Assembly (NCBI GenBank): GCA_027574665.1
Contig: CM050672.1
Coordinates: forward strand, 8,540,001-8,604,000
Origin: Rhynochetos jubatus
Taxonomy: Eukaryota > Chordata > Aves > Eurypygiformes > Rhynochetidae
Direction: 5' to 3'
DNA: 64,000 nt
The notes under the pieces are model-generated. The model ran no database searches and was not told where the DNA came from. It was given only the letters and a program-made list of their open reading frames with translations. The position numbers were made by a program, and so were the translations under genes. Each line of letters begins with the position of its first letter. Within the stretch, counting starts at the first letter, position 1. Below, piece by piece: positions 1 through 64,000 of the stretch.

Positions 1-2719
1 TGCGGCTGCCGGCATCCGCGGGACACCGCCAGCACGCCCCGGGGGGTACCAGCGTCCTTCCCCGCGACGCGGGGGATAGCGGCGGGGGTCGGGATGCCTC
101 CAGCGGCGGTTTGGGCTGTGGGAATGGAAGGAGCCTTGCCTCCAGCAGCGCGGAGCGACGGCCACGGCGGCGGAGCTGTGCGGCGGAGCCGGTGGCGTCG
201 GCCGCTGCCTCGTGCAGCTCCGACCTGCCCGGAGGCTGCGTCAGCCTCGCTGCCCACACCACGAGCCACCCGGGCCCGCCCCAGCTGGGAATCTTTCCAA
301 GCATCAGCTGGGAGCTGCGGGATGGGGAGAGCTTCTGGCACAGACCCCCCCGTGTCTGTGCGGTGCTGGGGGTGGGTTGGATCAGGCCCGTCACCCACAG
401 CTTCTCGTCATCCCGCGGTTCCCGCAGGTGGCTTCGGTCATGGAGAAGGGACAGGCCACGTCCGGCCGTCCCCGGTGCATCCCGGCTGCGGGGCAGTGGG
501 GAGGGGCTGCGCAGGGTCTCGGGAGGGCTCAGGGGGGAGGGAGGGTCAGGGCTAGTTCCTCAGCCCGGGCACCTGCCCGGTCGTGAGCCGGGTGTTGGCG
601 CGGTCAGAATTGCTCGGCACTGAGATCGCGGGAGCCGAGGGATGAAAGCATTTCCCCTTGGGATCAAACCCGCGGGTCCGTCGGATCAGAGATCCCGGCT
701 CAGCCGTGTGGAGCGGGCGCGCTCCACATCCTGCCCACGGGCGCGCGTCAGGCCTCCTCTCCGGGAGGGGGACGCCAGCGGCTTCGTGCTGAGCGGGGGC
801 ACAGCTTCATCCCGGCTGGAATCCCGTTTCCCGACTGGATGCTCTGCCCGGTTGGGGTGAGCGGGCGCTGCGGGCTGCAGCATCCCCGTGTGAGCCCGTC
901 CCGGGGGGCGTGCAGTGGCTGCCGGGGTGCCGCCTGGACGCAGCGCGCCGCGGTGGCCCCCTCCCGCAGGATGCCAGCGCCTCGCCGTTCCCGACCTGTT
1001 CATTCCCACAATAACCTTGGGAGGCAGAGAAGCGATTAACCCTTGGGTTGGAACCGAGCTGGGGGCAGCGGCCGGGCCGTGCTGAGGGTCCGACGGGGGG
1101 CGAGGAATCGGGGTGCTCGCCCGGCTCCGGTTTGCTCCGTGCGGCTGCTTTTCCCTGCTGGCAGCCAGAAAGCGGAGAGCTTTCCCTGCTCCTCGGCGGG
1201 GGCTGCCCGCAGCCCCCCCGGCGAAGGGGGCTGTTCACCCTCTGCCTGCCCCACTGCCGGCCAGCGCTTCTAGTCCGCTTTTTGGCTGCTGCTTTCTCCG
1301 CCTTTCGCAATGTTCTTCATCCCCCAGTGAAGTGAAGGAATCGATGTTCCAGAAATATTAAATTAGGGTTGGCTGCTTTTTTTTTTTCCCCTCTTTTTGA
1401 TGCCGGCTTAGTCCGGCAGCAGCAGATTTCCTGACCTGGGGGGGCGGGGGAGACACGCTGTGATGTCAAAAACAAAGCTTTCCATGCACACAGCTGCTGG
1501 GCCCGGGCTGGGCTGGGGTCCCCCGAGTCCTCGAGGCAATTCGGAGCCGTCCCTGCGTGTCGCTCCGGTAAGAACCGGGAGGTGACATCTCCCCGGACAC
1601 CCCGTTTCCCCCGTCGCCTTGCCGTTGGGTGCCAGCGCCGGCCTCGTGCCCAGCTCCTGAGCCGCTCCATCGCCGGGGGGGTGGTTCCCGGTTCCCGGGA
1701 GCGTTCCCGGGAGCGCGTGGGAATGGGTTTGTTAAGCTGCGGGAGGCAAAGAGTGACACTTGAGAAAATGTGAGCAGCAGGAATCCCCTGGCCTGGCAAC
1801 GGCGAGGGCCCGGCGAACAAAGAGAGGTGTGTCCGCGCCCGCAGCCGTTCCACCTGGAGACGACGGCGAGAATTACTCTCGCAAATAACGTTCCATAAGA
1901 TGCGATAAAACTATTTCCCCGGGGTCGTGTTTCCCTTTCGAAGGAAGGTCTTATTTCATAAGACAATATCATCATTGACTCCGACTCCGGCAGCGACGGG
2001 AACATAAGCCGTTGGAAGGTGAAGAGCCGGGCAGCGGTGAAGGGAAAACGCGTTTCCCTGCCAAGCGGGAGCCGGAGCCCTGGGCTGGTCCCTGTCCCGC
2101 GGCTCCCGCCCTGCACGGATAAAAACCACCTTACCCGGAGCTGGGAGCGAGCTCCCTCCGCTCCCGCGGGCCGGAGCCGGCGCTGTTGTCGGCAGAGCCG
2201 GCCCAGACTCCGGCTGGAGCAGGAAACCGTGTGCAACGCGCCTGGTTATGTATTTCTGTTAATGATTGGGGATCTCAAGTGGGTTTTTGTGTTACCTTTG
2301 CCTCGCTGAGCTTCACTTCCCCGTGACGGGACCGAGGGCTGAATTCCTTTCTCGTTCAGGCAGCGCGGCTCCCGCCCCGGGATCGGGGTTAGAAAGCACC
2401 GGGAGGGATGGATAAAGCCCCACGAGGGACGGATCCTTCCCCCGTGCCAGCGTGGGGGGGTCCCCGCCGCCCCGCGCTCGGGCTGTCCGGGCTGACCGCG
2501 GGAGCGTGTGGCTTCGGGGAGATGAGAAGCGGTCACGCCGCGGTGACGGGATCCGTATCTCATGGGCAGCTTCCCCCTCCCAGCCCCCAGCTCCCTGCTG
2601 TTATCAGGGTCCTCTCAGTGAATGGGCCGGGGGGTGGGGTTCTGGCCTGGAGTCAGCATCTCTGGACCCCGTTCCCCGTTCTCGCTGGCTGTGCCACAGC
2701 TGGGGTTTGTAGCGTGCCT

Positions 2720-2812
2720 GGGAATGGGGTGCCAGGCTGGGAATGGGGTGCCAGGCCAGGAATGGGGTGCCAGGCCAGGAATGGGGTGCCAGGCCGGGAA
2801 TGGGGTGCCAGG
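2720..2812. repeat. Five-copy 19-bp tandem repeat
   Basis: The core AATGGGGTGCCAGG recurs at 2723, 2742, 2761, 2780 and 2799, an exact 19-bp period, with small changes in the spacer (CTGG, CCAGG, CCGGG). It is a short minisatellite upstream of NHSL3. Confidence 0.9.
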
Positions 2813-3438
2813 GAAGCTGCGAATGCTTCCCCTCCGCCGCCGCGCTTTCCGGGCAGACTTGTGGGCGCAGCAGTTTCGACCCGGGTCTGGGGTGAAGGAT
2901 GAGCGCCGTGGCTGGCAGCGGCCTGTCCGCGGGTTTCGGGGGGCAGGTTGTGTCCCGGGGCGGTGACGCAGGGTCAAGTGGGGTTTGGGGGATGCTGGAG
3001 CTGCCCGTGCTGCTCTCAGCCCCCCAGCTCCGGCAGGGACTGAAACGTGGGGCCCGGGAGGAGCTGGGTTGTGACACGGCTGCGAGTTACCCCGTTACCC
3101 TTCGGTATTTACGGCACACGCCGGCTTTGCTGGGTTTCTGGGGCTCGGCCCCCCCTCGGCACCTCCCGGGCTGTGAATTCCTGGGGGTGGTGAAGCTCCC
3201 GTGCCGGCGGTGGCTGCGTTCCCTGGGCGGGTGCTGGCATGGAGGGTGCCTGTTTCGGGGGTGGAGAGGGAAGTGCCTGGCTGTATCTGGGGCAGTCGCA
3301 GGCTCCAGCCTCTCCCTTTCTCACAGGGAGAGCCTTCCCTGGGAAGTGCTTCACTGGGAAAGCTGGAGGGGGGCTGCAGAGGAGCCCCCCGTGTCACCGG
3401 GGCAGGGCACTGGGCGGCACAGGGAGCCCGCGGACCCA

Positions 3439-3523
3439 GTTTTGGGGTCGCTGCGAGGGGCTGCGCGTCCCCGGGAGGACCCGGTTTTGGGGTCGCTGCG
3501 AGGGGCTGCGCGTCCCCGGGAGG
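3439..3523. repeat. 45-bp direct duplication
   Basis: About 40 bp beginning GTTTTGGGGTCGCTGCGAGG is repeated almost exactly with a 45-bp offset (3439 and 3484). It is a simple tandem duplication in non-coding sequence. Confidence 0.9.
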
Positions 3524-3899
3524 TGCTGGGCGGCGGGAGGAAGCCCAGTCCCAGGCTGGAGGTGCCCCCGGCTGACCCCACGCCTGTATCCCGAGGGAAA
3601 AAGTCCAAGGAGTGGTTTATTCCCGATCACCTTGGGGGGTCAGGACGGAGCTGCCGGTTGATAGTCTGGGTTTGTTTTTTCCTACATTATCTCCCCAGTT
3701 TTGTCCCTTTCCCACAAAACCAACCTTCCTATTTATCCCGGTTTTTGATGAATCACCCAAGGAACATAAACGTTGCCGGCAGGAATTGCCCACCGCCTGC
3801 CCCCTCCCTGCCCTCGCGGCATGTAACGTTCTCATTAAGGCTCAGGAGGGAAATGCTGGGCTTCGCAGGGGGCAGCCTGCATCCGCCTTTCGGACCGGA

Positions 3900-4800
3900 C
3901 CTGTCCGGGCGGGCGTTGGAGCAGCGCTGGCTCCGACCCAGTGCAGCTGGTGCGGTGTCTGGACCGGGAGAACCCGGGGTGCACCCGGGAAGGGTGTGGG
4001 ACGGTGTCGTCCCCGTGGCTCGCCCGGTTGTGACTTGCCCCAGGGACACGAGGGACCGTGGAGGGGGTGGCGGGGCGGGGGTCAATGCGCACCCACCCGC
4101 GGGCTCGTGGGTGCTCGCCCTGAGGTTGGGGGCGCCCCCGGGCGCTGCGCCCCGGCCTTGGCTGTCCCGTTCTAGCCTTGGCCGTGCCAGGCTCGGGGCG
4201 GGGGGGTGTCCCCGGTGGGGCTGGGACCCCCACGACCGGGGTTGGGGGGGGGCCGCAGCCTGGGTTGTCGGAGCTCAGGGACAGGCAGAAGCGGCTCGGC
4301 GGAGCACGGTAAACGCCGTGGGAGCGGGGCCAGAGGCTGCCCCGGTGTTTAGGGGCCGGGGAGGGGTGGGGGTGTCTCCCGTTCGCCCTCGGCCCGGCTG
4401 CGGCACCCACGCGTGCCCGCCCGCGGGCTGGGAGGGTGCCGGGCCCGGCGGGCGATGCGGCCAGGCCCCTCCTCTCCGCCCGTGCCATTGGCTCCGGCCC
4501 CGCCGCCTGCGAGAGCGGAGCTGGGCCGGGGCCGGGGCGCTGGGACCGGCGGCCGGGAGCCGGGAGCCCGCCCGGCCCCGCCATGTAGCGCCGCGGCCTC
4601 CCCCCGCCCGGGCGCGCTGCGGGGCGAGCGCGGCCGATGGGCAACGCGCACCGCAAGCGGGGCCCGGGGGGCGGCAGGGCAGGAGCCCCCCGCCCCTTCG
4701 CCCGCGCCGGGAAGACGCCGGCAGGTAGGAGCGCCGGGGCTGCCCGGCGGTGGGGAGGGGGCTGCGGGGGGGGGGGGTGTGTGTGTCCCGGCTCGGGGTC
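3900..4800 (+). promoter_or_regulatory. NHSL3: CpG-island-like distal promoter region of NHSL3
   Basis: This is a very CpG-dense stretch with GC-box-like runs, immediately before and over the candidate first exon at 4637. Density of CG dinucleotides and position are the only evidence. No TATA box is visible. Transcription start mapping would be needed to confirm it. Confidence 0.45.
4637..4724 (+). CDS. NHSL3: Candidate alternative first coding exon of NHSL3 (MGN isoform)
   Basis: An ATG inside the CpG-rich region opens 29 codons beginning MGNAHRKRGPGG and runs to a good splice donor (GCAG|GTAGGA). The exon ends in phase 1, the same phase as the coding exon at 12007-12061, so either can splice to the exon at 13162 without a frame shift. 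The start resembles an N-myristoylation signal (Met-Gly-Asn followed by basic residues), which would place this isoform at membranes. NHS-family genes are known for alternative first exons. What is seen is the ATG, donor and phase; use of the exon is inferred. It could be a chance open frame in CpG-rich DNA. Confidence 0.45.
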
Positions 4801-7800
4801 GTTCGGGGGAGTCACGCCGGGAGAGGTCGGTGGTTGTGAGACCCCCACCCCCCCGCGGTGTGGGCGTGGGCAGGACCCGAGACACGGCGCTTCCCGTGGC
4901 TTCGCGCTCCCGTACTGGGCGGGGGGGGGGCAGAGTCGGACCCTCCCGGGGCTGGCGGGAGGGGGATACCCCCCGAATTACCGGTTTGTTGTTTGAGGCT
5001 GGGGTCCCAGCAGTTGGAAAGGGGACCCGGTGTTGCCTTCCCCCTCCGGCCTCCGCTCCCGTCCCGTGCCTCAGTTTCCCTTGCTGCGCCCTGGGGAGCG
5101 GCGGGTCTGGGAGCGGCTGCGGAGAGCACCGGGTGTTTCGCCCCCGCATCCGTCCCGCGCTCCTCGTCCGTCCGTCCGTGCCCCCACTGCTCCGCTGCTT
5201 CACGCTCCGGGGCCTGGGGTGGGGGGAGCCCTCGTCTGTGGGGAGGGGGAGCAGGGGAAGGGTCCTGTGCCAGCCTGACCATCAGCCCCGGTGCGTGCCC
5301 GGTCCCGGCGAGCCCCTTCCGTGGTTCCTCCGTCAGAGCGGGGCGGTGGGAGCGCGAAGGTCCCTCGCAGCAACGTCCTCGTCCCCAGCCCGGGGCTGCC
5401 GGTTTCCCTGTTGATGTCCTTAAACCGTGCGCCCAGCCCGGCCTGAGCTGGGGAGGGGGCTTGGCCGGAGGGTGGGCAGGGGTCCGGGGTCAGTAGGAGT
5501 GGGGTTAGTGGGTCTGGGGTGATGGCCCAGGCGGTTTTCTGCCGGCCCCACAGGATCCTCGGCCCCGCTGTCGCTCTGCCCCGGTTCCCGGGGTCCCGGT
5601 CAGGTGTGCCGAGCCGAGCTGCCGGCCCGGGTCCGGACTCAGCCCCTCGCAGGCCTGTGGAGCGGCCACGCCGGCGGGACTGGCCTGGAGAGGCGCGGGC
5701 CGGGATGGGGAGACCCCCCGGGCACGCAGGGAGGGGGTGCCAAAATGCCCTGGCTGGCAGCGTCCGCTGGGGAAACTGAGGCAGGAGTGGTTACACGATG
5801 GCCCGTGGCTGCAGGCTCTCCGCGTCCGGCCCCCCGCTGCTGCCCCCGCCGACGTCACCCTCTCGTGGTCTCCGCACGGGAAGGGCTTGGTGGCACCGGC
5901 CAGGCTGTGTCGTAGCCGGGCTCCTGCTGTCCCCTGGCTCTGCCGGACACCGTCCCTCTGCCCGGAGCCGCGGCGGTGCAGGCCTTGGGGCGAGCCGCCT
6001 CCCCGGGAGGGGTGGCGTGGGGGCTCGTCCGAGCATCCCTGCCGCAGTCCTCGCTCTTCCCTTGCGCCGTCCCCATCCAGACCTCCGTCTCCTCTCCGTC
6101 CCCACGCCGGGCGCTGGTCCCTGTGCCGGTCCCTGCACCGGGATGGGCGCCGTGCGCGGCCGTGCCATGCGGCCGGGGCTGGTCCCGCGGGGCGAGCGCC
6201 GGCGCTGGGCCCCAGGGCCGTGGGGTGGAAGGTGCTGAGAAAACATGGGGCGAGTTGTGTTTGTTCTCTGCGGCGGCTCCATGGCAACGGCGCGGCCGCC
6301 ACAAAGCGAAAGAATTTGCATTGTGTCGCTTCAGCGTTTCGGAGGGATCACGGGCTGGGGGCAGGGTGCACCCGCACCCGCCGGACGGGCCCCCGCCGTC
6401 CCTCTCGGCTCGCCCCTGCCCCTCACCCAGCCCCTGGGAGACCCTGGCTGCTTCTGGATTTTGGGTCGGGGGCTAACTGCGTATCGCAGGCAGCTGGACC
6501 AGTATCCCCCGGTTCCCATCTCTCCGGCCATCCCTGGGAGCGCCGGTTTGGCCCAGCTGTGCCCACGCCGGCAGGTCAGGCCCGGGCGGGCATCAGCAGC
6601 TGCCGTTGGGCTCTGCCGGGGGGTGACATGGGCACCCACTGCCCTTTGATCCCCAAGGGCCAGAGCAGCCGTCCCCAGGGACAGGGCCGGAGCATCGGGA
6701 GCGTGGCTGAGGGCTGTGGAATCGCTCTACCTGTCGCAGGTGGACCCCCCCTCACTCTTCACCAGTGCCAGACCCCTGTGTGCCTGTTCCTGGAGCGGGG
6801 CCTGGCATCCCCCGGCATCCCCTGCCTCTCCCGCGGCTCGTCCGTGGCGGGAGCTGCTGGGAAGGTCCTTGAGCCCCAGGGAGACCGAAGCCTCTTATCG
6901 GCCCTTATCGGGACGGCCCTGCTGAGTCAGGGCGGGGGGAGGCGGCGGGGGCCCGGGACGCGGCCGGTGCGGGGTCCCCTGGTGCCCACATCCCCGTCGG
7001 GTCCCCTGGCACCCGCGTCCGGGGTGCCCGTGGGCACCGGGGCAGGTTGTCCCGGGGGGAAGGCAGGTTTGGGGTGGGGGGTGAGCCGGGGCCATGAGGC
7101 TCCCCGGTGCCTGCCCAAGCCGGGGGGCTGGTGGTGGAGCCCCCCGGCAGCCCCAGCTCTTGCCGTGCAGCTCCGGGGTGGACGGAGCAGCTCTGGGCGC
7201 CTTTCTCCCTCGCGGCCGCTCCCTGTGCCAGGCCCGGGCCGGCTCCGGAAGCAGCCGGAGGGGGGCAGATAGGGCAGGGGCCCTCCCCAGCGAGGGACAC
7301 GACGGGATTTACACCGGCGCATTCTCCGGGCACCCATCCTGCTGCCGGCTGGGGGGGGGGCTGAGCCCTTCCCGGTGCCCCCTCCTGCTCCTGGAGCAGG
7401 GGCGGGGGGGCTCCGCGCGTGTGCCGGGCAGGCAGCTGCCTCCGGCGCTCGGCTCCGACATGCTGCGCCGTGCCCGCTTGGCAGGCGCCCCGTCACCGAG
7501 GGGCAGGGATGAGACCTGCCGTCGTGCTGGTTATCCCCCCCCTCCGGTTTTGGTGGCAGCCCCAGCCCCATCTAACGGCTCCTCTCCCATCTTCTCCCCT
7601 CGATCCTGCATCGCCGCGTCCATCTCGGGCGCGGGATCGGCAGCTCCTCGGCTCTTCCCCGCCGCGGCCGAGCGAGGGGCCCGCGGGCAGGAGCGAGGTT
7701 GGGTGCCGCTCCCAGGACGATGGATCCGCGCACGGGGAAAAACCTGCAAGGTCTTGTTCCCTAATCCCTCTCCTGGATTTGCTCCTGCGCGGAGCCGAGG

Positions 7801-10800
7801 ACCTGCCGCGACAGGCACACGCCTGCCCTTCACGGAGCACCCCGGTACCCGGGCGTGACGGCACGCGCCGCGGGGACGCAGCTGCCTCGGTGGCAGGGAT
7901 CCGCGCCGGCGCTCGCGGGCGATGGAGGAGAGGACGCGGCGGGAAGGGGGAGCGCGGCCGTAATCAACCTCCGGACTTCGGCACGGCTCCGGGCGGGGAG
8001 GAGGTGCCGGTGGCCCGGCCGCGGCCATGCGTGCCGACGGCTCTGCCCCCGTGGCCCCGCGTGGCTCTCGAGGCTCTACCCGCCGCCCTCTCCCGCCCCA
8101 CGCTCCCCGTCTGGGCCGTTCCCGCCCGGATCCGGCTCCTGGCCCGGGGAAGGCTGTTATTTACCTTCAAACCTGTTTGGTGGCTTCTCTGGGGAGGGGA
8201 CGAGCACAGGGTGGGGATGTGGTGGGACGGGGCTCCCTGGGCTGGAACAGGGGCCGGGAGCGGGGCACGGGGCATGGGGGGGGGGCCTGCCTCCCTCCGC
8301 GGGGCCGGGACCCCGCCGTGGGCTGCTGCCGGACCCTCGCCCGAGGTCTGTGACAACACAGGGGGGCGGTGGGCTGCCCGCGGGGGCCGAGCTGGCCCCA
8401 GCCCAGCCCCGTTGCCCACCGAGGTGAGCCCCTGCCGGCTCCTCGGCCCGCTGCTGGGAAGTTTTCCGCACTGGGATGTAGAGGACGAAAAACGATCCGA
8501 GTTTGTTTTCCCATTTGAAATTAATTTTATTTCTGTCCCTGCGTGGGATCGAGTTGGAGAGTCGAGCCAGCAGCGCAGCTCGGGGCGTGTTTATTTGCTT
8601 GGCAGAGATGTTTTCCTGGCCCCCCCGGTGCGACCGAGGGCAGGCTGCACCCCCGGGCGAGCAGTGGGGGGGCTGCGTGGCCGGAGCCACGGCAAATATT
8701 ATTGTGCTCTTACCCTGCCTGGAGAGAGCACGGCCCCGCAGCGTGTCCCAGGGCACGGATCCTGTGCGGAGACAACAAGGGCTTGGGGAGCCGCCAGCCC
8801 CCCGGCCTCGCTCGCCGGCTGAAGGTTGAGGGGGCAGGGGCAGGGCAGGGTGGTACAGGCAGGTCCCAGGTCCCACCTGGCGCCACGGCGCTGCCCGAGC
8901 GGAGGCGGTGGGCCCAGGGGAAAGATGGAGACGCGTTGCTGCCGATGGGAGATGCCGGCAGGGCTGCCTGCACCATCCCACCGGCCAGGGGGCTGGCTGG
9001 CTGGGAGCCGGGGGGCTGGCTGGCTGGGAGCCGAGGGGCTGGATGCTGGAGCCGAGAGGGGCTGGATGCTGGAGCCGAGGGGCTGGATGCTGGAGCAGCA
9101 GTCCTTGTTGACTGCTCCGTGGGGCTCTTGGGGCTGGGATTCATGGTGCACCCCGTCGGCGTTATCCACGCTTCCGGCATCTGCAGGCAGCCGCCGCTTG
9201 GCCCCCTCCGTCTCGGGCAGCAGCGCGGTCCCCAGGCCAGGATGGGGCTGGCCAGCGCCCGGGAGCAGCGTGGTGGGACGGAGCCCCAGAGCGGGGGGAG
9301 AGCATTGACCCCCCCCGGGGCAGGGGGTCTTCTCGCTGCTCCCTGCACGGCCCTGGCCGCCGGGGGGCGGGAGCAGGGTCTCCATCCCACTGAGAGGACA
9401 CCCGAGGGCAGGTTGTCCTCCCCTTTTCCCCCCTCCGGGGGACCTTGCAGCCCCTTCCCACCCGCCTGCCAGCTCCCCCCTCCTCCCCATTTTTCTCCGG
9501 TGAGTCAGTGGCGGTGGGAGGGGGGCAGGGAGCCGCTGCCTGTTCCCTGCCTGCTGCCGCAGGACCCGCGTGCAGGGAGCAGGCAAGTCGGGGCAGTGCC
9601 GTGCAGGCAGAGATGGATGTTTGCAGCCCAAACCTGCCGCGTGCAGGAGGCACAGGCCTGGCGAGGAGGGGTCGGGAGCCAGGATCTGCTCCTCCGGGCC
9701 CCCCCCGGGGTGAAGAGCAGCTCCGGGAGGGAGCTGGGGCAGCACCGTATCCCGCTCGCAGCATCCAGGGCTGTATGGCGCCGGCGGCGTCCCCCTGGGG
9801 TCTCGACTCGGGTCTCTCCCTCGTGCAACCCGTCCCATTCCCGCCCCTCGCTGCCGGCACCGCGGCGCGGGCAGAGCCGAGGGCAGCGTTCCCGGGGTTC
9901 CCTGCCCCTTCTTGCCGTCTGCCTTGCTGCGGGGATGCTTCGCTCCCTCCGGACCATCCCTGGCTCCGGTAGTGGCAGATTGCGGTCAGGGGGACCATCC
10001 TTGGGGGAGTTCCCAGCCTGGGAGGCCTCTGGCTCCTGCTCCAGGACGATCCCGGTGCCACGTGCGGAGGAGGCACGTGTGTCGGATCCGAGCCCGGAGG
10101 GGCCGGGACGCTCCAGGGCGCGTCGCAAGGAATGCACGAGGGACGGGACGCCGGCTCTGACCGGGCGTGTTGCTACCGGCACCGGCTGCGGCGGCTTAGC
10201 CCACCACGATCTGCGGCAGGATCCGGCCTCTCTCCCTCCTGGCTTCCCCCCCCCCCGGCCTTTTCCCGCCCCCGTCGCAGCAGGTTTCGCCGTGTGTTGA
10301 CGGAGCTGGGGCGAGGCCGTCCGGGCGAGGCCGGGGTGGTGAAGGTCACGGGGAGCGGGAGGAGAAGCGGAGACGGCCCCATCCACGCCGTCGCGCTCCC
10401 CAGCCCTCGGCACGACGCTCCTCCGTGGCCGGCGCTCCGGCCGGGCGGTGGCCGCGGTCTCCTGCCCGGCTCATCCTTCGGGAGACGCCGTGCCCCGAGC
10501 TGCAGCGGTGCCGCGCTCCGCAGAGGGCCGCCTGTCCCCGGAAGAGAGGGACAGACCCCAGGGCCCTCACGGGCGGCGTGTGGGGAGGGGGAGCAGGGAT
10601 GGGCTGGGGGCTGGGAATGTCCTTACGGCTTCCACGGGTGCCGCCGTCGGCGGACCTGGGCGCGGGGCCGCACCTGGGTGTCCCTGCGCCCTGGACCAGC
10701 ACGAGGCGGGGGGCTGTCCCCCTTTACCCGCGGGGGCTCGCAGAGCTGCCGGGCCTGGGCCGGGGGTCCTGGGGCAGCCCCGTCCGTGCAGGCAGAGCCG

Positions 10801-12006
10801 GACCTGGAGTGGCGTGGCTCTTGCGGGCGCGTGCCCTTGGCCGTGGCCCCCGCCGGGGCTCGTGACGGGCCGCCCGCAGAGGAGAGGGCAGCGTTCGGCG
10901 CGTGGCTGCCCGCTTTGTGCATCCTCAGCCCTTTAATTATGTCCCTTTTCCCCTTGCGCTGTGAAAAGAGCCGGGGGGGCGTCTGCCCGCGGCCGCCGGC
11001 ACCTTCTGGGTGAGCGCGCGGGCGGCGGGGCCGATCCTGCCCGAGCTGGAGGCAGGGCGCCGGGAGACGCCAGGGGCTGCGGGGCGCTGCCTGTATCCGC
11101 TGTTGTGGCCGTTGGTGGTGGGGGGGGGATGCAGCGGGAGAAATCCCCCCCCGGAGCTGCGCGGCCAGGGGCGCAGAGGTGCCCTCTGCAAGGTCACGGC
11201 GTCCCTCGGGCTGCCCTCGCTGTCCCCTCGGTGTGGGGCACCCCTCCGGGTGGCGTGGGGCACCCAGCACCCGCCCCGGGAGCACCGGGCGCCTCGTGCC
11301 GTGGGGATGGTTGGCCGTCGGTGCCACGGCCGTGCCGGTGCCGGACATTTCCGCCCCTGCCTCCGCGTGCCCTCGTGCCAGCAGCTGGAGCTACTGGTTA
11401 GACTGGTCTGAGGCCTCGTCCTGTCGTCCCCCCCCCCCCGCCCCCAGTGCCGCTGGCTCTTGTCCGTGGGGCGCAGCCGTGCTGGCTGCCCCATCCCTGG
11501 GGATAAGTGCCCTTTGTCCCGCCGTGGCTCACGGATGCCGGGAGCGGGGCTCTCCGTGGCGGGGCTGGGGGTGCCAGCACTAGGGGGGGGCACTGGGGAT
11601 GATGAGGAGGGGGATGCCGGCCCCCTTGGCTGTGCCGTGCCGTATCTCACGGGTTCGCCGCAGGAAAAGCTGCCCAGCCCCCCCCCCCAGTTGGCGAGGA
11701 GGGTCCTGGGAGGGTCCCGGGGGTGCAGGAGGGGGGAGCTGGGGGAATCCTGGCCCTGATCCCGGCAGAACGGGCGCGGGAGGAGGCGGGGGGGAGCGGG
11801 GAGGCCAGAGGAGGGGCACAGCCCCCCCCCCCTCCTTCAGCTCAGGCTGCTCCCCGCTCGCAGGCGGCTGCGCCGGAGCCTCCTGCCCGGCCGAGCATCC
11901 TCCGGGGCGGGGGGCGGTGGGCTGGGGGCCGCCGCTGGCTGCCGCACCCGCACAATAGGCAGAGCCTGCGGGGGGGGGGCGCGGGAGCCCCCGCTCTCCG
12001 GCCACC
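4725..12006 (+). other. Probable long 5' intron of NHSL3, no coding content recognised
   Basis: Long open frames here come from high GC, which depletes stop codons, and none resembles a known protein. It contains a short GGCTGG-rich tandem repeat (about 8990-9100) and AT-richer islands around 6225-6340 and 8480-8540. The 6225-6340 island includes an ATTTGCAT octamer and a CCATGGCAACGG X-box-like half site. If the exon at 4637 is not used, this is 5' flank rather than intron. Confidence 0.5.
8990..9100. repeat. GC-rich tandem repeat (GGCTGG / GGATGCTGGAGCC units)
   Basis: Two copies of a GGGGGCTGGCTGGCTGGGAG-type unit are followed by three copies of a GGGGCTGGATGCTGGAGC-type unit. It lies in non-coding sequence upstream of NHSL3 exon 1. 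Confidence 0.8.
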
Positions 12007-19354
<7,348 letters not shown>

Positions 19355-19935
19355 GGGACGACGCTGCAGGACCGGTGCCCCCGCGGACAGGAATCCAAAT
19401 CTCAGGGACCTGGGCAGGTCAACGGCCGAGCGTGGAACTGGCGAGTAACGTAACCAGGGAGCAAACAGCCTTAGCCTCCGCGGCCTCGACGATATTTATG
19501 CAAAAATGGTGTTGGTTTCACTTTCCTAAGGACTACAGCTTTACTTTGCCTTTGGGTTTTACTGGACCGGAGGCCGGCGCCCAGAGCCAGCAGCCCCTCG
19601 GGGGGCGCGCGCAGCCGGAGCCGCTGGAGCCGCTCTGCTCCCGGTCAGCGAGGAACGGAAGCACTTTGGACGAGGGACCGGGAAGGCTTCGGCCACGGCG
19701 GCACCGCGGGGGGGGAACGCGGGCAGGACGGGCCGGAGGCGCTGGGCACCGGCCCTCGGGAAGGCGAACGGGGCTCTGGGCCAGCAGCGATCGCTGGCCG
19801 CCGGCCGCAGGGGGAGCCCGGCTGCCCCCCCGAGCTGGTCTTTGGGCCCTGGCTCCGGGGTGGAGCCTCGATTTCTGTTTCTGTAACTCGAGTCACATTT
19901 TGATTTCTTTGATTGTAAAAAAAAAAAAAAAGAAA
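19355..19935 (+). other. NHSL3: NHSL3 3'UTR (extent uncertain)
   Basis: Sequence after the TGA at 19352-19354 turns AT-richer at places (about 19480-19560 and 19865-19935) and ends in a run of 15 A at 19917-19931. No AATAAA or ATTAAA is visible nearby, so the cleavage site is unknown and the A run may be genomic. Confidence 0.5.
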
Positions 19936-20088
19936 CAACCAAAAACCAAACGAAAAAAGCCCAAAGCACCGACCCCTCGGCCGAGCAGCCGCAGAGCTCT
20001 GTGCCCGCCGGGTAAAGATGATGCCCAAAGCCTGCGGCCTCCTGTGCTTCCTGCCACGGCCACGCCACGCGTGCACCTGCCCTTGGAA

Positions 20089-20810
20089 TCACCTGCCACT
20101 GGCCCAGGCTGCTCCCAGCCTCATCCAGCCTGGCCTTGGGCACTCCCAGGGATGGGGCATCCACAGCTTCTCTGGGCACCCTGTCCCAGTGCCCCCCCAC
20201 CCTCTGCAGGAAGAATTCCTTCCTGATGGCCCATCTCCATCTCCCTCTTCCCGTTTAAACCCATCACCCCTTGCCCTGTCACCCCCTGCCCTTGGGAAAA
20301 GCCCCCCCAGCACTGGAAGGGGCTCTGAGGTCTCCCTGGAGCTTCCCTTCTCCAGGCTGAACCCCCCAACTCCCCCAGCCTGTCCCCAGGGCAGAGGGGC
20401 TCCAGCCCTTGGAGCATCTCCGTGGCCTCCTCTGGCCTCGCTCCAACAGCTCCGTGTCCTCCTGCTGTTGGGGGCCCAGAGCTGGAGCAGAACTGCAGGG
20501 GGGGTCTCCCCAGAGCGGAGCAGAGGGGCAGAATCCCCTCCCTCACCCCCCTGGCCACGCTGCTCTGGATCCAGCCCAGGATCCGGTTGGTTTCTGGGCT
20601 CCAGCGCACACGGCCGGCTCCTGGCCAGCTCCTCACCCCCAGCACCCCAAATCCTTCTCCCCAGGGCTGTTCCCGATCCGTCCCCAGCCTGTCCCTGTGC
20701 TGGGATTGCCCCGACCCCTGGGCAGGACCTTGGCCTGGTTGGACTCCATGCGGTTGGCACGGACCCACCTCTCCGGTCCCTCTGGATGCCGTTCCTTCCC
20801 CCCAGCTCTG
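20089..20810 (-). mobile_element. CR1 LINE 3' fragment, minus orientation
   Basis: Read on the minus strand this carries the familiar CR1 3' region: a GATGGGTTTAAACGGGAAGAG-like part, then a segment around GCTGTGGATGCCCCATCCCT and GGCCAGGCTGGATGAGG. Only the terminal part remains and there is no intact reverse transcriptase frame. It lies between the NHSL3 3'UTR and the YARS1 polyadenylation signal. The identity is from memory of the CR1 consensus, not from a search. Confidence 0.85.
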
Positions 20811-20899
20811 GGACAGGCACAAACCCGGAGCAGGCTGGCTCCCACCGCGGCCCGGGGCTGGCTGCCGGCTCGGCCCCTCGCCCTGGACAGACCCCCCGG

Positions 20900-21387
20900 G
20901 CGCAGGCGGTTTGATGTTTATTTGGGTTTAGGACAGACGGACGGTTCCCGAGTCAGTGTTCACGGCCCATGCCCCCACGGCCTCCCAGAGCCCGGGGGGG
21001 CCCACGCAGAGCCCGGGGGGGGGGCCCTGCCCCCGGCTCTGGTAGCAGCAGCAGCTTTGAGCAAGCAGCCTTCCCTTTCCGCACCCGCGGTCCCAGCTGG
21101 AAGCAGCGGGCAGGGCACCCAGCCCGTGGCACAGCCCCAGCGCCGAGAGGGCGGGCACGCGTCCCGCCGGTCCCTCAGGTGCCACCGCCAGTCCCAGAGC
21201 TGACCCACGGCCACGAAGCCCCCGGGGCGAGGGGGGGGGCAGCTCATTTAGTCCCAGAGCCCCCAGGTCCTGCAGGGCCGAGCCCCCGGCTCGAGGCACC
21301 GGGGAGGGGATGGCAGAGACCCGGGAGCAGAGCCTGGCTGAGGCTGGGGGGGTCAGGCAGGAGGCACGAGCAGCGGCTCCGGCGCCG
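20900..21387 (-). other. YARS1: YARS1 3'UTR with polyadenylation signal
   Basis: The minus strand carries AATAAA at 20917-20922, about 465 bp past the YARS1 stop codon at 21388-21390. That is a plausible end of the transcript, just before the CR1 relic. Confidence 0.65.
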
Positions 21388-26420
<5,033 letters not shown>

Positions 26421-27375
26421 CTGCCAGGCTGCCCGCAGCACCGTCTGCTCTGCAGAGGCCCCTGCGCCTCCCGTTCCCCCGCCAGCCCTCCCGAGCCCCC
26501 GGCCCAGCCGTGCTGCCCTCCCCTCATTCCCTGCCCCTCCGATGGCACGTTGACCCGGTTCGGGTCCCCTCGGGGTTCAGTCATCGTGTCCCCGGTCCTG
26601 TGGTTGGGTCCCTTGGGACGCTTTTTCTCCCAGTCACGGTGCCTCCCCGGCACCTGGGAGCCCCGTGTCTCGTCCGCCAGGAGCGTCCCACCCGTCCCGC
26701 GCAGCGCTGAGCCCTCCCCTCTGCCGTCGAGGGTGTCCCCGTGAGGTTCCTCGCCCCCCGTAGTTCGCCCGGACCCCCTCCTGAGGTTCCGAGGCCCTTA
26801 CTGTGTCTCCAGGGCATCTGTTCTTATCCTGCCCCCTCGTCATTCCTCCTCTCTCCCCAGCAGCGTCTTCCGAGCCCGTCCTTGTCCTCCACGGCACCTG
26901 CAGCGCTTCGGCTCCCGCTGGGGTTGGGGTTTGGGGGGTTTTGGGGGAGTTGGTTTGTCTGCGCTTCTCTCCGGAGCACTCTTCCCGTACGCGCTGCGGC
27001 GCAGGGTGCCTTCCTGCGGCCCCCTGAGCACCCGCACTTCGTTGAACCCCCCCTCAGAGCTCCTCGTTACCTCCGAGGCTCCGTTGGTCTCGCGGACCCT
27101 CTTGGGTCTCCTCCGCTCCCTTTGCCGAGCACTGTGAGACATCCCCTGCGCCCTAGGGCCCTGTTTCACCCCGGACGGGCACCGTGCACCCCTCTTTCCC
27201 CCCTGACCCCTCCTGAACCCGTTACCCTGCCCGGTCTTTCCGTCCTCTCATCCGTTCAGTGCCCCCCATTCATCCCGGGTCCCCTGAGGACACCCATGCT
27301 TCCTTCCGTTCCCGTCTGAGCTCGCTGCATCCCCGAGTCTTCTCTTATTTACAATAAATCATTTAATTTGCAGCC

Positions 27376-30300
27376 GGAGAGGCGGTTGAGGAGGAATCTC
27401 ACGGATTGAAATCTGCTTTGTCACTTAGGCCTGTCCAGAACGTGGCGCTGGGAGAAGTTAGGTGGTAGGGGTGGTCCTGGGAGAAATGAGGTGTAACCCC
27501 ACAGCATTTTGGGGGTTTTTTAATAGGAAACTAAAGCACACGGGTTTTGTTGTTACTGCATCTAACGCGCCACGTTCCCACACAGCTGGGTACGGCGTTT
27601 TTATCCACCCACACCCTAGAAAACTCAAGGTTAATTGCGTAGCTGGTCGCGCTGCTGACGCAATAGCTGGAGCTCAGGCGGCGCGGTGAAAGAGCAGGTA
27701 TCGGCGTTCCCAGTAAGGGTCGCTTTCTCCGTTCAGAGCTTTGCGTGCTGCAAGCTGAAGGCAGATGAGGAAACTGCTGCTGCTCCTGCTGCTCTCTCAG
27801 CCCCTGAGCTGGCTCAGCTCTGAGGGCAGATGTCTTTTGACATGCAGGGAAGCAGACACTTCTGGGCCAGCCGTAGATTCTTCCTCTCAGCCCCCCGGCT
27901 CTTCTCACCCAAAGGCTTTTCCCACCGGAGTCACTCTCCTTGCGGAGAGTCTTTTTACGTCTCTGGGTCGCTTGTCTCGTTTGTGTGAGCGTCAGCCTGC
28001 GCGCGTGTCCGGGTCGGAGCTGCTCTGCCCGGGGCACGGCTGTTAGCTGGGGGAAGGGTAGTGAAGCCTGGAGTTAACGCTGATACGCCTCGACCGCTCG
28101 CTTGCAGACCGTACGGCCCGTCTCCCAGCACGTAGCCCTCAGCGGCGGGCGAGGACGTCAGGGAGATGAGCGGAGCTGTCTGGGAGAGGCTGCCCCGGTG
28201 GTGGTTGAACAGGTTGAATGTCCAGGGTGTTAAGGCTTGTACGTGCAGGGCTTCGTGTGGCTTTGGGGTTTTTTAATGGCAGGCTGTCGTGGGAATCTAG
28301 ATGGTATTCCTGAACGGAAACAAGACCTCTGGAATTGCTGAGCTATTGATCAGCGTCTGGGTGACTTATCTGATGCTGGTTTTGCAGATGCAGAGGGACC
28401 GGCGTAAGAAGCTGGGTTGGAGGGAAGATGCCGTACGGTACCAAGTGCTGTGTGGTACAAAATGCCCTACAGAATTCCATGTGCTTTGTTCCATGGCAGT
28501 TGGCTTTTTTCCATTTCCTTGTCTTGCCCTCCCGGAGCGCCTTTCCAACCCGGAGCGGCACACGAGGAAGCAGCTGTGAAGGGAAGTTTGTCACTGTCCT
28601 AGATGTGCAGTGACTGAGGCACAAAGGATAGAAGGAATTTGCCCAGAGGATCAGCAGTGAAGCCTGGAACAGAGCCTGCCATTCCCTGAGTGCACTGACT
28701 CCTAGATAATACCGACTCCATTAACGAAGTAATCCATATACAGCGATTCCGTGGGGCGGGAGAGATCGTTTCCTGCTGGGTTCTCCGGACAGGGGTGGTG
28801 ATGCCCAGCGTCAGGGCTCCGTGTCCTTCCTGTATCTCTTTACGAGGCTGTTACTGAGCGATGCGTAGCCATCAGGATGTCGTTTGGGTTAGGCTCCTGG
28901 AAGCAGGCGTTCCGTGGCCAGCTCCATGCTGAGGAAATGGACTTATTCCCAACAGGCAGCCCCTTGCCATGACCGCAGGACGGTGCTGCGGGTACGTGTG
29001 CTGTGCCTACGCCCAGCTTCCCTGCGCTGGGGGACCCGCGGCCGGCGCGGGTACCTCCTCCTGATACACAGGCCCTGTGAATGCACATCTCTCGCGTGAG
29101 TGAACGCTGCCAGGGAGCAGCTCGGCGCTTTGTGAAGGCTTTAGGCTTCCGGGCAGCCTTATTGCTGAAGGTTTCGTTCCTCGGCGTCGCAGCCGTGATC
29201 CGTAGAGACACTGCGAGGGGCGGGAGGGATTGTGTACTAAGCCTCGGTGGAAGGACACGCAGTGTGTGTGCTGCTAGAGGGTAGCCAAGGGGCTCTGCTT
29301 GCTTTCTGCTGTAGTAGAATCCAGCAGCGTCAGGTAAGGTTGGCAGAGACCGTTCTGCGCGAGCCCTGCGATGAAATGTCTCCCAATTAAAAATTCAGTA
29401 GCGTTCCTCAGCGTATCGCAGTCTGACAGCGGCAGCGAGGAAACAACGGGGCGGAAATTGAACTGCGGCGGGCCCTTTGCTGCTGCTCTCTCCGAGGGTG
29501 TTCCCTGCTTCTGTGCTGTAAGGGGCTGCTAGGCGGGAGGAGGAGATTACGGCCTGAAATGTGAAATAGTGGCAGCGGAAACCGTTCCCGCCTTGGTCTG
29601 CGCGAATGTCCAGCGCTGTGCTGGGTGCATCCTCTGCAGAACAGGTCTGGATGGGATAAAGTAGGTTATATCAGCAGTTGGCGGCACCGAGTGTGTGGGT
29701 TTTGGGGCGTTTTTGTCGGTTAAAAAGGACAGCGATGTGCTGGAAAGCGTCAGACGGCATGGCGGGGCTACGCCGTTGTGACCCCGCGAGCCCTGTGTTC
29801 AGGTGGCCAGCAAAACGCTGGCTCTCCCGGCTGCCCGCTTTGCTGACTCCATCTGGGATCTGCAGTCGCTAATAATAAGGATTCTTCGTTTGGAACTTAA
29901 GGAAAATCGCTGCGGATGCACGAGCGGAAAGGGAATCCAGCCCGCGTTCCTCCATGTGCGGGCGCGCGCGCCAGCCAGTGGAAACGTAATCGCTTTAATC
30001 GCTGAGGTCACCAGGCTGGTTTATAGACAGCAGATTTGGGGAGGAAACAGAAGATATTTCGGCGTAACAAGCATGTCGATCATACAGCTTTTCAAAAAAA
30101 AAAAAAAGGCTGCAAAGCCGATTGAATCCGGCCGGCTCGGCTGCTGCTTCCAGACTGGCCACTAATGGCTCATTACGCGTCGTTAGGAAGCTTTTCTGCA
30201 GATCCGGGGAAATGACATTTGCTATGACATATGGTGCCCAACCCTCTCCTCGGGGAGCGGAGTCCACCGCTCAGTCGATGGACTGCCGCGTTTTTATCGG

Positions 30301-32189
30301 CAGGATGGAGCGCAGCTGCGGCGTGCGCTTCCCAGCGATGGAACCTCTCGTGTCTCTGGCACACGCTGGCGCCAGCAGCCCGTTCCCCTCCGTTCGCAGC
30401 TCCTCCAGAAGGGCGTGACCGGCTGAGGTTATGCTAACACTTTCTGCCGTGTAGGTGTTTCCTCCTCCGAGGCGACTGAGCTGCCAGGGAATAACGTGAC
30501 TGACGTTCTCCCTTCCCTCCGAGGAGACGGAGAGCAGAGCGCGTGCTGCTACGCAGGGGAGGTGGGGAGGAGGGGACGGCGCTGTGTTGTTGAGTCGGAA
30601 GGACGTGCCGTGCGGGATTGTTTGCTCCACGCCACCTCCTGCCGCTCCATTCCACTGAACTCACGGGGGAGGAATAGGTGGGCTGAATTGTACTTGTCGG
30701 CACAACATTACAGTGCTCGGAAGGAGGGAGGCAGGCGGCGCTTCGCTTCAGACACACGCTGCGTATATTGGCGAAGGGTTCTGTTTCCACCTTCTTCCTC
30801 CTTAGGGTGCCCACAGTTTCTGCTCAGCTGATCCTTGGAAATCAACGGGCTTAGCGCCTGGGGGCTGCACGGCGTTGGCAGAGCCGGCGGGCTGCCTCCA
30901 TTCCCGGCCGAGTTCAGGGGGCATCAGTCCTTGCAGGGCGCTCTGGGACCCCTGTCGTCCCAGCCCCCTGCCCACTGGCTGCTCTCTAGTGTTTATCGGA
31001 GCCTCCCTTTCCTAGCTCAGCTTCCAACAACCCGGCGGGACCAGCAGCGGGGCAAACACGCCGGGAAACGTGGGTGGGGGTCAGGGTGCGTTCTGCGGCC
31101 AACGTGCCTTTCCTCAGCGCCGCCTTGGTGGTTTTCCTCTGGGTCTCGTCCCTTCTTGGCTGCAAAGCACCTCAGGAGTATCCTTTGGCAACTCCTGACG
31201 GGAATGAGGTACCTTTTCTAAAGCAGGGCTTAGGCTTGAGGCCACACAGGCAGAGCCTCCACGCTGTCCGGCACGGGTTGCAGCGGAAGCTGGTAGGGAA
31301 AGAGCAGCTTTGACCATGAGAGAAGCAGGACCTTAAGTAACCACCTTCTGCTGTTCTGGGAAACACCTTTTCCTAAAGTCTGGGCTTACGGCATCACCGG
31401 CTGCAGACGTTTCCTGTAGGACAATCGCTCGAGCTGGGCAGCTCGGAGTCCCGCTCCCACGAGCTGGGCTGCTGCCAGCCAACATCTGTTTCTTCCCACT
31501 AATGGCATTATTTCTATACCTTTGGAGCCTGCAGTTACGGAACATAACGATAACCCTTTTACCCCCTCCCACATTATGGTTCGGATACCCAGCTCTGAGC
31601 AAACGGTGCCGTGCGCTTTAATTCCCCCTTCTGCCTCTGTCCACGCACACCTCAGCTGGGAAAGAAATGGTTTAAGCCTGTTGCTGGGGAACAACAGGTA
31701 CTGTAAAAAAGGGGACATGGTCTGAGTTCCCGGGACAGCTCCTTAAAACCAGACACGTAACCCCCCCGCCCCCCCAGACCTGCCAAATCACCGGGCTGAA
31801 TCGCCTCGCTGGCGGGCTGCCGAGGGCCGCCCTCTTGGCTGTCTGCTCGCGGGTTAGGAGAGGGCATGTCCCTTGTCGCTTGCACGTGCCGTGCCGTCTG
31901 TCCCCAAGCTCCCCGTGCTGGGGTAGGGATTCCAACTGACGTTCCTTTCGGAGGAGATAAGGCGTGGCTGAGGAATCTTGCTAGGTACGCTACGGCGCTG
32001 TCTACGTGGCGCGGTCCCCTCCTGCAGCCAGCGTGGGCTCTGGGGAACCTTTCTGGTTTCCTACAGCCAGACACGGGGAACACTTCATGCTGTGCTCCCT
32101 GGGAAATGCAGAGAAGGACCCCCCCGCTGTGCCTGTCCCGCTCGAAGGTGAACTGATACTGAGTTCAGACGTTACAAGGACACGCGAGA
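27376..32189. other. Intergenic region with no recognised gene (S100PBP expected by synteny)
   Basis: Composition is less GC-rich than the flanks. The largest frames are near 100 codons and resemble nothing known. The acidic N-terminal and conserved C-terminal segments I associate with S100PBP were not seen on the plus strand. Simple features include an A run near 30092-30105. No tRNA or other structured RNA was recognised. Confidence 0.5.
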
Positions 32190-34752
32190 TGCCTTTAACT
32201 TTTATTGTACGTTATAAAATGTTTATTGCTCTGTCTGTATCAGAGGTGTTGACCTCTCCCTCTTGGTGATGGAGGAGTGTCTTCTGGCAGAGGATCCAGC
32301 GCAGAGACCTTTGGGGTTGGCCTGCCTTCTGAGACTGGCACGAGGGGAGCCCTTGCCCGTCCACCAACATATTCCTAGTGCCTGTCTCCCAGATCAACGA
32401 TTCTGGAAAGGCTGGTGACAGTGGAAGAGGAGAGGTGGCCGAACTCTGCTCCTGCCAGCCCGTCTCACTGCAGGGACCCTTAAACCAGGCTCATCCCAGC
32501 GCAGGTTTGTTGTAACCAGATTCAGACCCTACTCAGGCCACCCCGTCTTGGTATTTGATGGAACAAGTAGGATCTTGCCTTATCCCCTAGTGCATATGGA
32601 GTGGTCTTGTGGAGTAATTAAATAAATAGGGATACCCCATGGCACCCTACGAAGGGTGAATCTGTTCCAGGTGACGTACTCACATCTGCCAGCTTCCAGA
32701 GCACCAGCAACCCCAGGGATCCTGTCAGCTCCCAAACACCGAGCGCTTAACGAGAGCGGAGATCCCCAGCCCCTTTCCCATTCATCACCGTCCTGTTTGC
32801 TGGCTCCAGCAGGTACCCGGCACTACGGCGTCACAGAAGCAGTGCAGACGGGACACGCGAGGAGAGCCAGACCTTCCCACAGGAACCACTACAAGAAGCC
32901 ATTTAAGAACTTAAGCCCTCGGAAAAAGGTCCCTGAGGCAAGAGCCTTTCGCAGTAAATAGCTGTTGCCACGGGAGACCTTGCATAGCAACCGGTATCAG
33001 GAGGATGGGGGTTTTTTTTTGCTGACTGGCTACATTTTTATGGACCTTTTATCACACTGGTCGTGGGGTCAGGCCCAGCTGGGAATACCATGGAGAAAAC
33101 AGCTGGAATTACCCTGGAAGCTGAATAACGGCTCCTGGTGCCCCCTCATTACCGGTCTGTGCCGCAGTAATCGGCGTGTCCCGATTATCTGAGATGAAGA
33201 GCACCGGCGCGGTTGGAGAGACGGCAGCGGAGGAGCCGTGCTGCGGCCTAACCGGAGAAGAACCAGGGGAGCTCCCGCCGCGGGAATGGAGACCGGGGTG
33301 TGCCTTTTTTTCCTTTAAAACCCGCCCGCCAGCCGTGTTACGCAGCAGACACCGATGGATCAAAGCAAGCCGGGAGCGCGCAGCCGCCCAGCGCCGGCTG
33401 CCGGCCGTGCCGCCACGAGCTTTCCTCCTCCCGCGCTCGGAGAGGGGTGGCTGGCCGACGCCGGAGCTCCCGCTGATGCTGTCAGGGCGTAGGGAGACAA
33501 AGATACGGCAAAACCTTGTACGTTCCCAAAGACGGGAAGATCGTTCCAGAAGATGGAGCGTGAGGAGGGAGAGGGGTGCGTGAGGAGGTGCTCCAGCCCC
33601 GGTGACGCAGGGGTTCGGCGCGGGATCACCGGCAGCAGCGGTCTCACTGGTGCTTTTCCATCTCGATCGCAGTCTCGCTGACGCTTTTCCATAGCGATTG
33701 TTTGGGTTTCAGGGTTGGGGTGTTTGGTTTTTTTTTTGCAGGCTTTTCTTTCTGGCCAGATGTTTTGCAGAACACAGACAAGGAGGCGTGTGCCAGCAAG
33801 TGACAACCGCTAGGTCTCTTTCCAAATTGCTCCCGTCGTATTTCACCTCCCCAGTCATCAAGGCTCAGAGGCAGAAAGTGAGAGTGAGGAATGGAGTCCA
33901 TCCGTCGGATGGCAGGCTGTCACGCTTCAATGATGTTCACTGAGGGCTTGTTTTTTGGGAACTGGAAGAGGAGACAAAGGAAGAAAGGATGTGTAGGGAT
34001 CACTAGAGAGGAGAAAGCCCACCTCAGGGATGGGTGCAGTGTGCTGGCCAAGGTCTGGCTGTGTTAAGGTTCTTGCTCCCATCCCCTTGGGATAAGGAAG
34101 AGTTGAGGCTTTAGGGTTGCGCGGCGCTGTCGGCCGCTGAAAGAGCGTGAACCGGTGGGCTACCGCGGTGAAGTACATGCGAGGCGGCGGGGATGCGCCA
34201 GGGCGGGAGGTGCAAACAGAAACACCGGAAGGTTAAATTAATTGAGCTGAGTTTGTATCGGTCGTAGGCTTGAGCCTGCGGACGTCACGGCCGTGGCGCA
34301 CCCTTCGCGTCGCGGGCGTTACCAGCCGGGCGATGACCCGCTCCTCAGTCAACTGCGGGGGAACGTCCCCTTGACCACACGTCACCCAAGGGCTGCTGGG
34401 GGTCAGGGGGCAGGACCCAGGCAGCTCGGGGGCTGCAGCGCCGCTCGGAGCGTTTGTCTTCCAGAGACGCTCAGCCCTTTCAGAAATACGGATTGAAATG
34501 TGTTTTACTGGTGGAGGTGCAGGCTAACCCCGAGGCGGGAGCGAAGCGCGGGTGGCGGGGTGCTCGGAGCACTAAGGAAGCCATGGTGCTGGCGGGCGTG
34601 GGGGCGAGGGGTGATTCCTTTCTGCATCCCGACTGGAGGGGGGAGGCTGCGGTGAGGATGCTTAGCAGGGGCGGCTTTTCGGGTAATTTAGCCGAGGCCC
34701 GGCTGGGAGCTGAGTGTCTCCCCGTGCCCGCGGCGTGCCGGCAGCGTCTCAC
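32190..34752 (-). other. FNDC5: Probable FNDC5 terminal intron and 3'UTR exon
   Basis: The minus strand has two AATAAA signals close together near 32206-32234 (TTTATT on the plus strand), a likely transcript end. The last resolved FNDC5 coding exon ends at 34753 with a donor, so a terminal exon with only one or a few codons plus 3'UTR must lie here. Two acceptors fit phase 0: one at 33863 with a good pyrimidine tract (CTTTCTGCCTCTGAG) adding one Pro codon before TGA, and one at 33932 giving an immediate TGA. I cannot choose between them. Confidence 0.45.
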
Positions 34753-37700
34753 CTTGCTGCGGAGCAGCCCTCCGCTCTGGTGCTCGGGAGTGCTGTTCTC
34801 CGAGGCGTTCTTGGCTTTCTCCTTGCTGTTATTTGGCTCGTTATCTTTGATGATGTCATACTGTCTGCAAAACAGGGCGATCACCCCTAACGGGAAAAAG
34901 CGTTAACGATCACACAAACGAGCTGAGCCCCTGGAGCCTGCGGAGCTCAGGGATCCCTCCTGCCGGCCGGCTGTGTGCCTCCTGGTAGAGGTCGTGCTCC
35001 TAAGGACCGCTCTAACACAGCTAGTCAGCCCTCCGCTGGTCCCCTCGTGATGCCTGCGTCCAGGCAAGACGGGGTGGAAGGGCGGGAGATTAGTTATTTT
35101 CCAACTTCCCGGCCGTTAAAGGGAAGGCGTGTTTTAACCCGACGTTTGGGCAATGATCGAAGGGTTAAGTGGGATCTTTGCTTTGCAAACACGGGAGCTC
35201 CTGGGATTTCTGCTTATTGGAAATGTGCCCTCTGAGCTTTCCCCTCTGGGGTGAAGAGAAGGAGCTGGCAGCGGAGAGGCAGGTACCGTACCTGCCCGCC
35301 TGCCAGTCAGCCGGGGCCTCCCGGGCATCAGGACGTCTGCAAACAGGCAACAATGACGGCAGGAGAGGTGGGAACGTCCTCTCGCACTCGCAGGGGCATG
35401 GAGAGAGAAGCCGGGGCAGCCGTGACGCAAAAGGCGGCTGCAAATGTCTTTCTCGGAAGCTTTTGTGTGACCTTTTGACCAAATACAACTCCTCCGCCTG
35501 CGGGTTCCGCGCACGGAGTTTAAGCAGAACCAGGCAGATGCCCCCTCGCCCTTTCTGACGAGTATTCCAGCTCCCCTAGTAGCAAAACCCACGCAACGCC
35601 TTCACCAGGCCTCGCCAAGGGCTTTACGAAGCGGGGTGTCGGTATGAGCTGCCCCCGGGGGTTAGCGAACACCCCGGGCCAGGGTCCTTCTTGCATCCGT
35701 GCGCGAACGGCTGATGCTGGGAGAACAGGGCAGCACCTGCCCGGTCCCACCTGCTGGGATGCAACATCTGCCCGGCTCTGGGATTTCTGACGGCAAAACC
35801 CAGGCGCAAAGCAGCCAAGAGCTGGGAGAACAACGGGAAAATTAGACGGAGAAGGGCTGGCGTCTTGTTTCAGCCCTGAGCAGACCCGTGCCAGCTCCCG
35901 TCTGCTAAAACACCAGGCTGTGGCCAGGTTAAGAGCTGGAAAGGGGGTTCTGTGCACTGGGAGCTCGTGAAGAACCCACAGATGTAGAGGATTCCCCTCA
36001 CACTTTCCCTTTGAAATGCACCTGTCTGGAAGGGAAACGGTGGGATTAGCAAATTCCTTGTGGTGAGCTGCTCTGAGGCTCAGCGTACAGCCAGTGGGGG
36101 TTGTTCCTCCAGCTCCTGGTTATTGGGGTGGTTTAGGGCAGGGCATTTAAATCTGAATGTGCACAGCTGAAACCCTGGGGCAGGGGCTCGGGGAACTTTT
36201 TAGTTCAGTTCAGGTTTCTATTCTAAACTTCAGCAGTCACGGTCCTTTTGTGACAGATCTCAGACCAGTGACCCCTTTCCTTTCCACATCTCGCCCTGGA
36301 GATGTCTCAGCAGAATCTGGTGTAAAGGGGCCAACTCCTCTGTTGGAGTAAGCTGGCACGAGCCCTGTCCGGTCAGGATCGTTGCAGCGTGCAGCCGCAG
36401 AGATGACGGACGTAAAGGACGTAAGGCCACCTCGACACCGGAACCGCAGGTTCTCAGAGCCACCAGCCGTAAAACACCCACGAGATCTGTCCTAGGTGCG
36501 ATCTGGCGTAAGCCCTACTGAAACGTGGCCCCAAACTCACGCCGGAAGACTTGCTCTTTGGAAATCTAACGTATTTGTACGGATTACGGAAGGTCAGTCG
36601 GGGGTCTTGCGCCCTTTTGACCAGCGGCTTCCAGGCAGTGCTAGTCACCTTCCTCCTCCCGCTGTCCCAAGCCCCTGTAGGCCTTTCCTCCCTTTTGGTG
36701 AGTAGGATTCCGCTCACGCCCCTCCTGTTGAACACTACTCTGTTGCAGGATCTGGGTTGACCTGTGTTTTGATGTCCTGGGCCATTCGTTCTTTCAACGC
36801 TTCCATCGTTTTAATGGATTCTGACAGTGGGTTTTGGTGCGTACGTAACAGCGGGTGTTGAGAGCAAGTCTTTGAAATTCCTGTTTCCAGGTAATTACAG
36901 CGACTTGCATCACTGGAAGGGCTGGAGGCATCCTGTTGGATGGCTGGGGGTGTTATCATCAGTGCTTTCTGGAAAAATGGAGATTACGGGATTAGCCATG
37001 GCGAATTAGGCCATTGATTCACCGATCCATGATGCACTTCCTGCTGGACCAGAACCGACCTCGGCTTCACCTGCTTTCGGCACTGCCCCACTCGAGAGGC
37101 TGCAGAGGGAGCTGAGGTGCCCTGACAGCTGGGTGAGCAGGACTCTTCTTGGGGGGAAGGGTTTCCTTTCAGGTTCTCCGCCTCACACAGGCCAACCCGA
37201 GGGACCCTACGTGCTTGGACAGAAAGGTTGCACTGACCTGCCCACATAAACAACACCACAACAATGATGAGAATTTCCCCCGCTCGCAGCTGCTGGGTTT
37301 TCTTCGCCATCTCCTGCATTGTCACCTCATCTGCACAGGGGAGAGAGAGAGGGTGAAACCCAACTGCCTGGCTCGGGCTGTGCCAGGCACCAGCTCACGG
37401 TGCCCTTGACTCCAACCGTCAGCGTGGGAGCTCCAGGGAGAGGGTGCGAGCCCACCACTCACACCAACAGCACGACAGCAAGCGTCAGCTGCTCTGGAGC
37501 AGCTGCCCTGGCAACCTGCAGGAATCGGAGCGAGGGAGCGGGACCGTCGGGCAGTGACCACAGCAGAGCCGCCGTGGGGTAAGACTGCGTTACGTGGGGC
37601 GAGGGAGTGGGACCATCAAGCAGCGACCGCAGCGGAGCCGCCGTGGGGTAAGTCTGCGTTACGTGGGGCGAGGGAGTGGGACCATCGAGCAGCGACCACA

Positions 37701-40700
37701 GCGGAGCCGCCGTGGGGTAAGTCTGCGTTACGTGGGGTGAGGGAGTGGGACCATCGGGCAGCGACCGCAGCGGAGCCGCCGTGGGGTAAGTCTGCGTTAT
37801 GTGGGGCGAGGGAGGAGTGGGACCGTTGGGCAGCGACCGCAGCGGAGCTGCTGTGGGGTAAGTCTGCGTTACGTGGCCCTGGGGCGACACGCTCTGCTCT
37901 GTCTCCGGTCACACAGCCTGCCATGCTTCAGCAGCTCCTCTCCCAGCTCAGGAGCATGGAGGCTGGCAGGATATTTTCCAGCGGAGCCAGGGAATTTGGG
38001 AATGAGTAGAGCCTTTCTGAGGGCATAATGCATCTCCGTGGCTTCAAAGCACTAAGATTACAGTTCAGGCCTCCCGGGAGGAAAGCAGTGCCGCTCTTAG
38101 TGCTTTCAGATGAACAGCGATTCAGTATTTACAGGCACCAAATCATTTGAGCAGCAGGAGCCAAGAACCCACAACATCCTAGGAAGCACGGCCAAAAGCC
38201 CTGCAACAGGCTGGGCGTAACCCCTCATATCCCGGACCCCTGTACTCCCCAGCCCTTTTTGCAGGGAGATTCTTGCTGACAGAAAACCTTCAACCATCTG
38301 GTTTGGCTTAAGGGGAACAGGGCCAGGAGCTGCCAGTGAGGAGGTGCCAGCTTTCCTCCCTGGAGATGCTCAAACCCAGCTGAACAGGGCCCTGGACCAC
38401 CCGCCCTAGTTCGGTGATCTCATCAGGCCCCTCCCAACCTCAGCTTTCTCTGATTTGGCAGAAATATTTGAAACGTGAGAAAAGTGGCAGTCTCGGGGTG
38501 TATTTCCCCCTGATGTCCTGGAATCCAAGCACAGGAGGCTCAGCGAATTCCTGGAGAGCACCGTGGTGTTGTGCCCAGTGCCACCCAGGGGTCTATTTCC
38601 ACACGAATTGACAGGAATTTCCCCTGGCATCCTCCACTTGCCAGGCTGCTGGACACACAGCTCCTGGTCTGGGAACCTTCTCCTCCTCGCCTCACCCGTT
38701 AAATCTCCTCTGAAACGGGAGAAAGGACCAGCCAGCCTTCGGCAGCATCTCCCTATTGCATTGCGCACCCGGCAACCTTGTCTGGCTACGCTCAGGGCAT
38801 CCCGCGTGTCCGTGTGGGGCTGTGGGAGGGCACTCGGCCCGGCTATTCTCATTGCCCAGGGTGCTGCTTTCCTCTCCGCAGAGCCCTGCGCCGCCTGGGC
38901 GTCCCAGGGGCCACGTAGGAACTCACCCACACTTGCCTTTATTTTTAGAGGCTAGTTTCTCAGCTTCCCTGGGGGTCTTGAAGAGGACTGGCTCACTGGC
39001 AGGGCTCTGGCCTTGGATGCTGATGGACTGGACATGCACAATGTACTCAGTGTCCTCCTCTAGGTCCCAGAGGGCACAGGAGCGGGTGGTGGTGTTCACC
39101 TCCTGGATGAAGCGCAGCATCCGCACGTCCTTCTTCTGGAAGCCGAGAGAGGAGAGCACAGAGTGGTGGAGGGGTCCTCCCGTGTGCACTGCGGTCACCC
39201 AAGACCACTGCTTCCTGCCCTGTCCGCCACGGACGTGGGGACCGTCGGACCCGTTCCTCTCTGCAGCTCCCAATGGGTGAAGCGCCGCTGCAAAGAGGAC
39301 GGGAAGCCAAGTCCCCCCGCCCAGGCCACGAGGGACAGGACGAGAAGGAATGGGCTTAACCTGCAGCGAGAGAATTTGGAAACCGGGGCGGGGGGGGGCC
39401 TGGGATGAAAATGGACGTGACCGAAACGGGGTAACTTGGCACCGTACCTGTTGGGAAACTGCAAATCCAATGACAACTTCGTCTTCCAGAACATCCCAAG
39501 TGACAACGGCTGAGTTGGCTTTCAGGTGTTTGACTGTGACATTTACTGGAGCCGACGGGCTGTCTGCAAGGAGGGAGAGCAGAGCCTTTACAGGGGCGCA
39601 GCCGCGGCCGCAGCAGGGGACGGAGCAAGGGCGTGGGACGGGACCTTGCTGTGGGTCCTTCCCGCCTGTGGTTCTGGCCGTGGGGATGGGAGATGGCAGG
39701 TGATCCACGTCTGAGCCACAGAGGGGTTCTGGGGGAGCTCTGCTGAGAGCATCGGTCGCGCTGGGCGCGTGGGAATGCCTGACCCTTGGGAAGCTGTTCC
39801 TGCACGGCAGGCCGCCGCGTCTCGTCCCTCCCGGCCACGCGCCACGCTTTCTCCGTTGTTTTCCCGCGGTGGCAACAGGGAGGGAATGCAAAATGGGCCT
39901 TGGGAGCAGGAAAACGGAATGCTTCGATGGGCACTCCGGGGGGTTGAATTCAGGAGCGGTACAAGGGGACGTTTCTTTTGCTTTTCCCTGTTAGCCGGAC
40001 AGAAGGAAACCTCCCGTTTTGCACCGATGGGCTGTATCTCGAGGGGTCAGAGCGACAGTCGACCCCCAGCAACAGCCACCCCCCAGGGCCGGACATGCTG
40101 CAGCAGCGCCAGGGGGACCGTGGCAACGCGCAAAGGGCCGGCCGAGGCTCCGTGCTGATTCTCAACCCCAGAGCGCAGCGGTTTCCTGCTGCAGGGTGAT
40201 CTCCGGAGCTGCCAGCCTGGCCGTGGGGAGCCAGAGCCTCTTCCCAAGGGAACTGCCCGGTGCAAAGCCCTTCTCGGCGTGGCAGGGGGAAGGTTGTACC
40301 TCACAGCTTGGCACAGGCCTTCCAGGGCTCTGGACTCCTGTCCCCTTGCCCGTCGCCAAATTGAATTCACAATCTCCGGCTCGAACCCAAAGGCAGCGAA
40401 TGCCCACGAGGCTGCCGGGGCTCCAGCTACCCCCTGGGTCAGCGGTGGGGGGGGAAGGGGTCATTCTTTCTGCCCCCTCCCTCACAGAGAGATGCTTCAT
40501 TGCTCCGTCACCCTCGCACAAGGCTGCTCTTGTGGGGCTGAGCTCAGCGGCGGAAGGCCGCGCGTGTGCGCGTCTCCGGTAACACTGGTTGGATTTATGG
40601 CCAGCCCCCGCCGCCTGAACATGGCCGAAAATATTCTGGCTGTAGTGTCAGTGTCTCCTACCGACTGACTTCACTCCTGCTGAATGCTCCCCCGGGAACA

Positions 40701-43700
40701 GAGGGAATAACGGGAGCGCAACGCTCCCCAGCTGAAGGTCAGAGCTGTTCTATGCTTGGCAGAGCCATGACCTTATTCCTGTCCCTCCTCCCCGGCCTTC
40801 CCGGCTCCTCTTTCTAGGATGTGGGAGACCCGCACCCACCAGTGAGACCCTTAGGAATGGGGTGTCTGGACCAGCCGTTGGGATCCGGGCTGACGCTGGT
40901 GAGTCCTTCCGCACGCAAACCGGCCGCTGCAAGGTGCCTGGCTGAGTTCACGCGGATTTGGGACTTCACAAGGAGGAGCAGCAAACAACCGCGCTCTCCA
41001 GGGTTTCACAGGGGAGGCGTCCTTCCTCTCCGGTAGATGATCAAGACCCGGAGCTTTCCCATCGCTCAGGGGCTGCCCTTCCTGAAAGGAGGCCGTGGCC
41101 TCCCGCCAGCTCCCGGCGAACAGAAACCTCATCCTCACCCTCCAGTGCAGCAGCAGGGCCAAGGGCGAGCTGCGCAGCGGGGTCGGATCGCCCCCAGTCC
41201 CCTCCTGCGACAGGAGGAAGGGCCGTGGGTCTGCAGCTCCTCACCGCCAGCTCCTCATCTTCCCCGGCGGCTGAACCCAGCAAGAGCAGGGTCTAATTTT
41301 AGGAAGGGGCAGTCAGGAGAGGGGAATGTGGCCAGGGAAGGTCTGTGAGTCATGCCTGATGAATTTGCTAGAACGTACGGAGAGGACATGACGGAGGGAC
41401 GGGAGACAAAACAGTCTCGGGCTGCAGCCAGGCACCTCGCCCTCCGCAAAGCACGGCTAAATCCCGGCGTGGCTGTCCTTCCTGGATATTTTTAGGAGCG
41501 AATTTTTTTTAGGAGCTACTGCTGATTTACCCAGCGTAGGTTGGGGAGCCCTTTGGAAAGAGATGAACTGACCCCGGAACAGGGAAAGAGCTTCAGGCTG
41601 GGAAATGGGAACGTACGGCACTCGGAGCCCGAGTCCCCTTGGAAATCTGTGACCTTGAGGGAGGCAGAGCATAGAAAGTGTCCAAGTCTCCTGGTGACAC
41701 GGAATGCAGGGGAGTTGGGAAGCCCCAGCAGTGCTGGAGAAGAGCAAACCATCCCTCCGGGAATTGGGGAGAGAGCGGAAAGGATGCACTTGGCGAAGCT
41801 GCAACCCGGAGCTCGAAGCCTGCGGAGCAGGACGGAGACATCAGCTGCTCTGGACGGTCCAGAAACCCCTTCCCAGCGATCCCAGGCAGAGACGGGGTGG
41901 TGGAAGTCAGCAGCTGGCACAGGGAAATCGGGGGCGGCAGATCGGAGCGTGCCTTCCCTTTCACGGCCCAGGATTAGGAGTGGCTACGCACGAGCCGGCG
42001 GTGTCGGCCCAGCGTGACGGCGCTGTGAAAAGGGAATTGAGTGCAGCCTCCGACGGGAGCGCAAAGCCAGGAAAATGAGTTTCCTGCTCCCAGAGCTGAA
42101 TGAATAAATGGGAACCGCAGTTTGACGCCGTGAGGACGCTTTTCTCCTCGCTCCCAGGAGATGCACGATGAGATCATGACTGTTAAATCTACTCGCTCTT
42201 CCAAGATATTCCACGTCACTTTTGGCTCCCTGGGCCTGGTGCGGCTCTTTGTAGTGCCAGCTCGGATGAGGTCAGGTGGAGAAGGCGGAATTTCTATTTC
42301 CCAGCTGGCTGTAGGGGGTCAGCGACTCTAGCGGGGCCTTGAGGTGCCAAAGCCAAATGTTTGGCTCCTCCTGGAGTCACACGCAGCTCCTGGGAACTCG
42401 GCTTTGTGCCTGTGGCGGGCAGGGAAGCTGCGGGAGCAGGCACAGGAATGTGGGGTGGCCCCAGGGGCTCTTCCCTGTGGGTGAGACAGCGAGGAACAGG
42501 CTGTGCACAGAGCCCCCCTCGTGGGTGCTGGCCCCAGGGATGCCGGGGACAGCACAGCCCCAGTCTGGGCCGTGAGGGACCCGTGTGGGACCAAGGCCCT
42601 GGTCTGGCAGTTGAGGCTCACCCCAGCTTGGCTCCACCGGAATTAGGGCTGTGTGTGAGGATGAAAAGCTGCCCTCGCCTTCACGTCAGCAGCACTTGCA
42701 GCCCCCTCCTTACGGGGGGGCCCTGATGAAGGACGAGGAAATCATGATGATTTCTGACTGAATTGGCTGCTTCCAAACCGATCGTGCTTGAAGCACGCCG
42801 TGTTCCTGCCCACCGGGACCCTTCCTCAGGCGAGTGACAGCCCTAACCTCCTCCCGGCCCTTCCTCGCCCAGACACACCTGGGTGCTTTTGGCGTGGGCA
42901 GGTCCGAACCGCCCCCGCGCAGCAAGGAGGCACGAGCAGCCAAGATCGCCCTCGGTCCCCTCTGAGTGCCGAGAACTCCTTCTGGCCTCTCGTTAAACGC
43001 TCTGCTGATTATTAATGGGCTTTTATTTAGGAGAGACAAAAACCCACCCCCACGCTCCACAGCCTTGGGCTCGTCCCTCCCTGGCTGCTGGCACAAGGAG
43101 GGGGAAACCACCCACTCCCCCATCACCGCCGCAGCTGTGGCGCGGATGGGATGGGGGAGGGGAAGCTTTGTCCCCATCCCACTGCTGCTATCGCCTGCGA
43201 CCGGGGGGCTGCGGATGGGGGGAGGAGAAATGGGCTGCGGATGGGGGGAGTCTGAGGCCGCAGGGAGGTACCTGGGCCACCAAGACATCCCTGGAGAAGC
43301 CCAGCGCTCTGGGCTCCTCTGCCATCGGCCCGCTCCTTGCTGGCGTGTCTCTCTCGAGCCCGGTCCCGATTTGCACCTTCTGCCACGAGCCGGGGGCGAG
43401 AGCCGGCTCGCTGCCTTCAGCCGTGCAAGGTGCCAGGGGAGCCCTTGCTTGGAGCGAAAGGGAGAATCCATGGAAATATCACGTCTTGGAGAGGTCACCT
43501 CTGCCAGCTGAGTCCTGCGGTCAGGCGATGGGCTTGGAGTTAGCGCCTAGTCCTGGATTTATCTCCACAGCCAAGGGGCTCAGCCTCCCCCTAGAGCTGC
43601 TCCTCCTGAATTCAACTGGCCTGGAAAGTCCAGCCGCTTGGAAGTGCCCGGAGTGAAGTACAGCAAGGATCTAGTCCTGCGTGGGCTGCACTCACGGCAC

Positions 43701-46700
43701 TTCCCCGTTCAGTGGCAGCTCCTTTCCTGTTGGGAAAGGCTCGGCTGCTGCAGAGCCCCAGGACAGCGGCCCAGCGAGCCGAGAGCCCGGTCAGCGCTAT
43801 CCACCGGCAAGCTGCCTGCCCTTTCCCGCGGGAAACGGGGAACGTCAGCCTTACGTCCCAGTAGCTCTTTGTTCCTGCACCGCCACCTTCCCTGTGAATG
43901 CGGGAGATGGAAGGACACGACCTGCGAGGGGAAGGAAGGGGGAGCCTGTAAGGTCCCACGCGCTGGTCTCCGTGAAGAACTGCCGCCCGCTCCCTGAGGA
44001 GCTGCCTACGGAAAGCTGCCTACAAACAGACCCTACAAAGAGACCCGCTCTCGCTGCCTTTCCGAGCCTTTCTTTGCTCTCCCAGCACGGCTCCCTTCAG
44101 TGGATATAATTGCTTGTCAGCTTTATGGGGCATGTAGGAAGGGCTGGCACGCCGTTCGGCTTCCCGGGGCGTTTTAATGAAGGGAGCCCGCGGGGGAGTG
44201 GGAGGGAGCAGAGCCCACCGCTGCCGTCCTGCCCCCGGCCCCATGGGAAGCGGGGCTGTTTCCTAAGCTCTGCGATTTCAAAGAGCAGAAAGACCAACTG
44301 GTGGCTCTTCAGTCTGGGAAAGAGGGAATTATTTCCTGCTGACCGCCCACTCCCCTGTACAAACGGGTTATTAACAGGCCAGCCCCCTCGCACCCATCCC
44401 CCCCGGCCCTATGGCTGAATCCTCAGGGAGTGGGTGCCCAGGCGTGCGGGTGGAAATGCTGCCAAGGACGATGGAGCCTTTTCAGGGAGCTTGAAGATGC
44501 TCAGCCATCAGGAATTCCTTAGGGCAGAAGGAAGCGGGATTTCTACTTCGGAGAATTTCCCATTCCTCAGCCCTCTGAGTCCTGAAGCCGGGCAGGATTC
44601 GCTCGGATCCCGCCAGTGCCGTGACTGGGGTTTTAACGCTGCCAGCCCAGAGCCGAGTCATTGCCATGGCATGTTTTATCCAGGACCCGGATGCCCAGGG
44701 AGGACTGGGTACCACGGGCTTTCCTAGCCTTTCTCAGCCCACACCTCAGTCGTATTAGATAAATGAGAGAGAAATCCGTCGGAGGCAGAGGATGAGCAAG
44801 CCCTGGAGTCCCCAGCCAGCCACTGGACGCCGGTACCCAGAGCGATCCCGGGATTGCTGGCTGATCCGACTGAGTTTTTACTGCACACATGAAGATTTGC
44901 ACGCTTCAGTGCTCAACACGTTCCTGCTTTTAACTGACTTACACTGGGGTCAGGCCTTAATTTGGCCTCCGGGCACTGTATAAACCAGGAGGGGTTTAGT
45001 TAACAGTAAATGCCGTCAGGATGAGGCCACACTCAGCACGTGGTACCGCTCCACGAAGGCCGCTTTTGGACCCTGCCGTGCTGTGCATGGTCAGCGTGTG
45101 CGAGCGTGTCCCTCTCTGGGAGAGATCTCTGCTTTCCACATGCGTGTTCCCAGCAGCAGGTGGCATTTGGAAGAGGATGGCGCAACCTCGGCTGCTTTGC
45201 GCAGCGACGTCCCTGCTGAGAGGCTGACACCGGGGTTAGAAACCTCCGTATTTCAATTAAATCTCTCCTACGCTGGATGCAGAAACCAATAAAGTGCTTA
45301 CACCATCCCAGGAATCTCCACAGCCTCCAGGGGATGGGAAGGGGCCGGAGCGGGCCGGTTTGCCATCTCCAAACAGCTGTCGGACCGAGCCTATGGTTCG
45401 CCTCTGGCTGTGCCCCTGCCCGACGGCGGGTGAGCTCGGTTCCCCGGGCTCGGTTCGGCGATGAGTGTGTCCGGTGAGATTTGGGTCAGGAAACAGCATC
45501 CCCAGACTGGAGCTGTTCTCCGGGCAGGCACCTGGCAGGGATGCTGTTCGCCGCAGCAAGGTGAGGGGCCGCGGCCTATTCTGGGGTTTTTCATCACCGT
45601 CACGCGGCATCACCCCGCTGCTCTGGCAGCCCTGAGAGCCCGGCGCGGCTCACCTCCCGCCTCGGTGGCCTCGTGGCCACATGGTTGGGTAGGACTGGGG
45701 ACACGGAGCTGATGGGGATGCTGCTGCTACCTCCGTGTGACCTTGGGAAAATCACGCTATTCCTCTTTTCCCCTCCCCGAAAAACAGGGACAGTTCCAGG
45801 CCGCTGCCTCGCCGGGGTGAGGGCAGAGCGCACCACAACCCTCGGCGAGGGAGAGCTCGGAGCCAGGCGGCAGCGGGGGCGCGTGGCACAGCACCAAGGT
45901 CACGCAGCTTCCTCAGAGCCCGGAACCGAGCCTCCTGCCTCCCCCGGGCTCGCCGTAGCCACGCGACAGGGCAGCTACCCGTGTGCGCGGAGCTGCCCGG
46001 CTCCTAGGGCGGCACGGACGGCTCGCGCTGCCTGGAAGAGCGGAGCAGAGGCTGCTTTGGGCAGGGACACAGCTCCATGTTTACTCTCAGTGCCTGGCTG
46101 AGGTGATTCAAGGATAAGGAAGAGCAGGGGAAGTGGCCTAGTTTACAGAAAACCGGGAGGGCTGCTACAATTGCGGACGCCTCCGTTGCGCTGCGGTGTT
46201 TTCCCCGTCGCTCCCTCCTTTGGGGAATGTTATGTTAATCTCCCCGGGGTCTCTCAGCTGGGAAAACGGCAACTTCAGAGGGCCCCTGTCCGGCCAAGGA
46301 TGCGCGTGTCGGAGCCGAAGGCATCCGGGGGGTCGCTGCAGCCCCGGCGCGGGCAGGACAGGGCCGAATGTAACTCCAGCAACTCTCCGGGGCTGGCTCG
46401 GGCGCAGGAATTTCCCCTCCCCGGAGCTCTGCAACCCTAACAGTCACCCCCAGCCTCCTGGAATGCAAGATATTCTGGCAATCAGCGTTTTGCAGATCAG
46501 AGCAGCTGTTCCACCAGCATCTTGCAGCCAGAGAGAGAGAGAGAGACAGGAGACAGCCCTCCGGCTGGCTGTGCCCAGGGACGGTGTCTGGTTGGGCTGG
46601 GGAGCACCCACCAGCACCTGCCGAGACGTGGCACACACAGGGTGTTCGGGTGACGGTTCGTCGGCTGATACGGGGGAGAAGAGTGGAGCCGGGCACATCC

Positions 46701-47426
46701 CGGTCGCTCCACGGTTAGAGCTAGCTCACGGGGACCTTTGCCTTCCCGAAGGATCCCCCACTTCAGAGGACACCCGTGGCCCCGAGGGGCCTGGTGTGAC
46801 GTGGCTGGGGCGCGCTGTGCCCCACGGAGAGGTGGCTCCCGGCAGTGCCTGGCCGGGACCCGGACAGCCTGGGGCAAGCGGGATCGGGGAGGGGGTTGCC
46901 ACGGCCAACGCACCGTGGCCTTGGCACAGCAGATCCGCTTCGGCCTCCGCTGTTCCAGTCCAGCCCCGTGACACCAGTGGGCCCCGCTGCTCGGGGGCAG
47001 GAGGGCCTGCGCCTCCCCCGTGCCCACCACGGGCTCTCTGTTCGCTGCCCCCGAGCCCCTGTTTTCACGCCACGTCCACGAGCCGCCTTCCCGGGGACCC
47101 ACGCTGGGACACCGCGGGGGCGAGAGCTCGGCGCCTCCCGGCACCAGGGCTGACCTGGGGCTGCACGTCCCGCGCCGCTGGTGCCCTCCGAACCCAGTTC
47201 CAGCCAAAGTCCCGGCCGGCCATGCCCCCCGAACTCCGTCCCCGGGGCGCAGCCCTGCCCGGCCGCGCTCCACGCAGCTCCCGCGCTCCCCCCGCGGGCA
47301 CCGGGGACCCCCCGGGCCGCCCCTCGCCGGGGCCCCGCGGCCCTTACCTGCCTCCGCCGGGCGCAGACCGGCGTAGCTGAAGCAGAGCAGGAGCGCGGCG
47401 CCGGTGCAGCCCAGGAAGGGCTCCAT
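34753..47426 (-). CDS. FNDC5: FNDC5, irisin precursor; five coding exons resolved, final codons not
   Basis: Single-pass membrane protein with a fibronectin type III ectodomain, shed as irisin. Exons in transcript order: 47348-47426, 39448-39563, 38937-39135, 37238-37330, 34753-34886, giving 207 residues before the last junction. A 26-residue signal peptide starts MEPFLGCTGAALLLCF and ends AEA. The FNIII domain begins DSPSAPVNVTV at 27, with N-glycosylation sequons at N34 and N79 and the conserved EVNTTTRSCALWDLEEDTEY. The membrane segment ILIIVVVLFMWAGVIALF spans 151-168. The cytoplasmic tail ends at GGLLRSK with donor AAG|GTGAGA; human adds one more residue from a final exon. The start is a real ATG in good context. 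The donor after exon 3 is GC rather than GT (see findings). Intron 1 is 7.8 kb. Confidence 0.95.
34887..37237 (-). other. FNDC5: FNDC5 intron 4, nothing recognised
   Basis: This 2.35-kb intron lies between the transmembrane and cytoplasmic-tail exons. No coding exon, repeat family or RNA gene was recognised in it. Confidence 0.6.
37529..37872. repeat. Five-copy 69-bp tandem repeat in FNDC5 intron 3
   Basis: Units of 69 bp (for example the GGGGCGAGGGAGTGGGACC start at 37596 and 37665) contain CAGCGACCGCAGCGGAGCC, then GTGGGGTAAGTCTGCGTTA. The first copy is diverged and the last carries a 3-bp insertion. Because 69 is a multiple of three, both strands stay open across the array, which explains frames of about 145-150 codons on either strand. 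Confidence 0.95.
38318..38455 (+). mobile_element. Degenerate CR1 LINE 3' end in FNDC5 intron 3
   Basis: On the plus strand the segment with TGGAGATGCTCAAACCCAGC, GGGCCCTGGACCACC and CCTCCCAACCTCAGCTTTCT resembles the CR1 3' terminus. It is short and diverged, with opposite orientation to the two CR1 copies near YARS1. Confidence 0.7.
39564..47347 (-). other. FNDC5: FNDC5 intron 1, no coding content recognised
   Basis: A long first intron that includes a short GA microsatellite (46530-46545) and becomes CpG-dense towards exon 1. Open frames inside it are short or compositional. In an intron of this size first-intron enhancers are likely, but none can be pinpointed by eye. Confidence 0.6.
46530..46545 (+). 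repeat. GA dinucleotide microsatellite
   Basis: Eight AG units without interruption in FNDC5 intron 1. Confidence 0.85.
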
Positions 47427-48020
47427 CCCCCGCGGCCGCCGCGCCGCGCCGGGCCGAGCCGCTCCGGACCGGGCCGGGCCGGGCCCCGCCGGCGGCGCGT
47501 CCTGCGGGCGCGGCGGCGCCGTTCAGCACCGCGGAGAGCGCCGGGGCCCGGTACCGCCGGGGCCGCCCGGTACCGCCGGGGCCGCTGGGCTCGGCACGGC
47601 TCGGCTGGGCTCAGCGCCGCCCGGTAGCGCCCGGCACGGCTCGGTTCGGTACGGCTGGGCTCGACCGGGAGGCGGGGGCGGGCGCGGCCCCGCCGAGCCC
47701 CGGCTCCGCCCGCTGCAGCGCCGGGCAGCCCGGCTCCGGTCCCTCCCCCGGCCCCGGGGGCGGCGGGACGGGGGCGGCTCGAGCCCCCCTCCCCCCAGAC
47801 CCAGCCCGGCTCCGTTGCCTGCCTCAGTTTCCCGGTCCCGCCCCTCCCGCCCCCGCCGGGGTCCCGGCACACCCCCGGCCCAGCCCTCCCGGGGGCTGCT
47901 CCCCGCCGGGGCCCCCCGGGGGACGGAGGTGGGCTCACCCCGAGGCGCCCCCCGCCCCGTGCCCGGCGAGGCTTTACCGCGGGGGGTCAGGCAGCCCCTG
48001 CGCGGCGCCGCGCGCTCAGC
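46900..48020 (-). promoter_or_regulatory. FNDC5: FNDC5 CpG island and promoter region
   Basis: CpG-dense sequence covers exon 1 and about 600 bp upstream, with internally repetitive GC-rich blocks such as GGGCCGGGCCGGGCC near 47470 and two GGTACCGCCGGGGCCG copies near 47550-47585. No TATA box is evident, as expected of a CpG-island promoter. Confidence 0.6.
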
Positions 48021-50639
48021 TCCGCGCTAACGAGGATTAGATGAGCTCCTGGAATTAGCCGGGCCCCCAGGGTAATTAAACCGGCGGCACCGATTTACGG
48101 TGACCGGCTGAAGGGAGCAGAAGCCGCTTCCCCGGCTCAGCGACCAGTTGTCACCCTGCACCCTCCTGGATGGGGGACACCCTGCTCCGGCCACCGCAGC
48201 CTCTGCTGACCCCCCCACCCAGCGATGAGGCGTCCTGCCCCTTCGGGGGTCCCGCTGCGGTGGCCCCTCCGGCCCGGTGGGCGCAGGGTGCCCGCTGGGC
48301 AGGGACCGCAGTCCCAGCACGCGCGGTGGGGGGGTCCCGGCTGGAGCGTGGCCCGCTCCCCATCTGCCTGGCGCTGGCAGGGAGTGCGGCATGGCCTGCA
48401 GCCCCCTGGGACCACCGGCGCGGCCTCCCGCTTACGCCGAGCCTGGTCCCCGCGGTTCGGTTTAGGAGCGATGGTTTCGCTGCTCAGCACCAGCGGTGCG
48501 GGCAGAACCGCTCCGGACGAAGCGGGGAGCGAATCGGGAGCGAGGGGCTTGGCAAGCCCCTGCCGCCTTCCCGTCCTCCCGCAGCGGTGCTGGGGATCCC
48601 AGCGGAGGGGTCCCCTCGCCTAGAGGAGATCCTGTCGAGCTCCCCGTGCCTCCCCATGGACGTTGGCCCTTCCCAGAGCACCGACAGGCACCCGTCACCC
48701 GAGAGACACGAAAAGCCTCCGTCGGAGCCGGGAGACTCCCTTGTCCTGCCAACCCCCGGCCCTGTGCCATTCCACCACTCTCCCTCCTCGGCTGGAGACG
48801 GTCGTTCCAGCACCGTGTCTGCGGTGCCGGGGCTGTGTCCGTGTCACCCCATCGCAGTGCCGGGGCGCTCGGCCGCAGCCGGCTGCTTCCCAGGGAAATG
48901 AATGCCTGCGGTGCCTCCTTTCATCTGCCTGGCAGCAGATTAAAATTGCATCGCTTCGGCAGCGGGGAAGGTGCAGGGAGGAGCGGGAACCCCGGGCTGG
49001 CAGCGGGGCTCAGCCCCTCTCCGGAGCAGGCGGCGCTGAGCCGGTGCCCACTCCGAACCCAGCCGCACGTGGCTGGGCTGAGTGAGCTCGGCTGATGGAG
49101 CCGGGATTTGGGCACAGCCGTGCAGGGGTGGCTGCAGGCCAGGCTCCTGCTTCCCCTGGGCCTTCCCTTGCCAGAGCACAAGGCTGGGCAGGAGACTTCA
49201 TCGGGTGCCGGGCTCCTGCCGGTGCTCCCTCCACGGGCTGCGCACTCAGAACGGGACCACGAGCTCTCGGTTCCGGGGCCGACGCAGCCGAACCGGCTCC
49301 AGTCATGGGCAGAGGTGGCAGCAGGATGTGCCAGCAGCGGCGTTTCCCTGTCTCCATCCGGGGAGCCCCAACTCCCCCCGGCAGCGGCGAGATGGAGGGA
49401 GTCGCACAAACCCTGTGGCTCCCTCCAGCCAGACTCTCCAGCTGCCCCAGGAAGGTGTCCCCGGGGCTGGACCCCGTCCCGTGCCAGCAGCGAGCGGATG
49501 CCGGGCCCTGGCACGCGGGATGGCCGATGTTTTGCCCCGGTTGCTCCCGGCAGATGCGGGAAGGCTGGTCCCTGTCACCCCGCTGCCTCCCAGGCGGCAC
49601 AAGAGGGTTTGTGATGTGTCCTGGTATTTTTCCAGAGGCTGAACACAGTTAACGCTGTGATTGCCTGGTTTTTTCCTTCCCTCTTTCCAAACAAAGAGGA
49701 AACATTTGTTCTTCTCCAGCCTCGTGACGTCTGCCACCCGCAGAGATTCCTCGGGACATCGCCACCATGCCGAGGTCCCCTCCCGGGGCTCAGGTCCTGG
49801 CTGTCCCCGGGTGCACGGGGCAGCCCATGTCCCTTCCCCATCCTCTCTCCTTTCCCACCACTGGAAAAGGTCTTTTGGGGTGTCTTGGCCCCCCCTGGGC
49901 TCCTCTGGGCTCCCAGTGCCGCCCCCTCCCCCCCAGCCCGTGCCGGCACGTCGCTGTTCGAGTCACACGACGCTCATCGCGCATCCCCCTGTGCCAATTA
50001 AGCCACAGCTCTAATTATGCACTGGGGCTCGCCAGTCACTCCTCCTCCCACTCCCACCACCAGACGGACATCTGGGAGGCCACAGCCACCCCCCTCCTTG
50101 CACCCAGCCCCCGTCCCACCTCACCCTAAGTATGGGGGGACAGAGGGACGTTGGCAGGGAGACCCGGAGCTGCTGCTCCCCAGGAGACCCTGACCCAGCC
50201 CCGGGAGGAACTCGGTCACCCCACCCATCGCCTGCACCTCCCTGCGGCACCCCAAGCCCTCGGGGTGAAGGCACCCTGCGCCCCACCGCAGCGCTCAGCC
50301 GGCAGCGCGTCACCTCCGTGGCCCCTCACTGGGAGCTGCTCCGGGACCTCCGCCCCCCCGCCCCGGCCCCCAGGGGCTCCTGGCCGGCTGTGGATACCCA
50401 GGGGGGGTGCTGTGTGCCGGGGGGACACTGCTCTGGGGGGACTCTGCCCGTCTCAGGGGACACTGTGGGGGTCCCACGTGAGGGGGAGCAGGGCTGTGGG
50501 GAGGGCTGGGGGAGGGGGGAGAGCTGCACAGGGGTCTGGGTGTGTGGGGGCCTGCATGGGGGGCTGCCAGGGTGTGGTGCTGGGCGGGGGGACATGTACA
50601 GGATGCTGTGGGGTGCAGTGGGTGCTGTGGGGTGTGGGG

Positions 50640-51085
50640 GGGGGGGCACAGGTGTACTGGGTGTCATGCCAGGATGCAGGGGGTGCTGTCAGGGTGCTGT
50701 CGGGATGCAGTGGGTGATGTCGGGGTGCAGGGGGTGCTGTCGGGGTGATGTCAGGATGCACGGGGTGCTGTCGGGGTGCAGGGGGCGCTGTCGGGGTGAT
50801 GTCGGGGTGCAGGGGGTGCTGTCGGGATGCAGTGGGCGCTGTCGGGGTGCAGGGGGCGCTGTCGGGGTGCTGTCGGGATGCAAGGGGTGCTGTCGGGATG
50901 CAGTGGGCGCTGTCGGGGTGATGTCGGGGTGCAGGGGGTGCTGTCGGGATGCAGTGGACGCTGTCGGGGTGCAGGGGGCGCTGTCGGGGTGCTGTCGGGG
51001 TGCAGGGGGTGCTGTCGGGATGCAGCGGGCGCTGTCGGGGTGCAGGGGGTGCCGTCGGGGTGCTGTTGGGGTGCCGTGCCGGGTG
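50640..51085. repeat. GC-rich minisatellite (about 10/20-bp units)
   Basis: An array of GGGGTGCAGG and GGGTGCTGTC type half-units (variants GGATGCAGTG, GGTGATGTCG) alternates irregularly for about 450 bp. It generates Cys/Gly/Arg-rich open frames on both strands (for example within 50132-52348) that should not be read as genes. Confidence 0.92.
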
Positions 51086-52239
51086 CCGACCGCTCACCGG
51101 CGCTGCCGAAGGCCGCTGCTGCCACCTGCCGACACCCACCGTGGGGCCGGCCCCGTGCAGCTCCGTGGGGGGGGGCCGCAGCCGGGACTCCCCCACACCC
51201 ACCCACCCAGTCCCTCCGGTTCCCGCGGGAGGGGACTCCCCACCCCGGCACCACACCCAGACGCGTCCCGCGGGGTCCCGTCGCAGGGGGTTGGGGGCCC
51301 GGTGGGGCTGACCGCGGGGGCAGCGTGGCCCCCCCGGCTCGGAGACACCCCCCCCCGGCTCGGAGCCCGCCGCCCAAGCCCCCCGGACCCTCTGCCCTGG
51401 CTGCCGTTGCCCCCCCGGGTCCCCGTGGCTCCTCGGTCACCCCTTGAGATGGGGCGAGATGCCACGAGGGGGAGCCCCGGGCTCGCGCGTGGCGGTGGCA
51501 CTGGTGGCGCTGGTGGCACTGGTGGCGACGGTGGCGATGGTGGCAGTGACGAGGCGTTTAACCCCTCCGGTCCCTGGGGAGGGCGGGGGGCTACGGGCCA
51601 AGGCTGGGTGCAGACCCCTCTGGGCGCCCTCCCCCTGGCCCAGCGCCAGACCCCCCCGGTGTCCCCCATTCCTGCATCAAGGGGGCTGTCACCTCCCAAG
51701 CCAGCGGTGTCACCTCTGCAGCAGTCAAGCCCCCCTGTGGGACACAGCGGGGAGGGCTGCAGCCCCCCCAGCCAGCCCTGCAGAGCCCAGCCAGCCCCTC
51801 CAGCGACCCCAGCCCCCCGGGCAGGACGAACTGGGGCAGCCCCCGGCCGTGGCTGTCCCCACCACGAGCCCTGCGACCCCCAGGGCACGGTGACAAATGG
51901 CCTCTGCGGCGGGGACACCCCTCGAGGTTTTGTACTCCCGGGGCGCTGCCGGGGAAGGTGGCACGGCCACGGACAACCGGACACCAGGATGCCCACAGCA
52001 CCCCCACCCCCCCACGGACCCCTTTGTCCCCAGGCTGCCCCCAAACGCGTCCCAGCTGCGTGTCCCGGCCCTGCTGACCGCACATGTCCACGTCCCACCA
52101 CGCGTGTGCCCCGCGGGGACCGGGACGCGTGTCCCCGGGAGCCCCGACCTTGGCTGCCCGGGCAAGGTGAGCGGTACGTGCTGCGGGGCGGCAGCGTGGG
52201 CACCACGGGCACGGGGGCACGGGGGGACGGGGGCTGGAA

Positions 52240-52410
52240 CCGCTCCGTTATGAAACGTCCCCGCAGCGCTAAATCGAGGTTTAGGGCGGCTCCGGAGCCA
52301 GATGAGATCGGGCATCACAAAGGGCTTTGTGTTCCGGGAGCCTATTAGAGGTTTAAATTATACAAATGGGCTTTTTACCAAAGAGCCTCATTATCTGGGC
52401 ATTTGCTTTT
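52240..52410. promoter_or_regulatory. AT-richer island, candidate conserved non-coding element
   Basis: Within GC-rich surroundings, this block has AGAGGTTTAAATTATACAAA, CAAAGGGCTTTGTG (a short inverted repeat) and TGCTTTTAATCC. Such islands between neuronal genes are often enhancers. This is inferred from composition only. Confidence 0.3.
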
Positions 52411-52989
52411 AATCCTCAGCTCTTCCTGCAGCCCCTGCCCCACGCCCCCACCACCACCCCCGCCACGGCTCTGCTTACCTTCACCGTGTCCTCCGCAGGG
52501 CCCACGGCGTGCGGACGGGGACAAGCTGTGGGGTCAGCGTGGCCCCACGGAGAGGGGGCTGCGGGGTGTCGGGGAGACCCTGCTTGGGTTTGCTGGTGCA
52601 GCCTGGGGCTGAGACCCTCTTGCTTTGCCCTCTCCCGCCTCCTCACCCCCCCAGCACCCCAGGAGGCTGTGGGGATGGTGCCTCTTTATCCGCCGGGCAC
52701 TAACCCTCCCTGGGGCACCCACACCCCCCCCGACCACGCCTGGGGTCCCCCCGTGCCACCCCGGTGGTGCGGGTGCATGTGAGGATGCTCCCACCAGAAT
52801 GTGGGTCTGGCAAGGCCGGGATGGCTGATACTGGGGCCCAAATCACCCCTGAATGTCACAGGAGGGGACACGGTGATGTCCCACCCGCCCAGGGACAGGG
52901 TCTCCCCTGCAGCTCCATCCCACCCTGCCCTGCTACAGCCAAGCCTCGGGGGCTTCACAGCTGCTATGGCAACGCAGGAAATTCCCACA

Positions 52990-53050
52990 GAAATCCCCAC
53001 GAGGAGGAGGAAGGGAAGAAGGAGGAAAAGGAGGAGGAGGAGGAGGAATC
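52990..53050 (+). repeat. Polypurine tract rich in GAGGAG
   Basis: An uninterrupted plus-strand purine stretch of GAGGAGGAAGGGAAGAAGG and (GGA)n type lies between FNDC5 and HPCA. Such tracts can form triplex DNA. Confidence 0.85.
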
Positions 53051-55840
53051 TCCCAGCCAGGGCATCGCCAACTCCCCACGCTCCATCGCAGCGGCCGTTT
53101 CGGCATCCTCCTGGCAGCGCCTGCTGCGGGTCCGGGCTGGGGGAGCGGGATCCAGCCCTGCCCCCTGCCCCGGCTGCTCCAGGGCCCTGGCACCCCCAGG
53201 AGGGGGTCCCGCTCCCCCAGACCGGCGGGGGGGAGCGTGAGTCATGGTGCCTGTCCCTGCTGCAAGGAGTGATGGAGGGGGCGGAGGAGGGTGTGGGAAG
53301 CGGAGGGGTCTGGGGGTCATTTGCCCCCATCCCAGGGACCCTGTAAATCCCGAAGTGTTTGGCGGCAGAGCACGGCCCTGCCCGCGCCCCCCGCGCCCCC
53401 CGCACCCCGTATTATCCGCTCTCCCTCCTGCAATCCACTCCCGCACAGGGGATTAGGTGGGTTTAGGGCCGGGTTGGAGTCGGAAATGGGATGCTTTCAA
53501 ATCAGCCTGCGTCAGTCCTGCCCTCTGTCCCTCATGCAGAGGGGGATTAAAATAGATATGAAGATTATCGGAGGGGAAAAGGCACCCCCACCTTGGGCGC
53601 CCGACTCTTCCCCCCACCAGCCTCAGCACCACTGCCTGTGGGGGCATCGCCCGGCACAGGGGCTGCCCGGTTGTGCCCCCACAGGTGCCTTCAGCCCCGA
53701 GGACACGGATCTCGCCCTTCCTGCCCACACACGGCCCCAGGCCCCGTCCCATACTCCCTCCAAATATCCTTCCCACCCGGGAGGGGGGACACCCCGCCGC
53801 AGCAGCTCTCATCACCCTCTCCCTTGTTTCCAGCCCAATCCCATTCCCGAAACACCCTGGGGCTCGCTGCCCGCCCTGTGCCAGACCCTGCCCGGCCCCT
53901 GCGGAGGGTCCCCAGCCCCCGAGCTGGGCTGGGAATGGACACAACTGCTGCGGGGGGGGGGGGAGGAGAAGGATTTGATGGGGACAGGGCAGCACCCAGG
54001 AGGAGTCTCAGCACCCAAAGGTGCAGGTGAAGGGCCGGGAAGGGTGTCTGGTCCTCCAGGGTCCTCCAGCAACAGGCAGGGTCACGGTACCACCACGAGA
54101 CTATCAAAAAAAGGGGAAAAACCACAACGAGGGACCAATTTTGCCCTTTTCACTAACAACGGCTCGTTCCGGCGCTGCAGTGAGGTCCCCGTGGTCCCCA
54201 CGGCCACCGCGGGCTGGGCTGGGTCCCCTCGTCGCCCGGCTGAGCCCTGGGCAAGCGCTGCCCGTCGCTGCTCCCAACCGTGCCCGTGGGGTTTGGTGGC
54301 GTTGGCAGCGCCGGTCCCGCTCCTGCCCCCTTCCCGCCGGCGTTCTGGGCCTGGAGGTGCTGAGTCTCCCCCAGCGGGCACCCGCAGCCTCTCGGCCTCA
54401 CTGGACTTGGTGCCCGGCAGATTTTGGGGTGAATTAGCCCCATCTTGGGTCTCTCAAGCAGTCCGCCCCCCCCCCAGCTCCCTGTTCCTCTCTCCCCCCA
54501 GCCCGGCGATGGGGCTGTGGTTTAATCACTTTGTGTAATTGGGAGGAGCGTGGCCCTTCCTCCCATCTGCCCCCGCCATCTGCTCCCCCCGGCACCGCTG
54601 GGCGATCCCGGCCTTCCCAAAGGGATGGAGCTGGTGCAGGAAGGCAGGAAAACCCCCTGGGAACGGCACCTCCTCACAGCAAGCAGGTCTCCACCGGAGA
54701 CACGTCCCAGACACGTCCGTCCCCGCCGGCGGCTGCAGAGCCCCCCCCCGCCCCGCCGCATCTTGCTGGGGGTGCCCTGCGCCTCCCTCCCGCCTCGCAC
54801 ATCTTTTCGGGGGGGGGCCTGGTAACCCACCCCCCGGGGGCACCTTTCCCTGGGTGTGTCCCGGCCCCCCCCCTCTCTCTGGGGGTGCTCGGTTTGACGA
54901 GAATCTCCTGTACTCCATCCCCCCCCAGGCTCCGGGAGCATCTTCCCTGAGGGTACCTAATCCCCTCCTCGAGGTGCTCGTTTTGGGGGTCCTTGCAACC
55001 CCCCCTCGAGGCGCTGAGCCCCCCGCGGGGTCCCCTCCCAGCCGTGGGTGCTGCCCCGGGCAGTGGGGAGGGGGCACAGCCCTCTTGGCAGTGGGGATGG
55101 GGGCTGTGCCAACCCCGGGGGACCCCGGCTGGGACCCCTGAGTGGGGTGGGGACTCGCAGCTCCCCCCCTGGGCCGCTGTAGTGGGGAGGGAGCTGGGGT
55201 GGGGGGTGATGGAGAGATGCTGGGGGTCCAGCCCCCCTTGCCTGGGGGGTCCAGCCCTACCGGACTGCTCCTCCTGGGGAGTCCTGTTTGCCCTGCAACC
55301 CCGAAGGGTGGGGGGTTTAGGGGTGCTGGGCCCCCTCCCTACTTTGGGTGAGGCGGCGGGTGCTATAAGGAACTGAAGCCCCCCCATGCACCCCTGGAGC
55401 CCCCCGAGCCCATCCTCTCCCCACATAAGGGCCATGGTGGAACATGGGGTGGGGGGCAGAGGGTCAAAGTCCCCCCAGAGCCCCCGGAGTGGGGACCCGG
55501 GGTGTGTGGCCAGTTCTGGGCATCCGCCCTGACCTCCTCCCTGCCCCTCTGCGCTCCTCGGGGGTGACCCTGGTGGGATGGGATGGGCTGCGCTGGGTCC
55601 CCCAAGCGTGGGGGCACCCTGAAGCGGGGAGGGGGCCCCAAGCAGAGACCAGCAGCCCCCCGGCCCTCCCCGGGGCTCCAGTGCCAGTTGGAGGCATCAA
55701 ATATTAACGGAGGAGCCGAAAATAACCCTCCCTGCAAGGGAGCTGACCCAGATCCCGCCAGCCCCAAAGCTGGGCCGGACCCACACGCCATGGGGCCGAA
55801 TCCATCCCCTTCCCCTCCTCCCGGCTGCCCCGCCCTCCCC

Positions 55841-56060
55841 ATGCCAGCTATATATCCCTTATATATTATGCAAATGAGCTATAAGGGCTTATTACGCAAA
55901 TGCGAGGGGGCTGGCGCTGCCCGGCGCTGGGTGGCCCCCGCGGCTGGCCCCAACGGCTCAGAGAGGACAGCGGGGATGGAGGGGGCCACATCGGCGTCCG
56001 CCCGGGTGTCCGGGGCCTGCCAGAGAGCGCTGCCCCATCCCTCTCCCCTCCTGTAGCGCG
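55841..56060 (+). promoter_or_regulatory. HPCA: HPCA promoter with TATA and octamer-type elements
   Basis: TATATA at 55849-55854 and a second AT-rich TTATATATTA lie beside an exact octamer ATGCAAAT (55868-55875, POU-factor site). A related TTACGCAAAT follows at 55892-55901, 26 bp later. The block from AGCTATA to GCAAATG appears twice with changes, so it looks like a local duplication. TCCCCTCCTGTAG at about 56044-56056 resembles a splice acceptor, so the HPCA start codon may be in a second exon, as in human where exon 1 is non-coding. Confidence 0.55.
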
Positions 56061-56143
56061 GACGGACCCCCCCTCGAGCCGGGCCAGGCGCCTGACCCCC
56101 TGAAGCGCTAGCCCCCCCGGGACGGCCGGCGCGTGCCAGCGGC

Positions 56144-57617
<1,474 letters not shown>

Positions 57618-58105
57618 GCCCCCTCCGCGGCTCCCCCCACGGCCCCACGCCACCCCCTCACCACGCCACCGGCCCCCGCCGTCCCCACCGCCGTGCCCCC
57701 ATGGCCCCTCGTTAGGAGAGAGCTGGAACATGGGCAAGGGGGAGCCCGGGGGGGGGGACGGTCCTCACGACCAGGGGGCTCCCGCACTGGCTTGGGGTGG
57801 GGGGTGGATGGAGGCAGGGAATGCCCCGAGTGAGGACGGTCCCCCCCAGCCCTGGGGGCTCGGACCAGGGGGACAACCCAGCCCAGTGGGAAAGGCTGGC
57901 GGCGAAGCCACCGCTGAATCTCCGGGGGACACGGCGGCTACGGGGCCCCTCAGCACCCCCCCAGCATGCACACACTGCCACTGCTGTGGGGCCGGGCCAG
58001 CCCCTTCCCCACAGCCAGCACGCGTGTGGGGTCTGCGGGGGGGTGGGGGGACACGCTTCTGGTCTTTTAATACCTGCAGAATAAAGTTTGTGTCAGTGCA
58101 GCCGG
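57618..58105 (+). other. HPCA: HPCA 3'UTR with AATAAA
   Basis: Follows the TGA at 57615-57617. A canonical AATAAA lies at 58080-58085, giving an expected cleavage near 58100. A minus-strand signal overlaps this region. Confidence 0.75.
58066..58085. terminator. Convergent polyadenylation signals of HPCA and TMEM54
   Basis: The plus-strand AATAAA (58080-58085) and a minus-strand ATTAAA (58066-58071) lie within 20 bp of each other. If both are used, the two mature transcripts overlap tail-to-tail by several tens of bases. The human pair also overlaps slightly at the 3' ends. Confidence 0.5.
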
Positions 58106-58338
58106 TGGTGGGAAAGGGGCCATCGGTGCCGGGCGGGAATTCCTCCCTGCGGGGTCCGGATCCAGCCCTCCCTGCAGCCCCAGGAGACACGAGGCCACGG
58201 GGATGGGCTCATGTGTCTTGGCTGGTGGTGTCCAGGGGACCAATAGCCGGGATGGGGGGTCCCACTGGGGGGCTGCGCGGGCACTGGGATGGGGCAGGGC
58301 TGGCCAGGGCACATCCACGGGGTCTCCTCGGGCCCCGC

Positions 58339-60449
58339 TCAGAGCCGGGCGGTTTCCACACTGTCCAGCCTCAGCAAGCCCAGGCACTGCCCAGGGTCGG
58401 GGGTCTCGGCGGGGGCTGCCTGCAAGGACACCTGCCAGCCAGAGAGGATGAGGAGAATGAGACAGGGGGCCGAGGGCTTGGGGACAAGTCCTACCCCTGT
58501 CCTGGAGCCCCCAAGTCCAGCCAGGTCCACCCCAGCTTGCATGGGAGCGGGTCAGGGGCGAGCCTGGGGGTCACCTTCCTCCGGTGAGCCCCCCGGCAGC
58601 AGCGGCCGAGGCGCAGGAGGTGGGTGGTGAGCAGGAGGCAGCGGATGCTGAAGACGATCTCCATGGAGTGGAGTAGGAGGGAGATGGCCCAGAGGCACAG
58701 CGTGGAGCTCTGCGAGGACACGGGGCGTCAGGTCCCCCCCCCAAACCCCCTCATCCCCAGTGCAGGCACCCGCAGCCCACCGGACACTCACGTAGACACG
58801 GGTGGGATCGAAGGGGCACTCGCGGGAGACGGGGGCGAGGGTGATATCGGCGACGGTGCAGGGGGCCAGCAGCACCCGGCCCCCGCTGGCCAGCGTCAGC
58901 CCGATGGCCACGGCCAGCCCCAGCAGGGAGCCCAGGCAGCCCAGGCTGCTGAGGGCACTCAGGGCCACCAGCACCCACCTCTGCAGGAGGGGAGAAAGGA
59001 GAGAGAGGGGGGAGCTGGGGCCGGCACGGCCGCTCGCCCGGGGGTCCCTCCCTGGGGACGGTGCCCGAGCAAGGGGACATGGCAGCCGTGGGGTGGCTGC
59101 TGGGTGAGGGGCTGGTGGGGGCTTACAAGGGCGGTGGGGGCGAGGTAGCGGGACAGCACAAGGGCAGCAATTCCGCAGGAGATGGTCTGCGAGGAGGTGG
59201 GGGGATGTCAGCGATGCGCAGCGCCCACCTGCCCCCACCCCAGGGACATCAACCCCTTTCCCTGTTGGCATTGTCCCTGAAAGCTCACTCCACCAATTCG
59301 GCATTGTGAGGGGGGGCAGTGCTTCATCTCCCCCAGCCTCCACCCAGTACCAGGTCCCTGTGCACTGAAACCCTCGGTTTCATCCTAGAAAGGCTCGTGC
59401 AGAGCAGAGAGGGGGAGACGGAGCAGGGTCTATCCGGCGTCCTCCTGCATCCCACCTCCTGCCCACCCTGTATCCACACCGCATCCATCCCGCATCCTCC
59501 TGCATCCCACCTCCTGCCCACCCTGTATCTGTCCCGCATCCTCCTGCATCCCATCCTGTATCCACACCGCATCCATCCTGCGTCCTCCTGCATCCCACCT
59601 CCTGCCCACCCTGTATCCACACCGCATCCATCCCGCGCCCTCCTGCATCCCACCTCCTGCCCTGCATCCACCCCCTGCCCCGCCGGGTACCAGCAGCGCA
59701 GAGATGATGGAGGCGGCGTTGGCGAGGCCGTACTGCAGGGACGTGGCGTGCCGGGGGTCCACCACGAAGCGGAGGACGGTGCCGTGGACGAGGGCGCCGG
59801 TGATGAAGTTGAGGTGCCCGACGATGAGGAGGATGAGGCCCGTGTTCGTGAGGAGCCTTTGGTGGCTGCTGGGATCGGGGTGGCCTGAGACGGAGGGGAG
59901 AGGGGGCTGGGCAGCGAGGCGGCGTGGCGTGGGGTGGGCTTTGAGTCACGGGCAGGCAGCGCTGGGCACAGCCCCAGAGGACGTGCCCCACGCTGGCAGG
60001 GGACGAGGCGGAGGGGATGTGGTGGCAGCCCAGGTATGCAAACCACCGCTCCAGCCGGCTCCCCCGGGACCGGGGCGGGGGTGCGGGCCCAGTGGCCGCG
60101 GGGACAGGGAGCGCTGGGGCTCCCTGGAGCGATGAAGCTCCGGGGACAGCAGCGGCCCATAACCAACAGCTCCAGCGCTGGGTTTCGACACCCGGTGCCT
60201 GGAGGAGTGACTGCAGCGGGTCTGTGCCCCCCCTTGAGACCACCCTGGGGTCCCTCTCCTCACGCAGCCATTGCCATCCCGGTCCTCAGCCCAGCTCCAC
60301 CCCTGGCCCTGTCTGAGCCCCTTGGCCCCCCTCCCTCCCTCCCTGCCTCAGTTTCCCTGCGGCAGGGCAGCGCTGGAGCTGCGGGCAGGGCTGGGGCACC
60401 CTCCCGTCACCATCACCGCGCCAGGCTCGGACTCACCCACTTGGCACAT
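58339..60449 (-). CDS. TMEM54: TMEM54, tetraspan membrane protein, complete, 6 coding exons
   Basis: Exons in transcript order: 60437-60449, 59691-59884, 59127-59186, 58792-58980, 58575-58709, 58339-58431; phases join to 227 residues (human 222). The first coding exon is only 13 bases (MCQVG, donor GTGG|GTGAGT) and phase-matches the next. Four hydrophobic segments are visible: TGLILLIVGHLNFITGALV, a second around SIISALLTISCGIAALVL, a third around GCLGSLLGLAVAIGLTL, and a fourth around LCLWAISLLLHSMEIVF. CPFDPTR before the last membrane segment and HGTVLR after the first match human TMEM54. Its function is poorly known. The last exon (VSLQAAPAETP to ARL) is diverged from human and less certain. 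It converges on HPCA. Confidence 0.93.
59438..59685. repeat. Tandem repeat in a TMEM54 intron
   Basis: Roughly four irregular copies of a 50-65 bp unit built from CCTCCTGCATCCCACCTCCT and CACCCTGTATCCACACCGCA segments occupy the intron between 59186 and 59691, right up to the splice donor at 59690. Confidence 0.9.
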
Positions 60450-61509
60450 CCTCACCGGGCTGGGATCAGGCCCTCCGAGCCCCTTGGCGCTCCCGGGTTG
60501 GCAGCCGGATCCATCAGGGTCCCCAACATGCCCAGGCAGGACCAGGACATGGGAGCCTCTCACCTGCTGCACCCCACTGCCACTCCAGTTCCTGTCGGAC
60601 CAGCTCCCCGGGACAAACAGGGATAACTCCACCTTCACCAGCTTCCACCGAGGAGAAGCTCAGCCCTGTCCCCACCCCTGCGCTCCGCTTGCTCCGAGCG
60701 GGCGGCTGTGCCGCGCCACGCTGCCTCGTCCCCTTCCCCAGCATCCCCGCCACACTGGGATCAGCCCCCCAGAGCCGTGGCAGCAGGCTGGGATCCAGGA
60801 GAGGTCCGAGGCCACGGGCAGAGGTCTGGGAAGGGGCAGCCCCTCGGGGTGCGATGCTGCTGGACACCCCGGTACCTGGCAGGAGCGACCTGCAGCGAGA
60901 GGGGGAAGCAGAGGGGTCAGGGCTGGCACCCAAGTGACCCCGGGGAGCCAGGTGGGTGACAATCACCCTAACGAAGCTCCAGGGAGGGCGCTGGTAGCAA
61001 GAGGCTGGGCAAGAGGGGGAACAGGGGATCACCCAGGCCGCTGCGGGAAGGGCACCCCAGCTCTGCCCACAGCGGGGGGCTTTGGGGAGCCCTCCCATGC
61101 TCCCGGGGGATCCTGGCTAAGCTTACTGCCGATGTGAGGCCCCAACAACTGAATTCCAGGGGCCCTGGCTCCTTGGGGGGTGGGTCTGAGCAAGGGCTTG
61201 GCCCAGGCAGGGGCTCAGACTCATCCCCAGCATCCTGCCAGAGCCCCCAGCACCCTCCGGCCCCTCACACCCAGCGGTGCTGGGAACTTAGCACAGCCTC
61301 AGTCCCCATCCGTCCCCGCTCCCACCCTGCCGCTCGGGGAGGGGGGAGAAACGACCTCTCCCCCTACAGCTGTCACACAGCTCTTTCCAGAGGCGGGAGA
61401 CCCCCGCCCCCGTTTGCCCCGTGCCTTGGGCTAGGGCAGCATCCAACGGCCGGAGCCGAGGGCAGGGGATGCCCCCACACCCCTCTGGGAAGGACGAGCT
61501 GGATGCGAG
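60450..61509. other. TMEM54 5' flank and RNF19B 3' flank, nothing recognised
   Basis: About 1 kb of GC-rich sequence lies between the TMEM54 start and the RNF19B polyadenylation signal. It presumably contains the TMEM54 promoter and 5'UTR. No TATA box or gene was recognised. Confidence 0.5.
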
Positions 61510-61779
61510 TCGAATGACGACCGGAGCCTTTATTCCGACAGTCCCTCGGGCTGTTTGCGGACAGACAGACGGACGCACGTATGTACACTCTTACACACCT
61601 CACAGAGCTCGAGCCAATAAATTAAACCAAAACGAGGGCGGGGGCTTGAGTTTGTTTTTCCTTTTTTGTCCCGTAAGAAAGAGCCGCTCGCCGGGGCCAG
61701 GAGTCGCCACCAGAAGCCGACGTGGACGCAGCCCTGCCGCGAGGATGCGGCCAGCGAGGGCTTTGGAGCAGGAGGCCTT
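61510..61779 (-). other. RNF19B: RNF19B 3'UTR with polyadenylation signal
   Basis: The minus strand carries AATAAA at 61529-61534, about 250 bp past the stop codon at 61780-61782. The 3'UTR appears short compared with mammals, unless a later signal is used. Confidence 0.6.
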
Positions 61780-64000
61780 TCACACGCGGGCTTCGATGCA
61801 CTCCAGCTTGACCATCTCATCCAGCCCGCGGCCCTCGGCTCGGGCACAGCGGCTCAGGGGGGCACTTGGGCTCTCGGCACCTCTAGCTCTGGGGGTCTGT
61901 GGGCAGGCTGCCGCAGTCTGAGAGCGGGGGGAGTCGCACTCGTCCGAGGTAATGTCCGGCACGTCGTCCGACTGACTGTCGGAGCTCTCCAGGTCGCTCC
62001 GTATGCTCTCGGGCTGGGCCAGGGTGATGTCCCAGGTTTTGCTGGCAACGCAGTCCTTCTGCTCACAGCTTTGGTGTCTGCATGGCTGCTCCGGCTCATC
62101 CTCCTCCTCTTCCACCTCCTCCTCCTCCTCGTTCTCTGCCATTTGGGTGTGGACGTGCAGGGAGTCCTCTGTGCTGCTGCCGCTGGCCAGCTGGTAGTGA
62201 CTTGGCTTGGCTTCGATGTCCACCTGGATCTCCATGTTGTTGCACTCCCTGCAGAAACAAGCACCCTGCGTCACTGGCTCTGACTGGGTCACCACAGCCC
62301 CGGCCCGGGAGGGTCCCGCTTCCCAAACATGAGCAAGATGCTACTCATCACCCCAGGGCAGCTGGGAACCAGCATCCCCTGCTCCCCTCGAGGGCAGCCA
62401 AGACCATCCCCGGCTGAGCCAGGAGCTGGGAAAGGACCAGAGTCCCCGCGCGCGGCTGGGAACAGACCTAGGGGCTCCTGGGCTGCAGATCCACGAAGCT
62501 GTTCCCACACTGTCCCCAGCTGTCCTTCTGTGCAAGCGGAAGGACCAGACCCCTCGCCAGCCACACAAGAGGGGGCTGCTGCAACCGCCACCCAGAGCGC
62601 CCGCTTCCCAGGACACCCGGTTCCAACACTGCACCGCGGGTCCCACCTGTCCTGGGGGTTGTAGGAGCTGATGATGGAGCCAGCCATGGCTCGAGTGCTG
62701 GCGTTGTCGCTGATCGCCCCCAGGCTGACCGAGTCTTTGGGGAAAATCTCCTTCTGGACATCTGCCTGAACTTCCAGCCTGCAAGGAAGAGGAGGATTCC
62801 TCAGGAATGCCTTAGGTGCTCCCCGAGGGGCACCAACCAGTCCCGGTACGTCAAGGGGTAGCAAGAGACACCGTGTGCTGGCCCAGCTCGCCACGGCAGG
62901 GTTTAACCCCCGCGGTTCCTCTCACTCTGTCTCCAGGAAGGTAAACCCATCCTGTTTTCCGTGACGAAGGGAACACTGTGTTTGTATCTATGACTCAGGC
63001 GATCGCTGCAAAGAACCGATTTCCACAGATCCAGCAGCCAGCCGTGATTACATCCCGGCTGCCCTATCACCACGTGTCTCTAATTACCCAGCAAAGCGAC
63101 TCACAGTGAGCTGGGAGGAAAACTGTGACGCAACCTCCCGGCTCGGGAAGCAGCGACCCTGCCCGCGACAGGCCGCGGGGAGCGGGAACCACCAAAGCCT
63201 CTGCGCCGAGATTGGAGGGCCGCGGGATCTTTAAGCGGGCCACGCAGGCATCCCTGCGCTCTTCCCAACTAACCCGGAGCACCGGCTCTGCCGTTTCACC
63301 AGCTCAGCCGGGACAGGAATCTCTTTATCTTCCGTCCTCCTTGCAAGAACCAGCCCAACACCCGCTCCAGAGGCAGCCTGGTCTGCTGGGACCGGTTATT
63401 CCACAACAGACCGGGCAGCGAAAACAATAGGACGTGACTCCGGAGTCAGCGCTCAGGGTCCTGCAGAGCTCCCCGAAACAAGGCTGCCCAGCCGGGCAGG
63501 CCCCCACCCTGTCCCCGCCGGCGGAGGTACCTGCTGTACTTCCCCTTCCCCCCGGAGAGGACCCCGCCGCTCAGGGTACCGCCCGAGAGGGCGGCGAAGC
63601 TGGCCGTCTCGCTGTAGGTGCCCTGCATCACGCTGAGCCCGTCGGTGGGGCTGCCGCTGGTGCTCAGCACGCTGGTGAGCCCCTCGATGCTGCTCTCGCC
63701 AATGCTGGGGTTCTTCAGGGCTCGCCAGGCATCGGCCACTGCGGGGAGGGAACAGCGCAGGGATCAGAAGCAGCAAGGGAAGCGCCCAGGCGGCGGCGTG
63801 TCCCGTCTCTGCCCCGGCCAGGGCAAGGGACAGCTGAGGTCTCGCCCCGAGGGCTACGCAGCCCATCACCAGAAGCCTTCTAGCCACGCTCAGGTGAAGA
63901 GAGACGCTGAGATTTGGGAAGCGGCAAGAGCCGCTGCCGTTTCATTACGAGAGGCAGCGCCAGGGTCTCGCCTCACCCCCTTCCCCGGTTACCTGTGATG
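61780..64000 (-). CDS. RNF19B: RNF19B (NKLAM), RBR E3 ubiquitin ligase, last four exons only
   Basis: Partial: the gene continues beyond the right edge. Exons in transcript order: end of one at 63993-64000, then 63531-63738, 62647-62778, 61780-62248. They encode the cytoplasmic tail after the RING-IBR-RING and membrane segments, which lie outside the window. Recognisable text includes [110 protein letters not shown] and the terminal EARV. A Glu-rich run ([14 protein letters not shown]) follows MAEN, a region that is variable between species. Donors and acceptors are GT-AG and phases agree. Confidence 0.95.

Follow-up and report, generated by a model that had tools for sequence, protein, structure and literature searches.

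In human and in mouse alike, 0.8% of protein-coding junctions belong to introns with GC-AG termini, and alternative 5' splice events affect 31.6% of the GC-AG introns of human protein-coding genes as against 10.1% of their GT-AG introns (PMC7242645). In GC donors the remaining positions lie closer to the consensus (PMC2490688). For primates and rodents, Churbanov and colleagues inferred 298 changes from GT to GC versus 40 from GC to GT, and the excerpted text of the same paper discusses the neutral fixation of GC in strong contexts followed by its recruitment (PMC2490688).

The gene FNDC5 encodes the precursor of irisin. How irisin is set free is unsettled, PMC8636013 stating that the protease responsible is unknown, and a donor pair of the kind described below could bypass shedding. 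In rat, a soluble FNDC5 (sFNDC5) of RNA origin has been reported, produced by an event between ATGAGGT repeats (PMC8636013, PMC8936140), and the general idea of an RNA-made soluble FNDC5 is already in print, for a different event (PMC8636013). In human muscle, Albrecht and colleagues found a diversity of FNDC5 transcripts beyond the annotation, mostly C-terminal, with the irisin-coding exons present in all observed transcripts but one; one truncated fragment was sequenced, transcripts for a truncated irisin were judged unlikely, and mouse muscle yielded a single transcript (PMC7033458, as excerpted). Several variants at the 5' and 3' ends are known for bovine FNDC5, none of which is described at the donor corresponding to ours in the excerpted text (PMC3909329). 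Among the titles and abstract openings retrieved from an open-licence library no description of the donor pair was found, and that library likewise yielded no paper treating FNDC5 together with GC-AG introns.

Here we describe FNDC5 in a 64-kb stretch of DNA from the bird Rhynochetos jubatus (the window; all coordinates refer to it and are collected in Table 1). The joint translation of exons 2 and 3, with an FNIII domain nearly identical to irisin, matches the solved irisin chain 4lsd_A (E 3e-58, query residues 1–98), which identifies the gene and bears out the name given to it in the first-pass annotation; a Pfam fn3 match (E 8.3e-13) was found as well. Exons 1–5, the span of our gene model, join through the GC site into an open frame of 207 residues, and signal peptide, membrane segment and cytoplasmic tail share this one frame. 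The signal peptide was found with a hydropathy filter and the membrane segment was assigned by eye. Exon 1 was the sole candidate to pass the filters and joins exon 2 in frame. It appears to begin with a standard ATG, unlike human FNDC5, whose start codon is AUA (PMC4352853, PMC7033458, both as excerpted).

Neighbouring genes were sought with 16 short peptide probes. These matched for HPCA (2 of 3), YARS1 (2 of 2) and FNDC5 itself (2 of 2), and place FNDC5 between HPCA, which starts at 56144 on the plus strand, and the YARS1 exons at about 21.7–26.0 kb on the minus strand. In human, FNDC5 likewise lies between HPCA and YARS1. The RNF19B probe gave a poor match, with 4 of 11 letters wrong, which was dismissed, and the eight short probes for AK2, TMEM54, S100PBP, TRIM62, PHC2, ZNF362, AZIN2 and SYNC gave no match, a result that cannot show absence. 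Downstream of the YARS1 exons lies a minisatellite of about 0.9 kb (18245–19183) with units of 15 and 92 bp.

Table 1. Features of the FNDC5 locus, in window coordinates; a slash marks the exon–intron boundary
Feature	Position	Strand	Remarks
Exon 1, from ATG	47348..47426	-	signal-peptide-like MEPFLGCTGAALLLCFSYAGLRPAEA; donor CAG/GTAAGG
Exon 2, first part of FNIII/irisin domain	39448..39563	-	donor CAG/GTACGG
Exon 3, rest of irisin domain	38937..39135	-	end ...SKNK + G
AATAAA within Lys-Asn-Lys codons, exon 3 end	38938..38943	-	adjacent to GC donor
GC donor of intron 3, AAG/GCAAGT	38935..38936	-	score 5.84; U1 energy -7.8 kcal/mol
Weak in-frame GT donor AGT/GTGGGT	38925..38930	-	6 nt downstream of GC donor; score 4.17
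Rival GT donor TGG/GTGAGT	38921..38926	-	10 nt downstream of GC donor; score 8.60; U1 -10.4 kcal/mol
Intron 3, GC-AG, 1606 nt	37331..38936	-	acceptor CTCTCTCTCTCCCCTGTGCAG
Exon 4, 93 nt, most of membrane segment	37238..37330	-	
Exon 5, membrane segment end and cytoplasmic tail	34753..34886	-	donor AAG/GTGAGA

On the minus strand, the bases that follow exon 3 read GCAAGTGTGGGTGAGT, and AGGCAAGT occurs in one copy per strand in the whole 64 kb. The first-pass annotation had drawn attention to this exon end as a GC donor in the strong AG/GCAAGT consensus of GC-AG introns with a competing GTGAGT 10 bases further on, and on both counts it was right: the donor dinucleotide is GC, the rest of its context is near-perfect, as is described for GC donors (PMC2490688, as excerpted), and the GT site lies where it had been placed. 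The next exon likewise starts at the position proposed, and splicing from 38937 to 37330 stays in frame and gives a product ...ASKNKDEVTMQEM, with the junction ...REAEKLASKNK/DEVTMQE. Recombinant irisin as printed in PMC4352853 reads ...REAEKMASKNKDEVTMKE, and KNK/DEVTM from the GC junction is identical to its junction residues; this identity speaks for the GC junction being the one that was inherited. The intron also shows the features of the U2-type GC-AG class, namely GC at +1/+2, a strong remaining consensus and an AG acceptor preceded by a good pyrimidine tract. Human and mouse irisin are identical in sequence. To judge by its sequence, FNDC5 intron 3 has its best-supported main junction as a GC-AG intron. 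Elsewhere in the window just one GC site scores as high, at 9583 on the plus strand (CAG/GCAAGT).

Contrary to what the first-pass annotation had maintained, the GC site is not the only one that preserves the frame. A scan of 39000–38801 for GT and GC sites scoring above 1 returned five, three of them in frame: the GC site at 38936 (5.84) and the weaker GT sites at 38930 (4.17) and 38996 (CCA/GTGAGC, 5.38), the last of which lies 60 bases within exon 3. The match to irisin at the junction is lost with the +6, the +10 and the 38996 donors alike. A reading in which the weak site at 38930 is the main donor has in its favour that it keeps the frame and offers a GT dinucleotide, and its product (...KNKGKYEVTMQEM, KNKGKYEVTM) would retain the membrane segment and thus be a full membrane protein; it is hardly credible, given that it scores below the lowest control donor (4.34) and inserts residues precisely where the GC product matches irisin.

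Donors were scored with a rounded table of vertebrate frequencies and by the energy of their duplex with U1, and compared with a control set of 16 donors, of which 10 come from YARS1, 2 from HPCA and 4 from the remaining exons of FNDC5; YARS1 exon 8 (GAGCAG/GTGAGG), the end of YARS1 exon 9 and the last part of HPCA stand outside this set. All 16 controls are GT, with scores from 4.34 to 11.52. The GC donor exceeds 5 of the 16 and the rival GT at 38926 exceeds 9; between the two, the GT site is ahead on both measures (8.60 vs 5.84; -10.4 vs -7.8 kcal/mol), and this greater strength makes an appreciable use of the GT site plausible. Local RNA accessibility is unremarkable at both (among 8-mers, the GC site stands at quantile 0.41 and the GT site at 0.29) and so does not favour either donor. 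By chance, a GT site with a score of 8.60 or more would turn up in the 10 nt downstream with a probability of about 0.0039 (some 0.4%), a figure to be read in the light of the pair having been picked by eye from the whole window. A GT rival of at least that strength accompanies none of the 16 control donors within 50 nt and one of them within 100. By these figures the GC donor of FNDC5 intron 3 has a strong GT rival close by; the tandem is uncommon, and competition between its two sites is plausible.

Use of the GT donor adds 10 bases, and the splice from 38927 to 37330 yields, in agreement with the first-pass annotation, a translation ending ...KNKGKCG-stop, an irisin-like ectodomain. The protein has 135 residues including the signal peptide, and its stop codon occupies bases 2–4 of exon 4, 89 nt ahead of the point where exon 5 is joined. 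According to the 50–55 nt rule, a message whose stop codon lies further upstream of a junction than this is degraded by nonsense-mediated decay. On the strength of that distance decay of the GT message is to be expected, all the more so as exon 5 itself closes with a good donor; the call follows a positional rule of thumb, to which exceptions occur. This predicted decay weakens the soluble-hormone reading, and it tells against the proposal of the first-pass annotation that a soluble hormone is made here by splicing rather than by shedding.

Neither would the tandem donor be specifically required for such a form. The frame that reads through intron 3 also ends in KGKCG-stop, because the TGA resides inside GTGAGT, and retention of the intron would for this reason encode the same protein as GT use; early polyadenylation past the TGA would give KNKGKCG as well. 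The AATAAA at 38943–38938 is the only copy on the minus strand in 34000–41000 and, as part of the Lys-Asn-Lys codons, may be meaningless. The two ends of exon 4 share one phase. Skipping it would therefore leave the frame intact while deleting the greater part of the membrane segment, and a soluble form could arise in this way without necessarily triggering decay.

We consider it likely that intron 3 is a U2-type GC-AG intron whose main message is spliced from 38937 to 37330 and yields the ordinary membrane-bound FNDC5, with GTGAGT as a tandem donor, cryptic or minor, that is coupled to decay. The near-perfect AG/GCAAGT context would offset the C at +2 through pairing with U1. Where GTGAGT is used instead, the frame would shift, the stop in exon 4 would be reached and the message would be removed by nonsense-mediated decay; the tandem donor would then probably add noise or slightly lower FNDC5 output rather than make a hormone. 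The frames and stop positions in this scheme are read directly from the sequence; the choice of donor, the level of its use and the decay of the message we infer. If the GC junction alone is used, the locus would be one more GC-AG intron, of a kind that gene finders may miss.

The remaining readings differ from this one in how much they make of the GT site or in whether they accept the GC at all. The closest to it is regulated unproductive splicing, in which the GT donor is used appreciably and in a tissue-dependent manner and the ensuing decay sets FNDC5 output. A stronger rival donor combined with a stop that precedes the junction by 89 nt speaks for it, as does the over-representation of GC-AG introns in alternative 5' splice events (PMC7242645); yet the donor pair may be an accident of the lineage, and we regard regulation of this kind as unlikely. 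We think it improbable that the GC donor acts as a switch in this lineage, whereby the GC site fails or is bypassed, be it through GT splicing, retention or early polyadenylation, to yield a stable message for one secreted irisin-like protein ending in KNKGKCG, made without a protease. The lead of the GT site by two measures, the preservation of the signal peptide and of the entire FNIII domain that aligns to 4lsd, the identical protein expected from intron retention and the soluble rat FNDC5 of RNA origin, albeit from a different event (PMC8636013), all lend it something; the position of the stop predicts decay of its message, and truncated-irisin transcripts go unreported in human muscle, with one transcript in mouse muscle (PMC7033458, as excerpted). 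A spliced soluble irisin from this locus is possible but unsupported.

A single assembly stands behind the GC call, and an ordinary GT donor might have been misread in sequencing, altered in assembly or be represented here by a rare allele. None of the 16 other scored donors carries such a change, which argues against GC being a general error pattern in the window, and AAG/GCAAGT resembles true GC donors (PMC2490688), although a GT donor would be well placed in this context too; we consider an error or rare allele very improbable, and the GC-AG reading is retained.

Intron 3 further harbours a 69-bp minisatellite in five copies (37530–37876), the sense strand of which carries four copies of ACTTACC, a motif like the 5' end of U1; these are the only four in the window on either strand. 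The idea that the array masks a donor was set aside. When 67 intron tiles were tested for pairing with the donors the four best all fell inside the array, which counts for a mask, but the repeat unit paired with the donor region no better than shuffled versions of its own letters, 112 of 300 shuffles reaching or falling below the observed pairing energy, and the shuffles were taken as decisive. Pattern searches for relatives gave 5 matches in a collection of viral contigs, none confirmed as a relative, and 152 in a collection of genome contigs, again none confirmed, as expected there for a vertebrate gene.

How, then, does the locus compare with what has been described? Unproductive splicing is the arrangement in which an alternative donor shifts the frame and brings in a stop that precedes a junction by more than 55 nt, with nonsense-mediated decay as the result. 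The FNDC5 GT donor would resemble it on both points, the shifted frame and the distance of the stop. The likeness to rat sFNDC5 is partial: in both that protein and the putative GT isoform the irisin domain is present, the membrane segment is absent and the origin lies at the RNA level, whereas the rat form is said to originate between ATGAGGT repeats and carries a new 31-residue tail, and the form considered here would arise from a +10 donor and end in GKCG (PMC8636013, PMC8936140, as excerpted). On the minus strand of 30000–48000 ATGAGGT is found only at 37330, the start of exon 4, and at 41132; it is absent from 30000–37329, and an exon after exon 5 lies outside our gene model. The closest relatives of FNDC5 intron 3 are the vertebrate U2-type GC-AG introns, with which it shares the arrangement AAG/GCAAGT ... 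CAG in a strong context (PMC7242645, PMC2490688, both as excerpted). The competing GT donor beside the GC site fits the excess of alternative 5' splice events among such introns (PMC7242645), and at the level of the DNA the intron presents no structural difference from them.
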